Assembly (NCBI GenBank): GCA_022510405.1
Contig: JAFLTP010000002.1
Span: 1-64,000 of the forward strand
DNA length: 64,000 nt
Direction of reading: 5' to 3'
From: Muribaculaceae bacterium
GTDB taxonomy: Bacteria > Bacteroidota > Bacteroidia > Bacteroidales > Muribaculaceae
The translations under genes were made by a program, and so were the position numbers. Shown piece by piece: positions 1 to 64,000 of the stretch. The notes under the pieces were generated by a model, which worked only from the letters and a program-made list of their open reading frames with translations, did no database searches and was not told the DNA's origin. Positions within the stretch are counted from its first letter, which is position 1, and each line of letters starts with the position of its first letter.

Positions 1-489
1 CTTATTAACGCTACGTTAATGCCCAAGATTGGTTTGTTTGCTCAGGCATATTACGGTTATCCCGGGTTCGATTATTTCAAAAGTATGATGACAAGGGATT
101 TGTCCTTCAATATTTTGGCGGGAGTCAAGGCATCTTGGAATATAGATTCTTTCTATACAAAAAAGAACCGTCTCAATAAGATAGACTTGGATTTAAGCAA
201 TATAGAAATTGAAAGAGAAATCTTCCTTTTCAATTCCAATCTTCAGACTGAAAAAGACTTGGAAGCAATAGAAGGACTGAAAAAAGTCATGGAAGATGAT
301 GAAGAAATCATAGAATTAAGGCAAAATGTAAGAAAAGCGGCTGAATCTCAGCTCAGAAACGGAATAATTGATGCAACTGCATTGCTCTCTAAAATCACTG
401 ATGAGAATATTGCCAGACTTACTGCCAAACTCCATGAGATTCAATATATCCAACAGATTTACAACCTTAAGAACACTCTCAACCAATGA
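1..489 (+). CDS. TolC-like outer membrane efflux protein, C-terminal part (5' end outside window)
   Basis: ORF open from the window edge; helical coiled-coil C-terminus (LNKIDLDLSNIEIEREIFLFNSNLQTEKD...) and position directly upstream of a HlyD-type adaptor with ATGA overlap. Confidence 0.65.
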   Translation, partial: LINATLMPKIGLFAQAYYGYPGFDYFKSMMTRDLSFNILAGVKASWNIDSFYTKKNRLNKIDLDLSNIEIEREIFLFNSNLQTEKDLEAIEGLKKVMEDDEEIIELRQNVRKAAESQLRNGIIDATALLSKITDENIARLTAKLHEIQYIQQIYNLKNTLNQ

Positions 490-1373
490 AAAAGATATTA
501 TACATACTCCCGATTCTCCTGACTTTATTTTCATGTCATAAGAAAGATAGCTATGATGCCACAGGTATCTTTGAGGCAACCACTGTAACGGTTTCAGCTG
601 AGACAACCGGAAAAATTGAATCAATGCCCGTTGTTGAAGGAGACTCAGTTACAAAAGGTGAATTGATAGCACAGGTTGACACCACAATGTTTTCAATCCA
701 ATTAAAGCAGTTGATGAGTCAACGGAAGTCAGCTGAGAGCAGTAGCCCCGATATTTCTGCACAGGCAGCTGCTCTTAGAAGCCAGATTGTACACCAAGAG
801 CAGGAATGTGCAAGATTCGGAAGATTACTTGAAGATGGAGCTACAACCCAAAAGACCTATGATGATGCCGTGGCTTATCTGAAAACACTACAAGGTCAAC
901 TCGAGGCTTTATTATCCTCCCTTAATAAAAGCAAGACTTCCATTAATGACAATTCCGAAGCAATATATTTCCAGACCGAGCAAATAAGGGAGCAGATAGA
1001 GAAATGTATAATAAAATCTCCTTTGTCCGGTACAGTATTGATAAAATATGCGGAACCCGGCGAATATGCCACTCCCGGCAAACCGCTTTACAAGATAGCC
1101 GACATGGAGAATATTTACCTCCGAAGTTATTTCACCTGTGACCAGTTGGCAAACCTGAAGCTTGGTCAGGAGGTGACTGTCATTGCTGATTTCGGAGGAG
1201 ATGAGCAGTTTGAATATCCCGGTACCATAACCTGGATTTCAGATGAAAGTGAATTCACTCCCAAATCTATACAGACCAAGGATTCAAGAGCCAACCTGGT
1301 TTATGCCGTAAAGATTGCAGTTAGGAATGACGGAAGACTGAAATTAGGACAATACGGAGAAGTCCGCTTATGA
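486..1373 (+). CDS. HlyD-family periplasmic adaptor (YbhG-like) of ABC efflux system
   Basis: Lipoprotein-like N-terminus (LLTLFSCHKK), biotinyl-lipoyl-like VEGDSVTKGELIAQVD, coiled coil, then SPLSGTVLIKYAEPGEYATPGKPLYKIADM; overlaps flanking genes. Confidence 0.85.
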   Translation: MKKILYILPILLTLFSCHKKDSYDATGIFEATTVTVSAETTGKIESMPVVEGDSVTKGELIAQVDTTMFSIQLKQLMSQRKSAESSSPDISAQAAALRSQIVHQEQECARFGRLLEDGATTQKTYDDAVAYLKTLQGQLEALLSSLNKSKTSINDNSEAIYFQTEQIREQIEKCIIKSPLSGTVLIKYAEPGEYATPGKPLYKIADMENIYLRSYFTCDQLANLKLGQEVTVIADFGGDEQFEYPGTITWISDESEFTPKSIQTKDSRANLVYAVKIAVRNDGRLKLGQYGEVRL

Positions 1374-2287
1374 ATGAAGGGATTGTCATATCGGATATAA
1401 CCAAAAGCTACGGCAAGACAAAAGCTCTTGACGGTGTAAGCTTCACAGTGGATGAAGGTGAACTCTTCGGTCTTATCGGACCGGACGGAGCCGGTAAATC
1501 TACACTCTTTAAAATTCTTGCCACACTTCTTCTTCCGGATTCCGGAAATGCTGCTATGACAGGTCTGGATGTGGTGAAGGATTATAGAAAGCTTCGCACC
1601 GAAATCGGCTATATGCCAGAAAAATTCTCGCTTTATCAGGATCTTACAGTGAAAGAAAACCTTGAATTCTTTGCTTCTTTATTTGGAGTAAATATAAAGA
1701 CAAATTTTGACCTTATCGCTCCAATATATAAACAGCTTGAACAGTTTCCGAATAGATTGGCGGGAAACCTCTCAGGTGGAATGAAACAGAAACTGGCATT
1801 AAGTTGTGCTTTGATTCATCGTCCGAAGGTATTGCTCCTTGATGAACCTACTACAGGAGTCGATGCTGTTTCAAGAAGTGAATTCTGGGATATGCTTTCG
1901 GATCTTAGGAAACATGGAATCACGATACTCGTTTCCACTTCATATATGGATGAAGCAAAATTGTGTGAAAGAATTGCCATGATCAATAACGGTCATATTT
2001 TGGCGGTAAATACACCCGATAAATTGGCAGAATCAATCGGCGAGATTCTTTATAATGCCTCGGCAGATGATATATTCCGACTCCTGACCGAATTAAGGGA
2101 AATCCAAGGAGTGAAGGAATGTTACACATTTGGAGCTACCCTACATATTGTAGCCGAAAAGGATTTTTCACCCGAATCAACCATAGAGATACTCCGGAAG
2201 AAAGGGTTGAAAGATGTGAAGATTTATCCGGCTCATGCCACAATCGAAGACCTCTTCATAAAACTGATGCAAAATGACACGCAATGA
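1370..2287 (+). CDS. ABC transporter ATP-binding protein
   Basis: Walker A GPDGAGKST, signature LSGGMKQKL, Walker B VLLLDEPTTGVD. Confidence 0.95.
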   Translation: MNEGIVISDITKSYGKTKALDGVSFTVDEGELFGLIGPDGAGKSTLFKILATLLLPDSGNAAMTGLDVVKDYRKLRTEIGYMPEKFSLYQDLTVKENLEFFASLFGVNIKTNFDLIAPIYKQLEQFPNRLAGNLSGGMKQKLALSCALIHRPKVLLLDEPTTGVDAVSRSEFWDMLSDLRKHGITILVSTSYMDEAKLCERIAMINNGHILAVNTPDKLAESIGEILYNASADDIFRLLTELREIQGVKECYTFGATLHIVAEKDFSPESTIEILRKKGLKDVKIYPAHATIEDLFIKLMQNDTQ

Positions 2288-3020
2288 GATAGTGATATCA
2301 GTTAAGGATCTTACCAAGAAATTCGGCAATTTCACAGCTGTCGACCATATTTCCTTTGATGTCAGGAAGGGAGAGATTTTCGGTTTCTTAGGAGCCAATG
2401 GAGCCGGTAAAACCACAGCAATGAGAATGTTGTGCGGTCTCAGCTATCCCACTTCCGGAGACGGTAAGGTTGATGGATATGACATAATCACCCAATCGGA
2501 GGATGTGAAGAAACATATCGGGTATATGAGTCAGAAATTTTCACTTTATGAGAATCTGACTGTTGCTGAAAACATACGTCTTTTCTGCACAATATACGGA
2601 ATGTCCAATAAGGAAATTAAGGAGCAATCTTCTCGGCTTTATTCCTATCTTGATATGGAAGGAATGGAAAAAACGTTGGTAAAGGATATCCCTGTTGGTT
2701 GGAAACAGAAACTTGCATTTTCGGTCGCCACGATGCATAACCCTGCAGTTGTTTTTCTTGACGAACCGACAGGAGGGGTGGATCCTATTACCAGACGAAA
2801 ATTCTGGGAACTGATTTATGAGGTTTCCTCCAAAGGAATGACAGTTTTTGTCACAACCCATTATCTTGATGAGGCTGAATATTGCAACAGGATATCAATA
2901 ATGGTAGACGGAAAGGTTGCAGCCCTAAATTCTCCCGAGGGCTTGAAACAAGAATTTCATGCTGAAACCATGGATGAAGTTTTCCGCAAAGTGGCATCGC
3001 AAGCCAAGAGAACTGAATAG
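2274..3020 (+). CDS. ABC transporter ATP-binding protein (second ATPase)
   Basis: Walker A GANGAGKTT, Walker B VVFLDEPTGGVD, H-loop TTHYLDEAE; 14 bp overlap with upstream ATPase. Confidence 0.95.
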   Translation: MTRNEIVISVKDLTKKFGNFTAVDHISFDVRKGEIFGFLGANGAGKTTAMRMLCGLSYPTSGDGKVDGYDIITQSEDVKKHIGYMSQKFSLYENLTVAENIRLFCTIYGMSNKEIKEQSSRLYSYLDMEGMEKTLVKDIPVGWKQKLAFSVATMHNPAVVFLDEPTGGVDPITRRKFWELIYEVSSKGMTVFVTTHYLDEAEYCNRISIMVDGKVAALNSPEGLKQEFHAETMDEVFRKVASQAKRTE

Positions 3021-3021
3021 G

Positions 3022-4071
3022 ATGGCTATTATACAATCTCTCATAAAGAAAGAGACACTTCATGTGTTGCGTGACACCAGAACTGTTGTCATAACACTTG
3101 TCATGCCGTTGGCTCTGCTTCTGCTGTTCGGCTTTGCCATATCCACTGAAGTGAATAAAGTTAAAGTAGTTGCGGTAACAGAGAATTTTACAGATGAAGT
3201 CAGAAATATTCTTCAGGAATTTCAAATAAATGAATATTTTGATTTTATGGGGCTTGTAGGTTCCTATGAGGTTGAGGAGATGTTGAGAGCCGGAAAGACT
3301 GATGCTGCCGTTTATTTGAAAACTGACAAAGGGAATCTGACCTCACAGATAATTGTGGATGCCTCAAACACCACCACAGCACAGACAGCTACCGTTTACA
3401 TTCAAAACATATTGAACCGACAACAGGTGTCTTCTAATGTCTTGATCAGAACTCTATATAACCCTCAATTAAAGAGTTCCTATAATTTCGTACCCGGTAT
3501 TCTCGGAATGATTTTTATCCTGATCTGTGCCATTATGACATCGGTGTCTATTGTTGGCGAAAAGGAGAATGGCACAATGAGTCTTTTATTGGTTTCACCG
3601 ATAAAGCCAAGGACAATCATATTCGGAAAACTTGTTCCATACTTTCTCCTTTCATGCATTATTCTCGGTGTAATGCTTGCCATTTCCTATACTGTTTTGG
3701 GAATTCCTTTTTCAAGCAGTGTCCTGAATGTGATATGGGTTTCATTGCTTTATGTTGTGCTGTCGTTGTCAATAGGTCTGCTTGTTTCAACAATAGTAAA
3801 TACTCAGCTGACGGCACTTATAGTTTCAGCCGTTGCATTCATGTTGCCTGTGATCATGCTTTCAGGTATGATTTTCCCGATTGACAATATGCCGGCTATC
3901 CTTCAATGGATTTCATGTATAATTCCTGCCAGATGGTATATTGATGCTATGCGAAGGCTGTTGATCCAGCAACTGGAACTTTGGATGATTTGGGAAGACA
4001 TTGTGATTCTTGCAGGAATGACTATATTCATAATGGCAATAGCGGTTAAAAATTTCAATAAAAGGAAGTGA
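3022..4071 (+). CDS. ABC-2 type permease (YbhS/R-like)
   Basis: ABC2 membrane protein pattern (EKENGTMSLLLVSPIKP, YIDAMRRLLI). ORF track starts at 2959 but ATG at 3022, just after the upstream stop, is more plausible. Confidence 0.9.
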   Translation: MAIIQSLIKKETLHVLRDTRTVVITLVMPLALLLLFGFAISTEVNKVKVVAVTENFTDEVRNILQEFQINEYFDFMGLVGSYEVEEMLRAGKTDAAVYLKTDKGNLTSQIIVDASNTTTAQTATVYIQNILNRQQVSSNVLIRTLYNPQLKSSYNFVPGILGMIFILICAIMTSVSIVGEKENGTMSLLLVSPIKPRTIIFGKLVPYFLLSCIILGVMLAISYTVLGIPFSSSVLNVIWVSLLYVVLSLSIGLLVSTIVNTQLTALIVSAVAFMLPVIMLSGMIFPIDNMPAILQWISCIIPARWYIDAMRRLLIQQLELWMIWEDIVILAGMTIFIMAIAVKNFNKRK

Positions 4072-4074
4072 GCC

Positions 4075-5181
4075 ATGCAGATTAGAATTTTAGCCGCCTT
4101 GCTGAGGAAAGAGATTTTGTTGATGAAACGGAATCCTATAATTCCAAAGATTGTCATCATGATGCCTTTGATGGTGATGCTTGTCCTTCCTTTGATTGCA
4201 AACCTTGATGTAAAAAACGTGAATGTTGTTATCGTTGATAATGACCGTTCTCAACTTTCAAGAAGAATAATCAGCGATATAAGCCATAACGGATACTTGA
4301 AAGTTGAGGCAATTGAAGACAGTCACTCCCAAGCATTGAAAATAGTAGAAGATGGGAAGGCTGATGTTCTTTTTACCATACCTTATGATTATTCAAAAAA
4401 TATAACCTCAAATTCCGGTCAATTGGATATTGAAGCCAATGGTGTGAACGCTACAAAAGGAATGCTTGGAGCCCAGTATGTGGCTCAATCTGTAGTCGGC
4501 ACTCTGACTCAATGGAGAGAGCAAGAAAATCCTAACATCGTGATTCCGGAAATAAGTGTGATAAACCGTTATAACCCTACGCTTAATTTCAAGAATTATA
4601 TGATACCGGCACTTATGGTTGTCTTGTTAATAATCATTTGTGGCTTTTTACCCACCCTTAATCTCGTAAGCGAAAAAGAAACAGGAACAATAGAAGCTAT
4701 GAATGTCACACCTGTGGGCAAACTGACTTTCGTACTCTCCAAACTTATTCCCTTCTGGGTTATAGGTTTATTGGTTATAACAGTAGGGATTTTGGTGGGA
4801 GGATTCGTTTATGGTCTATGGCCCGTTGGAAATGTATTGGCTGTTTACCTTGCCACTATTCTTTTCACATTGTTGATGTCGGGACTTGGAGTTGTCATTG
4901 CCAACGGTTCCTCTACGATGCTCCAGAGTATTTTTGTAATGTTTGCCTTTATCATAGTGTTTCAATTGATGGGAGGCTTGTTTACTCCTATCGCCTCAAT
5001 GCCGGAATGGGCACAGATAATAACTTATGGTGTCCCTCCAAGATATTTCATTGAAATAATGCGGTCCGTATATTTGAAAGGCACATCAGTTTCTGAATTG
5101 TGGATTCAATACCTTGCACTGTTCGGTTATGCCTTGGTTCTTTGTGTTTTAGCAGCCCTCACATATAAAAAACAATCCTGA
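4075..5181 (+). CDS. ABC-2 type permease (YbhS/R-like)
   Basis: EKETGTIEAMNVTPVGKLTFVLSKLIPFW, six predicted TM segments, PPRYFIEIMRSVYLKG. Confidence 0.9.
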   Translation: MQIRILAALLRKEILLMKRNPIIPKIVIMMPLMVMLVLPLIANLDVKNVNVVIVDNDRSQLSRRIISDISHNGYLKVEAIEDSHSQALKIVEDGKADVLFTIPYDYSKNITSNSGQLDIEANGVNATKGMLGAQYVAQSVVGTLTQWREQENPNIVIPEISVINRYNPTLNFKNYMIPALMVVLLIIICGFLPTLNLVSEKETGTIEAMNVTPVGKLTFVLSKLIPFWVIGLLVITVGILVGGFVYGLWPVGNVLAVYLATILFTLLMSGLGVVIANGSSTMLQSIFVMFAFIIVFQLMGGLFTPIASMPEWAQIITYGVPPRYFIEIMRSVYLKGTSVSELWIQYLALFGYALVLCVLAALTYKKQS

Positions 5182-5210
5182 CAACTTCAGCTTTCAAGCA
5201 AAAAGAGATG

Positions 5211-5272
5211 GCAAGAACTTTTTCAAAGTCCTAAAACAATGGGAAGAACTTTTTCAAAGTTCTAAACAACGG
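5211..5272. repeat. Two direct imperfect copies of ~30 bp (ggcaagaactttttcaaagtcctaaaacaat / gggaagaactttttcaaagttctaaacaac)
   Basis: Read directly in the sequence. Confidence 0.8.
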
Positions 5273-5446
5273 GAATTCCAAAGTGCGTTTGTCTCCGGTT
5301 TTTCAGTTTTAACTGAAAAATCTATTCCCTTAATCTTTGCCTCCCTAACAGATTCACCAAAATCCCTCCCTATGGAGGAGATTTCCATAGTGCTAATTTT
5401 TTCTTCAAATTGGTAAAGATAACATTTCCCTATTTCGCATATAATC

Positions 5447-5454
5447 TAACTTTG
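5447..5454 (+). promoter_or_regulatory. Bacteroidetes -7 box TAACTTTG upstream of the terminase-like ORF
   Basis: TAnnTTTG match ~30 bp upstream of ATG 5485. Confidence 0.55.
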
Positions 5455-5484
5455 CTTTTCATCTCTCTTATCTATGTTTCCATT

Positions 5485-6630
5485 ATGAACTCTCCCCAAA
5501 TCCTCCACGAAAATTCAAAACGTCTTAAAAAATTCTTTGCCCTCATCAACCCTGCTTTCGGTGACCCTCAAGACCCCAACCGTTTCCTTTTAAGTGTAAA
5601 CGGTATGAAAAAAGCATACCTTCCTACATCTATGAAATCCATCCCATTGATTCAAAAACTCATTGATGCTCGTTCCCTTTCAAAATTCTTACGTTCTCGT
5701 TTCTTCAACTCTAATTTCCATTCAGTCTCTCAACTGTTCGCAACCTTTAAGAATATTCGTTTGAAATATGATTTCCTTTACTGGATAGGTCATAAATACC
5801 CTTCTCAGATTCCTTTCAAAGAATTCCGGTCTCTCCTAAGTGAACTACAGTCAATCCGGTGGTCCGGTAAACCAACCAGAATCATTATCCGTAAAAACTC
5901 TCAACAGGATATCTCTGCAATCCTTAATCTTTTTGTAATCTGGTTCAAGGAATATGGCAAACCAAATTCCAATGTCATGATCGTTTCACATTCTGAAAGT
6001 GATTCCCGTCTTAACAAAGAATTCTTTCTCAATTTGAAAGATAATTCCCATTTCCCTCACTTTAAATTCAAAAAAACAGGAATATCATCATCCATCTTTC
6101 AACCTACAACCAAATCCAAATTTTGGTTCACAAGTGCATCTCACCCAGAGAGATGCCGTTCTCTCGATTTTTCTTTTCTATTTTTTAATGACTTGCACAA
6201 ATGGAATGATTCAGGAAAATTCTCTGCCAATAAAGTAATTCAGGCTACATTCCCCGTTATACCTAATTCCAATGATTCCGCGATTATCATGGAAGCCGGT
6301 CCCTTGAAACGTAACCGGTTCTTGCGTCAGGAATTCATGTTTGCACAAGAAAACATTTCAGGATTCAACTATATGTCCATACCTTGGCACCATAACCATT
6401 ATAACATGTATAAGTTCGACTTCCCCGAAGATAAGATTCTTTTCTATAAGAATCTCATGAAATTTAAAAATCGAAAAAAATTACCTCACTTCCCAAATGC
6501 AAACCCTACATATCTATACTCCCTCTGGACCCAAGGACTCCCACTCGAAGCCATCCATTGGTATGCCGCAGAATCCTCATTCTTCAAATCCCCTACCCAA
6601 TTCCAAAATCTCTATCCTCCAAACCATTGA
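5485..6630 (+). CDS. Orphan protein resembling a degenerate phage terminase large-subunit ATPase domain (speculative)
   Basis: RIIIRKNSQQDISAI, TSASHPERCRSLDFSFLFFNDLHKW and SAIIMEAGPLKRNRFLRQEFMFAQENISGFNYMSIPWHHNHYN follow the order of TerL Walker A region, Walker B region and post-ATPase segment. ORF track starts at 5410, but the -7 box argues for ATG 5485. Confidence 0.45.
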   Translation: MNSPQILHENSKRLKKFFALINPAFGDPQDPNRFLLSVNGMKKAYLPTSMKSIPLIQKLIDARSLSKFLRSRFFNSNFHSVSQLFATFKNIRLKYDFLYWIGHKYPSQIPFKEFRSLLSELQSIRWSGKPTRIIIRKNSQQDISAILNLFVIWFKEYGKPNSNVMIVSHSESDSRLNKEFFLNLKDNSHFPHFKFKKTGISSSIFQPTTKSKFWFTSASHPERCRSLDFSFLFFNDLHKWNDSGKFSANKVIQATFPVIPNSNDSAIIMEAGPLKRNRFLRQEFMFAQENISGFNYMSIPWHHNHYNMYKFDFPEDKILFYKNLMKFKNRKKLPHFPNANPTYLYSLWTQGLPLEAIHWYAAESSFFKSPTQFQNLYPPNH

Positions 6631-6759
6631 TTCCTAAGGTATATTCAAAATATTAACGGAACGACCCAATCCTTTGTCACCTTTCCCCATCTTACCCGGA
6701 GTTAGTTCATACTCAAATCGGTTTTCCCATCCTCGTAAGAGATGAGGTGGCAAGTAATT

Positions 6760-6960
6760 AAGTTTGCCTTAGCTGTTTCTCGTACAAGATCCCGTTATTT
6801 ATAGATTAATATATCCGTTTCCTGTCCATTCTGGGGGAAAAAGTTTGCCTTTGCTGTGTTTCGCACAGGGTGCGATATTCATAGATTTATATATCCCTTT
6901 CCTGTCCATTCTGGCGAAAAGTTTGCCTTTGCTGTGTTTCGCACAAGGTGCGAAAAAATT
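6760..6960. repeat. Tandem repeat, ~78-81 bp period, 2.5 copies, each starting AAGTTTGCCTTTGCTGTGTTTCGCAC
   Basis: Copies start at 6760, 6841 and 6919; copy 3 contains hairpin TTTCGCAC-AAG-GTGCGAAA at 6937-6955. Confidence 0.85.
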
Positions 6961-7019
6961 TTTCCATACTTTGGGAAAGATAACACGCACCTATTTTTCA
7001 CATGATATAATTTTGCATA

Positions 7020-7300
7020 CCGTCTTGAAGGAAACAGTGCCCGGGGCCGGTATAAAGTCCGGCTTAGGATGGAATCTTCGCTGTTCCCTTCCCAAAGATG
7101 CAGTGCAAGAGAGCACGACTGTTATCAAAGCAGCTATAAAAGCTATCTAAGCTAAAAGTTATAGAACTTATATAATCTATAAAAGCTATAAAAGCTAAAT
7201 TAGCTATATAAGCTATTTGATACGGACACCATGACATCGTTGACAAACTGCCGCATGAATTCCCGGGAGGAATCCTGCCCGTTGTCCCTGAATGTTTAAA
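7020..7300 (+). ncRNA. Candidate structured non-coding RNA (unidentified)
   Basis: TATAATTTTG promoter-like box at about 7007-7016, then local stems such as GGCCGG-TATAAAGT-CCGGCT and CAGTGC...GCACgaCTG; no convincing ORF. Confidence 0.2.
7130..7217. repeat. Degenerate AGCTATAAA / AGCTAAA short repeat tract
   Basis: agctataaaagctatctaagctaaaag...ctataaaagctataaaagctaaattagctatataagctat read directly. Confidence 0.75.
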
Positions 7301-7305
7301 GCCAA

Positions 7306-7333
7306 TTTAAACTTTAAACTTTCAACTTTAAAC
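7306..7333. repeat. Heptamer tandem repeat (TTTAAAC/TTTCAAC), 4 copies
   Basis: TTTAAAC TTTAAAC TTTCAAC TTTAAAC. Confidence 0.9.
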
Positions 7334-7432
7334 TTTCCCAAAGGAACATCTGCAGGTATTTCAAAACGGTCAAACAAGATTAACCACAGCGAAGTGGCCG
7401 GTTTAAAGTATTTAAAGCATAAGCTAACCTTA

Positions 7433-7467
7433 TTTAAACTTTAAACTTTAAACTTTACACTTTACAC
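7433..7467. repeat. Heptamer tandem repeat (TTTAAAC/TTTACAC), 5 copies
   Basis: TTTAAAC x3, TTTACAC x2. Confidence 0.9.
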
Positions 7468-7645
7468 TTTCCAATCAGCTGTCCCTCAGGGGAATTCTGG
7501 TGCGTGTCGGGCTCAAAAATATCAGGGTCCCCGAAGCGGCAGGGCTAATTGGTTGATATCCAATTGGTTTCCGTATGCTTTTCCGTCAGACTTGTAGCAT
7601 ATGGAATCCTCTGGCTGATTCAAACCCCATTAGGATTGGATCTAG

Positions 7646-7685
7646 TAGTCTGCTAGACTACTAGACTACCAGACTACTAGACCCA
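7646..7685. repeat. Octamer tandem repeat (TAGACTAC), about 4-5 degenerate copies
   Basis: TAGTCTGC TAGACTAC TAGACTAC CAGACTAC TAGACCCA. Confidence 0.85.
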
Positions 7686-7758
7686 ACCCCACGGCTGATG
7701 CAGCCATTAGCCATACAATCCCACTCAGATATGATTTTCAATAAGCAAATCATCATAT

Positions 7759-7812
7759 AAGAGGCTCTTGAAGAATCCACCTGGATTCTTCGGGAGCCTC
7801 TTACCTTTTTCT
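7759..7812 (+). terminator. Long hairpin followed by T-rich tail
   Basis: AAGAGGCTC..GAAGAATCCA-CC-TGGATTCTTC..GAGCCTCTT followed by ACCTTTTTCTT. Confidence 0.65.
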
Positions 7813-7859
7813 TAGAAAACCTTATTTCCCAAATATCTGCATTTTTCATCATTATAATG

Positions 7860-7867
7860 TAAATTTG
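7860..7867 (+). promoter_or_regulatory. -7 box TAAATTTG upstream of RND operon
   Basis: TAnnTTTG match ~32 bp before ATG 7900. Confidence 0.6.
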
Positions 7868-7899
7868 CACTATCAAATTTGCTTAACTATCAAACGATA

Positions 7900-8955
7900 A
7901 TGAGATTTTTCGGTTATGCTATTGTCTTGGCAGCTGCTTTTTCAGGCTTTACCTTTATAAGCTGCTCCAAAGAACCAAATACCAAAGAACAAGTTTTTCA
8001 TAACGTGATTCTTTCTGAAGTGGAGGCTACCGGTCAAACCTCCTCAAGGAACTACTCGGGCGTTGTGGAGGAAGGTAAAAGTGTTAATGCCGCATTCATG
8101 ACAGGCGGAAAACTCTTGTCACTAAATGCCAAAGAAGGTGACAGGGTTAGAAAAGGTCAACTATTGGCTTCGCTTGATGACACAGACTACCAAATAGGCG
8201 TGAATCAATTGCAGGTACAGTTCCAACAGATGCAAGCTGAGAAGAAAAGAATGGACGAGATGTATGCCCGTCACAATGTCGCACCAAACGATTATGAAAA
8301 ATTTGAAGCCGGGTTCGAGCAACTAAAACTCCAGCTCGATATGGCGAAAAACAAATTGGGATATACTAAATTGTACTCCCCTTCTGATGGATTTGTCACT
8401 TTCAAATATATGCAACCCGGAGAACTCGTAGATGCCGGAACACCTATTTATAAAATCACGGATGACACCCAACTCGAAGTCTCTGTTGACCTTCCTTTGC
8501 AGGTGTATCTGGATAGGAATGAAATAAAAGATGCGTATGGCACTGTTCCTAATGTGTCGAATCCCATTCCCTTAAAAATAGTAAGTTTTACCCCTGACGC
8601 TGACAACAACCAGCTTTATCATATGAAACTTGATATCCCTTCTACCTATAAGAAGGAGTTGACCACCGGAATGAACATATCTGTCACTATCGAGATGAAC
8701 AACGAAGTCGAGGGTGAGTCTTTGATTCCATCAAGGTCTATATTTGATGATAACGGAGTTACATATGTATGGATTTTCAATGAAAATGATTCCACATTAG
8801 CCAGGAGACAGATAAATGTTATCGGTCAACCCATCGGAAAAAACAGTATGGTTTCCGGATTATCAGGCAACGAAAAGATTGTTTCCACAGGTGTGAAGCA
8901 ACTCAAAGAGGGAGAAAAAGTGAATGTAGTCTCAAATCCTTTGAAATCTAAATAA
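7900..8955 (+). CDS. RND efflux periplasmic adaptor (AcrA/HlyD-like)
   Basis: GGKLLSLNAKEGDRVRKGQLLASLDDTDYQ, YSPSDGFVTFKYMQPGELVDAGTPIYKITD; precedes RND pump. ORF also open from 7879. Confidence 0.92.
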   Translation: MRFFGYAIVLAAAFSGFTFISCSKEPNTKEQVFHNVILSEVEATGQTSSRNYSGVVEEGKSVNAAFMTGGKLLSLNAKEGDRVRKGQLLASLDDTDYQIGVNQLQVQFQQMQAEKKRMDEMYARHNVAPNDYEKFEAGFEQLKLQLDMAKNKLGYTKLYSPSDGFVTFKYMQPGELVDAGTPIYKITDDTQLEVSVDLPLQVYLDRNEIKDAYGTVPNVSNPIPLKIVSFTPDADNNQLYHMKLDIPSTYKKELTTGMNISVTIEMNNEVEGESLIPSRSIFDDNGVTYVWIFNENDSTLARRQINVIGQPIGKNSMVSGLSGNEKIVSTGVKQLKEGEKVNVVSNPLKSK

Positions 8956-8966
8956 GTCGGTGAAGA

Positions 8967-11900
8967 ATGGAAAAGGTAACTAATTTCTTCATGCGACGCC
9001 AGACTCTGTTCTGGTCATTCCTTGTGCTGATTATCCTAATGGGGGTTCTGGCTTATATCCGAATGCCCAAACTTGAAGATCCTGCTGTCACTGTAAAACA
9101 AGCCTCCGTGGTTATTCTCTATCCCGGTGCCAATACCGAAAGGGTAGAAAAAGACGTGGTGAAAGTGGTGGAAGAACAACTTCGCACTTTGCCCAACGTC
9201 AGAAAAATATCAAGCACTGTAAAACAGGGACAAGCCCTCATTCAAGTGGAGTTTGAATATGAAACTCCCATGCAGGAGATTGAACAGCATTTCGACATGG
9301 TGAGACGTAAAGTGGGTGATGTCGAAATGATGCTGCCTCCGGGTGTAATGTCTCCCATAGTTATCGATGATATGATGGATGTCTACGGCATTTTCTATGC
9401 CTTGAGCGGTCCTGATTATGAGTATGGTGAATTGGAAGAATATGCCAAAACCTTGAAAAGGGAAATCCTGCCGATAAAAGGTGTCAAGAGGGTAAATATC
9501 GGCGGGACTCAAAGGGAAGTTATAGATATTTCTTTCACCCCGGAACAAATAAAGAACAACGGCAACCTCCCGATGCTGGTGGCACAGGCTCTCCAATCGG
9601 TGACAAAGCCCATCGATGCCGGGAAAGTTGAGAATGGTGATGACCGCCTATCTGTCGAAGTAACAGATGGTGCAAGCTCCGTTGAGGAGATATCTGATCT
9701 CATATTGAATCTTCCTGACGGAAAGAAAGTGAGACTGGGAGATCTGGCTAAAGTTAGCCGACATATGGATGAATCTCAAACAGGTTCTTTTTATCTGAAC
9801 GGGAATAAAGCCTTGACACTTTTGGTGGCCCTCGAAAGCAGTGCGGTAGTTCCGGACGTTGGAAAACTGGTGGATCAAAAAGTTGCTGAAGTATTTACAG
9901 AATTTCCCGTCGGGATTTCTATAGATAAGATTTTCTTCCAGCCGGATCAGGTTAATGCGGCGATGTCTTCTTTCATGATCAACCTTATAGAGTCAATCCT
10001 GATAGTCATATTCGTGTTGATGTTGGCTATGGGATGGCGTTCGGGAATCATTATCGGTTTGGGGTTGATTTTGACAGTGGCCCTCTCCTTCCCTATTTTA
10101 TCATCTTTGGGCACCACTTTACAGAGAATCTCACTTGGAGCCTTCATAATCGCAATGGGTATGCTGGTGGATAATGCTGTGGTGATAATGGACGGTATCA
10201 TGAAAGACCGTGAAAAAGGATTGCCTAAGAAAGAGTATCTCACAAGGATTGGGCGACAGACGGCTTTGCCACTTTTAGGAGCAACTATAATTGCCGCCGC
10301 AACCTTCCTGCCTATTTTCCTGACAACAGGTACGGTGGGTGAATTTGCCGGCGACCTTTTCCTCGTGGTTTGTGTCAGCCTTCTGGTTAGCTGGCTCCTC
10401 GCTTTGATACAAGTGCCTGTTTGTGCCGACAAATGGCTGGACCCTAAAAATATCCAAAAAGATATCGCCGAGCAACCCAAACTCAGTCCCATAGAGAAAC
10501 AAGTTAAGAAACTTGTGGAATGGTTGATCGGTCACAAGTGGTGGACCGTGACATTCGGTGTGCTGCTTCTTTGTGCCGCAGGAAGTTCAGTGCTGTTGGT
10601 AAGGAATGTTTTCTTCCCCGATTTCGACTACAACCAGTTCGTGATGGAATGTTACTATCCGGCGGAAAGCAATCCCCGTTCGGTGAGGGAAAGAATGTTC
10701 CAACTTTCCGATTCTCTAATGCAGGACAAGGATATCAAGAACGTAGCCATAAGTATGGGAGGAGCTCCCGGCAGATATTGTCTTGTGCGTCCTATTCCCG
10801 AGGGTGGAGACAACTACGCTGAATTCATCATAGATTGCACCGACTTCCATGCCGTGCAGAGACTATCGAAAGAAATGACCCGGAAATTAAGGGCGATCGC
10901 TCCCGATGCGTATATTCGCTCAAGAAAATATAATTTCTCGGTTTCATCATCTCATCTTGTGGAAGTGGAATTTATCGGTCCTGATCCAAAAGTGTTGCGT
11001 GAATTAAGCGATCAGGCTGAGGCTATTATGAAAGCCTCTCCTTACGTGGATCCTTACACGGTTCAAAACAGTTGGGATGCTCCTTCAAGGCAGATTTCCA
11101 TAGCTTATTCATCTCAATCTGCTGCAAGAGCCGGGGTTAACCGTTCAGACGTCGGTAATTCCATTCAGGCGGCTACCGACGGGTATACGGTTGGGGTGAT
11201 TTCCGACCATGAAAATTTAGTACCAATCAATATCGTGGTCAGGAATTCCGATGGTTCAAGACTGGAAGATTTGTCATCGGCTCCGGTTTGGTCGATGGTA
11301 AATGCCAATGTATCTGCCACGGAACTTAGAGGATTAATGTCTGGAGCTGTTTCGCCCGAAGATATCCAGGCAAAAATGGGAAGGGTCACCACTCTTGCAA
11401 ATTGTATCGACAGTATCTCAACCGTGTGGGAGGAATCTCTCATCAGCAGATATAACGGGGAGAGAGCCATCCAGGTGGAATGTGACCCCGATCCTTTTAA
11501 TACGGATGCCACTCCCGACAAACTTTTGAAATCTGTAAAAAAGGAAATCGAGAACATACCGATTCCCAAAGGATATAAGATGAGATGGGTGGGTGAAAAT
11601 GAAACCTCCGATGAGGCAATGGGCAAAGTGTTTCAGAATTTACCTGTCATGATAGTCATCCTTTTGGTGGTATTGCTCCTCCTCTTCAACAATTGGAAAA
11701 AACTTGCCGTTATTCTCCTTTGCTTCCCGTTTGTATTGTGCGGAATTGTTCCTGCTTTATTGCTTACAAATACACCATTCACGTTCCTGGCCATTTTAGG
11801 GTTGATGGGACTCGTGGGTATGATGATTAAAAACGCAATCGTGCTGGTGGATGAGATCAATGCATTGAACACTGTGCAAAAATGGGATCTATATCCTGCG

Positions 11901-12110
11901 ATAGTCCACGCCACTCTTTCCAGGGTAAGACCGGTGTTACTCGCCTCTCTTACCACTGTGGCAGGTATGTTGCCTTTGGTTTCAGATCCTATGTACGGAC
12001 CGCTTGCAGTGACTGTTATAGGTGGCCTCCTGATAGGCACTCTCGTCACATTGCTTTTCCTGCCGGTTCTCTATTCAATATTTTTCAAGGTAAAACCTCA
12101 GAATATATGA
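8967..12110 (+). CDS. RND efflux transporter permease (AcrB/HAE-1-like)
   Basis: 1047 aa; AMGMLVDNAVVIMDGI and GLVGMMIKNAIVLVDEIN signatures. Confidence 0.97.
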   Translation: MEKVTNFFMRRQTLFWSFLVLIILMGVLAYIRMPKLEDPAVTVKQASVVILYPGANTERVEKDVVKVVEEQLRTLPNVRKISSTVKQGQALIQVEFEYETPMQEIEQHFDMVRRKVGDVEMMLPPGVMSPIVIDDMMDVYGIFYALSGPDYEYGELEEYAKTLKREILPIKGVKRVNIGGTQREVIDISFTPEQIKNNGNLPMLVAQALQSVTKPIDAGKVENGDDRLSVEVTDGASSVEEISDLILNLPDGKKVRLGDLAKVSRHMDESQTGSFYLNGNKALTLLVALESSAVVPDVGKLVDQKVAEVFTEFPVGISIDKIFFQPDQVNAAMSSFMINLIESILIVIFVLMLAMGWRSGIIIGLGLILTVALSFPILSSLGTTLQRISLGAFIIAMGMLVDNAVVIMDGIMKDREKGLPKKEYLTRIGRQTALPLLGATIIAAATFLPIFLTTGTVGEFAGDLFLVVCVSLLVSWLLALIQVPVCADKWLDPKNIQKDIAEQPKLSPIEKQVKKLVEWLIGHKWWTVTFGVLLLCAAGSSVLLVRNVFFPDFDYNQFVMECYYPAESNPRSVRERMFQLSDSLMQDKDIKNVAISMGGAPGRYCLVRPIPEGGDNYAEFIIDCTDFHAVQRLSKEMTRKLRAIAPDAYIRSRKYNFSVSSSHLVEVEFIGPDPKVLRELSDQAEAIMKASPYVDPYTVQNSWDAPSRQISIAYSSQSAARAGVNRSDVGNSIQAATDGYTVGVISDHENLVPINIVVRNSDGSRLEDLSSAPVWSMVNANVSATELRGLMSGAVSPEDIQAKMGRVTTLANCIDSISTVWEESLISRYNGERAIQVECDPDPFNTDATPDKLLKSVKKEIENIPIPKGYKMRWVGENETSDEAMGKVFQNLPVMIVILLVVLLLLFNNWKKLAVILLCFPFVLCGIVPALLLTNTPFTFLAILGLMGLVGMMIKNAIVLVDEINALNTVQKWDLYPAIVHATLSRVRPVLLASLTTVAGMLPLVSDPMYGPLAVTVIGGLLIGTLVTLLFLPVLYSIFFKVKPQNI

Positions 12111-13414
12111 AAATCAAGATATTCTTATTCTTCTGTCTCCTTTTGTTGGCTGATGTCGATTCTTATTCTTTAGAACTTTCTCTAAAGGATTGCAAGGAAA
12201 TGGCATTACAGACCGATGAAGACATGAGAATTGCTCAAAACCGAGTGAATCAATCCAATCTCGATAAGGGTGTCGCGAAGACAGCTTACCTTCCCAAGAT
12301 TGACGGTATGGGAGGAGCCTTTTATCTCACACCTGATCCTTCGATGGCCGGTATGATGGATATGCAGATGCGAGGGGTTTATCTTGCAGGATTCAGCCTG
12401 ACCCAACCCATCTACACCGGTGGAAAGATAATCAATGCAAACAAATTGGCAAAAGTAGGGCAGGATGTAGCCAAGGAACAATTGGAGGCCACTCGGATGG
12501 ATGTGTTGGCAGAGGCTGAGAAAAGTTATTGGATGTATGTGGCTGTTCTCTCAAAAATTGATATGATTAATTCATATATGACTCAATTGGATTCCATATA
12601 TGATTATACACGTTCAGCCTTCGAATTGGGATTGACTACTCAATTAAGCGTCACAAGAGTGGAGACCCGAAGGTCCGAACTTCAATACAGGCTCCGGCAA
12701 GCTCAATCGGGCGCTGATTTATGTCGTCTTGCACTTTGCCGGATAATAGGAACCCAAGAATCAGAACCCATAATCCCTACCGAAAATCTTGAAGACAACG
12801 TTTCACAACCTGGAAGTTTCGCAGGTATTGATTCAAGACCGGAACTTCATTTGGCACAAAAAAATATTGAGGCCAAGAAATATGACGTTAAGATGGTGCT
12901 TTCCGATTATCTGCCGATGATTGGCTTGCAGTTAGGTTGGAACGCATTCGGAAACATGAAAATGAAAAGTATGGTGGAGGGTCCCGACGGTAATTATTAT
13001 CCCTACACTTCCACTATGAATTACAACGGATTCGTTGGCGCTGTTTCTCTTTCGGTTCCTATCTTCCATTGGGGTGAAGGTTACAAAAAGGTTAAAAAGG
13101 CCAAGATTGAGATAGAGAATGCAGAACTTTCTTTAGAAAAAAACAGAAAACTGATGGAACTTCAGGCCCATCAGGCATATAGCAATTACACTGACGGTTT
13201 GGAATTGATAGAAAGTGCAGAAAAAGCCTTTTCGGAGGCTCAACAGAACCTGGACATGATGCAGGATCAATATGAACATGGGCTGATGACTCTCACTGAT
13301 TTATTGGAGGCTCAGAGCCAATGGCATTCTTCCTATTCCAACCTGATAGAAGCCAAAACACAATATCGTATCAATCGCATAGATTACCTCCGCTCAGTCG
13401 GCCTCCTCGAATAA
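12107..13414 (+). CDS. TolC-family outer membrane efflux protein
   Basis: ATG at 12107 overlaps RND stop (ATGA); OEP-type sequence (LSLKDCKEMALQTDEDMRIAQNRV, LTDLLEAQSQWHSSYSNLIEAKTQYRINRIDYLRSVG). Confidence 0.93.
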   Translation: MKIKIFLFFCLLLLADVDSYSLELSLKDCKEMALQTDEDMRIAQNRVNQSNLDKGVAKTAYLPKIDGMGGAFYLTPDPSMAGMMDMQMRGVYLAGFSLTQPIYTGGKIINANKLAKVGQDVAKEQLEATRMDVLAEAEKSYWMYVAVLSKIDMINSYMTQLDSIYDYTRSAFELGLTTQLSVTRVETRRSELQYRLRQAQSGADLCRLALCRIIGTQESEPIIPTENLEDNVSQPGSFAGIDSRPELHLAQKNIEAKKYDVKMVLSDYLPMIGLQLGWNAFGNMKMKSMVEGPDGNYYPYTSTMNYNGFVGAVSLSVPIFHWGEGYKKVKKAKIEIENAELSLEKNRKLMELQAHQAYSNYTDGLELIESAEKAFSEAQQNLDMMQDQYEHGLMTLTDLLEAQSQWHSSYSNLIEAKTQYRINRIDYLRSVGLLE

Positions 13415-13523
13415 CAAAAGAATTTAGTCAACCTTGAGGGGGAGATTCTCGTTTAATAAATAGATGATGGTTAATAATGTAATTACCATCATTTATCTAA
13501 GTTTTATCAAAAATGTGAATGAT

Positions 13524-13772
13524 ATGGAAACTGATTTATTAAAACGTGATGACGAGGTGACCGTCACTATTTATGGACCCGAGGATAAATGTCTTTACAA
13601 ATCCACCAAAACGGGATACCACACTTTAGATGAGGCTGTAAGAGACTCTGTTGAAAATGCAAATCTGGAAGTAAACCCTGAAGATTGCGTGTTTGAGGTG
13701 ACCAACGATACAAACGGTATCTCTCATAAATATCGTATTAACGCTCACGGAAATCTCAAATTAATCGTATAA
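13524..13772 (+). CDS. Small conserved hypothetical protein
   Basis: METDLLKRDDEVTVTIYGPEDKCLYKSTKTGYHTLDEAVRDSVE...; ORF also open from 13464. Confidence 0.6.
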   Translation: METDLLKRDDEVTVTIYGPEDKCLYKSTKTGYHTLDEAVRDSVENANLEVNPEDCVFEVTNDTNGISHKYRINAHGNLKLIV

Positions 13773-13779
13773 CACTAAA

Positions 13780-13808
13780 GGGGCTTTCGAATAGGAAACC
13801 CCTTATTT
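13780..13808 (+). terminator. Hairpin terminator
   Basis: GGGGCTTTC-GAATAG-GAAACCCC then TTATTTAT. Confidence 0.6.
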
Positions 13809-13827
13809 ATCATATGGCATAACAAGG

Positions 13828-15204
13828 ATGCCGGGAGAGAAACTTGACATTAGAAAATATGTCGCCATCATATCCATCATCATTTTGTTGGTGATGACGG
13901 TGCTTGATGTCTCTTTGGTCAATGTGGCCCTTCCTGTAATTGGAACTGAGTTCCAGGTATCGGAATCGGCTACAGTATGGATAGTGACCATCTATCAGTT
14001 GATTATAGTCATGCTGTTGCTTCCCCTGGCTTCCATCGGTGATCAATACAGTTATAAAAGAAATTTCATAATCGGATTGGTAGTATTCACCGTAGGTTCC
14101 GGATTATGTGCCCTGTCTCAAAATTTCATTATGCTCCTGATTTCCCGTGGTATCCAGGCCATAGGGGCTGCCGGAGTAATGAGTGTTAACGTGGCTCTCA
14201 CCAGAACCATCTATCCCAGAAGTATCCTTGGAAGAGGTCTCGCATTAAACGCCATGTTCATTTCTATAGCCACAGCCGCCGGACCGAGTCTCGCTGGTTG
14301 GATAATGTCCATCTCAACCTGGCACTGGCTATTCCTGATAAATCTTCCTTTCGGGATTATCGCTTTCTTTATTGGAATAAAAACATTGCCTAAGAATCCC
14401 AATCCTCCTGCCGATCCCCATTTGGATTGGAAAGGAAGCTTCCTGAATATTCTTTTTTTCGGACTTTTGTTCTATTCTTTGGGAAACATTACAGAACCGG
14501 GATTTACTCTTGTAAGCGTCATAATGTTGGCAATTGCCCTGATAATTGGATTTGTATATGTGAGAAAGGAATTTAGAAGCAAAAGACCGATGTTTCCTAT
14601 CGATCTTTTTAGAATACGCCTTTATTCCACAAGCATACTCACCTCCACAAGTTCTTTCATTGCCCAGAACCTTACGATGATTGCGTTGCCGTTCTTATTT
14701 CTATCTGTGTTGAAATTTTCTGAATTAAACACGGGATTGGTGATGACTCCCTGGCCGTTGGCGACAATGATCATCTCTCCATTGGCGGCTCGATGGATCG
14801 AAAAACATAACGCTGCCTTTACAGCCGCTTTCGGTATGACTCTCTTTATGATAGGACTGGTATCCCTTGTACTTATTCCCGTGAATGCGAATGAATGGGA
14901 TATTATTTGGAGAATGGCAATTTGCGGTATTGGATTCGGTTTTTTCCAGACCCCCAACAATATTGTTATGGTGATGGCAACACCGGTGGAGAGAACAGGT
15001 GCGGCAGGAGGTATGCAAAGCACTGCACGTCTCACGGGTCAGACTTTCGGTTCTACCTTAGTCTCGATTATTTTCGCACTTGTGGTATCAGTGAAACAAT
15101 CAGTATCGATTTGTCTCTGGGTCGCTTTAGGTTTTGCAATCGTGGCCTGTGTTTTCAGTATCGACCGTGGCAAACAAATCATTAAAGGCAAAGTAACTCT
15201 TTAA
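13828..15204 (+). CDS. MFS transporter, DHA2 (EmrB/QacA) type
   Basis: 14-TM-like; LDVSLVNVALPVIGTEFQVSESATVWIVTIYQL, SRGIQAIGAAGVMSVNVAL. Confidence 0.92.
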   Translation: MPGEKLDIRKYVAIISIIILLVMTVLDVSLVNVALPVIGTEFQVSESATVWIVTIYQLIIVMLLLPLASIGDQYSYKRNFIIGLVVFTVGSGLCALSQNFIMLLISRGIQAIGAAGVMSVNVALTRTIYPRSILGRGLALNAMFISIATAAGPSLAGWIMSISTWHWLFLINLPFGIIAFFIGIKTLPKNPNPPADPHLDWKGSFLNILFFGLLFYSLGNITEPGFTLVSVIMLAIALIIGFVYVRKEFRSKRPMFPIDLFRIRLYSTSILTSTSSFIAQNLTMIALPFLFLSVLKFSELNTGLVMTPWPLATMIISPLAARWIEKHNAAFTAAFGMTLFMIGLVSLVLIPVNANEWDIIWRMAICGIGFGFFQTPNNIVMVMATPVERTGAAGGMQSTARLTGQTFGSTLVSIIFALVVSVKQSVSICLWVALGFAIVACVFSIDRGKQIIKGKVTL

Positions 15205-15222
15205 ATCTTTAGCCTCTCAGGA

Positions 15223-16098
15223 TTATCTTTTACGGATATAACGGTGTGGCTTTTCCTTTTCGAGTTCTTCGGCATATTTATTCGGGAATGAGAAATGCTC
15301 TTTGGGTCTAACCATCGCATATACCACCAATGCGCATCCTAACAGAACAAATGGAATACTTAACAACTGGCCCTGATTGATGCCATAGTTTGCAATCATC
15401 TCATTCTCCCAATCCACCTGTACGTTCTTGATATATTCGATAAAGAATCGTGGAAGGAAAATCCCTATAAAGAATACACCTGTAATAAGATATGGCCTTT
15501 CTTCGGCATTCTTTTTCCAATACATCCACATCAGCACAGCAAAGAGTATAAAATAACAAGTCGCCTCGTAAATCTGTGTTGGATGTTTCGGCACCGTTTC
15601 CCCGTTTCTCTCAAATACGAATCCCCATGGCAAATCGGTTTCACCTCCATATATCTCACTGTTCATGAGATTTCCAAGGCGAATCAATCCTCCCACCAAG
15701 GCTATTGCTATCACAAGTTTGTCGAATGTCCAGGAAGCCGGCTTTTTGGTTACAAACCATGAAAACAAGAACACTGCTATAATAATTGCAATCGTGCCTC
15801 CATGGGATGCCAAACCTCCGTTCCATACCTTAGGGATCTCGGAAAGATGTTGGGAATAATAATCCCATTCATAGAAGAATACATGTCCCAAACGGGCACC
15901 GATAATGGTTGCAACAACTACATATGCCAGCAGGATGCCAAGCCATTTTTCAGGAGCTCCCTCATGCTTGAACATCTTCGCCACTATATTATAGCCTATT
16001 ATAAAGCCTACCGCAAAAGCCAGGCCATACCATCTCACGGCAAAAGAACCCCAGGAAAAAACCTCAGGGCTCGCATTCCAATTTATAAAATCCAACAT
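15223..16098 (-). CDS. lgt: Prolipoprotein diacylglyceryl transferase
   Basis: Lgt signature GGLIRLGNLMNSEIYGGETDLPWGFVFERNGE, HPTQIYEA. Confidence 0.97.
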   Translation of the reverse strand: MLDFINWNASPEVFSWGSFAVRWYGLAFAVGFIIGYNIVAKMFKHEGAPEKWLGILLAYVVVATIIGARLGHVFFYEWDYYSQHLSEIPKVWNGGLASHGGTIAIIIAVFLFSWFVTKKPASWTFDKLVIAIALVGGLIRLGNLMNSEIYGGETDLPWGFVFERNGETVPKHPTQIYEATCYFILFAVLMWMYWKKNAEERPYLITGVFFIGIFLPRFFIEYIKNVQVDWENEMIANYGINQGQLLSIPFVLLGCALVVYAMVRPKEHFSFPNKYAEELEKEKPHRYIRKR

Positions 16099-16149
16099 TA
16101 TTATTTATGTTGCGAGTTGTGAGTTTGGATCTATCTCTAAACCCTAATC

Positions 16150-16683
16150 CTATATCAATTGCAAAAGATGCAGTTCATCCATAACCTCCCTGCCTGACAG
16201 GGAACGTTTCAATGAAAGTACTCTGGCAAACTCCTCGATTGCCGGATGAACTCTCGGGTTTCTGAAAAGACGCATCGCCCGATTCAAGGCATGGTTATAA
16301 AGATTTTCTATCTCGTCGTTCTCGAGCGAACAGGTGTCCCTTCCCTCTTCTTCCACCTGGGTATACACTTCCTTCATTACATCTTGAGGCGCGTCCTCCT
16401 TGAGTCTCACCATGGTTCTGGCGAGTATATTTCCCATAATCATTGATGTCGTGATATGCAGGTTCGACACAAGATTGTCCCAAGTAGATTTCGGTGATAT
16501 GGAAGGAGATCCGGAAAAGTAATATTCATGGGAGAACTCCACCATGGGGCCCTCGGTGTCGATAGTGATTGTAGCCACTCTATCCATGGCGTCAAGGTTG
16601 GCAAGCGCCACCATCATACCGGCAAGACCATATGCACGGTCATCTTCATTTAAATAGGATAGGGAAAATTTTTGCTTGCTCAT
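16150..16683 (-). CDS. Conserved hypothetical protein
   Basis: 177 aa intact ORF, no family recognised. Confidence 0.75.
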   Translation of the reverse strand: MSKQKFSLSYLNEDDRAYGLAGMMVALANLDAMDRVATITIDTEGPMVEFSHEYYFSGSPSISPKSTWDNLVSNLHITTSMIMGNILARTMVRLKEDAPQDVMKEVYTQVEEEGRDTCSLENDEIENLYNHALNRAMRLFRNPRVHPAIEEFARVLSLKRSLSGREVMDELHLLQLI

Positions 16684-16842
16684 GTTGTTTTTCTTTTAAA
16701 CCTTTTTGACCCTTAAATTTATAACCTTATAATCACCTTTTCTAACCTTTCAATTCCTTCTTAACCTTATAACGTATAAAAGGGTATTTAAAATATAAAG
16801 ACCGGGACTTTTTAGCCGCCGGCCTTCACAGATTATTGTTGG

Positions 16843-16914
16843 TAGTCCATAGCAGAGTCGAACTGCTCTTTAGAGAATGAAAATCTCTCGTCCTAACCGA
16901 TAGACGAATGGACC
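16843..16914 (-). tRNA. tRNA-Glu (anticodon TTC)
   Basis: Minus strand GGTCCATTCGTCTATCGGTTAGGACGAGAGATTTTCATTCTCTAAAGAGCAGTTCGACTCTGCTATGGACTA; cloverleaf with TTC loop. Confidence 0.95.
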
Positions 16915-16922
16915 AACTATTA

Positions 16923-17177
16923 TTATGCGAGTTTATTGATGTAGTGTTCAAGACCGCTGCAAAGATTGGCTGCCTTGTTCTTTGAGATGATGTTCTTTCT
17001 GCCAAGACGTTGCAACAATGCGCTCACTTTGTTGTAGGCTTCTTGTGCTTCTTTCTTGTCAGTCATCTTGCGGATTTTTCTCACAGCGTTTCTTGCTGTC
17101 TTTGCCCAATAGCGGTTCTCAAGTCTCCTCTTTTCTGCTTGACGGATTCTTTTGAGTGATGATTTATGATTTGCCAT
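16923..17177 (-). CDS. rpsT: 30S ribosomal protein S20
   Basis: [34 protein letters not shown]. Confidence 0.97.
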
Positions 17178-17213
17178 CTTGAATATTGTTTCTTTTATTG
17201 TAAGTTTTCTGTT

Positions 17214-17269
17214 TTTAAGTTGTAAGTTTCAACTCTTCTAAACTTTCAACTTTTTCACTTTAAACTTTA
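17214..17269. repeat. Degenerate heptamer tract (TTTCAAC/TTCTAAAC/TTTAAAC)
   Basis: ttttaagttgtaagtttcaactcttctaaactttcaactttttcactttaaactttat. Confidence 0.7.
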
Positions 17270-17275
17270 TTTTGG

Positions 17276-17347
17276 TAGCCCATAGCAGAGTCGAACTGCT
17301 CTTTAGAGAATGAAAATCTCTCGTCCTAACCGATAGACGAATGGGCC
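17276..17347 (-). tRNA. tRNA-Glu (anticodon TTC), second copy
   Basis: Identical to the 16843 copy except a compensatory acceptor-stem pair (GGCCCAT/ATGGGCT). Confidence 0.95.
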
Positions 17348-17479
17348 ATCGCTGTTAATCGCGGTGCAAAGGTAAAACCTTTTTGTCATTTTTCCAAATT
17401 TCATCACTAAAAAACGCTTATTGTGTTTGATTAAAACCAAAAATAACCTAATTTACTATGCATCAAAAAATCTTTTCAC

Positions 17480-17487
17480 TAAATTTG
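17480..17487 (+). promoter_or_regulatory. -7 box TAAATTTG upstream of pta
   Basis: TAnnTTTG match 102 bp upstream of pta ATG. Confidence 0.5.
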
Positions 17488-17589
17488 CAAATAACGTTTC
17501 CACTTATCACGCAGCTGGCATAGTTACTAAAGCTACAATGGCTAACATAGCTACTGAACACTAATTATCTTTAACAACAAATATATACC

Positions 17590-18603
17590 ATGACACTTTT
17601 CGAACGTCTAACTAAAAAAGCTCAAGAACATCCCCAGCGTCTTGTGCTCCCGGAATCAACCGAACCTCGTACACTCATGGCAGCCGAACAAATTATCGAA
17701 AAGAAAGCTGCTAATGTTATTTTCGTTGGTAAAAAAGAGGAAATTCTTAAGGAAGCCGCAAATTTAGGCTTGTCACGTATCGGCGAAGCAGAATTCATTG
17801 ATTGCGACGATCCTAAAAGCACTGACAAATATGCGGAACTTTTCTATGAACTCCGCAAATCAAAGGGTGTGACTCTTCAGGATGCCAAATACACTGTTAA
17901 AAATCCTCTTTATCTGGGTTGCCTTCTCATCAAAAACGGCGATGCCGACGCAATGGTGGCAGGAGCATTGAGTCCCACTTCCAGTGTGTTGAGAGCTGCT
18001 TTCCAGGTTCTCAAAACCAAACCCGGCATTTCTGTGGTGAGCGGTGCATTCATCATGTTGCTTCCGGAAAATGTAAACTTCGGTGAGAACCATATGCTTG
18101 TGTTTGCCGACTGTGCCGTAATTCCCGACCCGTCTGCTGAAGAATTGGCTCAAATCGCTATTGCGACTGCTAAAACCACCAAGGATATTGCAGGACTCGA
18201 CCCCGTTGTGGCTATGTTAAGCTTCTCCACAAAGGGCAGCGCAAGCCATCCGAAAGTTGACAAAGTGAAAGAGGCATTGGAAATCGCTCATAAACTTGAT
18301 CCAAGCCTGAAACTCGATGGTGAACTACAGAGCGATGCAGCTATAGTTCCTTCAGTTGGTAAACTTAAAGCTCCCGACAGTGAGGTTGCCGGAAAAGCTA
18401 ACACGCTTATATTCCCGTCGCTCGAAACAGGAAACATCGCTTACAAGCTTGTGCAACGTCTTGCAGGTGCCGGTGCCGTAGGACCGATCCTCCAAGGACT
18501 CGCTGCTCCTGTTAATGATCTTTCTCGCGGTGCAACAGTTGAAGATATCGTAAACACTATAATTGTGACCTGCAACCAGGCCATCGGCGATAAGGGTCTT
18601 TGA
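17590..18603 (+). CDS. pta: Phosphate acetyltransferase
   Basis: PTA_PTB family sequence (LYLGCLLIKNGDADAMVAGALSPTSSVLRAAFQVLKTKPGI), followed by ackA. Confidence 0.97.
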   Translation: MTLFERLTKKAQEHPQRLVLPESTEPRTLMAAEQIIEKKAANVIFVGKKEEILKEAANLGLSRIGEAEFIDCDDPKSTDKYAELFYELRKSKGVTLQDAKYTVKNPLYLGCLLIKNGDADAMVAGALSPTSSVLRAAFQVLKTKPGISVVSGAFIMLLPENVNFGENHMLVFADCAVIPDPSAEELAQIAIATAKTTKDIAGLDPVVAMLSFSTKGSASHPKVDKVKEALEIAHKLDPSLKLDGELQSDAAIVPSVGKLKAPDSEVAGKANTLIFPSLETGNIAYKLVQRLAGAGAVGPILQGLAAPVNDLSRGATVEDIVNTIIVTCNQAIGDKGL

Positions 18604-18625
18604 TTGTTTCGGGTTTAGAGTTTAG

Positions 18626-18674
18626 AGATACTTCAAACTCAAAACTTACAACTTAAAACTTAAAACTCACAACT
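18626..18674. repeat. Heptamer tract (AAACTTA/CAACTTA) in pta-ackA spacer
   Basis: aaaacttacaacttaaaacttaaaactcacaact. Confidence 0.8.
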
Positions 18675-19874
18675 ATGAAGATATTGGTTTTGAACTGCGG
18701 TAGCAGCAGTGTGAAATATAAACTTATCGATTCCGACACCAAGAAAGTTCTGGCGGAAGGTGGAGTGGAAAAGATCGGTCTTCCCGATTCTTTCTTGAAA
18801 TTCAAAAAACCTGACGGCGAGAAGGAAACCATCTATGTTCCGATGCCGACAGCCAAAGAGGCTGTGAAAAATATCCTTGACCTGCTCACAGATCCTAAGA
18901 ATGGAGTGGTCAAGAATCTTGATGAAATTGAAGCTGTGGGTCACCGCGTGGTTCACGGTATGGAAGACTTCAGCGAATCCGTACTCATCACTCCTGATGT
19001 TATCAAGAAAGTGAAGGAAGCCTACAGTGTCGCTCCTCTTCACAATCCGGCAAATGTCACCGGCATCGAAGCTGTGGAATCCCTGATTCCGAATGTACCT
19101 CAGGTGGCTGTGTTCGACACCGCTTTCCATCAGACTATGCCGGCTAAGGCTTATATGTATGCCTTGCCATATGAACTTTATGAAAAATATGGTGTACGTC
19201 GTTACGGTTTCCACGGAACAAGCCATCGTTATGTTTCTAAACGTGCCTGTGAATTCTTAGGACTTCCATATGAAAAACAAAGAATCATTACATGTCATAT
19301 CGGCAACGGTGGCAGCATAACAGCCATCCGTGATGGCGTGAGTGTCGACACTTCCATGGGCCTCACTCCCACTGAAGGCCTTATGATGGGAACTCGTTCC
19401 GGTGATGTCGATCCGGGTGCATTGATCTACATCATGGAACGCGAGAACCTTGACGCTGCCGGTCTAAGCAAGTTGGTAAACAAGCAGAGCGGTGTGCTTG
19501 GTGTTTCCGGTAAATCAAGTGACATGCGTGATGTTGAGGCAGCTATTCTCAGTGGTGACGATAAAGCTAAACTTGCTCTTGAAATGTATGAATACCGTAT
19601 CATCAAATACATCGGTGCATACGTTGCTGTGCTTGGTGGTGTGGATGTTATCGTATTTACTGGTGGCGTAGGAGAAAATCAGATCAGTACACGCGAGGCT
19701 ATCTGCAAGCAATTCGCATATCTTGGCGTGACATTCGATGCAGAAGCAAACAAGACAAGAGGCAAGGAAATCGAAATCTCCGGTAAAGATTCAAAGGTTC
19801 ATGTTGTCGTTATCCCAACCGACGAAGAACTCATGATAGCACAAGACACAGCCAAGATCGTTTCCAAAAAATAA
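18675..19874 (+). CDS. ackA: Acetate kinase
   Basis: MKILVLNCGSSSVKYKLI, FHGTSHRYVSKRA, CHIGNGGSITAI. Confidence 0.98.
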   Translation: MKILVLNCGSSSVKYKLIDSDTKKVLAEGGVEKIGLPDSFLKFKKPDGEKETIYVPMPTAKEAVKNILDLLTDPKNGVVKNLDEIEAVGHRVVHGMEDFSESVLITPDVIKKVKEAYSVAPLHNPANVTGIEAVESLIPNVPQVAVFDTAFHQTMPAKAYMYALPYELYEKYGVRRYGFHGTSHRYVSKRACEFLGLPYEKQRIITCHIGNGGSITAIRDGVSVDTSMGLTPTEGLMMGTRSGDVDPGALIYIMERENLDAAGLSKLVNKQSGVLGVSGKSSDMRDVEAAILSGDDKAKLALEMYEYRIIKYIGAYVAVLGGVDVIVFTGGVGENQISTREAICKQFAYLGVTFDAEANKTRGKEIEISGKDSKVHVVVIPTDEELMIAQDTAKIVSKK

Positions 19875-19911
19875 TCTATCTTACCTTAAGATGAGGACAC
19901 ATTAAAAATGA

Positions 19912-19958
19912 AGTGAACCCTAAAAGTTAGACCAAAAAACTTTTAGGGTTTACTTTTT
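19912..19958 (+). terminator. 17-bp stem hairpin with T tail after ackA
   Basis: AGTGAACCCTAAAAGTT ... AACTTTTAGGGTTTACT TTTTATT. Confidence 0.75.
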
Positions 19959-19978
19959 ATTATTACAAGAACATTGGA

Positions 19979-21796
19979 TCACATAAAATCTTCCGGTCCG
20001 TATACACCAAAATCAGGATCCTTTTCCGGCTGCCATGTCCTAACTTTTATTATTGGATTGGCCGGGTCATTGATGTCGACCATCAAAAACAAATATCCTT
20101 TATCTCCATAATTTGAAGAATAGTATTCTTGAGAAATCTGGATGGCATAAACTTCTCCTCCCTTCCCGAGTTTCCGAACTTCATTATCCGCAAAACGAAG
20201 ATTGATATATTCTTTACCTTCAAAACTTCTTTTAAGAGCCTTCAAATATGAATCCTTTGTGTGGCGATTGTATTTAATGATATCCCCTCCAAATTGGATT
20301 CCATTTATTTCCCCATTCAAAGGCTGATTTTGTCTATACACTACTGCTCCGGTTATTATCACGGCATTATCGTCAAAAATAGTTTCTATATAATCCAACC
20401 GTTTTAAAGCATAGGCAGTTTGATAATTTTCTAAGAAATTCATGATCGCAAATCTTGCCTTTTCATCCCAAAATCCTTTCCCAAGAATATCATCTTCAGC
20501 TGTTTTCCCTAAACCGAAGGAAAGATTGTCAATCAATCCTTCTTTATTAAATGTAAAGACAATATCTTCAACAAAAGACTTCCTCATTCCGCTTGCAAAA
20601 GAAAACGACAGCTGAAGACCTCGGGCATAAACAGTCCCATTATCTTCGTAAAATTTCACATCCGGAGTTCCCACCACTTTTGCTTTCCCATATTTAAGTA
20701 ACCTTTCATAGATGTCATAACCATAAGGAGTGAAATAAGATTTTACATTATCATAGTTTTTTTCTACAATACTTTTTATAATTTTATCAATTACATCCTT
20801 GGTTTCTGAAGAAGCTTGAAACTCTTTAGGTTTACTTATTTTTTCTTGAGAAAGTTTAGAAAAAGAGTTTGAATTTTTTGAATGTGAGTTCATCCGGATA
20901 TCATCATTCTTTTTGAATGATTGATAAGCATTTCTCATTGGAATTGTTTTGATAGACTCCAAGACTGCTTCAACATCTTTATCTATATGTGCCTCCCCTT
21001 TATATTCATATTCATATTTCAACTGATAATTCTCATTTTGATTGCCTGATGCCATCTCTACTATTCCGACACCATCTTTTGCACTGTAGATATTTCCCCA
21101 ATCACTTCCATCGAAATATGTATAATCAATGGAATTTACCGGCAAACCTTTATAAGTAATAAATATTTCGATATCATCACCATTCTTTTTAACATATGAA
21201 CTATCCAGATTGGAAAAAATCTCATTCATCTGTCTTGGTATCCATGTCATAAGCACCACTTCATCTCCTTCTTCTGTTTGAAAAGTCATCCCGTCGGGAT
21301 ATTGGAGAGATTGAAGTAAAGAAAGAGCCCAGTAATAATCCTTTAATGCTACATCAATTTTACCCGCCCTTTCAGCATTAACAGCCGACTGGACATAATC
21401 CTTAATTTTAAGTTTTCGGAGTTCAAACAGTTTATTTATTTCACTTCTTTTAATCCATCTGCCCACATGGGCCTCAGGTTCATTTTCCAATATAACCTTT
21501 TCGGTGTTGTTAAGGGTTGCCTGTGAATAAGTTTTCACTATTGAACCGAAATTTGTTGTAGCATCAATATTTCCGTTTATGTTTCTTTCATTCTCGGTTA
21601 TTGTGGTTGTCCCCTCCACATTAACTGTGATTTTGCTGATAAGGTCATTTAAAGCCTGTTTATCCGCTTCAGCAACAGTCACACCCCAACCTTCCCCATA
21701 TAGATACTGGGGACTGTTAACCACCTGTTCCCAAGTTTGAGAATAGGAAGGAATAATTAATAATAAAAATAAAAAAGTTAAAAATATATTTCTCAT
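19979..21796 (-). CDS. Secreted/periplasmic protein with LPP20-like N-terminal domain
   Basis: Signal peptide; PQYLYGEGWGVTVAEADKQALNDLISKITVNVEG pattern typical of LPP20-like domains. Confidence 0.65.
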   Translation of the reverse strand: MRNIFLTFLFLLLIIPSYSQTWEQVVNSPQYLYGEGWGVTVAEADKQALNDLISKITVNVEGTTTITENERNINGNIDATTNFGSIVKTYSQATLNNTEKVILENEPEAHVGRWIKRSEINKLFELRKLKIKDYVQSAVNAERAGKIDVALKDYYWALSLLQSLQYPDGMTFQTEEGDEVVLMTWIPRQMNEIFSNLDSSYVKKNGDDIEIFITYKGLPVNSIDYTYFDGSDWGNIYSAKDGVGIVEMASGNQNENYQLKYEYEYKGEAHIDKDVEAVLESIKTIPMRNAYQSFKKNDDIRMNSHSKNSNSFSKLSQEKISKPKEFQASSETKDVIDKIIKSIVEKNYDNVKSYFTPYGYDIYERLLKYGKAKVVGTPDVKFYEDNGTVYARGLQLSFSFASGMRKSFVEDIVFTFNKEGLIDNLSFGLGKTAEDDILGKGFWDEKARFAIMNFLENYQTAYALKRLDYIETIFDDNAVIITGAVVYRQNQPLNGEINGIQFGGDIIKYNRHTKDSYLKALKRSFEGKEYINLRFADNEVRKLGKGGEVYAIQISQEYYSSNYGDKGYLFLMVDINDPANPIIKVRTWQPEKDPDFGVYGPEDFM

Positions 21797-21808
21797 TTAA
21801 TAATTCAC

Positions 21809-23113
21809 TCAGTTGTTGGAAATGGCAAGCCGTAGACCATTTGGGGATGAATAAACATATGAAGAAGCAGTACATTCTGATGCGGATGAATTGTAATATC
21901 CTCCATAATAAGAATAATTTTGTACCGCTTCCCATATATTCCCACTCATGTCATAAAAACCAAGTTCATTGGGAAGTAATTGTTTAACCGGATGTTTCTG
22001 TCCATCAGAATTTCCATTAAACCAAGCAACATCATAAATATTATTACTACCGGAATAAGTAAATCCTTGGGATTTATTGCCTCCCTTAAATGCAAACTGC
22101 CATTCTTTGAGCGTGGGAACCCTAAAATTTAATCTATAGTTTTTATATAATGTCGTGCAAAATGAATTCCAATCAGTACTACTAAGACCGGATTTTGGCA
22201 ACAAGCTTGATTCTCCTTGTTGCGTCACGGCATAGTATAATTCTTCTGTTGTTTCTGTTTCTGCCAACAAGAAATTTCCTTCTTCATATTCTACCGGTAT
22301 CATCACTAAGTCAACACCATTTATGTTGAAAACTGCATGATTTCTCCAACCACTATGGGAAGAAACCGTAGGAAGATCTACATATCCGCTTTCGCCTGCC
22401 TTATATATGGTGTTACTAAATTGCTTGGTGAATGCTGCATCTGAATAGATAACGTTTACTCTGGGTTCTTCCGAATCAGTAAACATACCGTAAATATAAT
22501 CCGTATATGTACCCTCAACTTGCATAGATAACATATCTGATGTTAACGTATAATTCCCGTTGGATGTATCAAATGCCGTGTAGCAGGATATTCCATATAG
22601 ATTCAACTTCTTGTTGTTTTCACCCTGAAATCTTATTCTTCCTGTTTTAGGAGAAAGTGTTGCTGACACGGTTAAATCCCCTCCGTCATATATATAATCA
22701 GCTTCAGAATCTTCATAAATACATGATGCGGAATTCAAAACTATAACTGAACCCATTTCTGAACCGGGATTGTCGACATACACTGCTAAACATTTTGTAG
22801 TGGCACCTGTCACTAAACTGCCAAAATAGGTGAGTTGCCAAGATCCGTTATTATACACCGCATCCCCATATGTGGTGCCATTTGATGTATCAAATATAAG
22901 ATACACCGTGTCTCCATTTTTCCATTCTTCCGCAGAACGTGTTTCCGGTTCATCAGAAAAATTGGACTTAGTAATTTCCATCGTCAACCTACAAGTCTTA
23001 GGTTCCGGCTGCAATGCATCGTCCGGATCATTTAGTATATCCGACTCCGAACTACAGCCCAATAAAATGAAAGTCAATAATGCAACTAAATTGATGTTTA
23101 TTATTTTATGCAT
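21809..23113 (-). CDS. Lipoprotein with fimbrillin-like N-terminus and C-terminal FGE-sulfatase/SUMF1-like domain
   Basis: Lipobox LLGCSSES; C-terminus FRVPTLKEWQFAFKGGNKSQGFTYSGSNNIYDVAWFNGNS...NELGFYDMSGNIWEAVQ...NGLRLA. Confidence 0.8.
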   Translation of the reverse strand: MHKIININLVALLTFILLGCSSESDILNDPDDALQPEPKTCRLTMEITKSNFSDEPETRSAEEWKNGDTVYLIFDTSNGTTYGDAVYNNGSWQLTYFGSLVTGATTKCLAVYVDNPGSEMGSVIVLNSASCIYEDSEADYIYDGGDLTVSATLSPKTGRIRFQGENNKKLNLYGISCYTAFDTSNGNYTLTSDMLSMQVEGTYTDYIYGMFTDSEEPRVNVIYSDAAFTKQFSNTIYKAGESGYVDLPTVSSHSGWRNHAVFNINGVDLVMIPVEYEEGNFLLAETETTEELYYAVTQQGESSLLPKSGLSSTDWNSFCTTLYKNYRLNFRVPTLKEWQFAFKGGNKSQGFTYSGSNNIYDVAWFNGNSDGQKHPVKQLLPNELGFYDMSGNIWEAVQNYSYYGGYYNSSASECTASSYVYSSPNGLRLAISNN

Positions 23114-23134
23114 GGTTCAAAAATATTTTAATAT

Positions 23135-25336
23135 TTATTTATTTGTCCAATTTTGTTCAGAGGAATAATCAACTACATTTAGATTGAGGGAACCTTCCGA
23201 TTTGGTAGTCCAATTTTCTTCATTCCCGAATCCTTCAATAGATATGTTTAATGAATTATGTGAATCATTATTCCAATTTTTATCTGTTGTGTAACCAATT
23301 ATTTTAATCGATAAATCTCCATTTTTAACATCATTCCAATTTTGGTCGCCAGGATAACCTTCAATTATAAAAGACCCTCCATATCCTACTTGAGTCACAG
23401 GAATTGAAATGGAATAAGATCCCTCTGATAATCCTTGCAAGGTCACAACCACACTTCCTTCACGAGAATCTGAAGATTCGTTTTCTTCAGCTATAACTAA
23501 GAAACTATTATTTTCATTTTCTTTCAAAGAAATCCACGGAGTTTCCGTTGATAAGGAATAATTTCCATCAGTTTCAACATAAACCGGAGTCGATTCTCCA
23601 CCTTTTGAAAAGAAAGAGATACGTGTTGTGGAAACTCTAAGATACATTCCGGCTTGATGCACATTTATCTTTAATCCTTGTGAAAATTTAGGTGTAAAGA
23701 TTATCACTGCCTCACGAGATTTTAAGGATGGATTTGGTGCAACCACTATATTGATTGTATCTTCTCCTTCACCTGAATATTTAGAAAGGCTCAACCATGA
23801 GGAAACTCCTTGTCCTTCTATTGTGGCTGACCATTGCTGATTAGTTCCTAAATCCAGGCTATGGCTCCCCCCTTTTGAGTCAAATGTGAAAGAATCACCG
23901 GCAATTTCAAAATATTTTGATTGTTGTGAAACTATAACTTTAATTTCTTTCTCTCCGAAATAATATGTGATTTCTCCTGTACGGTCTTGTTCAGTTGGAT
24001 TCTCTTCAACTGACACTGTGACTGCGGTATCTCCCTTTCCTGATTGCGGACTAACGGATATCCAGTCTTGACTAACATTAGAAGTCCATTCTCCATCAGC
24101 CGTAATTTCCAATGTCTGCGTTCCTCCTTTATCGCTAAATTCCAAGACAGAGGAACCCGGAGTCAGGGTTTGTCCTGATTGCATCACACTTGTTATATAT
24201 GAAATATCTAAACCCGGAGATGTCCAGACTATTTCCCCATTGCGTGAATTTACTAAAGGATTTTCTTCAACTGCAATTGTAACCTGTGTATTTCCTGTCC
24301 CTGACGCTGGGTTAACGGTAATCCATTCCGGTTTTGATTTTAGTTCCCAGGATATGTTGCTTTTTATTGTAATGGTTTCAGAAGATGCTCGAGATGAAAA
24401 AGAAAGCACAGAATCGGTTTCAAGATATAAACCTTTTTGAATAATTTTTATTTGAAGTCGACTTTCATTGCCGGTCAGAATTGTGACATAACCTATACGT
24501 TCATTAACTGATCCATTTTGTGAAACTTCTATATTAACTTGTAATTCTCCCGCACCACCCTCTGATGGATCGACCTGAATCCAACTGTCTGAAACAATCG
24601 CCTCCCATTTGCTTTCCGACACAATTGAAATGGAATATCTTGAAGCAGTATTTTCGAAATCAAGGGATAGATCTGATACTGTGATTTCTGACGGGAATTG
24701 GGTCAAGTGTATATTAGCATAAGTTTTGTTTTCATAACTTAGATACACAATTGCATTCCTGTAAGAAGAGGATGGATTTTCTTCAACCGATATTGACAAT
24801 GAATTGCCGTTTTCTCCCTTTTGTAAAGTTACCCAATTCTGATTTGTAGAAGCCTCCCATTCACAATTTGATTTTACTACAATAATTTGCGTTTCATAAC
24901 TTCCACTGAATTCCAAGCTTGTTTCTTCAAGATTCACATATGGAGTGTTTCCTTGTTGAGAGACATAAACACTTTGTTCATAATTCCAATCTTCAGCATT
25001 CGATCTTAAATAAAAATATGTTGATCTTGGTTCCGATGTATCGTTTTCACTGATTTCCAAAGTTCCATTCTCCGAAGAGTCCCCCGATGTGGGATCAATG
25101 GTTACCCAAGAAGGATAATTTTCGAATTTCCAAGAACTTGAAAGTGTTTCCACATAAAAATCTTCAGTGGCTGAATTTCCGTTATAGACACTGAAAGAAT
25201 TAGGAATTATTGATAAATATCTTGGTGTTAAAGATGGGTATCTTCCTTCCTCTAACGACTGCACATCTTTACATCCCGTTAAATATATCAATAGGATAAT
25301 GAGTATAGACAATGGATTTTTTAACAACTTCTCCAT
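23135..25336 (-). CDS. Lipoprotein with about seven tandem BACON-type domains and C-terminal 21-aa repeats
   Basis: Lipobox YLTGCKD; repeated ...WITVNPASGTGNTQVTIAVEENPLVNSRNGEI... units. Confidence 0.88.
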   Translation of the reverse strand: MEKLLKNPLSILIILLIYLTGCKDVQSLEEGRYPSLTPRYLSIIPNSFSVYNGNSATEDFYVETLSSSWKFENYPSWVTIDPTSGDSSENGTLEISENDTSEPRSTYFYLRSNAEDWNYEQSVYVSQQGNTPYVNLEETSLEFSGSYETQIIVVKSNCEWEASTNQNWVTLQKGENGNSLSISVEENPSSSYRNAIVYLSYENKTYANIHLTQFPSEITVSDLSLDFENTASRYSISIVSESKWEAIVSDSWIQVDPSEGGAGELQVNIEVSQNGSVNERIGYVTILTGNESRLQIKIIQKGLYLETDSVLSFSSRASSETITIKSNISWELKSKPEWITVNPASGTGNTQVTIAVEENPLVNSRNGEIVWTSPGLDISYITSVMQSGQTLTPGSSVLEFSDKGGTQTLEITADGEWTSNVSQDWISVSPQSGKGDTAVTVSVEENPTEQDRTGEITYYFGEKEIKVIVSQQSKYFEIAGDSFTFDSKGGSHSLDLGTNQQWSATIEGQGVSSWLSLSKYSGEGEDTINIVVAPNPSLKSREAVIIFTPKFSQGLKINVHQAGMYLRVSTTRISFFSKGGESTPVYVETDGNYSLSTETPWISLKENENNSFLVIAEENESSDSREGSVVVTLQGLSEGSYSISIPVTQVGYGGSFIIEGYPGDQNWNDVKNGDLSIKIIGYTTDKNWNNDSHNSLNISIEGFGNEENWTTKSEGSLNLNVVDYSSEQNWTNK

Positions 25337-25349
25337 AGGGGAACCTTAA

Positions 25350-27395
25350 TTAAAAAAATACATTAAGACTTACATTTAGTCCAAAACCCTCTGAAAAGCC
25401 TTTGATTTTTTTAGAAGCGTCCATGAGTAATTTGTAAGCTTCAGATTTACTTACATTCAACTTATATTGTGGCATGACAGATATGCCTAAATGATTAATT
25501 AATAATACCTCAAATCTTGCTCCAATAGGAATACTTGCTGCACTTGCTCCATTGGCTATTACCTCAGTCGCGTCGCTTTCTTTTAGTTTCACCATTTGTA
25601 TTCCTACTTGTGGAGTTATTCTAAAGCGTCCGGCAAAGCTAAAACCATAACCTAATTTCAAGTCCATCCCCCATGGAGTATAAGTAGCCATGTCCGGGTA
25701 TTCGGGATGACCGGTATAATTCCAATATATGGTTTCGCTTTTGCCTAACCCTTGAATATAATTAGCCTCTATGTTCATATTTTGGATATAACCTCCAAGA
25801 CCTACGTTTATCCCACTTAAGCCAACAATATTATAGCCAGCCTGCAAGTAGCAGGAATTTTTCTTTATTAAATTTTTTCGAAGTTTGATATTAAGGTCAG
25901 GAGTATTGGCACTCAAGTCCATATTCTTAGAGTAATCCAAGTAACCATCTTTTTGAATTGAAATATTGTAATTACCTGTGAAAAGGTCAAATCTATAGGG
26001 AGAGGTTCCGGAGTATCTGCCGTTGATATATACAGAAGCGTTAGAAGGATAAGTATGTAATGTTGACGAGCAATAACCATTTAAGTGCACATCTAATTCG
26101 CCTGATTTATCTTTTTCCACGATTAGATTCCTTTCTTCGCTCTTATATCCTTTCAATTCAAATGTAACCTTATAATTCCCTATCAATATTCTTTTATTAT
26201 TTATCGGTGTTATTCCCTCAAATTTATCATTAAGATACACTGATGCTCCTTTTGGTGAACTGTTTAAGGTTATATATCCATATAGTGGATGGGGTGACTC
26301 CAATCCTACGCTTTGTCTTATCCCGGTCTGGACCTCGATAATTTTTGTTGTTGTTGCATGAGAAGGTTTCTTTACCTCTATTGTGTGTCTTCCTTCTTCC
26401 AAGCGGGTGGTGAGCTTGTTGTTTAAAAATTGGAGAAGTTCACCATTATCATAAATTGTAACTTCCGGATCACTTATAAGAAAATCTACATAAGCATAAT
26501 TGGGATTTAAGGATGGATTTAAATTTACTGTACCGCTGTCAGTCACTTCAATATTGACAGAATAAGGTTTGTACAATTTCTGGTTTATTAATAGTTGATG
26601 GTTGCCACTTTTGATAGGGAAATCCTTAATAGGAATTCTACCTAATTGTTTTGAATCCAAAAATACCTCTGCCCCATCCAAATCATTTCCCCCGGGGATA
26701 TTTAAATAACCGAAAGCTTGTTTTAAAATAATCTCCTTTTTAGTGTTGTTCGGATTATCATTTATTTCTATATCCCCCTCTTCCGGATGATAATTATCTG
26801 CCACCACTCTATAATGCTTATTACCAAAAGGCAAATGTTGCACATAATGGCCATTTTGCTGTTTATCAATAATTATTCCATTTATATAAAGAGTTGCATC
26901 CGGAGGATAAATATCAAAAACAAATTCTTTTTCGTTATCATAATCTGTCACCAATTGATTCACTTCATTGGTAGTGAGTTTCATCCTGTAAGTTTTACCT
27001 TCTTCTAATCTCTTTTCATAAGAAAATGGTATTCTGCCCAAAATTGGGTGTTGAATTATTAAGTTTTTTACCCCTCTGGGTAAATATAGCCATATTTCGG
27101 CAGGATGTTCAGTATTTTGTGGTTCCACTGCAACTACTCCCAGGCTACCCGCATCAAATTGAAAACCTTTTTGTGTGGTTTCAATCTTAATCAAAGCGCT
27201 CACCTCCCCATTCTGATCTATTTTTTTAGTACCTTCACGAATTGCAGTTGGGTCCATCTCTTCAATCTTGAAAGATTCTACCCACATCTTTTGGTCATGT
27301 GTGGGAGTAATCTTTTCTTGCGAGAAGACTGATAAAAAATTAAATATGAAAATCAAGAGATAAAATCCCTTTAATTTCCCGGCTACCATAATCAA
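25350..27395 (-). CDS. PEGA-repeat protein with C-terminal outer-membrane barrel-like region
   Basis: Units such as SSPKGASVYLNDKFEGITPINNKRILIGNYKVTFELKGYKSEE and YPSNASVYINGRYSGTSPYRFDLFTGNYNISIQKDGY; alternating beta C-terminus ending in F. Confidence 0.82.
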   Translation of the reverse strand: MIMVAGKLKGFYLLIFIFNFLSVFSQEKITPTHDQKMWVESFKIEEMDPTAIREGTKKIDQNGEVSALIKIETTQKGFQFDAGSLGVVAVEPQNTEHPAEIWLYLPRGVKNLIIQHPILGRIPFSYEKRLEEGKTYRMKLTTNEVNQLVTDYDNEKEFVFDIYPPDATLYINGIIIDKQQNGHYVQHLPFGNKHYRVVADNYHPEEGDIEINDNPNNTKKEIILKQAFGYLNIPGGNDLDGAEVFLDSKQLGRIPIKDFPIKSGNHQLLINQKLYKPYSVNIEVTDSGTVNLNPSLNPNYAYVDFLISDPEVTIYDNGELLQFLNNKLTTRLEEGRHTIEVKKPSHATTTKIIEVQTGIRQSVGLESPHPLYGYITLNSSPKGASVYLNDKFEGITPINNKRILIGNYKVTFELKGYKSEERNLIVEKDKSGELDVHLNGYCSSTLHTYPSNASVYINGRYSGTSPYRFDLFTGNYNISIQKDGYLDYSKNMDLSANTPDLNIKLRKNLIKKNSCYLQAGYNIVGLSGINVGLGGYIQNMNIEANYIQGLGKSETIYWNYTGHPEYPDMATYTPWGMDLKLGYGFSFAGRFRITPQVGIQMVKLKESDATEVIANGASAASIPIGARFEVLLINHLGISVMPQYKLNVSKSEAYKLLMDASKKIKGFSEGFGLNVSLNVFF

Positions 27396-27441
27396 AAGAA
27401 CTTTTTACAAATTTAAAAAATATGTCCTTATAAAACAACGA

Positions 27442-27468
27442 GAGGAAGCAGAAGAGCTCTGCTTCCTC
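27442..27468 (-). terminator. 11-bp stem hairpin downstream of the 1227-aa secreted protein
   Basis: GAGGAAGCAGA-AGAGC-TCTGCTTCCTC; minus strand followed by a weak T-rich tail. Confidence 0.5.
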
Positions 27469-27548
27469 GATTAATGCTTAGATTGCTTGATTAAGCAAGT
27501 AAATCTAAGGGAATTTGAGATGGTATATTATCTAAGAAATATTTCTGC

Positions 27549-30500
27549 TTATCGTCGGATGAATTTCTTACCGTTTTTGATGAGGAGACCTTTGGCATTG
27601 GGACCAACTTGCTGTCCCATAATATTATAAACGGGAATGTTATCCTCATCCTGAGTAGCGTATATACCTTCCACACCTGCATCATCCGGTTCTTCTCCGG
27701 GATTATCTTCAGGATCATCGCCAGGTTCTTCTCCGGGATTATCTTCGGGATCATCTCCTGGTTGAACCTCTTCTTCGTCTCCGGGTTGTTCGTCTCCCGG
27801 TTCTTCATTGGTGTCGGAATACATGGGAGTAAATGTAACTTCGGGGAAAGTTCCATGGGCAAGGAAAGTTACTTCCGGTTCCTCTTCTGCTTCAGTCAAT
27901 ACAAAGGCACCACAAGGAACTTTGGTTCCTATAGCTCCTAAATAATAACTAACCCCTGCCAATACATTGAAAGTCAAGAAACCGGTATCATCACCCGGAT
28001 TTTCATCCATTCCGGCGACAACATAAGGGAATTGGGGTCTTACTTCTTCCGGCCTATCCCCAAATGGTATAAAATAAGAATAGGCATCCTGAGCATAGAA
28101 ATCAATCCAATAATATTCATTTCTCGGAAGAGTATAATGGATCTTCTGTTTCCCATTCGACCAACCCAAGGTGTAAGACATCGGACCTCTCAATCCATCC
28201 ATTACAACATACTGTTTGTTGGCTCTCATTTTTGTAAACACAGTCACCCAACCATCTTTCTCCGGAACAATTTCAACTACACTACCATATTCAAATCCCG
28301 TTAAATAGGTGTAGAAGCCAGGATTGCTGTTACCGGCAGCGCCATCAGATAGAACCAGGTCTGTGTCTCCCACTCTTACATATCTATAAGATCCATAAGC
28401 CGGGGTGATACCCCAATTGTCATCAAAAGCGGTGGCCATTGTACCGGCTTTACCTTCTGCAAAAATTACCCCACTATTTATCTCCAATTTATCACCTTTA
28501 ACTAAACCGGCGGCAGCTAAAGATTCCTCTGTAGCCTCACATATCATCCTATCCGGATTTAAGTCCATTTCGGGTGCATCACCCGGTTCAAATTCAGGTT
28601 CATCATCAGGTTTCTCTTCAGGTTTTTCGTCAGGCTTCACAACGGATCCCATATCATTAGGATCAAAAACCACTGTGGGATGGTCTTCTGTAGCAAGGAA
28701 TGTCACTGTCGGCATTTCATCGCTTTCTGTCAAAACAAACGAACCACAAGTGGCTTTTGAACCAAGCGATCCGAAATAATAAGTCTTACCGGCGGAAACA
28801 GGGAAAGTCAAGAAACCGTTGTTATCACTACTGGGCTCGTTCATACCTGCAACTTTCCACGGGAAATTAGGTTTTACTTCATCGGAGCCAAGCTCACCCC
28901 CAGCGCCAACAAAATAAGAATATTTGGGCGTGTCATCATAGTAAAATTCAAGTTCATGCCCCGCAACCACATAGTCCTCGAAGTCTATCAGATAATTTTC
29001 ATCGTGAGGCAGAGTGTAATAAATCTTTTCTGTTCCGTTGGAATATCCCAATGTATAAGCCAACGGTTTATCTTTACCCTCAAATACGACATATTGTTTG
29101 TTGGGATTCATTTTTGTGAACAGTGTCAACCATCCGTCCTTGGTAGGCGTGATCTCGAAAACCGCACCGGCCGACATAACTCCTCCGGCATAGTTTGTGA
29201 AAGTAGGATTCCAGTCACCTACAGCACCATAAGAGAGGGTTAAATCCACATCTCCTACCTTTACATTCTGATAGGATCCGCGTGGAGCATTGATACCCCA
29301 ATTGTCAGGGTAGGCAGTGGCAATTGTACCCACTGCTCCCTTGGCGAATACAACCCGACCCTCGATAGGTATCTTTCCCTCTGACACAAACCCGGCTAAC
29401 TCAAGTGATTCAAACGTAGCTTCACATGTCATCCGATCCGGATCAAAATTATCGGGCAAGTTATCAATAGATCCTAAGTCCGGTTTAACTTCCGGGTTAT
29501 CATCTGGTTGTTCGCCCGGATTATCGTCTGGAACCTCTCCGGAACCCATATAATTGGGATCAAAGGTCACTCCGGGAAGAGATTCGGTGGCAAAGAATGT
29601 CACTGTAGGCCGTTCATCGCCTTCAGTCAACACAAAGGAACCACAAGGGGCTTTTGAACCGTATGCCCCGAAATAATAAGATTCCCCTGCCTTAACTCGG
29701 AAAGTAATGAAACCGGTGTTTTCTCTTGGAGCTTCCCCCATACCGGCAACCACCCAAGGATATTGGGGTCTGACTTCATCCGGAGCACCTCCGGGTTGTG
29801 GTGTAAAATAAGTTGAAGCATCTCCTGCATTGAAGTCAATATAATAGTCTTCGGAATCGGAAGGAAGAGTATAATAAATCATCTGACTACCATCCGACCA
29901 ACCCAAGGTATAAGACATAGGACCTGACGAACCCTCCGTTATCATATAAGGCTTGTTGGGATTCAATCTTGTGAATAATGTCACCCAGCCATCTTTTGTA
30001 GGAGTGATCACGAATGCAGCACCATCGGAAAAACCTTGTGCATAATTTGGGAAATATGGGTTACTGTTGCCTACCACACCATACTCGAGTGTTAAATCCA
30101 CATCATTTACTCTTACATTTTTATATGCACCGCATGGCATGAAAATGCGCCATTCGTCAGGATAAGCTGTCGCAAGTGTGCCTGCAGCTCCTTTGGCGAA
30201 AACCAGTCTGCCCTCTTTTGGCATCCTTTCCATTTCAAAACCTGCAATCCGTAGTGATTCGGCCGTGGCCTCGCAAGTAATTCTGTTAGGATCAAAGTCA
30301 TCAGGCAGGTTATCAATAAGTCCTTCGTCCGGGTTATCTCCCGGTTCTTCTCCGGGATTATCTTCCGGATTATCACCAGGTCCTTCTCCGGGAATTACAC
30401 CAGAACCCAAATCATTGGGGTCAAAAGTCACTTCGGGAAGTTCTTCTGTAGCCAAGAATGTCACTATCGGCATTTCATCTCTTTCGGTTATAACATAAGG

Positions 30501-31232
30501 GCCACATGGAACTTTTGAGCCGAGTGCTGAGAAATAATATTTTCTACCTGCCTCTACTCGGAAGGTCAGAAACCCCGTGTTGTCTTTTAGAGAAGCTCTA
30601 CCCCATTCATCTTCTGGGGCGTATCCGTAGACTATACTTGGGAACAGAGGTTTTACTGCATTTGAACCGATTTCACCTCCGACCGGCATAAAATACTTCG
30701 AGGCATCATCGGCATTGAAATCTATATAATAATTGTCCTTACTTGGAAGAGAATAAAATATCTTGTCACTGCCATTTGAGTATCCTAAGGTATAAGCCAC
30801 TGCACCGGTCTCACCCTCAAACACCACATATTGTTTGTTAGGATTAATTCTTGCGAATAGGGTCAACCAACCACTTCTAACCGGAGAAATCTCGAAAACC
30901 GCTCCGGCCGACATCACTCCGGAAGCATAGTTGGTGAAAACAGGATTAGTGTTACCTACCACTCCATAGTTGAGAGTATAATTTACTTTATCTATTCTAA
31001 CATTCTTATATGAACCTGAGGGAGACATCATACCCCATTCATCTTCATAGGCTGTTGCAATAGTTCCGGCAGGACCATCACCAAATACTACTCCACCACT
31101 GATCCTTGATTTATAAGAATCTATAATACCGGCCTTCTCAAGCGATTCAGGATAAATCACACATGTGGTTTGTTGAGCATTTGCCCCCACAGCAAGGAGG
31201 GCAAATGCTATAGATATTAAATTTTTTATCAT
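27549..31232 (-). CDS. Large secreted protein with four ~280-aa repeats and a sorting-like C-terminus
   Basis: Signal peptide; four units each with TCEATxESLxxAG...GTxATAYxDxWG...TFLATExxPxVTFDPN; acidic PGDNPEDNPGEEPG linkers; C-term VYNIMGQQVGPNAKGLLIKNGKKFIRR. Confidence 0.85.
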   Translation of the reverse strand: MIKNLISIAFALLAVGANAQQTTCVIYPESLEKAGIIDSYKSRISGGVVFGDGPAGTIATAYEDEWGMMSPSGSYKNVRIDKVNYTLNYGVVGNTNPVFTNYASGVMSAGAVFEISPVRSGWLTLFARINPNKQYVVFEGETGAVAYTLGYSNGSDKIFYSLPSKDNYYIDFNADDASKYFMPVGGEIGSNAVKPLFPSIVYGYAPEDEWGRASLKDNTGFLTFRVEAGRKYYFSALGSKVPCGPYVITERDEMPIVTFLATEELPEVTFDPNDLGSGVIPGEGPGDNPEDNPGEEPGDNPDEGLIDNLPDDFDPNRITCEATAESLRIAGFEMERMPKEGRLVFAKGAAGTLATAYPDEWRIFMPCGAYKNVRVNDVDLTLEYGVVGNSNPYFPNYAQGFSDGAAFVITPTKDGWVTLFTRLNPNKPYMITEGSSGPMSYTLGWSDGSQMIYYTLPSDSEDYYIDFNAGDASTYFTPQPGGAPDEVRPQYPWVVAGMGEAPRENTGFITFRVKAGESYYFGAYGSKAPCGSFVLTEGDERPTVTFFATESLPGVTFDPNYMGSGEVPDDNPGEQPDDNPEVKPDLGSIDNLPDNFDPDRMTCEATFESLELAGFVSEGKIPIEGRVVFAKGAVGTIATAYPDNWGINAPRGSYQNVKVGDVDLTLSYGAVGDWNPTFTNYAGGVMSAGAVFEITPTKDGWLTLFTKMNPNKQYVVFEGKDKPLAYTLGYSNGTEKIYYTLPHDENYLIDFEDYVVAGHELEFYYDDTPKYSYFVGAGGELGSDEVKPNFPWKVAGMNEPSSDNNGFLTFPVSAGKTYYFGSLGSKATCGSFVLTESDEMPTVTFLATEDHPTVVFDPNDMGSVVKPDEKPEEKPDDEPEFEPGDAPEMDLNPDRMICEATEESLAAAGLVKGDKLEINSGVIFAEGKAGTMATAFDDNWGITPAYGSYRYVRVGDTDLVLSDGAAGNSNPGFYTYLTGFEYGSVVEIVPEKDGWVTVFTKMRANKQYVVMDGLRGPMSYTLGWSNGKQKIHYTLPRNEYYWIDFYAQDAYSYFIPFGDRPEEVRPQFPYVVAGMDENPGDDTGFLTFNVLAGVSYYLGAIGTKVPCGAFVLTEAEEEPEVTFLAHGTFPEVTFTPMYSDTNEEPGDEQPGDEEEVQPGDDPEDNPGEEPGDDPEDNPGEEPDDAGVEGIYATQDEDNIPVYNIMGQQVGPNAKGLLIKNGKKFIRR

Positions 31233-31267
31233 ATAGAAAGAAAATCGATGTTAGGATCTTAGGATTG

Positions 31268-34027
31268 TTATTTCACAATTACTTTTAGGGAATCTTTGCC
31301 ACTCTTTACGATATAAATACCGGAGGAAACGGATACACTTCCTTGACCTGATACCTGACCGATAACTTTACCATCGAGAGAGTAGACGCTTGCGATTCCT
31401 TCAGCATAATCAACAATAACTTCTCCGTGGCCACCATGTGCTTTCAAAGGATTTACAACGCTATCGCTGATGATGGATTTCACTCCGGCAGGTGTGAGGC
31501 TCGCACTACCAATCACAACATAGCAATTGGCCGGAACAGTAACTGTTTTTGCGGCAGCATCAAAACTCGGTTGACTGCCATATGATTTTGTAAGAATCAT
31601 ATAATTATCATTATTGGCACTTAAGAAGTCAACGGACATTGTTAAATTCCCGGTAATATTCGGATTAACCAAGGTGTAGAGTTCAAGATCACCGTACACT
31701 GAGCTCAAAGACCTGCCGTTATTCCAGTTGGATGAATTACAATTGATGGTGAAAGGCACATCCTTTGTAAACATCTCCGGGTTGCTTAATCTTACATCTA
31801 TAAGCTGGCAATAATTTTCATAAAGTCCTTTATGATAAGGATTGTCAAGCAAGCTCCAATTCACAATTTTCGGGTCTGTATTGTTGCCACCATCATTATT
31901 TTTGGTGTTCTGTGCATTACCAAGTTCTGAGAATTGCCAGATCATATGTGCTCCCGGTGACATTATCATTTGAGCTGCAGCAGATCCGCAACGCCACATA
32001 CTGTTCTGTACGTTACCCTGTACTCCTGTCTCGCCCCATTTGTCCTGTTTGTAGGCAAGTCTTTGCTCGTCATGGCTTTCGAGATAGGATACAGTCGAGC
32101 CCCAGGTTCTGCTGTCTCGTGGCGCGTAAAGACGGTTCATGTTGCTGTCTTGAGAATAACCCATCGCAAACTGACATGCCGCATCGTTCACATTGGCCCA
32201 GTTGAGCATACCGGTTTCAGCCATCTCATTCTCTTCCTTGGCATAAGCAAGATTTTCATTTATACAATATCCATTGGGATTGACACTCAAAATCACTTCC
32301 TGGAGATAACGCATTTCCGCTACGCGGCTTGCATTATAATCATTTGTTGCGGCGTCACCATTGTTGGCATATGACTCATTCAAACCAAGTCCCTTTACGA
32401 GGTCGAAACGGAAACCATCGAACTTATATTCCTCGAGCCAATATCTTATAACGTCGGCCCATTGCTCCTGTACCATCGGCATTCCCTGGTTCCAGTCGTT
32501 CAATACGCTATAGGCATGGGGAGCGTTCAGATTATAGAAAGGATTCTTGCCCGGTTGATACATCTGATACCATGGATGGAGACCATCGCTCTGGTTGAAC
32601 ACCATGTCAAGTATGACAGCCATACCGTTTTGGTGGCACAAATCAATGAATTCCTTATAGTCATCCGGAGTTCCATAGGCTTTGTCAACGGCGAAATAGA
32701 AGTTAGGATTGTAACCCCATGACATGTTACCGTTGAATTCCATTATAGGAAGTAGCTCTATGGCATTCACACCCAAACTCTTTAAGTAATCGAATTTTTC
32801 AATGGCAAGTTGCACTGTTCCGTTACCCTTTGCCTGACCTTCCGTACCGGTGAAATCGCGGAACAACATTTCATAGATGATAAGGTTAGAAGGATCGGGC
32901 CCTACGAAATCTGTCACCACCCAATCATAATCATTGATAGAACCCTGATAGATAGCCACCGGGACATTCTGACCATTAACTGCCTCTGTCGGATATTCAG
33001 GAAGATTGGGAAAGACATTGGTGTCAAGATATTTATCGTTGTATGGATCAAGCACAAGACGGGCATATGGGTCACCCACAAAGTATTCACCTCCGTCTAC
33101 AATATAGAAATAGCAATACATTGTGTCATTGTCCAGACCATTGACTGTGGTCCAGAAATAACGACCATTTTCGGTATCCTGATAATTCATAGCCTGGGAG
33201 CTGGTATAGGCATAATCATTCCACGAACCGACAAGGAGAACTTGTTCCTTTTGTGGAGCACCGAAACAGAAAGTAACACTACCGTCTGAATTCTTAACAG
33301 GACCCATTATTGGCGTACCCCCGGGGTAATCCACTTGCTTAGCATCTGAAACAAATGTAATAGACATGGATTCACTTACAGTTTCTCCATTTGCTGTGGC
33401 AGTGGCAACCACAGTGTAATCTCCCGGTTCCGGGAATAGATATTCCTTATCCAATGTCATGGCGTTGGAAACCGTTGCGATTGTCTCACTGTTGACTGTG
33501 ATTGAAAGATCGGCATTCTGACTGGCCGAAACAGTAAATTTCACATAAGCAGTCTCGGGGGTTATGATAGGATTAGCATTTGAAGTCAATGTAACCTGAA
33601 GTCCCTCTTCATATACTTGTAGAAAGATATCCGGACTTGTCTGCTGTTTGCCGTCTGAACTACGGATTACAAATTCTAAACCTATAACGTTTGTGGTGGA
33701 TACCGGTATGTTATAGAAATCCCGTAGATTACCTACATAAAGCATCCATAGGTTCTGGGAAACATACTGCAATTGGTATTTTTCTGAATTAGTACTCCAA
33801 TTGGGCGCAGCGTTCCATTGCGACGTAGTAGTGTCATAGCCGGTATGTGCGTAAAGCTTGGTTGTGGCAGACGCACCTTCAAAGGGGGTACCAGTAGCAT
33901 TAAAATAGATTTTGACATCTTGAGAAGACAACTGGAGGGGAGATGGAACTGAATATATTGTCTGTGCGTTTAACCCCAGCACACAGAAAATCATAGTCAA
34001 TAATGTTGAAAAGTAAATTTTCTTCAT
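31268..34027 (-). CDS. Secreted GH13 (alpha-amylase family) protein with N-terminal accessory domains and sorting-like C-terminus
   Basis: DGFRFDLVKG, INENLAYAKE, ESHDEQRLAYK GH13-type motifs; QVLLVGSWNDY CBM48-like; C-term SGIYIVKSGKDSLKVIVK. Confidence 0.88.
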   Translation of the reverse strand: MKKIYFSTLLTMIFCVLGLNAQTIYSVPSPLQLSSQDVKIYFNATGTPFEGASATTKLYAHTGYDTTTSQWNAAPNWSTNSEKYQLQYVSQNLWMLYVGNLRDFYNIPVSTTNVIGLEFVIRSSDGKQQTSPDIFLQVYEEGLQVTLTSNANPIITPETAYVKFTVSASQNADLSITVNSETIATVSNAMTLDKEYLFPEPGDYTVVATATANGETVSESMSITFVSDAKQVDYPGGTPIMGPVKNSDGSVTFCFGAPQKEQVLLVGSWNDYAYTSSQAMNYQDTENGRYFWTTVNGLDNDTMYCYFYIVDGGEYFVGDPYARLVLDPYNDKYLDTNVFPNLPEYPTEAVNGQNVPVAIYQGSINDYDWVVTDFVGPDPSNLIIYEMLFRDFTGTEGQAKGNGTVQLAIEKFDYLKSLGVNAIELLPIMEFNGNMSWGYNPNFYFAVDKAYGTPDDYKEFIDLCHQNGMAVILDMVFNQSDGLHPWYQMYQPGKNPFYNLNAPHAYSVLNDWNQGMPMVQEQWADVIRYWLEEYKFDGFRFDLVKGLGLNESYANNGDAATNDYNASRVAEMRYLQEVILSVNPNGYCINENLAYAKEENEMAETGMLNWANVNDAACQFAMGYSQDSNMNRLYAPRDSRTWGSTVSYLESHDEQRLAYKQDKWGETGVQGNVQNSMWRCGSAAAQMIMSPGAHMIWQFSELGNAQNTKNNDGGNNTDPKIVNWSLLDNPYHKGLYENYCQLIDVRLSNPEMFTKDVPFTINCNSSNWNNGRSLSSVYGDLELYTLVNPNITGNLTMSVDFLSANNDNYMILTKSYGSQPSFDAAAKTVTVPANCYVVIGSASLTPAGVKSIISDSVVNPLKAHGGHGEVIVDYAEGIASVYSLDGKVIGQVSGQGSVSVSSGIYIVKSGKDSLKVIVK

Positions 34028-34157
34028 GTTATAAATTTTAAGTTGGTATTTACTGGTTTATTTCTCAATGTAAAATTAATGATTGCCTTCCGTTTATGCA
34101 ACAAAAGGCAACCATTTAACAAATATGCTCTTATCCCTTATCTTTCACCCCTAAACC

Positions 34158-35300
34158 TCAATGCACTGTTACCAAAGTGGCACCGAAACCATATTCACGG
34201 AATGAGGCATCCTGGAGTTCAGCTTTAGGAAATTCTTTTTTCAAAAGGTCGAGAACCGCTTTTCTAAGCACACCTTCTCCTTTGCCATGGATAAATACTA
34301 TCTTCTGACCTATCCTTTTTGAATGGGCGTTCATAGTCTTTCTCACCTCTCCAAGTTGCATCTCAAGCATATCTTTGGGTTCCATACCTGTCAAGGTATC
34401 GGTAAGTTCTCCAATATGGAGATCAATTTCTATCAACGGGAGTTTCTTAAAGGGGCTTGTCTGAGCTGATACATTTTTATGTGCCAATCCACTTTCGGTT
34501 TTATATTTCTTTGAAAGTTCCTTTGCCAGATCTTTGTCAGGAACGCTTTTTAACCCGGCTTCCAGTTTATCCGCATCCACCTCCAGTTGAGTCACAGATT
34601 CTCCGGCGCTCACCAAAGGGAATTCCAATACCTGATCATCGAAATATTTGCTTTCACGAAAACAATGAAGCTTATGAAATTTGGTAAGGTCAATCTTTCT
34701 GGTCACACTCAAAGGCGGTATCATTGAAAACACCTTATCCTTCTTGTAAACAATAGCCTGCAATGCCACTCTTCCATAATCGGGTAGATCTTCATGAGTG
34801 AGCACCACCAGATCCATAAGTTCATTTGGATTGACAGTGCCGGTGAAAACTAATTCCCAGCCCCGGTCTTCTGTGGAACGCTTCAAAAAAGTGAAATCCA
34901 GATAATAATTCGAATCATTCACCAATACTCCGGTGAAACGGGTCGTCGACAGTCTCTTGACATTATCCGGTTCGAAAGCCAAAACGATATTCGGGACGTC
35001 TCCGTGTTTGGTCTCCTCTATCGGCTCCTCCTTAATAGGGGGTTCTTCCGCAACAGGTTCCGGCTTTTTAGGTTCATCGGTTTTTCTTCCTGCGTCAAAC
35101 GCTTTTTGGTCGAACAATATCTTGCTCCCCTTTACGGCCGTTTCATGACCTGCGGGCAATACCACGACCACATCTTTCAAAAGTATGGGAGACTCGAATC
35201 CATCCTCATCCTCCACATATGCTGTCTTTCCGTCAATCCGGGTGATCACGCCACCACCGGTGGCATTCAAAAATCTCACCCTATCTCCTGTCTTAGCCAT
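34158..35300 (-). CDS. DUF2027 domain protein with C-terminal Smr domain
   Basis: C-term IDLHIGELTD...GQKIVFIHGKGEGVLRKAVLDLLKKEFP Smr signature. Confidence 0.88.
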   Translation of the reverse strand: MAKTGDRVRFLNATGGGVITRIDGKTAYVEDEDGFESPILLKDVVVVLPAGHETAVKGSKILFDQKAFDAGRKTDEPKKPEPVAEEPPIKEEPIEETKHGDVPNIVLAFEPDNVKRLSTTRFTGVLVNDSNYYLDFTFLKRSTEDRGWELVFTGTVNPNELMDLVVLTHEDLPDYGRVALQAIVYKKDKVFSMIPPLSVTRKIDLTKFHKLHCFRESKYFDDQVLEFPLVSAGESVTQLEVDADKLEAGLKSVPDKDLAKELSKKYKTESGLAHKNVSAQTSPFKKLPLIEIDLHIGELTDTLTGMEPKDMLEMQLGEVRKTMNAHSKRIGQKIVFIHGKGEGVLRKAVLDLLKKEFPKAELQDASFREYGFGATLVTVH

Positions 35301-35321
35301 TTTAATATCCTCTTTAAAAGT

Positions 35322-36296
35322 TTAGGGTTTAGTAGTTACAGTGGAGGGGATATCTTCTTCCTCTTGCTCCCGTTTTTCGTAAGCATCCACTATTCGTTGC
35401 ACCAATGGATGCCTAACTATATCCTTCTTTCCATATTCAATCACCCCGATTCCTTCCACTCCTTTAAGTATTCTCATAGCCTGCAGAAGGCCGCTTTGCA
35501 TAGTATGGGGAAGGTCTACCTGAGTAAGGTCTCCTGTCACAATCATTCGGCTGTTCATGCCCATACGGGTCAGGAACATTTTCATTTGATGTTTCGTGGT
35601 GTTCTGTGCCTCATCAAGGATTATCACCGCATCGTTAAGTGTACGTCCACGCATAAACGCCAGAGGTGCTATCTGGATCACATCGCTTTCCATATATTCC
35701 TTCAGTTTCAACTGGGGTATCATATCCTCAAGAGCGTCATACAACGGTCGCAGATACGGATCTATCTTGTCTTTCATATCTCCAGGCAAGAATCCGAGTT
35801 TTTCTCCGGCTTCAACCGCCGGTCGCGACAATATTATCCTTTTACATGCCTTATTCTTCAAAGCCTGTACCGCCAATGCTATGGCTATGTAGGTTTTTCC
35901 GGTTCCTGCCGGTCCCAACGCGAAGGTAAGACCGTTTTGAGCGAAACTTCTCACCATCTTTGCCTGATTTCCATTCCGTGGACTGATGGGTTTACCGTTT
36001 TGACCGAATATGATGACCCCCTCTGAATTAATAGGCTTGGGTGGTTCTCCCTTTATGACATCTATGATCACATCTTCGGGGAGTTTATTATATTTAGAAG
36101 CGTAGGTTTCCAATTCCTTGATTTTCTTCTCGAACTCCAAAGTCTCTGAATCTTCTCCTATCACCCTCAGCACGTTCCCACGTGCAGCCATCCGCAATTT
36201 CGGAAAAAGATTACGGATCAGGTTCACATTATTGTTGTTGACCCCGTAGAATATCTGAGGATCAACATTGTCTATAATTACATTCCTTTCGTTCAT
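35322..36296 (-). CDS. PhoH-family ATPase
   Basis: GPAGTGKTYIAIALAVQALKN, VILDEAQNTTKHQMKMFLTRMG. Confidence 0.95.
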   Translation of the reverse strand: MNERNVIIDNVDPQIFYGVNNNNVNLIRNLFPKLRMAARGNVLRVIGEDSETLEFEKKIKELETYASKYNKLPEDVIIDVIKGEPPKPINSEGVIIFGQNGKPISPRNGNQAKMVRSFAQNGLTFALGPAGTGKTYIAIALAVQALKNKACKRIILSRPAVEAGEKLGFLPGDMKDKIDPYLRPLYDALEDMIPQLKLKEYMESDVIQIAPLAFMRGRTLNDAVIILDEAQNTTKHQMKMFLTRMGMNSRMIVTGDLTQVDLPHTMQSGLLQAMRILKGVEGIGVIEYGKKDIVRHPLVQRIVDAYEKREQEEEDIPSTVTTKP

Positions 36297-36356
36297 TCCA
36301 ATTTCCTCTAAACTTTTTCTCTCATCCCCTAAACCTTATAGCTTATCACTTTATCC

Positions 36357-37808
36357 TTATCCAACCGATCCCTCCAAAGTTATCTGTAGCAATTTCTGTG
36401 CCTCAACTGCAAATTCCATCGGCAATTTATTCATAACTTCTTTGGCATATCCGTTAACTATCAATGCTACAGCCTCTTCCATCGGAATTCCTCTTTGACG
36501 GCAATAAAACAATTGTGCTTCGTTTATTTTTGATGTTGTCGCTTCATGCTCAACCGTACTGCTCGAATTCCTTACATCGATATAAGGGAAGGTGTGAGCT
36601 CCACATTCATTTCCCATTAATAACGAATCACATTGCGTATAATTGCGACAACCGGTAGCTTTTTCATCAACTCTCACCAGTCCTCTATAGGAATTCTGGC
36701 TCTTACCTGCAGAAATCCCTTTACTGACAATTGTACTTCGTGAATTTTTCCCTACATGTATCATTTTGGTACCCGTGTCCGCTTGCTGCATATTGTTGGT
36801 CACTGCCACCGAATAGAACTCACCTACACTCTCCTCTCCTTTGAGGATACAGGATGGATATTTCCATGTTATGGCACTCCCGGTCTCAACCTGAGTCCAG
36901 GATATTTTGGATTTATAACCCCGACATAATCCACGTTTTGTCACAAAATTGTATATACCGCCATTGCCTTCCTTGTCACCGGCATACCAGTTCTGCACGG
37001 TGCTATATTTCACCTCAGCTCTCTCTTCGCAGATAATTTCCACTATGGCGGCATGAAGCTGATTCTCGTCACGCATCGGAGCGGTACATCCTTCCAGATA
37101 ACTTACATAAGCGTCATCATCGGCAACTATCAATGTCCTTTCAAACTGACCGGTGCCCGCTGCGTTGATTCGGAAATAGGTGCTCAATTCCATCGGGCAT
37201 CTCACGCCTTTGGGAATATATACGAAGGAGCCATCCGAAAATACAGCCGAATTAAGTGCGGCGAAAAAATTGTCTCTATAACTTACAACCGTACCTAAAT
37301 ACTTTTTCACCAAATCGGGATAATCTTTCACAGCTTCTGAGAATGAACAGAAAATGACTCCCAATTCAGCCAGTTTCTCTCTGTGAGTGGTCTTTACACT
37401 CACAGAATCCATCACGGCATCCACTGCCACCCCTGCCAATTGTTTCTGTTCTTCCAGTGATATTCCGAGTTTATTGAAAGTTTCCACGAGTTCGGGGTCA
37501 ACTTCATCCATACTCTTCTTCAGCTCTTTCTTTTTTGGCGCAGCATAATATGAGATAGCCTGGTAATCGATGTGAGGGATATTAAGATGTGCCCAATGGG
37601 GCATCTTTAGTGTCAGCCAATATCGGTAGGCCTTTAGTCTGAAATCAAGAAGCCATTCAGGTTCACCTTTCTTTTCAGATATGAAACGGATCACGTCTTC
37701 ATTCAGTCCTGGGGCTACTATATCTGTTGCAATATCGCTGGTGAATCCATATTTATATTCGCTTTGTGTTGCGTCTTGAAGAATATTGTCACTATTGTTT
37801 GATGCCAT
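36357..37808 (-). CDS. sufB: Fe-S cluster assembly protein SufB
   Basis: SufB-type sequence ([61 protein letters not shown]). Confidence 0.96.
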
Positions 37809-37896
37809 GGCTATATTTTATTTTTACTCTAATTTATTAACAAATTCCAAACCAATAGTGTTTTACTCTACAATTTTCAAATTTTTTCAAATAAAC

Positions 37897-37927
37897 TTTG
37901 CACTTTAAACATAAATCCTTAACTTTG
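37897..37927 (+). promoter_or_regulatory. Bacteroidetes promoter (TTTG ... TAACTTTG) for tRNA-Gln
   Basis: TTTG 37897-37900, 19-nt spacer, TAACTTTG 37920-37927, 17 nt before the tRNA. Confidence 0.7.
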
Positions 37928-37944
37928 CACTCACAAAGCGGTAT

Positions 37945-38015
37945 TGGCTTATGGTGTAATGGTAGCACTACAGATTTTGGTTCTGCCTGTCCAAGTTCGA
38001 ATCTTGGTAAGCCAA
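37945..38015 (+). tRNA. tRNA-Gln (anticodon TTG)
   Basis: TGGCTTATGGTGTAATGGTAGCACTACAGATTTTGGTTCTGCCTGTCCAAGTTCGAATCTTGGTAAGCCAA cloverleaf. Confidence 0.95.
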
Positions 38016-38019
38016 CAGA

Positions 38020-38048
38020 AAAAAGGAGGTTTGAGCCTCCTTTTTTTA
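38020..38048 (+). terminator. Terminator of tRNA-Gln
   Basis: AAAAGGAGG-TTTGAG-CCTCCTTTTTTT. Confidence 0.85.
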
Positions 38049-38095
38049 TTTTATAAACTTTCTATGTCTCGAAGCATAAAAAGTATTGTATGTAA

Positions 38096-38123
38096 AAAAG
38101 GGATGCTCTGAAGCATCCCTTTT
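38096..38123 (-). terminator. Perfect 12-bp stem terminator downstream of repeat protein
   Basis: AAAAGGGATGCT-CTGA-AGCATCCCTTTT with T tracts in both orientations. Confidence 0.8.
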
Positions 38124-38152
38124 ATATTATAGAATTTTTAAGACTCGCTATC

Positions 38153-40222
38153 TTATTTGATAACCACTTTGTGACCGTTGATTACATAGATACCCTTACC
38201 AAGAGCCTTGAGAGCATCTACGCTACCATTCTTAACAACGTGAGTACCGTTGATTGAGTATACATTGTATACACCTTCCGGAGATGTCAAGTCAACAACC
38301 TTTGAAGTATCGCCCTCGTTAGGTTCACCGTCTACATAGTAAACAGCTGCGATAGTGGGGAGCATAGAATCAATTTCCTCTTCTGCCTCTTCACCTTCAC
38401 CTTCTATAACTGTTGCGAAACCATTGATTGTGAGATAGTACATACCGGGTTCGTTGATAGCTACAACATCTTCATTTTCATCGGCAGCGTTAACGAACTT
38501 GAATTCCCAAACTGATCCATCGCTTTCTGCTTTAGTGTTTCTTGTAGGATATTCGCAAGTGAATACTATTTCGTCGTCACCTAATGCACCGTTTGTGATA
38601 ACTGCTGCAGCCCTATTGCCACCTATGAAATCAATATTATTGTTAGCATAGAAATCAAGAACAACTTCAGTGATTTCGCTTAATACGGCACCGTTAGCCG
38701 GCTCAAGGTTGTAAGCTACCGGATAAGCGATTGTATAATTAACTACGATGTTCGGGAGATCAACTTTTTCTTCACCTTCTTCTACATACATACCACGGAT
38801 TGTGAGAGTATAGCTACCGGGAACGTTGATAGCTTCAAGAACGTCATCATCTTCATCCATGAACTTGAATTGATATGCGCTTGCTGCTTCTGCAAAGGTG
38901 TTGCGATCCGGTTCATTGCAAACATATACAACACCTGTATTATTGTTTTCAAGAACTGCTACAGCCATCTTGTTGTTTTCGTAGAAGGAAACAACATCAT
39001 TTTCGAATGAAAGTACAATACCCTGAAGGTTTTCAACTGTTGAGTCAGCAGCAGGAGTGAGTTCGTAAGCTATAGGATATTCAATTGTATAATTAGTAGT
39101 GATAACCGGAAGTGATTCTGCATCTTCACCTTCACCTACATACATACCACGGATAGTGAGTTTGTAGTTACCCGGGAGGTTAGAGAAGTCAATTAATTCT
39201 TCCTCTTCTTCGTCAAGGAAGTAGAACACGTATTGGCTTGCTGCTTCTGCAAAGGTATTGCGTTCAGCTTCATAGCAATTGTATACCTCACCAGAAGTTG
39301 TGTTTTCAAGAACTGCTACAGGCATTTTGTTGTTGTCGTAGAATGAAACAACGTCATCAGCAAATGTAAGTTTGATACCTTGGAGGTTGGAAACAACACC
39401 GTCAGCAGGATCAAGAGCGTAAGCTACGGGATATTCGATAGTATATTTAGCTATGATTGCCGGAAGTGATTCAGCATCTTCACCTTCACCTACAAACATA
39501 CCGCGAACTGTGAGAACATATTCACCCGGTTCCTTAATTGTTTCTGGAGCTTCTTCATCATCTTCACCTAAGAATACGAGATTGTATTGGGAACCCTCAC
39601 TTTCTGCCTTAGGATTGAGGTTAGCTTCACCATTGTATATGCTACCTGTTGTAAGGTTCTCAAGAACGGCGTTGGCCATACGGCTATTGTCATAGAAACC
39701 TACCTTTTCAGATGTGAAATCGAGAACGATACCCTGAAGATCAGTAGCGACACCAGCAGCCGGGCTGAGAGTGTAAGGAGCCGGATATTCGATAGAGTAT
39801 TCAACAGTGATCGGGTCAAGCCATTCAACGTCTTGAGCTTCTCCTTCTGCGTTGAACAATTCGCCGATGTACATTCCTACGATTGTAAGAGTATAATCGC
39901 CCGGTTCGATGATTACCTCGTCAGCTTCTTCTTCACCTTCCTGGATGAAAGTAAGTTTGTATTCAGTACCTTCGGTAGCGTATGTGTTACGATCGGGATC
40001 CACGCACTGATAAGAAGTTCCTGTTGTAGTGTTTTCGAGGACAGCAACAGGCATTTTGTTGTTTTCAACGAAAGAAACATTTTCTGCGAAAGTAACCGTG
40101 ATACCTTGAAGATCCTTAACCACGCCCGGTTCAGGATTCAAAGTATACTCCTGAGCCATTGCTGCGCCTGCTGTCATCGCTGCAACGGCCAATGCTAAAG
40201 TAAATTTTCTCATAAAAAACAC
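38153..40222 (-). CDS. Secreted acidic protein with five ~110-aa repeats and sorting-like C-terminus
   Basis: Signal peptide; repeat YxLxPAxGVVxxLQGIxLxFxxDVVSFYxNNKMxVAVLEN; C-term GKGIYVINGHKVVIK. Confidence 0.85.
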   Translation of the reverse strand: MFFMRKFTLALAVAAMTAGAAMAQEYTLNPEPGVVKDLQGITVTFAENVSFVENNKMPVAVLENTTTGTSYQCVDPDRNTYATEGTEYKLTFIQEGEEEADEVIIEPGDYTLTIVGMYIGELFNAEGEAQDVEWLDPITVEYSIEYPAPYTLSPAAGVATDLQGIVLDFTSEKVGFYDNSRMANAVLENLTTGSIYNGEANLNPKAESEGSQYNLVFLGEDDEEAPETIKEPGEYVLTVRGMFVGEGEDAESLPAIIAKYTIEYPVAYALDPADGVVSNLQGIKLTFADDVVSFYDNNKMPVAVLENTTSGEVYNCYEAERNTFAEAASQYVFYFLDEEEEELIDFSNLPGNYKLTIRGMYVGEGEDAESLPVITTNYTIEYPIAYELTPAADSTVENLQGIVLSFENDVVSFYENNKMAVAVLENNNTGVVYVCNEPDRNTFAEAASAYQFKFMDEDDDVLEAINVPGSYTLTIRGMYVEEGEEKVDLPNIVVNYTIAYPVAYNLEPANGAVLSEITEVVLDFYANNNIDFIGGNRAAAVITNGALGDDEIVFTCEYPTRNTKAESDGSVWEFKFVNAADENEDVVAINEPGMYYLTINGFATVIEGEGEEAEEEIDSMLPTIAAVYYVDGEPNEGDTSKVVDLTSPEGVYNVYSINGTHVVKNGSVDALKALGKGIYVINGHKVVIK

Positions 40223-40312
40223 TTGTTAGTTAATAAATAGTAATTGTTTCTTCAAATTTACCGAAAATTTCGCTTATAACAAAATTTTTCAATAAACAAA
40301 TTTTATTTTGAG

Positions 40313-40344
40313 AAAAAGAGGATGTTTTAAAACATCCTCTTTTT
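40313..40344 (-). terminator. 32-bp perfect palindrome terminator
   Basis: AAAAAGAGGATGTTTT|AAAACATCCTCTTTTT. Confidence 0.8.
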
Positions 40345-40350
40345 GTCGAT

Positions 40351-41997
40351 TTATTTTATCACTACTTTTTTACCACTAATGATATAAATTCCCTTTGACA
40401 AATTGGCAGGATTGTCAATTTTCACGCCATTGAGATTATAAACTTCATTTGATTCCATATCCTTTTCAAGGGCGCTTACAGATGAAGGACCATCAGGCGC
40501 CGGAGTATTTTGGTAGGTGAGCCATTCGGCTATACCGGGATTGGAGTCAATGAATTTTTGACCGTCAGCTCCAACTATATTACCAATGAATACTGTAATG
40601 CTATTATAAGTTTTGCTTCCGGTACTATATAGTGCCCCGAAATCAATTCCACTCATGTCTACAGTCACAGTGGCTCCATCCACAGTACATGGCAAATCCA
40701 TTCCCGGGTCAGGATTATCTCCGGCTGATCCGGATCCCCAATACTGGTTGCCGAACACCATGCTTGCACTTGGCTTGGAAATTACCTCCTCATTGAAAGT
40801 GATAGTTGCGATCATAGCTTTGTCGCCCTTTGCTGATGAGCTATACACAACTTCCGGCCAAGATTGTTCTACGATATACATATCTACTTCCGGACGCATC
40901 CATGTGATAGACAGATCACCCTCTTTAACAATTACGGCATCATTATCAAGAGTAGACTCAGTTAATAGAATTCCATTGTAGTTAACATTCGTGAGAGTGA
41001 GTGTTAATTCTGTCCCATTAGCAGCTTTCGCAAAATAAAGTGAAACAGCCTGGAATTTCCACATATTATTGGTATACTCATATTGTCCGTTTTCACCTAT
41101 CTGGCCTTCTTCATTTATAAGTTCTTCAGTGACTGATTCAGTTTTACCAACGGGAGTATAAGTTATATAAGCGTGGTCGAATTTTACATTTACCGGATCG
41201 AATGACAACAATACTCCGGCTCCATAGTCACCTTCATAGTCAAAAGACATTCCTGGAGTTGGAGTCACTTCAACAATAGCGACACCTGTAAGCTCTGCCA
41301 AGGAGAATGTAAATTCACAATTACGAACCAAATTGTTGTAGAAATAGTAAGTGGTGCCTCCTGTAACAGGTGTTGAATAATGAGTTAAAGAGGATTCAGT
41401 CTCAGACTCATTTCCTACGTATTGTAGCTCAACTTTTTGATTGAGTGCCATATCTGAAAACAAGAGACCTGCACCGGCAGGAGATGCCCAATTGAACTGA
41501 TAATAAGTTGTGGCGGCGATTGTAAGTACTCCGTCTGTGGCAGGGGTATACTCCATTACCTCATCGTATGCCGTGAAAGGTACATCCTCTGTAATTATAG
41601 CCAATCCCTGTTCGTTTGGTTCCCAGGAAAACTCCACTGCAGAAAGAGTGTCATATTGACCTGAGGGACCATAGAAATAAACGGTCTGACCTTCAGACAA
41701 AACATAAGGCAATGTATACACATTTAATTTTTGTGTATATCCGTCACTAATAATCCAATTGGATTCTGAATGATCATCGGCCGACTTAAATAGATGAGAA
41801 TCAAAAGAGCCAGTCTGGTAAACATAAAGAGTACCATTTGAATCAGCAGTAAAAGTACCTTCCAAAGGATCGGAAGCACTTAACCCTGAATAGACCTTGC
41901 CCATCTCCAATGTGTTCTCCGCAGAAGCAGAAGCTACACCTGCTCCAAAAATCAAGAGACCCATTGCGAGCTTTGTAAATGTAAAGGTTTTTTTCAT
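40351..41997 (-). CDS. Secreted protein with sorting-like C-terminus
   Basis: Signal peptide; C-term VYNLNGVKIDNPANLSKGIYIISGKKVVIK. Confidence 0.78.
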   Translation of the reverse strand: MKKTFTFTKLAMGLLIFGAGVASASAENTLEMGKVYSGLSASDPLEGTFTADSNGTLYVYQTGSFDSHLFKSADDHSESNWIISDGYTQKLNVYTLPYVLSEGQTVYFYGPSGQYDTLSAVEFSWEPNEQGLAIITEDVPFTAYDEVMEYTPATDGVLTIAATTYYQFNWASPAGAGLLFSDMALNQKVELQYVGNESETESSLTHYSTPVTGGTTYYFYNNLVRNCEFTFSLAELTGVAIVEVTPTPGMSFDYEGDYGAGVLLSFDPVNVKFDHAYITYTPVGKTESVTEELINEEGQIGENGQYEYTNNMWKFQAVSLYFAKAANGTELTLTLTNVNYNGILLTESTLDNDAVIVKEGDLSITWMRPEVDMYIVEQSWPEVVYSSSAKGDKAMIATITFNEEVISKPSASMVFGNQYWGSGSAGDNPDPGMDLPCTVDGATVTVDMSGIDFGALYSTGSKTYNSITVFIGNIVGADGQKFIDSNPGIAEWLTYQNTPAPDGPSSVSALEKDMESNEVYNLNGVKIDNPANLSKGIYIISGKKVVIK

Positions 41998-42182
41998 AAC
42001 ATTAACTGTTTGGTTTTATACTATATACGAAATTTTTCTCTGATTATTATTGATTATATTTGAAATATTTGACCATTCACATTATTTACTTTGAATCCTG
42101 TCCCTCCATTTTATTATTAGGAGGGGCAGGTTTTTCAGAGTATTTTAAATCAAATTCTTTTACTTTCTCTTCCCAATAATTA

Positions 42183-43763
42183 TTATTTGAGTATTTTTTT
42201 ACCGTTTATGATATATATCCCTTTAGGCAAATTATTCACAACGGAAGCATCTTTTGTTTCCATCACTTTCACGCCATTAAGATCATATACCTTGTAGATT
42301 CCATCTGTTGCATTATCCACAATGGATTCCACTCCGGCATTTCCTAAAAGTATGAAGTAAGTGTTGTAATAATACCCCCCGTTTGCATAGTCGGAATCCG
42401 CCAACTGGTCAGGGATCAAGGCACCGGTGATGATAGTCCTGTCATCGTTCATACTTACCACACCAGTTCCTCCGGGCACTTCAGCATCAAGCCATTCGGC
42501 AATCTCAGGATATTCGGGTTCCAAGTATTCTTGTAAAGTAATGAATTCATTGGAATCAGGAAGCATGATATATGAATTAGGAACATATTCAAGTCCTTTT
42601 GTAATGATTAATGTTCCATCAGGAAGTATCATGGAAGGATAATATTCTTTGGTAGGAGTTTCAATTTCCTGAATTTCATCATTAGTAATTCCGAATTTAT
42701 AAATCTTACTTATAATATCAAAATTGTCATCTGTCAAGCCTCCACGTATCATAAGGTATTCGCCTGAAGGTTCAATAGTAAGTTCATTACCACTAAAAGT
42801 AGGACTTGTTTTAAGCACCTCGTTATAAATCTTTATATAATCAGCAATGGCTTGACCCTGTCCGTAGAACCATTGGTTGTAACTTACAATAGCTTCTTCA
42901 TATTCCTTTAGTTGAGTGGGGTTCATATATTCTTCCGGATCAGGCATTATTTCACTTTCGCCTGATACATATGCCTGATATGCCTCCAAATAAGCCGTCT
43001 TCTTTTGGCCGCTCATGAAATCTTCCGGATTGGGGTAAGGAGGCTGCTCTGCCCATGGATTCTTTGGTAGGTCAATCCCTGTGGGATTAAACAGTGACTT
43101 TGAAGGGAGTTCATAATTCCATTCTCCTTTCTCGTCTTCTGTGAAATAAATAGGATAAGAGTATTGTCCTCTTCCGTCTAATACTTCCCCGACAATTGTT
43201 TTTCCGTCACGACTCATCCATACGGCTGTGATATATTCAGGAGCTACTCCAAAGAAGTCAACCTCCGGATAAGGCAAGATAATTGGCTCTCCGACATTTC
43301 CGTCAGCGTCTATATCGGCCACAAAAGGCACATACATTGTATAATATTCTTCTCTATCTTCATTATTCTGGTTAACAATCGGGTTGTTCAGGATTCCACA
43401 AATACGCGTCGCATCCGGTGTAATGGAATTGAAATCACAAAACCAGAATTTATCAGCTATTGTAGGAGGAAATGAAGTCTTGCCATTATATAAAAGAGCT
43501 CCTACATCGTTCATATCTCCCACAGCCATACCATTGTCGGCTACTGCATTTCCGAGTCCTAAAATGATACCACTGTAATATGTGTTATCTCCGGTTTCAG
43601 TATTGTAAAGGCTGCCATCGCCTGCCATACTGCCAACCCATTTTCCGTTGGGCGAAATCTTCAATGCATAAACTCCGGGAACCAATTCCGGCTCCACGCT
43701 TTCCTGTGCAAAACATGAAACTGAAGCCAAAAGACTTGCTGCTAATAGAATGCTTTTTCTCAT
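42183..43763 (-). CDS. Secreted protein, paralogue of the 43760 gene, with sorting-like C-terminus
   Basis: Shares YALKISPNGKWVGSMAGDGSLYNTETG..., GLGNAVADNGMAVG, DGTLIITKGLEYVPNSYIMLPDSNEFITLQEYLEPEYPEIAEWLD with its neighbour. Confidence 0.82.
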   Translation of the reverse strand: MRKSILLAASLLASVSCFAQESVEPELVPGVYALKISPNGKWVGSMAGDGSLYNTETGDNTYYSGIILGLGNAVADNGMAVGDMNDVGALLYNGKTSFPPTIADKFWFCDFNSITPDATRICGILNNPIVNQNNEDREEYYTMYVPFVADIDADGNVGEPIILPYPEVDFFGVAPEYITAVWMSRDGKTIVGEVLDGRGQYSYPIYFTEDEKGEWNYELPSKSLFNPTGIDLPKNPWAEQPPYPNPEDFMSGQKKTAYLEAYQAYVSGESEIMPDPEEYMNPTQLKEYEEAIVSYNQWFYGQGQAIADYIKIYNEVLKTSPTFSGNELTIEPSGEYLMIRGGLTDDNFDIISKIYKFGITNDEIQEIETPTKEYYPSMILPDGTLIITKGLEYVPNSYIMLPDSNEFITLQEYLEPEYPEIAEWLDAEVPGGTGVVSMNDDRTIITGALIPDQLADSDYANGGYYYNTYFILLGNAGVESIVDNATDGIYKVYDLNGVKVMETKDASVVNNLPKGIYIINGKKILK

Positions 43764-45328
43764 TTCTTTATGATTTTATTTCCGTTAACAATATATATTC
43801 CTTTATCCAGTTTATTTAATTCCGTCGCATCTTTGGTTTCCATCACCTTTATTCCATTGAGTCCATACACAGTATAAACCCCGTTTTCAGGATCAGATAC
43901 CAGTGATTCCACGCTTCCCGTATCGTTTAAATTAATGAAATATGTGCTGTAAAAGAACGGACTGTTGTCATAATCAAAATCTGCCAATTGATCCGGCACC
44001 AAAGCTCCGGTAATAATTTTCTTATCTTCGCTCATAAGTACCACACCGGTTCCACCGGGCACCTTTTTGTCAAGCCATTCAGAAATTTCAGGATAACTTT
44101 CAGCAAAATATTCTTGCAACGTTATGAATTCCTCGCTATCTGGTAGCAGTATATATGTTGTAGGCACGTTTTCTATCCCTTTTGTAATCAATAATGTGCC
44201 GTCAGACAACACTTGATGAGGGAAGAACCCTCCCTGAGGACATTTGATGGTTTCAATAGAGTCATCGATTGTGCTGAACTTATAAATCCCGCTGACCATG
44301 TCACCGTTTTCATCTTCCACGCCTCCTCGCATAAAGAAATAATCACCCGATGGATGCAATGCCATATCGTTTGATCCGAATGATTGGGTAGTCTTTAAAA
44401 CTTCTTGATATATGGCGATATAATCCTTTATATCCTGTTCGTGGCCATAGTACCAATTGTTATATTCTTCCACAGCCTCGGCATATTTTGCAAACTCTTC
44501 TTCGAGCATATAATCCTGAGGATAGGGATATGCACCCATTCCTGTACTGTAAGCTTCGAAATCTGCCAGATAGGCATCCTTGCGGGCTCCGTTCATAAAG
44601 TCTGCCGGTTCCGGATACGGTGGTTCGCTAAGCCATGGGTTCACAGGTATATCGATTCCGGTGGGATTAAACTGAGACTCCGTAGGCAATCCATATGTCC
44701 ATTCACCCTTTTCATCCTGTTTGAAGTATATCGGATAGGAGAACATTCCCCTCCAGTCTTGAACCTGACCCACCACTGTCTTTGCATCGTCACTGATCCA
44801 AACGGCGGTCACAAACTGCGGAGCCGCCCCGAAGAAATCCATCTTTGGATATGGCAGAATGAAAGGATCTCCCACTTCGCCGCTTTCATTAACTGTGGCA
44901 ATAAATGGCACATATGAGACACCGTCTCTCTTAGTATTATTAAGGATTCCGGCAATATATTTCCCATCCGGTGTTATAGCGTTAAGGTCGCAGAACCAAT
45001 ATTTGTCACCTCCTATACTCTCGGGGAAATATGTTTTCCCCTTATAAAACAAGGCTCCTATATCGTTAGCCTCACCCACAGCCATTCCATTATTGGCTAC
45101 GGCATTACCCAGTCCGAGAAAACATGGGCTATGATAAATATTTTCGCCTGTTTCAAAGTTGTAGACACTCGCATCACCTGCTCTGCTGCCCATCCATTTC
45201 CCATTGGGAGACATCTTGAGTACATACACGCCGGTTTCATACTTAGGCTCTACACCTTCGGCATTCATTGCTAAAAAAGATAACAGAAGCCCAGTTTCAA
45301 CTATCAATCTCCTTCTCATTTTCATCAT
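43760..45328 (-). CDS. Secreted protein, paralogue of the 42183 gene, with sorting-like C-terminus
   Basis: See 42183; stop overlaps the next start (ATGA at 43763-43760 on minus). Confidence 0.82.
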   Translation of the reverse strand: MMKMRRRLIVETGLLLSFLAMNAEGVEPKYETGVYVLKMSPNGKWMGSRAGDASVYNFETGENIYHSPCFLGLGNAVANNGMAVGEANDIGALFYKGKTYFPESIGGDKYWFCDLNAITPDGKYIAGILNNTKRDGVSYVPFIATVNESGEVGDPFILPYPKMDFFGAAPQFVTAVWISDDAKTVVGQVQDWRGMFSYPIYFKQDEKGEWTYGLPTESQFNPTGIDIPVNPWLSEPPYPEPADFMNGARKDAYLADFEAYSTGMGAYPYPQDYMLEEEFAKYAEAVEEYNNWYYGHEQDIKDYIAIYQEVLKTTQSFGSNDMALHPSGDYFFMRGGVEDENGDMVSGIYKFSTIDDSIETIKCPQGGFFPHQVLSDGTLLITKGIENVPTTYILLPDSEEFITLQEYFAESYPEISEWLDKKVPGGTGVVLMSEDKKIITGALVPDQLADFDYDNSPFFYSTYFINLNDTGSVESLVSDPENGVYTVYGLNGIKVMETKDATELNKLDKGIYIVNGNKIIKK

Positions 45329-45374
45329 AATTTTTAATTGTGCTTGTTATTAATCAGATTAGGAAGTCAATTTT

Positions 45375-47159
45375 TTATAAAATCACCTTCTTCCCGTTTA
45401 TGATGTAAATACCTTTCTTAAGATTTCTTATTTGAGTGGTGTCATCCGTTTCCAACACCTTAAGTCCTTGAAGATTATAAACCATGGTTTTCCCATCTTC
45501 ATTTTTAACGGAATCTACTCCGGCATTGGTGTTTGATATCTTTGTCTTGGCAGAGTTGACTACCATCCCTGTAGATTTATCAAGCAATAAAGCTATTACC
45601 TCACACTCGGAAATATTTTCTACATCTTGGCAACTCAATGCGGTTTGATATGAATATACCGTATTAGCGGTTATTGTTGCGGGGACGCTTCCTTCTATTC
45701 CATATGTAGTGTCGATCAAACGAGCCACTTCATTGTAATAGGTGTCTTCAACTTTGCCCGGCTTATTGCTCCATCCTTCCAGTTCATCTGTACCGCTAAA
45801 ATAATTTGTCTGGGTGTATGGGCCAACGTTATCCTCCACTATCACATATGCCATGGCATACTGTGCATCTGCTTCATCGAATGAAAATTCCACTCCGGAA
45901 GAGACATTGACCTCTCCGGGTTTTTCATCGTCGCCAGGCAGATAGACTGCTTCCAATGAAACCACACCGGCATATGTGGGGAATTTGGTAATCTCCATAT
46001 AATATTCCGACAATACCTCTATCGAAGGTTCAAGTATGAAAACCGACCGGTTGATCATAGCACTCGGATATTGTCCTTGGCTGAATGTGGTGGCAAAACT
46101 TGAATAAGAAGGCACCTGCATCGGATCCCCGTTATGCACGGCAATGCCATTGAATCCGTCACTGCCATAATTTTCCTTCATATATGCCATACCAACAAGA
46201 CCGATGGGGCACCATCCACACCAAGTGCCGGTGAACTCCTCTACAGCCATTTCCTGACGATAGGTCTTTTCGGCACAATCTACAGTACCCTGCACCTTAT
46301 TGTCTATATAGGATTCTTCCTTTTGGGAATTAACTTCCTTGACTTCGATCACCACCGATAGATCTTTGCCCGTTTCATTGCTGACCAGGTTGCTAACTTT
46401 TACCATACCCACGTCTCCGGATTTAACGGGTCCCTCTTCCAATGTCACCTGTGGATTTTCTACCGGCAAACCATCAATCAAGCAATCCACTGTAATGTCA
46501 TTAACAGTCTTGACTCCATCGTTGAATATCTTGAATTCTGCATAAAATGGTTCTCCCTTTTCTACCAAAGCCGGTAACTGAAGTGCCGAAGTTTCTACTG
46601 AGTTTTGTGGAAGATTATCTCCAACCATTGATATCCGCAGGCATACACTCCCATAGAACTTGCCCACCTCTTCCCATTCATTATATGTGTTGACATAACT
46701 GCCGTAGGGATTGCTTGTTTTAATGTTATCCATACCGATAGGTTTGTCGGATGTGGAATTAACCTTTGTGGAATAACCCACGAAAAATCCTTCGTCAGTG
46801 ATGGTGTAAGGAGTATCAAGTACCACCAAATTCCAACCACCTTCCACAGACATTGTGGCAGTCTGGGTATAAAAAGGCTCAGTTTCAAGCGATTTTGAAA
46901 GAAATACCGTCACCTCCTTCTCGGAAGATTTTCCATAACCGATATTAACCTTGGTAAGTGATGCACCCATCCAAGTCTTGGCTAATTCTCCGGGAATTTC
47001 TATGGCGGCCTTCTCTTCAGTTACTTTAACATCTGTTGACCCCAACGAAGAAGAATAGGTTCCACAATAGCCAAACACCAAAGCCTCTTCTTCAGTTTGA
47101 GCACAGACTCCTGATACTGATAATGCCAATATGGACAGACTTATAAATATTCTTTTCAT
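45375..47159 (-). CDS. Omp28-like secreted protein with CxxC motif and sorting-like C-terminus
   Basis: MAVEEFTGTWCGWCPIGLVGMAYM; C-term KGIYIINGKKVIL. Confidence 0.82.
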   Translation of the reverse strand: MKRIFISLSILALSVSGVCAQTEEEALVFGYCGTYSSSLGSTDVKVTEEKAAIEIPGELAKTWMGASLTKVNIGYGKSSEKEVTVFLSKSLETEPFYTQTATMSVEGGWNLVVLDTPYTITDEGFFVGYSTKVNSTSDKPIGMDNIKTSNPYGSYVNTYNEWEEVGKFYGSVCLRISMVGDNLPQNSVETSALQLPALVEKGEPFYAEFKIFNDGVKTVNDITVDCLIDGLPVENPQVTLEEGPVKSGDVGMVKVSNLVSNETGKDLSVVIEVKEVNSQKEESYIDNKVQGTVDCAEKTYRQEMAVEEFTGTWCGWCPIGLVGMAYMKENYGSDGFNGIAVHNGDPMQVPSYSSFATTFSQGQYPSAMINRSVFILEPSIEVLSEYYMEITKFPTYAGVVSLEAVYLPGDDEKPGEVNVSSGVEFSFDEADAQYAMAYVIVEDNVGPYTQTNYFSGTDELEGWSNKPGKVEDTYYNEVARLIDTTYGIEGSVPATITANTVYSYQTALSCQDVENISECEVIALLLDKSTGMVVNSAKTKISNTNAGVDSVKNEDGKTMVYNLQGLKVLETDDTTQIRNLKKGIYIINGKKVIL

Positions 47160-47262
47160 GATTGGTGGTTAATGTTGACTGAGGGTTAATGAGATGAACG
47201 TTTTGGAAATTTAAGGTTGGATGTTATATAATACACCCAACCTTAAATTTATTTCCTGTTAA

Positions 47263-49242
47263 TTAAAGAGCAATCTTCTTCCCGTTGATAATATAGATAC
47301 CCTTCGGTAGAGAATTTAGCTGGGTAGCATCTTGAGTCTCAAGCACTTTTATTCCCTGGGGATTGTAAACTCTGATATTGCCTTTGGAAGGATCTGCTAT
47401 GATACCTTCAACTCCGGCTTGACCTTTCAGGCTCATTTGTGCTCCTGTCACTATCTCTCCGGTCTGATTATTCAACAACAAGGCAATCACATAACAGTTA
47501 TTGATATCTATTTCAGCATCGGCTTCGTCGATATTTTTGATTATATCCTCAACTGAAATTGTAACTGTGTAGTCATAGTCTTTGTCTCCCTCGATATAGG
47601 TGGGCACACTGTTTTCAATACCGAAGGCACTGTCTATGTAACGGGCAACCATTTCATAAAGGGTTGAAACCTGTGATCCTCGATCGCTCCAGCCTTCCAA
47701 TTCACCGTTGCCACCACCAGAGAAATAATTAGTCTGAGTGTATGGACCCACATTATTCTCAGTCACTGCAAAAGCCAATGAATAATCGGCATCAGTCTGT
47801 TCTGCCGCAAAATGGAGTGTTGCTGTTGCTGTGATTTCTTCTGTTTCCTCATTATACAATGCATCAACTCCCGCTTTCACATAAGTTGGTATTTCACTGT
47901 AGGCTGCATAATATTCCTCCAAAGTTTCAACACTTGGATCGAAATATCCCATCCTATTCATCACTGCACTTGGCCATGAGCCCATAGAATAATAGTTGTT
48001 TACGGGAACATAGGTGGAAGATTCCATCAAGTCATTGTAATGAACAGCAATTCCTATGAAATCTTTATCACCATATTTTTCTCTCATATACTCCATTCCC
48101 ACTATGCCTCGAGGACACCAGCCGCACCAAGTGCCAGTAAACTCTTCAGCAACTATAGCTTTTTTATAGGTTTCAGGAACTACAGACATAAAAGCCCTTA
48201 AAGGTTCTCCAAATTCTACTGTTTCATCACCATATTTCAAATTGTTGATGGTGAATACCACCGGCAGATTGATACCTTGGACATTTGTCGGGGCCTTGGC
48301 GCTAATTTCCACATATCCCAGTTTGCCGAATTCCACACCGCCATTACCCTGACCATACATTTTTACCTTAAGGTCGGTGACTTCCTCTCCATCTATAAGA
48401 TAGGTAACATCCATATCGGTAATGGTTTGTTCTCCTATATTGAGAAGTGTGAATCCGGCAGAGAATTCATTACCACTAAGTACCAATTCATCTGGGAACA
48501 AAGCGCCGGGCAATGCATCTTGTTGGGCTGTCATTTCACCCTCCATCTCAAACTTTATACATAGGTTTCCATATAATTCCCCTATATGTTGATATTGCAT
48601 TGATCCGTTTGCTCCTACAGAAAGACCTACATTATCTCCCAATTCCCAGTCTGAGTATAGCATATCGACGCAAATTGGGAAACAGCTTCCATTAGTCAAT
48701 TTATTCTGAAAACCCACATAGAAAGGGTTTCCATCTATGGTGTAAGGTTCTTCCAATTCCACTTCGTTCCATATCTGGTCGACACTGCCTTGGCCGGAGG
48801 AGTCGAAACTTATTGCATTATATTTAAGTTTTGCCGGTTGAAACACCTCAGCCTCTCCTTCCAAATCGGTGGCAATAAAGACATTTACATCCTTATTGGT
48901 GGTATAACCCAGTGCTATATACACTTTGGTTATTTTCATACCTTCCCAACCTTTAGCCATGTATGTAGGAACCTCTATGGCTTCTTCCAACACATATCCT
49001 GCATATTGGGCTCCATAGCCAAATGCCTGTCCGATACCGGCACAATAAGCAAATTCATAAGTGTTTTCACCTGTGCGTGTCAATATAGGTTGCTGATTTC
49101 TGCCTCCTATTATTCTTTTTACGTCGTTTTTGTTGACAGTTTGGGTTCCCGGAATCGCCCTTTCAAGTTGCGGGACTTCTATTCCGGCGCTGGCACCTAA
49201 AAATGCACCTAATCCAAATATTGTGAAGAGGAGTTTTTTCAT
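47263..49242 (-). CDS. Omp28-like secreted protein with CxxC motif and sorting-like C-terminus (paralogue)
   Basis: IVAEEFTGTWCGWCPRGIVGMEYM; NNVGPYTQTNYFSGG shared with the 45375 gene; C-term KGIYIINGKKIAL. Confidence 0.82.
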   Translation of the reverse strand: MKKLLFTIFGLGAFLGASAGIEVPQLERAIPGTQTVNKNDVKRIIGGRNQQPILTRTGENTYEFAYCAGIGQAFGYGAQYAGYVLEEAIEVPTYMAKGWEGMKITKVYIALGYTTNKDVNVFIATDLEGEAEVFQPAKLKYNAISFDSSGQGSVDQIWNEVELEEPYTIDGNPFYVGFQNKLTNGSCFPICVDMLYSDWELGDNVGLSVGANGSMQYQHIGELYGNLCIKFEMEGEMTAQQDALPGALFPDELVLSGNEFSAGFTLLNIGEQTITDMDVTYLIDGEEVTDLKVKMYGQGNGGVEFGKLGYVEISAKAPTNVQGINLPVVFTINNLKYGDETVEFGEPLRAFMSVVPETYKKAIVAEEFTGTWCGWCPRGIVGMEYMREKYGDKDFIGIAVHYNDLMESSTYVPVNNYYSMGSWPSAVMNRMGYFDPSVETLEEYYAAYSEIPTYVKAGVDALYNEETEEITATATLHFAAEQTDADYSLAFAVTENNVGPYTQTNYFSGGGNGELEGWSDRGSQVSTLYEMVARYIDSAFGIENSVPTYIEGDKDYDYTVTISVEDIIKNIDEADAEIDINNCYVIALLLNNQTGEIVTGAQMSLKGQAGVEGIIADPSKGNIRVYNPQGIKVLETQDATQLNSLPKGIYIINGKKIAL

Positions 49243-49254
49243 TTTTTTGTCTTG

Positions 49255-49971
49255 TTACTTGATAATAATTTTAGCTGATTTAACCGCCTTACCATTCTTA
49301 TTGGTCAAACGATAAAGATAGATACCTTTTGGAAGGCCTTCAAGACCCACAGTACCATTACCGTTTACTGTTTGGTTGAAAACAGTCTTTCCGCTAAGGC
49401 TATACATGCTGAGTTGAGATGATCCTGTCACATCGTAAGTTAGAGAACTTCCGTTGAAAATCACTGAGTTGTCCTCTGCGACAATAGTTTCAACACCGGC
49501 TCCGACATCACCCATTTTAACAGTCACACTCACAACAGAAGAAGGATCGTCTACAAGCCATGCAGTTAATACTGTCTCGATGGCCGGTGCCTGATAACTG
49601 TCCTTTTCTGAGTTGAGAATTGTTTCCTCATAATCAAATCTCAAATTCAATTTTTGTCCACCGGTTAAATTAACATTCTGTTTAAGGGGATTTAAACCTT
49701 CTTCACATTGCCCACCTGCACATAATCTCACACTAATATTCGAAGATGCCTGAACGTTGACAACTACATCCACATCCGAAACCAAATATATATTTGGATC
49801 TATAGAAACTATTGTATTGTTTTTACCTTGGGGGTACATTTCCTGTCCTTCGAAGACATATGTTGTTCCTGTTATATTCTCTCCGTCAGCGGTTTGGAAT
49901 TGGATTTCCTGTGCAGCCATCGGAACTATCACTCCGGTTGCAACCAATGTAGCAAGTAAAAATTTCTTCAT
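49255..49971 (-). CDS. Secreted protein with T9SS-type-A-like C-terminal domain
   Basis: C-term QLSMYSLSGKTVFNQTVNGNGTVGLEGLPKGIYLYRLTNKNGKAVKSAKIIIK. Confidence 0.8.
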   Translation of the reverse strand: MKKFLLATLVATGVIVPMAAQEIQFQTADGENITGTTYVFEGQEMYPQGKNNTIVSIDPNIYLVSDVDVVVNVQASSNISVRLCAGGQCEEGLNPLKQNVNLTGGQKLNLRFDYEETILNSEKDSYQAPAIETVLTAWLVDDPSSVVSVTVKMGDVGAGVETIVAEDNSVIFNGSSLTYDVTGSSQLSMYSLSGKTVFNQTVNGNGTVGLEGLPKGIYLYRLTNKNGKAVKSAKIIIK

Positions 49972-50070
49972 AGCTTATAGTGTTTTATTGTTTTTTATTC
50001 TGTTTTTTATCTTTTTTATGGTAATCTTTAGCCTTTTAATTACTCAAAGTAAACATTAAAATTCTATAAA

Positions 50071-50856
50071 TCACTCGATTTTACATTTGTTAACAACGAC
50101 TACTCCCGAATCATTATAGACAAAACCCACAATGTAAAGATTATTAACATTCCAATCATTGATCTCTTCTTCCTGGCCGCTGACAACTTCTATGGAGTTG
50201 TAGAAATGTTCCGTGTCACCATTCACCATATCTATCTCTTCTCCCCATTCTCCATTGACACACGCCCTGAATACATTGTTGTGGATGTAGTCATATCTTC
50301 TTATGTCGCCATCTCTCTGGTAACCCTCTATCCCATTTTCTACCACCCACAACTGTAAGGCTCCCTTTACAGCCCCGTCAGAAACCAAATCGGTGGTGAT
50401 ATTAATCTTAGTGCCGTCTTCAGAAAGTTCGGCATTCAAGTCCATTTCCATGTTGGCCGGATATAAGCCGTCTTTTCTTATCACAGTTGACCATTGGTCA
50501 AAATTCAAGACACCGCTGTTCCTGTCTATCACGCCACATGGATATGCGTTGATACGCCAATGATCGGCATAGATATTACCTTCTTCCTGCATAAGTCCTC
50601 CCATTTCAGAGGAAATGCCGAATGAACCTGCATGGATGCTCACCACCACCAGGTTTTCCCCGAATTGTTCCTCAAGTTTTTCTATAACTGCGTGGGCATC
50701 GGGACAATTCACACAATTCTGGCCCGTGAATTCCTCCAATAATACTTTTCTCTCTAAGGGACGGTTTTCAACCTGGATATATCTGTCTTTCTCGTCTATA
50801 TTGTCACACGCTATTAGGAAGGGGAATGTTGCTATTAGTAATAAGAACTTTTTCAT
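50071..50856 (-). CDS. Omp28-related lipoprotein
   Basis: Lipobox FLIACDN; KVLLEEFTGQNCVNCPDAHAVIEKL. Confidence 0.82.
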   Translation of the reverse strand: MKKFLLLIATFPFLIACDNIDEKDRYIQVENRPLERKVLLEEFTGQNCVNCPDAHAVIEKLEEQFGENLVVVSIHAGSFGISSEMGGLMQEEGNIYADHWRINAYPCGVIDRNSGVLNFDQWSTVIRKDGLYPANMEMDLNAELSEDGTKINITTDLVSDGAVKGALQLWVVENGIEGYQRDGDIRRYDYIHNNVFRACVNGEWGEEIDMVNGDTEHFYNSIEVVSGQEEEINDWNVNNLYIVGFVYNDSGVVVVNKCKIE

Positions 50857-50877
50857 CTCGATTCGTTTTGATTAGGA

Positions 50878-52632
50878 TTAGAAATTATAATTATATGAAA
50901 TCTGCACACCTCTGAAAGCCGGCACATATCTGCAGACACCGCCCGAGCAATTGTATCCGGCTCTTGTTCTGCCATATCCGATCATAAGGCGGTTGGACTT
51001 ATAATTCGCGGTCACCGAAGCCATGTAATAATGAGTTCCTGTGCCGCCACAGTTCCACATATCACTCAAAGAGAACATCAGGTAAGGAAGCACTGATACT
51101 TCTGCCAAACCATAAGCCCAGTCTTTTTCATCCTGCTTGGTGGAGAGGTATTGAAGTTCCCATCTTGCTGTGACTTTCTTCGACATCGTCCACTTTCCTT
51201 CCAATATGAAGATATTGGAATGGATATTTCCGCCGTGTCCTTCCACCACTGTCTGGTTGTAAAGTTGGTTGACGTAGGTGAAATCCAAGATAAGGTCTCT
51301 CACCACCCTCTTCTCAATCTGCACGTTGATGTCACGATAATAGGTCTCTCCCATCTTGAAGAAAGAGGTGTGACCGCCGTTAGTGCCATATTGTGAACCT
51401 TCGAAAAGATCTGTTCCATATCTTCTTAGGCCCTTTATCAACGCAGCGTTTATCTTTATCATTGTGCCGTATTTACCGCCCAATGCTGTTCTGCGGGGGA
51501 AACGGTAATTGAACTGTGCCTGGAACGCCCATTCACCCGGTGCGTCCTGCGTGGCATAGGGATAAAGAGACGCTAAAGCATATGTGCTCTGGTAGGCAAA
51601 TGGGGGCAAGTTGTTGATGTATGTAGCTCCTTCGCTTTCCGACCTTCTTGACCGGAAAGACATGTTCTCGCTTCTCTTCACCTGCAACAATGCGCCAAGC
51701 CCACTTCTGGAATAAGAACCCGACAACATTATAGCATCTCCATGAGGATAGGTATAATTGTTGAAATAAGAGGGGTCTTGACTCTTCCAAGCGTATTCAG
51801 CCAAGAAATTCCAGCCATTTTTGCCAAACAATGTCCTGACATCAAAGGCACTCACATGAGTCGGCAATTTCAATTTATAGTCCACTCCCGGAACATAAAT
51901 GTCCTCGTCACGTTCATATTTCAAAACATAAGAAGCTCCTAAGGTCCAACTCACTGCCTTGTCGGTGAGTTTCTGGCTCAATTGGTCTATATATATTTCT
52001 GCGTCGGCTCCATAAATCTGGCTCTTGAGGCTCCATTCCCAGAATCTTCTCTGTACACCACCGAGCACTGTGAATCTCATGCCCCGGAGATTCTTTGTAC
52101 TGAATCTTCCTCCTCTTATGGAATTGTCGATGCCGAGACTCCTGTCTTCATATGTACGAAGGATAAAACCACTGCCGAATTGTTCGTAGAAATCTCCTAC
52201 GGTAAGTTCAAAATTCTTGATCTTTCCTTTGACATAAATATTAGGTACTCCCCACCCCTTGAAATCAGGTTCATAGCCCGGCAAAGGGTGCTCCAAATAT
52301 TCCACTCTTAATCCCGCATCAAAATATTTGCTGTATAAAGCTACGTCCCCATAGAGATTTCCGAGGATTTTTTCCTTATAAGTCTCGGTGCCGATTTCGA
52401 CATCAGTCTCCGGGAAGAGCACATCTGCCTGGACACTTCCATGCACAGTCACAGTCTGCACTTTCTTTTTCGTGCCGACATATTCATAAACGTCACTGTT
52501 TCTACCGGAGGTTTCTGTCGGAATATATACATATTCTTCTCCACTCTCTGCCGGAGCCTCATTAGGGTCTGCGAATCCATACAACCCCCCGATCAGAGAC
52601 ATGCTTAGGATAAAGGGCTTTAGAGCTTTCAC
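50878..52632 (-). CDS. DUF6029-like outer membrane protein
   Basis: NFELTVGDFYEQFGSGFILRTYEDRSLGIDNSIRGGRF and beta-barrel pattern ending NYNF. Confidence 0.78.
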   Translation of the reverse strand: MKALKPFILSMSLIGGLYGFADPNEAPAESGEEYVYIPTETSGRNSDVYEYVGTKKKVQTVTVHGSVQADVLFPETDVEIGTETYKEKILGNLYGDVALYSKYFDAGLRVEYLEHPLPGYEPDFKGWGVPNIYVKGKIKNFELTVGDFYEQFGSGFILRTYEDRSLGIDNSIRGGRFSTKNLRGMRFTVLGGVQRRFWEWSLKSQIYGADAEIYIDQLSQKLTDKAVSWTLGASYVLKYERDEDIYVPGVDYKLKLPTHVSAFDVRTLFGKNGWNFLAEYAWKSQDPSYFNNYTYPHGDAIMLSGSYSRSGLGALLQVKRSENMSFRSRRSESEGATYINNLPPFAYQSTYALASLYPYATQDAPGEWAFQAQFNYRFPRRTALGGKYGTMIKINAALIKGLRRYGTDLFEGSQYGTNGGHTSFFKMGETYYRDINVQIEKRVVRDLILDFTYVNQLYNQTVVEGHGGNIHSNIFILEGKWTMSKKVTARWELQYLSTKQDEKDWAYGLAEVSVLPYLMFSLSDMWNCGGTGTHYYMASVTANYKSNRLMIGYGRTRAGYNCSGGVCRYVPAFRGVQISYNYNF

Positions 52633-52695
52633 CGTTTTGACGTAGGTTAGTTGGTTCGTTTGGTGTTGAATCTTTTCCGAGTTAATACACTCTTG

Positions 52696-53193
52696 CTAAT
52701 CGAGTGTCAACTCACGAATCTTTTCAATGATATGGTTCTCACTTCCGTCGGTATATCCGTTACGGGTTTCAACAATGGTGCCGTCGCCATCTATGATCAT
52801 CACATAAGGGATCATCTGAATACCCATGGCCCTTTGGAAATCTTGATTGGAATCAAGTAATACATCATATTCAAAACCTTCGCTGTCGACCAACGGTTTC
52901 ACCTTGTGAACATTCTGAGCCTCATCAGTGGATATGGCTATAAGTTTCATGCCGGTTTCATCTTGCCAATCAGCGTAATATTCATTGATGGCACGAAGCT
53001 CCCGAAGACATGGCTTACACCATGTGGCAAAAAAACTTATTACAAAAGGCTTACCATCGTTGCTTAAAGTTGCGGTATCAATAGTTTTGCCGTTTACGTC
53101 TTTGAGTTGCACTGATGGCAACTGTGCTGATGCATATTGCACTCCTAAGAGCAATAATGCCAATAAAAACAATTTTTTCATATCGAGTCTCAA
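52696..53193 (-). CDS. TlpA-like thioredoxin-family protein
   Basis: FVISFFATWCKPCLRELRAINEYYADW; likely start is M5 (53181) at the signal peptide. Confidence 0.9.
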   Translation of the reverse strand: MRLDMKKLFLLALLLLGVQYASAQLPSVQLKDVNGKTIDTATLSNDGKPFVISFFATWCKPCLRELRAINEYYADWQDETGMKLIAISTDEAQNVHKVKPLVDSEGFEYDVLLDSNQDFQRAMGIQMIPYVMIIDGDGTIVETRNGYTDGSENHIIEKIRELTLD

Positions 53194-53460
53194 TCCTTTT
53201 AATTAAGTCTTACTTAATGATTTAAGGGTTAAAATAGGTGTTTGGCTTTCATTTTCCCTGTTCGGTAGAATTAAAGCCTCCGGCCGGAGCCGGCGTGTGT
53301 TCATGGTATAATTATAAGACTTCCTTTTCGAAATAAAGTTTATTCGCTTTCAAAGTTTCTTCACTTTCGAAAAAGCAAGTTGGACTCCCAATTATTGCAA
53401 ATACTTTTATTCCTATTCACAAAAGTAAAAAAACATTTCCATATACACAAATTGAACTTT

Positions 53461-53493
53461 AAAACAAAAGCCCCCTTTAGGGAGCTTCGTTTT
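53461..53493 (-). terminator. Terminator downstream of secG
   Basis: AAAACAAAAGCCCCC-TTTA-GGGAGCTTCGTTTT; minus strand ends in TTTTGTTTT. Confidence 0.65.
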
Positions 53494-53570
53494 GATTATG
53501 ATGATAGTATCTTTCTATTTAATAAGTATTAAAAGCTTAATTCTTAATTTTATTAAAAATTAATTAAAAC

Positions 53571-53876
53571 TTATTCTGCCGGCACGCTTATAGGAGCAGG
53601 AGCCGGAACTGTGGTTTCTACCGGATTTACTGAGATAGCGGATTTTGAAGCCGGTTTTGTAATTGTAAAGGATGCTAAGATGCTGATGACACAGATAAAC
53701 ACCGCCAAACTCCAGGTGGCCTTCTCGATAAAATCTGTGGTCTTTCTATAACCTAAATATTGGTTACCTTGGGAATAATCAGAGGCCAAGCCGCCCCCTT
53801 TGGATTTTTGAATAAGCACGGCACCTATCAACAAGACGCATGCCAATACGATTAGAATACTGAGGAATATATACAT
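53571..53876 (-). CDS. secG: Preprotein translocase subunit SecG
   Basis: LLIGAVLIQKSKGGGLASDYSQGNQYLGYRKTTDFIEKATW. Confidence 0.95.
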   Translation of the reverse strand: MYIFLSILIVLACVLLIGAVLIQKSKGGGLASDYSQGNQYLGYRKTTDFIEKATWSLAVFICVISILASFTITKPASKSAISVNPVETTVPAPAPISVPAE

Positions 53877-53902
53877 TTTTTTGCTGTTTTGCGGCCGAGT
53901 AT

Positions 53903-54508
53903 TCAGCCTTGGGTTTTGTTTCTAAAATTTTCTACCGCCTTCAGTTTCTTCAAAAAACGGATTTGGTGTGCAAAATAAATACTTTTTTCCGGATTATTCA
54001 AATTTTGGCTCTCTATAAATTCAATAGCCTCGGTGTAATGCCTGCCTTTTATGAGTCTGGCCAAGGGTGAAATTTCTTCTGTAGAATCTTCCAAGCAGGA
54101 TTGATCTTTGTTCACCACTTCAGATTTTGTTTCTTTTATTTCAGGTGTTCCAAAATTTTCGTCAACTAATTTCTGCACCTCTGATTTCAGACCATCCGAT
54201 TCTTCCGCCACATTATCTTCTTCCAGGACATAGCCTCCAAAACCGGCTTCAAACGATTGCTCCGGCAGATTCTTACCGAATTTGTCCAAAAATGAATCTA
54301 TCGTGTCAAGGGTTGTAGGCGTTGTGGTTTCCATATCTGGATAAAACCTTGCAAACTCCGGTGGATCTATGCCCAAGATCAATCGGAGGGACGCATAATC
54401 CCCAACATTGGCGGCAATAAATCTTCCCAATTTCTTGGCTTCTTCGGAACTCGGCTCCAGTCCACGATATTCCTCAACCTGCGGCACTATGTAATACGGA
54501 TATTTCAT
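53903..54508 (-). CDS. Conserved hypothetical protein
   Basis: 201 aa intact ORF between secG and the LptE-like gene. Confidence 0.75.
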   Translation of the reverse strand: MKYPYYIVPQVEEYRGLEPSSEEAKKLGRFIAANVGDYASLRLILGIDPPEFARFYPDMETTTPTTLDTIDSFLDKFGKNLPEQSFEAGFGGYVLEEDNVAEESDGLKSEVQKLVDENFGTPEIKETKSEVVNKDQSCLEDSTEEISPLARLIKGRHYTEAIEFIESQNLNNPEKSIYFAHQIRFLKKLKAVENFRNKTQG

Positions 54509-54509
54509 C

Positions 54510-55052
54510 TTACCAATTTCCTAAGGTAGCGTTGAATATGAGATTAACCAACTCATCGCATATCTCATTGCATAGGTCGTCCTGAACATCGGTCAACATC
54601 AAAGTGCTTGAGAATTGCCTGTAGGCCGAGAAAGACTGGTCTATGTCGTTGCTTGGGTTTTTGGTATCGGTGTATTTCACTCTCACTGTGATGGTGAGGC
54701 GCGTCTCTGTTGCATACGCATCTTCTCCCACGCTCTGAGGCGACAAAGAATATCCCGTGATCTCTCCGGTCATTTCCAGGTCGGCATTCCCGTCGATTTC
54801 CTGCAATCGGGTCTGACGTGTCACTGTATCCAGCAATTTGTTTTCGAATGTCTGTTGCAAGGGGGGATAAACCAAAGCAGCCCGTATCGGGAATTCCGTT
54901 ATGTCTATCGTCTTATAGATATCATAATTGAGCGCCGAACCATTGAATTTATACGACGGTATACACCCCTGCAACACCACCATCAGCGGTATCGCCCAAA
55001 TTAATTTGCTTATCTTCCCAATATATCTTCCCAATATATTCAAAATATTCAA
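54510..55052 (-). CDS. LptE-like LPS-assembly lipoprotein
   Basis: VLQGCIPSYKFNGSALNYDIYKTIDITEFPIRAALVYPPLQQTFENKLLDTV, typical Bacteroidales LptE. Confidence 0.85.
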   Translation of the reverse strand: MNILNILGRYIGKISKLIWAIPLMVVLQGCIPSYKFNGSALNYDIYKTIDITEFPIRAALVYPPLQQTFENKLLDTVTRQTRLQEIDGNADLEMTGEITGYSLSPQSVGEDAYATETRLTITVRVKYTDTKNPSNDIDQSFSAYRQFSSTLMLTDVQDDLCNEICDELVNLIFNATLGNW

Positions 55053-55064
55053 TTACTAACCTTC

Positions 55065-55099
55065 TTTCAACTTTAAACTTTCAACTTTAAACTCTAAAC
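55065..55099. repeat. Heptamer tandem repeat, 5 copies (TTTCAAC TTTAAAC TTTCAAC TTTAAAC TCTAAAC)
   Basis: Read directly. Confidence 0.92.
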
Positions 55100-55100
55100 C

Positions 55101-56252
55101 CTACTCTATCCCGAGCTCATGAATTTTCCTATAGAGTGTCCTTTGGCTAATATTCAATTCCTCAGCAGTGACTTTCTTATTACCATTGTTCTTTTTTAAA
55201 GCCGCAACTATAGTATCCTTTTCTGCCTGTTCCAATGGCGAAACACCTGTCACATCCGGTGTAGCCTCTTTCGGCGGCTCATATTTTATCAGGGATTGAA
55301 CCGGTTCGGGTTGGAGGATCGGTGACTTTTCACCTTGGAGGGCCGAAACCTTCCTGTTGAGTTCCGTTATCTCGTTGCGCAGACCATATATAAGTTGCCA
55401 CAACATTTCCCGTTCGGCTTCGTATTTATGCTCCGCACCTGAAGGCACCAACGAAGAATTACCGGAATAATCCATCGGCAAAAGATGCAACAAAGTGTGA
55501 CGGTCTATCTCCTCTCCTGCATTAAATAACGCAAGTTGTTCCACTATATTCTTCAGTTGCCTCACATTTCCAGGCCAACGGTAAAGCAACATGGCACGTT
55601 GGGCATCCTCTGAAAAAGTGATACCGGGCATCACATATTTCTCAGCAAAGTCGGCAGCAAATTTTCTCGCAAGTAATATCACGTCATCACCTCGGTCATG
55701 GAGAGGCGGTACATTGATTACTACCGTTGAGAGACGATAGTACAAGTCCTCACGGAATTTTCCTTTTTCCACAGCCTTAAGCAAATCCACATTCGTGGCG
55801 GCCACTATCCTTATATCTGTCTTTTGAACCACTGAAGAACCCACTTTCAAAAACTCACCTGTCTCCAGCACCCTAAGAAGTCTTGCCTGAGTGGTCAAAG
55901 GAAGCTCAGCCACTTCATCCAAGAAAATGGTACCACCGTCAGCTTCTTCAAAATATCCCTTACGGGTACTTATTGCGCCGGTGAAACTTCCTTTTTCATG
56001 CCCGAACAATTCTGAATCAATGGTACCCTCAGGGATAGCACCGCAGTTCACCGCAATATATTTCTTATGTTTTCGCGCTCCATACTGATGTATAATCTTC
56101 GGAAAGAATTCCTTGCCGCTGCCGCTCTCACCTGTCACCAGCACCGACAAATCTATGGGCGCCACTTTCACGGCTCTACCTATAGCCTCCAGCAATGCCG
56201 GCGAATTCCCTATTATTGAAAATCTCTGCTTTACTTTATTTATATCATCCAT
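55101..56252 (-). CDS. Sigma-54-dependent transcriptional activator (AAA+ plus Fis HTH, no receiver domain)
   Basis: GESGSGKE, GHEKGSFTGA, GGTIFLDEVAELP, C-terminal Fis-type HTH. Confidence 0.95.
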   Translation of the reverse strand: MDDINKVKQRFSIIGNSPALLEAIGRAVKVAPIDLSVLVTGESGSGKEFFPKIIHQYGARKHKKYIAVNCGAIPEGTIDSELFGHEKGSFTGAISTRKGYFEEADGGTIFLDEVAELPLTTQARLLRVLETGEFLKVGSSVVQKTDIRIVAATNVDLLKAVEKGKFREDLYYRLSTVVINVPPLHDRGDDVILLARKFAADFAEKYVMPGITFSEDAQRAMLLYRWPGNVRQLKNIVEQLALFNAGEEIDRHTLLHLLPMDYSGNSSLVPSGAEHKYEAEREMLWQLIYGLRNEITELNRKVSALQGEKSPILQPEPVQSLIKYEPPKEATPDVTGVSPLEQAEKDTIVAALKKNNGNKKVTAEELNISQRTLYRKIHELGIE

Positions 56253-56292
56253 CTATTAATCAACAACTTAGCTATTTCACTTATTGTGTTGT

Positions 56293-57144
56293 TTATTGTT
56301 TTCCACTCAACTCATATGTCTTCTTTCTCAAGAAGTCCCCAAGTTCCTGCAAGGTTTCATATTTATTCTGCTCCTCAACGGAAATCGGTTCTCCGAAGGA
56401 AACTCTCACTGTCTTATAATAGGAAGCAAACAATTCTCTTGGCAACCTTAGGGTTCTTAATCTCCAGTCGACTCTACCCAGTATGTTACAGAATGTGGAA
56501 TTCTTACAATGAAAATATATCGGAATCACCGGCACCTGCATTTGTCTTATAAGCCTGATGATGACTTCTTGCCAGGGACGGTCGGATATATCCAATTTCC
56601 AGTCTACATTCGAAATTGCACCGGCCGGGAAAAATCCCAACGGATGGCCTTCCTTTACATGCTTGATGGCTTCTCGCATGCCATGAAGGGTGATTTTTCG
56701 TTTCTCATGGTCATCGCTCTTCTGCGGGTCAACAGCAATAAAACCGGGTCTCATGGCCTGCAGGCGGTTGAGGATAAGATTTACCATCACCTTATAATCC
56801 GGTCTCACCTTTCCTACAAGATGGAGTAGTATAATTCCGTCATAACTTCCAATGGGATGATTGCTCACTGTGATGAAGGGTCCGGTTTTGAATTGTTGTA
56901 GAACTTCATAATTATCTGTTATGATATTCCATTTATATTCCTGTTCAGCCAAAGCAGTGGCAAAATCAACACCTAAGCGATGGCAATATCTTCCATGAGT
57001 CTGGTTGATTTTATCCATGGCGATTACGCGCAAAAACCAGTTCACCAACTTCGGATACTTGGCAAGTTTCGGTATGGCCTCGGCCACATCGTCATAGTTT
57101 ATAACGTCGGGCCGCACTCCGCCCGTTTGAATTTCTTCCGACAT
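56293..57144 (-). CDS. Acyltransferase (PlsC/hemolysin-like lysophospholipid acyltransferase)
   Basis: TVSNHPIGSYDGIILL (NHxxxxD-like), GFFPAGAIS. ORF track start 57165 overlaps the putative -7 region; M8 at 57144 preferred. Confidence 0.82.
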   Translation of the reverse strand: MSEEIQTGGVRPDVINYDDVAEAIPKLAKYPKLVNWFLRVIAMDKINQTHGRYCHRLGVDFATALAEQEYKWNIITDNYEVLQQFKTGPFITVSNHPIGSYDGIILLHLVGKVRPDYKVMVNLILNRLQAMRPGFIAVDPQKSDDHEKRKITLHGMREAIKHVKEGHPLGFFPAGAISNVDWKLDISDRPWQEVIIRLIRQMQVPVIPIYFHCKNSTFCNILGRVDWRLRTLRLPRELFASYYKTVRVSFGEPISVEEQNKYETLQELGDFLRKKTYELSGKQ

Positions 57145-57166
57145 AGTCTTCAAAAGGTTAATCATG

Positions 57167-57174
57167 CAAATTTA
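57167..57174 (-). promoter_or_regulatory. -7 box TAAATTTG (minus) for acyltransferase operon
   Basis: CAAATTTA on plus. Confidence 0.5.
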
Positions 57175-57186
57175 ACTAATTTTTTA

Positions 57187-57194
57187 TAACTTTG
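57187..57194 (+). promoter_or_regulatory. -7 box TAACTTTG (plus) for steroid-reductase-type operon
   Basis: TAnnTTTG, ~54 bp upstream of ATG 57248. Confidence 0.6.
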
Positions 57195-57247
57195 CATGGT
57201 TTGAATATCCGTTTGGGAGTTCTCTCGTTTTTATCTAATTTTGAACC

Positions 57248-58027
57248 ATGGAAAATCTGTTCCATCCAACCGGCTACTATATCGTGCTGACTGTAATGGC
57301 AGTTCTGGCCGTTATTGTCTTTATTGCGCTTCACAGAGTGAATGCCGGTTATGGAATGATGGGCAACAAAAAATGGGGACCTTCGGTCAACAACCGACTT
57401 GGTTGGTTTATTATGGAACTTCCGGCCTTTGCCTGCATGGCCGTGATATGGGCTTTAAGTCCTCGGGGCGGGAATCTGGCGCCTTGCGTGATGGGCGCAC
57501 TTTTTGAACTCCATTATTTCCAACGCACTTTCATCTTCCCTTTCCTCATCCGGGGTAAAAACAGAATGCCGTGGGTAATCATCCTTATGGGGATGGTGTT
57601 CAACGCAATCAACGCCTATATGATCGGGGGTTGGCTGTTCTATCTCTCACCCACAGATCTGTATACACCATCATGGCTTTTGTCGCCTCTGTTTTTCCTT
57701 GGCACAATAATTTTCTTCATCGGCATGGCCATCAATCTCCATTCCGACCATGTGATCCGTTCTTTGCGTGCCCCCGGTGATTCCAAGCATTACATACCCA
57801 ACAAGGGCATGTATAAGTATGTGGCATCTGCGAATTATTTCGGAGAAACAGTGGAATGGATAGGTTTCGCCATACTTACCTGGTCGATAGCCGGTGTAGT
57901 TTTCGTACTCTGGACATTTGCAAACCTTGCACCGCGTGCCCGAGCCATACATAAAAAATATTGCAACGAATTCGGAGACCAATACTCCTCTCTGGGACGC
58001 CGTTTTATAATTCCTTTCCTTTATTGA
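57248..58027 (+). CDS. Steroid 5-alpha-reductase-like (3-oxo-5-alpha-steroid 4-dehydrogenase family) membrane enzyme
   Basis: C-terminal YFGETVEWIGFAILTWSIAGVVFVLWTFANLAPRARAIHKKYCNEFGDQYSSLGRRFIIPFLY typical of the family. Confidence 0.9.
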   Translation: MENLFHPTGYYIVLTVMAVLAVIVFIALHRVNAGYGMMGNKKWGPSVNNRLGWFIMELPAFACMAVIWALSPRGGNLAPCVMGALFELHYFQRTFIFPFLIRGKNRMPWVIILMGMVFNAINAYMIGGWLFYLSPTDLYTPSWLLSPLFFLGTIIFFIGMAINLHSDHVIRSLRAPGDSKHYIPNKGMYKYVASANYFGETVEWIGFAILTWSIAGVVFVLWTFANLAPRARAIHKKYCNEFGDQYSSLGRRFIIPFLY

Positions 58028-58036
58028 TTTCGATAA

Positions 58037-59269
58037 ATGTCTGAAAATAAAAAACTTTTCACATCCGCAAGCATCGGTCCTATAGAACTTCGAAACCGCA
58101 CAATCAGGAGTGCGGCCTTTGAGGGTATGGGTAAAGACAATAATCCTACCCAAGCTTTAAAAGATTATCATGTATCTGTGGCTAAAGGGGGTGTGGGCAT
58201 GACCACCATCGCTTATGCCGGTATCTGCAGATCCGCGCTATCTTTCGACACCCAACTTTGGCTTCGACCGGAAATTGTGGGTTCCCTAAGGGATATCACG
58301 GATGAAATTCATGCGAATGGCGCGAAGGCATCTATACAGATTGGACATTGCGGAAATATGACCCATAGATCCACTGCAGGTGGTACACCCGTAGGGGCCT
58401 CTACCGGTTTCAATCTATATTCCCCTACATTTGTGAGAGGACTTAAAAAGGACGAACTCAAACAGATAGCGAAATATTTCGGAGATGCTGTCAACACAGC
58501 ACGTGATGCCGGGTTCGATTGTGTGGAAGTGCATGCCGGTCACGGTTATCTCATATCCCAGTTCCTTTCTCCCTACACCAACCATCGTCATGATGAATAT
58601 GGAGGCGACCTGGATTCACGCATGAGGTTTATGCGTGAATGTATGGAAGAGGTTATGAAGGCAGCGGGTTCAGACATGGGGGTTCTGGTGAAAATAAATA
58701 TGAACGACGGCTTCAAATCCGGTCTCCAGGAAGAGGAGTGCATTATGGTGGCGAAGGAATTGGAAAAATCGGGAGCCCATGCTCTTGTGCTTTCCGGCGG
58801 TTTCGTAAGCAAGGCTCCTATGTATGTGATGCGTGGGAAAATGCCTATCCACACCATGACCCACTATATGAGTCAACCCTGGCTGAAATATGCCGTGAGA
58901 ATGTTCGGTGGTATGATGGTGCCTTCTCATGATTTCAAACCCCTATATTTCCTTGATCAGGCCCGTTTGTTCCGTAAGGAGTTGAATATGCCTTTGGTGT
59001 ATGTGGGTGGCGTAACAAGCCGTGAAGATGCCGACAAAATTATCGATGATGAAGGTTTTGAATTCTTACAGATGGGACGTGCCCTACTCAATGACCCTGA
59101 TTTCGTCAATAAAATGCAGAAAGATGACAATCATAAATCCGGTTGTGAACATCTAAACTACTGCATAGCGAGAATGTATTCCAAGGAGATGGCTTGCTAC
59201 AACCATATGGAGAATCTCCCGAAAGGCATCTGCAAGGAAATCGAAAAAATCAGAAAAGGTAAGTTGTGA
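58037..59269 (+). CDS. Old-yellow-enzyme-type NADH:flavin oxidoreductase (5-beta-reductase candidate)
   Basis: FDCVEVHAGHGYLISQFLSPYTNHRHDEYGGDLDSRMRF; TIM-barrel only, no C-terminal FAD/NAD domain. Confidence 0.92.
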   Translation: MSENKKLFTSASIGPIELRNRTIRSAAFEGMGKDNNPTQALKDYHVSVAKGGVGMTTIAYAGICRSALSFDTQLWLRPEIVGSLRDITDEIHANGAKASIQIGHCGNMTHRSTAGGTPVGASTGFNLYSPTFVRGLKKDELKQIAKYFGDAVNTARDAGFDCVEVHAGHGYLISQFLSPYTNHRHDEYGGDLDSRMRFMRECMEEVMKAAGSDMGVLVKINMNDGFKSGLQEEECIMVAKELEKSGAHALVLSGGFVSKAPMYVMRGKMPIHTMTHYMSQPWLKYAVRMFGGMMVPSHDFKPLYFLDQARLFRKELNMPLVYVGGVTSREDADKIIDDEGFEFLQMGRALLNDPDFVNKMQKDDNHKSGCEHLNYCIARMYSKEMACYNHMENLPKGICKEIEKIRKGKL

Positions 59270-59284
59270 GTTTTAAGTTGTGAG
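59260..59284. repeat. Heptamer repeat (TAAGTTG/TGAGTTT) spanning the stop/start junction
   Basis: TAAGTTG TGAGTTT TAAGTTG TGAG. Confidence 0.75.
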
Positions 59285-60095
59285 AAAGAAAGATAAGAAT
59301 GATTTAACAGGCCTTACAGCGCTTGTCACCGGAGGGGCCGGCGGTATAGGTCTTGAGTTCGCAAAGGTTCTCGCATCCTATGGTTGCAAACTTATCCTTC
59401 TTGACATCTCTAAAGAACGCCTCCAGGATGCCCTTGGCTCTTTAAAATCGGATTACGGCACTGTGCACTTGTCACTTAACCTCGATCTAACCTCCGACTC
59501 TTTCATATCCCAAATCGATGAGTTCTGCTCCAAGAATTCCATCTTCCCCGATATCCTGATCAACAACGCCGGCATATTCTCTTTCAAACCTATACCCGAT
59601 ACCGAAACCCGAAAGATCGAAACATTCATCGATCTTCATGTCAGAGCTGTAACCCTCCTTTCCCAATGGTTTGTGAGCAAAAGGAAACCACTCGGCTCGG
59701 GATATATGCTCAATATGAGCAGCATGTCATGCTGGATGCCGATGCCGGGTCTTGCAATGTATTCTTCCACCAAATCCTACATCAGGGTTTTCTCTCGGGC
59801 TCTTCATTATGAAATGAAGGAATATGGTGTCGGTGTCACTGTGGCTTGTCCCGGAGGAATCGCCACTGACCTTTTCGGACTACCTAAAAAATGGCAAAAG
59901 TTCGCTGTTTCTATCGGGGTTTTGCAGACTCCGGAAAAATTCGCGCGAAAAGCCGTCAAAAAAATGATGAGGAAGAAAAAACAATACATTAACGGATGGC
60001 TTAACCGGTTCTCTATTTTCTTCGTGGGCATATTGCCCACTTCCGTTCGTATGATGGTGAAACACCATCTGCTCGACAAAGGGATCACAAGGTAA
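59280..60095 (+). CDS. Short-chain dehydrogenase/reductase (hydroxysteroid dehydrogenase candidate), GTG start
   Basis: TGGAGGIG, NNAG, YSSTK SDR motifs. Confidence 0.92.
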   Translation: MRKKDKNDLTGLTALVTGGAGGIGLEFAKVLASYGCKLILLDISKERLQDALGSLKSDYGTVHLSLNLDLTSDSFISQIDEFCSKNSIFPDILINNAGIFSFKPIPDTETRKIETFIDLHVRAVTLLSQWFVSKRKPLGSGYMLNMSSMSCWMPMPGLAMYSSTKSYIRVFSRALHYEMKEYGVGVTVACPGGIATDLFGLPKKWQKFAVSIGVLQTPEKFARKAVKKMMRKKKQYINGWLNRFSIFFVGILPTSVRMMVKHHLLDKGITR

Positions 60096-60101
60096 ATTTC
60101 A

Positions 60102-63100
60102 ATGTCTGATTCCTCTTTCTCTCCCCTCAGAAGCTTCAGATTGCCTGTTGCGATTTCTTCCTGGATCTCTTTCGCTATTTCTCTCACACTTTATTGGATA
60201 ACCGCCGATCCGGGTGTCTCGTATTGGGATTGTCCGGAATATGTCACCATAGCTTCCAAAATGGAAATCGGACATCCTCCCGGTAACCCCGTCTGGATGC
60301 TCGCAATGAGGGTAACCACAATTCCTTTTGCACCCGAATACCACGCATATGTAATAAATCTGTGTAGCGGTGCTTTCATGGCTTTCGCAGTTTTTTTCTT
60401 ATGCCGTATCATCTGCCTCGCGACTTGCTTCCTCTTCCAATCTTCAAAACTACAAGACTACAAGACCACAAGGCTACAAGACATTATATCCCCAATCTTC
60501 ATCTCCATAGGTGCATCCCTTTGTTTCGCATTCTGCGACTCAGCCTGGTTTTCTGCTGTGGAGGCTGAGGTATATGCAATGTCTACTTTCCTTACCGCTC
60601 TATCCCTATGGATTATGATGCTTTGGTGGTGGGAAAAATCAAGGGCTCGTCAAACGCGTCTATTGGTTCTACTCGTATATCTTACAGGATTGTCTTTGGG
60701 TGTTCATCAATTGAATCTCCTTCTAATCCCTGTTTTTGCCTTAATAATCCTATACAAAAGATATCCACAAAGAATTGTTCCCATCAAGGTTTGGTTTTGG
60801 TTATTGTCATCCTGCGTTTTCTTGGGTTTGATTTTGCTGTGTTTTATGCCAGGTATCCTTTTCGGTGCCCAAAGTTTCGAACTTTTTGCAGTCAACACCC
60901 TCTCTCTTCCCTATAATTCCGGCATCTTCCTCTTCTTTATCCTCCTATTTCTCGGTGTTTTGCTTTTGGCACTCGGTACTCGACGTTTTACGTTTGGTGT
61001 TTTTCCTTTGGCAATAGGCACTTTTCTTCTTGCCTTCTCCTCTTTCTTCATTATCCTCATCCGTGCCCAAGCCGCACCTCCCATGAACGAAGGCTCACCT
61101 GACAATATTTTCGCTCTGGCTTCCTATATCAACCGCGACCAATATACCTCCTCTCCACTTATTTATGGACGAACGCCTTATAGTCGCCCTATGTTTGAAG
61201 AAACTTTTGTAAACGGGCATCCTCGATATTCCAAATATCTCCTCAAAAAAGAAAAACCGATTTATCAACCTGTGATGCCAGGGGCCTCACTCGGTTATCG
61301 AAGCGGTATGCTTTCTCATCGTGACTCCGTTTCCAATCAAATAATTCTTGATTCGCAGAAAGGTTACCTTCTCTCCGACTATAAATTCTCCCAAGTACTC
61401 ACTCCCGAACTAAATATGTGGTTCCCGAGAATGACCTCCGGAAACTCTTCAGACCGTCTCGCTTATGCCGACTGGGGAGGTATGACTGAAGAGAATATGG
61501 AAAAAATCCCTATTTCCGAAACTCTCGACTCTAATGGAAATCCTCTCCCCAGATTGGATATGTGGGGAGAACGGACGCCTGTGTTTTCATATCGACCAAC
61601 TTATTACCAAAATCTTAAATATTTTATATCCTATCAGGCCTACTATATGTATTTCAGATACCTTTTCTGGAATTTCATCGGTCGACAAAATGACTTTCAT
61701 TCCAACGGAGAAATCGAACATGGAAATTTCGTAACAGGCTTTTCTTTCATTGACAATTCTCTCATTGGAGACACTGAGGTTTATCCCTCAGAAGTTCTCA
61801 AAGAAAATAAAGGATACAACGTTTATTTCGGGATACCATTTATCTTAGGAATTCTCGGAATTATTTGGCTCGCATGTGGTAACCGACAAAGCAGAAGGAA
61901 CCTTACTCTATTTTCGGTTTTCTTTCTAATGACAGGTCTTGCAATTGTGGCGTACCTAAATCAAGATCCCGGTGAACCCCGGGAACGTGACTATACTTTC
62001 TTAGGGTCATATATGGCTTTTTCCATATGGATTGCTGCAGGCCTGAGTTGCATCGCAAGATGGATACTCCTTTTAAAATCTAAAAAATTGGCTGTATTAA
62101 TTTGTGCTATTGTAACAGTGTCACCGGCAACCCTCATGGCTCTTGAAAATTTTGATGACCATGACCGGAGAAATCGTTACGAACCCACTTTCTACGCTTC
62201 TTCTTTGTTGGATTTCGAACTTCCTTCCATAATTTTCTCCCATGGCGACAACTCCACTTTCCCGCTCTGGTATGCTACCGAAGTACTCGGTATGGGAGAA
62301 GGCCATACCCCCGTAGATATATCCTACCTTTCTTTGCCATCTTATGTTATAAATCTTAAAAAACAGGGACCAAAAGGCCTTACCACAGTCGCCACCTCCC
62401 CGGAGATCGCATATGGTAAATTTATTCTTACAAAAATTCCGGCTGATTCCATATCCAAACCAATCCCACTGGAAACAGCTCTCAACACTTTGTATAAAGC
62501 GGAAGGAACTCCACCGGAATGGCCCTCTTCCTTAATTGTCGTTGAAAAAGGAAACGGCGACACCCATATTCTCAATCTCCATGATTTCACCAAAGGAAGC
62601 TCTTACCTCTCCTTCAAATCTCTCATGCTCCTTGATCTTATTTCTCAACATTCAGCAATTGACTCTAAGCACTCGACACTCTTCTTCCCTTCCCTCATAG
62701 ACCATTCTTTCTATGAGCCTCTCGATTCAATTCTCCTCCCTGCGCTCTTCGGTAAGATTTATGCTCCCGGTTTGTCTTACGATGACGCAATGCAGGCTTT
62801 GCAAATTTCAGTGGAACGTGAATTGTCAAAACTTGAAAACCTGAACATAAAACCTCATTATGTAGATCCGGTAATTGCAGACCGATCTGTCAGATATCGT
62901 GGGGAACTTATCATTGCCGCCAATCAACTTCTAAATTTTGGTGACACCATTCTTCCACTCAGAATAATTGATGCGATAGAGAAATTTTATCCTTATGATA
63001 TCCTTCTTCCGGGCACTTTCACAGTAAGTGATTCCACATTCTACGAAGGCAAGGAATTCATCAATCTCCTTGAATCTATTTACCAATCTACCGGACAATC

Positions 63101-63236
63101 CAGATTACTGACCTCTTCCCACAATCTCGACTCCCTCATTACGGACCGTCGTCAGCAATGGCTCCATTTTTACAACTCCCTTCCTCCTACCCAACGACAC
63201 ACACTCTCATCCCGTTCACGCCGCCTCCTCCAATAG
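60102..63236 (+). CDS. DUF2723 / GT117-type membrane glycosyltransferase
   Basis: N-term TLYWITADPGVSYWDCPEYVTIASKMEIGHPPGNPVWMLAMR characteristic of DUF2723; multi-TM. Confidence 0.92.
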   Translation: MSDSSFSPLRSFRLPVAISSWISFAISLTLYWITADPGVSYWDCPEYVTIASKMEIGHPPGNPVWMLAMRVTTIPFAPEYHAYVINLCSGAFMAFAVFFLCRIICLATCFLFQSSKLQDYKTTRLQDIISPIFISIGASLCFAFCDSAWFSAVEAEVYAMSTFLTALSLWIMMLWWWEKSRARQTRLLVLLVYLTGLSLGVHQLNLLLIPVFALIILYKRYPQRIVPIKVWFWLLSSCVFLGLILLCFMPGILFGAQSFELFAVNTLSLPYNSGIFLFFILLFLGVLLLALGTRRFTFGVFPLAIGTFLLAFSSFFIILIRAQAAPPMNEGSPDNIFALASYINRDQYTSSPLIYGRTPYSRPMFEETFVNGHPRYSKYLLKKEKPIYQPVMPGASLGYRSGMLSHRDSVSNQIILDSQKGYLLSDYKFSQVLTPELNMWFPRMTSGNSSDRLAYADWGGMTEENMEKIPISETLDSNGNPLPRLDMWGERTPVFSYRPTYYQNLKYFISYQAYYMYFRYLFWNFIGRQNDFHSNGEIEHGNFVTGFSFIDNSLIGDTEVYPSEVLKENKGYNVYFGIPFILGILGIIWLACGNRQSRRNLTLFSVFFLMTGLAIVAYLNQDPGEPRERDYTFLGSYMAFSIWIAAGLSCIARWILLLKSKKLAVLICAIVTVSPATLMALENFDDHDRRNRYEPTFYASSLLDFELPSIIFSHGDNSTFPLWYATEVLGMGEGHTPVDISYLSLPSYVINLKKQGPKGLTTVATSPEIAYGKFILTKIPADSISKPIPLETALNTLYKAEGTPPEWPSSLIVVEKGNGDTHILNLHDFTKGSSYLSFKSLMLLDLISQHSAIDSKHSTLFFPSLIDHSFYEPLDSILLPALFGKIYAPGLSYDDAMQALQISVERELSKLENLNIKPHYVDPVIADRSVRYRGELIIAANQLLNFGDTILPLRIIDAIEKFYPYDILLPGTFTVSDSTFYEGKEFINLLESIYQSTGQSRLLTSSHNLDSLITDRRQQWLHFYNSLPPTQRHTLSSRSRRLLQ
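60449..60480. repeat. In-gene octanucleotide tandem repeat (ACTACAAG x4, two degenerate)
   Basis: ACTACAAG ACTACAAG ACCACAAG GCTACAAG. Confidence 0.92.
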
Positions 63237-63313
63237 GTTGAACATTAAAATATCAAATCTCAATTATTTGAAATTTAATCTTTAATTTCGCACAAAAGTA
63301 AAATTAAATACTC

Positions 63314-64000
63314 ATGAAAAAATTTCTTTTTCTTAGCATGCTTTCTATCACATTTTTCGGAATGCACGCCCAACAGGCTCTATTCGGCGCAGCACAGGTA
63401 AAGTCGCCCGAAATCAACCCTGACAACACCGTAACTTTCCGGCTCTATGCCCCTAAAGCTAACGAGGTAACCGTAACAGGAGATTTTCTACCTCCAGTAT
63501 CTATCGATACTCCTTTCGGCAAACAGGATGTACCAGGAGTTGCCAATCTTACAAAAAACGGAAACGGTGTGTGGGAATACACTACTCCTGCACCTTTGGC
63601 CCCGGAACTCTATATGTATTCTTTCGCAGTAGATTCTTTGAGAATGATGGATCCGGCAAACGTCTACATGAACCGCGATGTGGCAACAGTCACCAATATT
63701 TTCCTGATAGATGAACCTGATTCTCGTGCCCATAACTATAAAGTAAACGATGTGCCTCACGGCACCGTATCCAGAGTTTGGTACGCTAGCCCCGGCCTGA
63801 ACAAAAAACGTCGTATGACAATATATACTCCGGCAGGTTATGAAGACAGCAACGAATCCTACCCGGTTTTCTATCTTCTCCATGGAGCCGGCGGAGATGA
63901 GGAAGCTTGGATCGCGCTCGGAAGAACAGCTCAGATCTTAGACAATCTTATCGCGGAGGGGAAAGCCGCACCAATGATCGTGGTAATGACCAACGGTAAT
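63314..64000 (+). CDS. Secreted esterase (CBM48-like plus CE1/esterase-D alpha/beta hydrolase), truncated at window end
   Basis: Translated by hand from ATG 63314: signal peptide, TFRLYAPKANEVTVTGDF, RRMTIYTPAGYEDSNESYPVFYLLHGAGGDEEAWIALGR. Confidence 0.88.
   Translation, partial: MKKFLFLSMLSITFFGMHAQQALFGAAQVKSPEINPDNTVTFRLYAPKANEVTVTGDFLPPVSIDTPFGKQDVPGVANLTKNGNGVWEYTTPAPLAPELYMYSFAVDSLRMMDPANVYMNRDVATVTNIFLIDEPDSRAHNYKVNDVPHGTVSRVWYASPGLNKKRRMTIYTPAGYEDSNESYPVFYLLHGAGGDEEAWIALGRTAQILDNLIAEGKAAPMIVVMTNGN

Follow-up and report, generated by a model that had tools for sequence, protein, structure and literature searches.

An open reading frame (ORF) in the Bacteroidales DNA analyzed here, a stretch of 64,000 nucleotides that we refer to as the window, forms part of an element that occurs in dispersed copies and has two components, a protein derived from a phage terminase (TerL) and an RNA, as judged by computational analysis of its anatomy, the selection acting on it and the sharing of its promoters. 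The same layout recurs for a second family of TerL-like proteins and for a third ORF, which is unrelated. In our preferred reading, to which we give about even chances, the element is a mobile module of protein and RNA that is triggered by phages and either interferes with phage head assembly or parasitizes it; the function is inferred, in the absence of expression, binding or infection data. Stated more broadly, and then, taken as a whole, with slightly less than even confidence, this would be a new phage-triggered ribonucleoprotein element in which the structured RNA is constant and the ORF, often derived from a phage, varies, each lying behind a copied virion-gene promoter; it would be dispersed in one Bacteroidales genus and would sabotage or hijack virion assembly. 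We found nothing relevant in the literature on such an element.

The earlier note placed the ORF at 5410-6630, where it is indeed present as mechanically called. The called start is a TTG at 5410, and because a phage-type promoter (5418-5454) sits downstream of this codon, within the first 25 codons of the call, the ATG at 5485 is probably the true start, giving a protein of 381 aa. The ORF is flanked by host-type genes, ABC-2 permeases to the left and an RND efflux operon to the right, with no capsid, portal, integrase or small terminase gene nearby, as had been claimed. Neither in the window nor in the neighborhoods of its relatives did we find portal, capsid or small terminase genes adjoining the ORF, in contrast to the prophages of the same genome. 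The description of the ORF as an orphan fails, given that a conserved structured RNA is located at about 7017-7545, and the ORF and the RNA each lie behind a phage-type promoter (Table 1).

Table 1. Coordinates of the features of the element in the window and of related copies elsewhere in the same genome (G000).
Feature	Position	Strand	Basis
Phage-type promoter of the ORF, GATAAC-N23-TAACTTTG	5418..5454	+	exact 23-nt spacer
Truncated TerL-like protein (family A), 381 aa from the probable start; ATPase-domain fold, Walker A/B replaced, no nuclease domain	5485..6630	+	homology, alignment, selection, fold
Phage-type promoter of the RNA, GATAAC-N23-TAATTTTG	6979..7015	+	motif scan
RNA-A 5' domain, four helices (covariance model R1)	7017..7122	+	covariation; R1 match, E 6e-24
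RNA-A conserved block 2	7229..7290	+	conservation between units; covariation of blocks 2-4
RNA-A conserved block 3, hypervariable repeat-filled loops on either side	7346..7390	+	
RNA-A conserved block 4 (3' core), also in RNA-C of the third unit	7485..7545	+	pairs with block 2
Probable terminator hairpin of the RNA transcript, GAGGCTC...GAGCCTC	7760..7805 (ends approximate)	+	by eye
Third unit	G000:C33:631-1452 (L329)	minus	promoter scan of own genome
Solo RNA-C copy, no ORF	G000:C45:6082 (L330)		

The suggestion that the protein is a relative of the TerL ATPase was borne out by matches to TerLs of the genus, a profile match to T4 gp17, structural comparison and purifying selection. The ORF has no significant match in Pfam or NCBIfam and only a weak TerL hint in PHROGs (phrog_4758, E 0.44), and neither this family (family A) nor the second one (family B) matches any PADLOC defense family. 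In whole-genome searches, the best matches were TerLs of the same genus, mostly of about 700 aa (E 1e-24 to 1e-32); among them are two TerL frames in the own genome, one of which (G000:C73) is accompanied by an endolysin, a DarB-like gene and a weak tape-measure match. A 45-sequence profile matched T4 gp17 in the PDB at 8e-8. The AlphaFold model of the protein (pLDDT 85.8, pTM 0.82) had T4 gp17 ATPase structures as its best Foldseek matches in the PDB (E 3.6e-5) and also matched phage terminases among viral models, with modest TM-scores of 0.4-0.5. The model was built with TerLs as the alignment, so that fold and homology are not separate lines of evidence.

All the protein segments quoted in the earlier note were found in the ORF, and the two that had been described as Walker analogues do align with the respective motifs of full TerLs: RIIIRKNSQQDIS falls on LILLKARQWGGST at the Walker A position and FSFLFFNDLHKW on YNLVHLSEVGLW at the Walker B position. 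The absence of the canonical motifs was confirmed as well, with KARQWGGST replaced by RKNSQQDIS and LVHLSEV by FLFFNDL; KARQWGGS is kept in 43 of 44 distinct phage relatives. From this motif loss, without activity data, we infer that ATPase activity was lost. Furthermore, alignment to full TerLs located the stop codon at the linker between the ATPase and nuclease domains, where the ORF had been said to end; most full-length relatives continue for about 280-310 codons beyond this point, and the full TerLs of the same genus retain both KARQWGGST and the C-terminal nuclease part. The protein has in common with the ATPase domain of phage TerLs (T4 gp17, Sf6 gp2, P74-26) sequence homology and the ATPase-domain fold, the one criterion for a functional TerL that it meets, but differs in the replaced Walker A/B residues, the missing RNase H-like nuclease domain, the lack of packaging or capsid neighbors and the pairing with an RNA.

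The search for the same gene in related genomes yielded closer relatives in three further species of the genus, G096 and G092 with two copies each and G008 with a single copy; they are 44-60% identical and, where complete, 378-399 aa long. The truncation and the motif replacement are common to the members of family A, with a K-x3-x-D-I-S type sequence (RKNSQQDIS, RKNRDQDIS, RKNDQQDIS, KKIPDCDIS) in place of Walker A. The family forms a single clade (SH-aLRT 100) on a very long stem. The dN/dS ratios, for pairs with unsaturated dS, are mostly 0.16-0.38, and the ratio is 0.31 between two copies that are 96% identical, indicating purifying selection. Together with the homology to TerL, these values uphold the view of the protein as a domesticated, catalytically inactive relative of the packaging ATPase rather than a product of decay. 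As a separate candidate, a plain pseudogene was ruled out by dN/dS well below 1 and by the same truncation across species.

Directly downstream of the ORF is an undescribed large structured RNA, RNA-A. Nucleotide homology between units extends beyond the ORF into four conserved non-coding blocks, which are separated by hypervariable, repeat-filled loops. In the 5' domain, 93% of the alignment cells are paired, and 18 of the 27 pairs show two-sided changes, compared with a mean of 9.9 in shuffled controls and 3-7 when the partner was slid by 1-3 columns; covariation is 0.603 versus 0.214 in shuffled alignments. To align the helices, a few loop bases were omitted from some rows of the R1 alignment and one was added in one row. 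For blocks 2-4, 97% of the cells are paired, two-sided changes occur in 13 of 48 pairs (5.0 shuffled) and covariation is 0.260 (0.151 shuffled); this structure was predicted from the same sequences on which it was tested and is therefore somewhat favored. No Rfam family matches RNA-A or RNA-B, the RNA of the second family. The R1 model finds RNA-A in five genomes of the genus (111 were searched), and every genome with the family A ORF, four in all, is one of these five; the chance of this co-occurrence would be 8e-7 if the genomes were independent, but they are related, so that the value gives no more than an indication. R1 had no further match among 394 sampled genomes of the order. RNA-A copies without an adjoining ORF also exist, at G000:C26 and in G089, an 88% complete genome in which no TerL-like ORF was detected.

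Other species of the genus encode family B, a second truncated TerL-like family of about 312-333 aa, also without a nuclease, with KSFGRVGVTT at the Walker A position and dN/dS of 0.10-0.24. The family B ORF is followed by its own conserved multi-copy RNA, RNA-B, the 3' module of which shows covariation of 0.298 versus 0.146 shuffled, whereas the number of pairs with two-sided changes (6 versus 4.3 shuffled) is not clearly above the control. Profile comparison relates families A and B with a probability of 98.9 at 22% identity, and the stem branches of both families are 3.9-5.3 changes per site long; because of these long branches, it remains unsettled whether the two have one origin. Outside the genus, the family B profile mostly matched frames of ordinary TerL length. 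These results bear on the possibility that the ORF is decaying prophage debris in which a frame happens to have stayed open. The ORF does originate from a phage gene, and in G008 the gene is split by an insertion sequence, but dN/dS well below 1, the same truncation point and motif replacements across species, the covarying RNA and the existence of two parallel families leave this reading strongly contradicted by selection and covariation, and hardly tenable. The break in the G008 copy (L040:17812 to the contig end and L039:1-120) is accompanied by an apparent 9-bp target duplication, GGTTCAAGG.

For about 20 copies of RNA-B, the stretch read around them contains no adjacent family B ORF, although several of these copies are at contig ends. 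The ORF-less copies (L294-L313) tend to precede host genes on the same strand (14 in sense and 3 in antisense orientation), and two such positions are common to different species. Such placement would fit a host regulatory system unrelated to packaging, in which the RNA acts on neighboring genes and the TerL-like protein is a recruited RNA-binding regulator. However, the genes downstream have no function in common, the units with an ORF lack such an orientation bias, and terminator hairpins follow several of the RNAs (a hairpin with a T-run similar to that in Table 1 is also found after the C35 and C45 copies), and we regard this explanation as very improbable.

Most of the ORFs and RNAs of both families are preceded by the motif GATAA[C/G]-N23-TAnnTTTG; for two family A ORFs (G096a and G092a), the match is loose. 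The 64-kb window contains only two such sites, those of the ORF and the RNA. Across 1.8 Mb of fetched sequence, we counted 62 distinct sites at a spacer of 23 and 0-3 at any other spacer from 14 to 35; the fetched loci are enriched for units, so that the evidence lies in the contrast between spacers and not in the number of sites. In 80 phage contigs with TerL relatives, scanned with the base after GATAA left free, there are 34 distinct sites at spacer 23 versus 0-3 at others. By eye, about 29 of these 34 sites are directly before a gene of either a portal type (~655 aa) or a phrog_22323 type (~255 aa), the latter described as scaffold-like; one gene of each type was profiled and matched phrog_156 portal (E 2e-94) and phrog_22323 (7e-80), respectively. 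In the prophages of the own genome, the promoter precedes the phrog_22323-type gene (L002:3109) and a small gene closely followed by a capsid-like gene (C7). Judging from this placement, we conclude that the motif is the predicted virion-gene promoter of these phages.

A scan of the whole own genome for the promoter returned 13 sites, compared with 1 and 1 in the controls. Six are those of the window ORF and of copies or 5' fragments of RNA-A (C12 twice, C20, C26, C29 and C56), and one is that of the prophage structural gene on C7. At another position, G000:C15:48489 (L332, about 1989), a gene for a 322-aa tyrosine recombinase starts 70 nt behind the start of the promoter. Two sites on C33 define the third unit, which consists of a promoter, a 273-aa ORF, a second promoter and RNA-C, and the 3' part of RNA-C aligns with block 4 of RNA-A. 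The 273-aa ORF has no detectable relative and is not a recognizable relative of TerL. Because the ORF differs in the third unit, the RNA and the promoter are the constant part of the element and the ORF is the variable part.

This constancy would be expected if promoter copies or the RNA served as decoys that titrate a phage transcription factor or another component, the ORF being secondary. The own genome contains about five RNA-A 5' ends and two RNA-C copies versus one assembled family A ORF, and five or more RNA-B copies occur in G005 (85% complete), a genome without any TerL-type match. Nevertheless, the ORFs are under clear purifying selection, and a covarying RNA would be superfluous for decoys made up of promoters only; we consider the decoy explanation improbable.

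The units are dispersed. Those of family A have a different neighborhood in each genome, with no conserved neighbors found, and in the close relatives G025, G008 and G092, the permease gene that adjoins the unit in the window (94-96% identical) is followed by other genes; G025 has neither family A nor RNA-A anywhere in the genome. G092 contains two 95% identical copies of the unit with a sharp left edge, and RNA-only copies outnumber the ORF-bearing ones. All this is compatible with a phage satellite that redirects the packaging of a helper to move itself, with the RNA or its DNA as cargo or tag and the TerL-like protein as an adaptor. However, no integrase, replication or capsid gene is present in any unit examined, the RNA-A pattern has no match in 2.9 million viral contigs, and we found no insertion edges, target-site duplications or attachment site of the unit in these draft genomes, which break inside repeats. 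Contigs often end inside the RNA, which leaves copy numbers and some adjacencies uncertain. Overall, we view a satellite as unlikely, although it retains some weight. Defense and satellite functions cannot be distinguished: dispersal, duplication and RNA-only copies favor a mobile element, whereas the lack of an integrase and of copies in viral contigs argues against a classical satellite. In G092, a gene for a zeta-toxin-like ATPase and a small partner gene adjoin one unit (L043:1870-2577), and the partner gene recurs behind the RNA of the other unit (L107).

Under our preferred reading of a phage-triggered module acting on head assembly, the element would normally be silent. The identity of its promoters with those of phage structural genes implies that it is expressed while virions of related phages are being made: a phage or prophage of this kind, switching on its virion genes via its own factor, would also turn on production of the protein and the RNA. 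The dead ATPase domain, alone or bound to the RNA, could then join or block the packaging motor or the portal, and this would lower the phage yield, a gain that may fall to the host, as a defense, or to the element itself as a parasite. An inactivated ATPase domain that lacks the nuclease corresponds to the classical form of a dominant-negative subunit. To our knowledge, the sole analogue of a terminase-type ATPase-fold protein that works with a structured RNA is phi29 gp16 with its packaging RNA (pRNA). By analogy, the promoter timing, the dominant-negative shape and the phi29 precedent lead us to favor interference with packaging or its hijacking. A purely packaging-based reading is weakened by the third unit, which shows that a TerL-like ORF is not obligatory; as the ORF of this unit is no recognizable relative of TerL and many RNA copies have no ORF beside them, the essential part may be something other than the TerL-like protein.

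The element resembles several known systems but differs from each of them. Phi29 gp16 is an active ATPase encoded in a phage genome; RNA-A and RNA-B have no Rfam match, but whether the library includes the pRNA family was not checked and the RNAs were not directly compared. PICI and PLE satellites are dispersed and patchy and are switched on by, or act against, phage late functions. Our units are likewise dispersed and patchy, with triggering by phage late functions inferred from promoter identity only, but they measure about 2.4 kb, consist of one ORF and one RNA, and lack integrase, replication and capsid-remodeling genes. HEARO/OMEGA-type elements comprise a multi-copy structured RNA, with an adjacent ORF at some copies, as do the units described here; in contrast, our ORF is not an IscB/TnpB nuclease, and no Rfam family matches the RNA.

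If the proposed reading is true, these bacteria have placed a disarmed fragment of the packaging motor, together with an undescribed large RNA, under the control of the virion-gene promoter of the phage itself, so that the response begins when virion assembly begins, and an RNA-linked kind of phage interference or satellite would be added to those known. The rigid 37-nt promoter also offers a search handle for further phage-responsive genes in Bacteroidales, as exemplified by the third unit, which was found with the promoter scan.

Two features of base composition were also noted. The sense strands of the window ORF (5485-6630) and of the third-unit ORF (L329:634-1452) are unusually pyrimidine-rich for coding DNA. 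Elsewhere in the window, the GC content drops to 35-37% at positions 20000-28000, compared with about 42% around this stretch, which is possibly another acquired segment.
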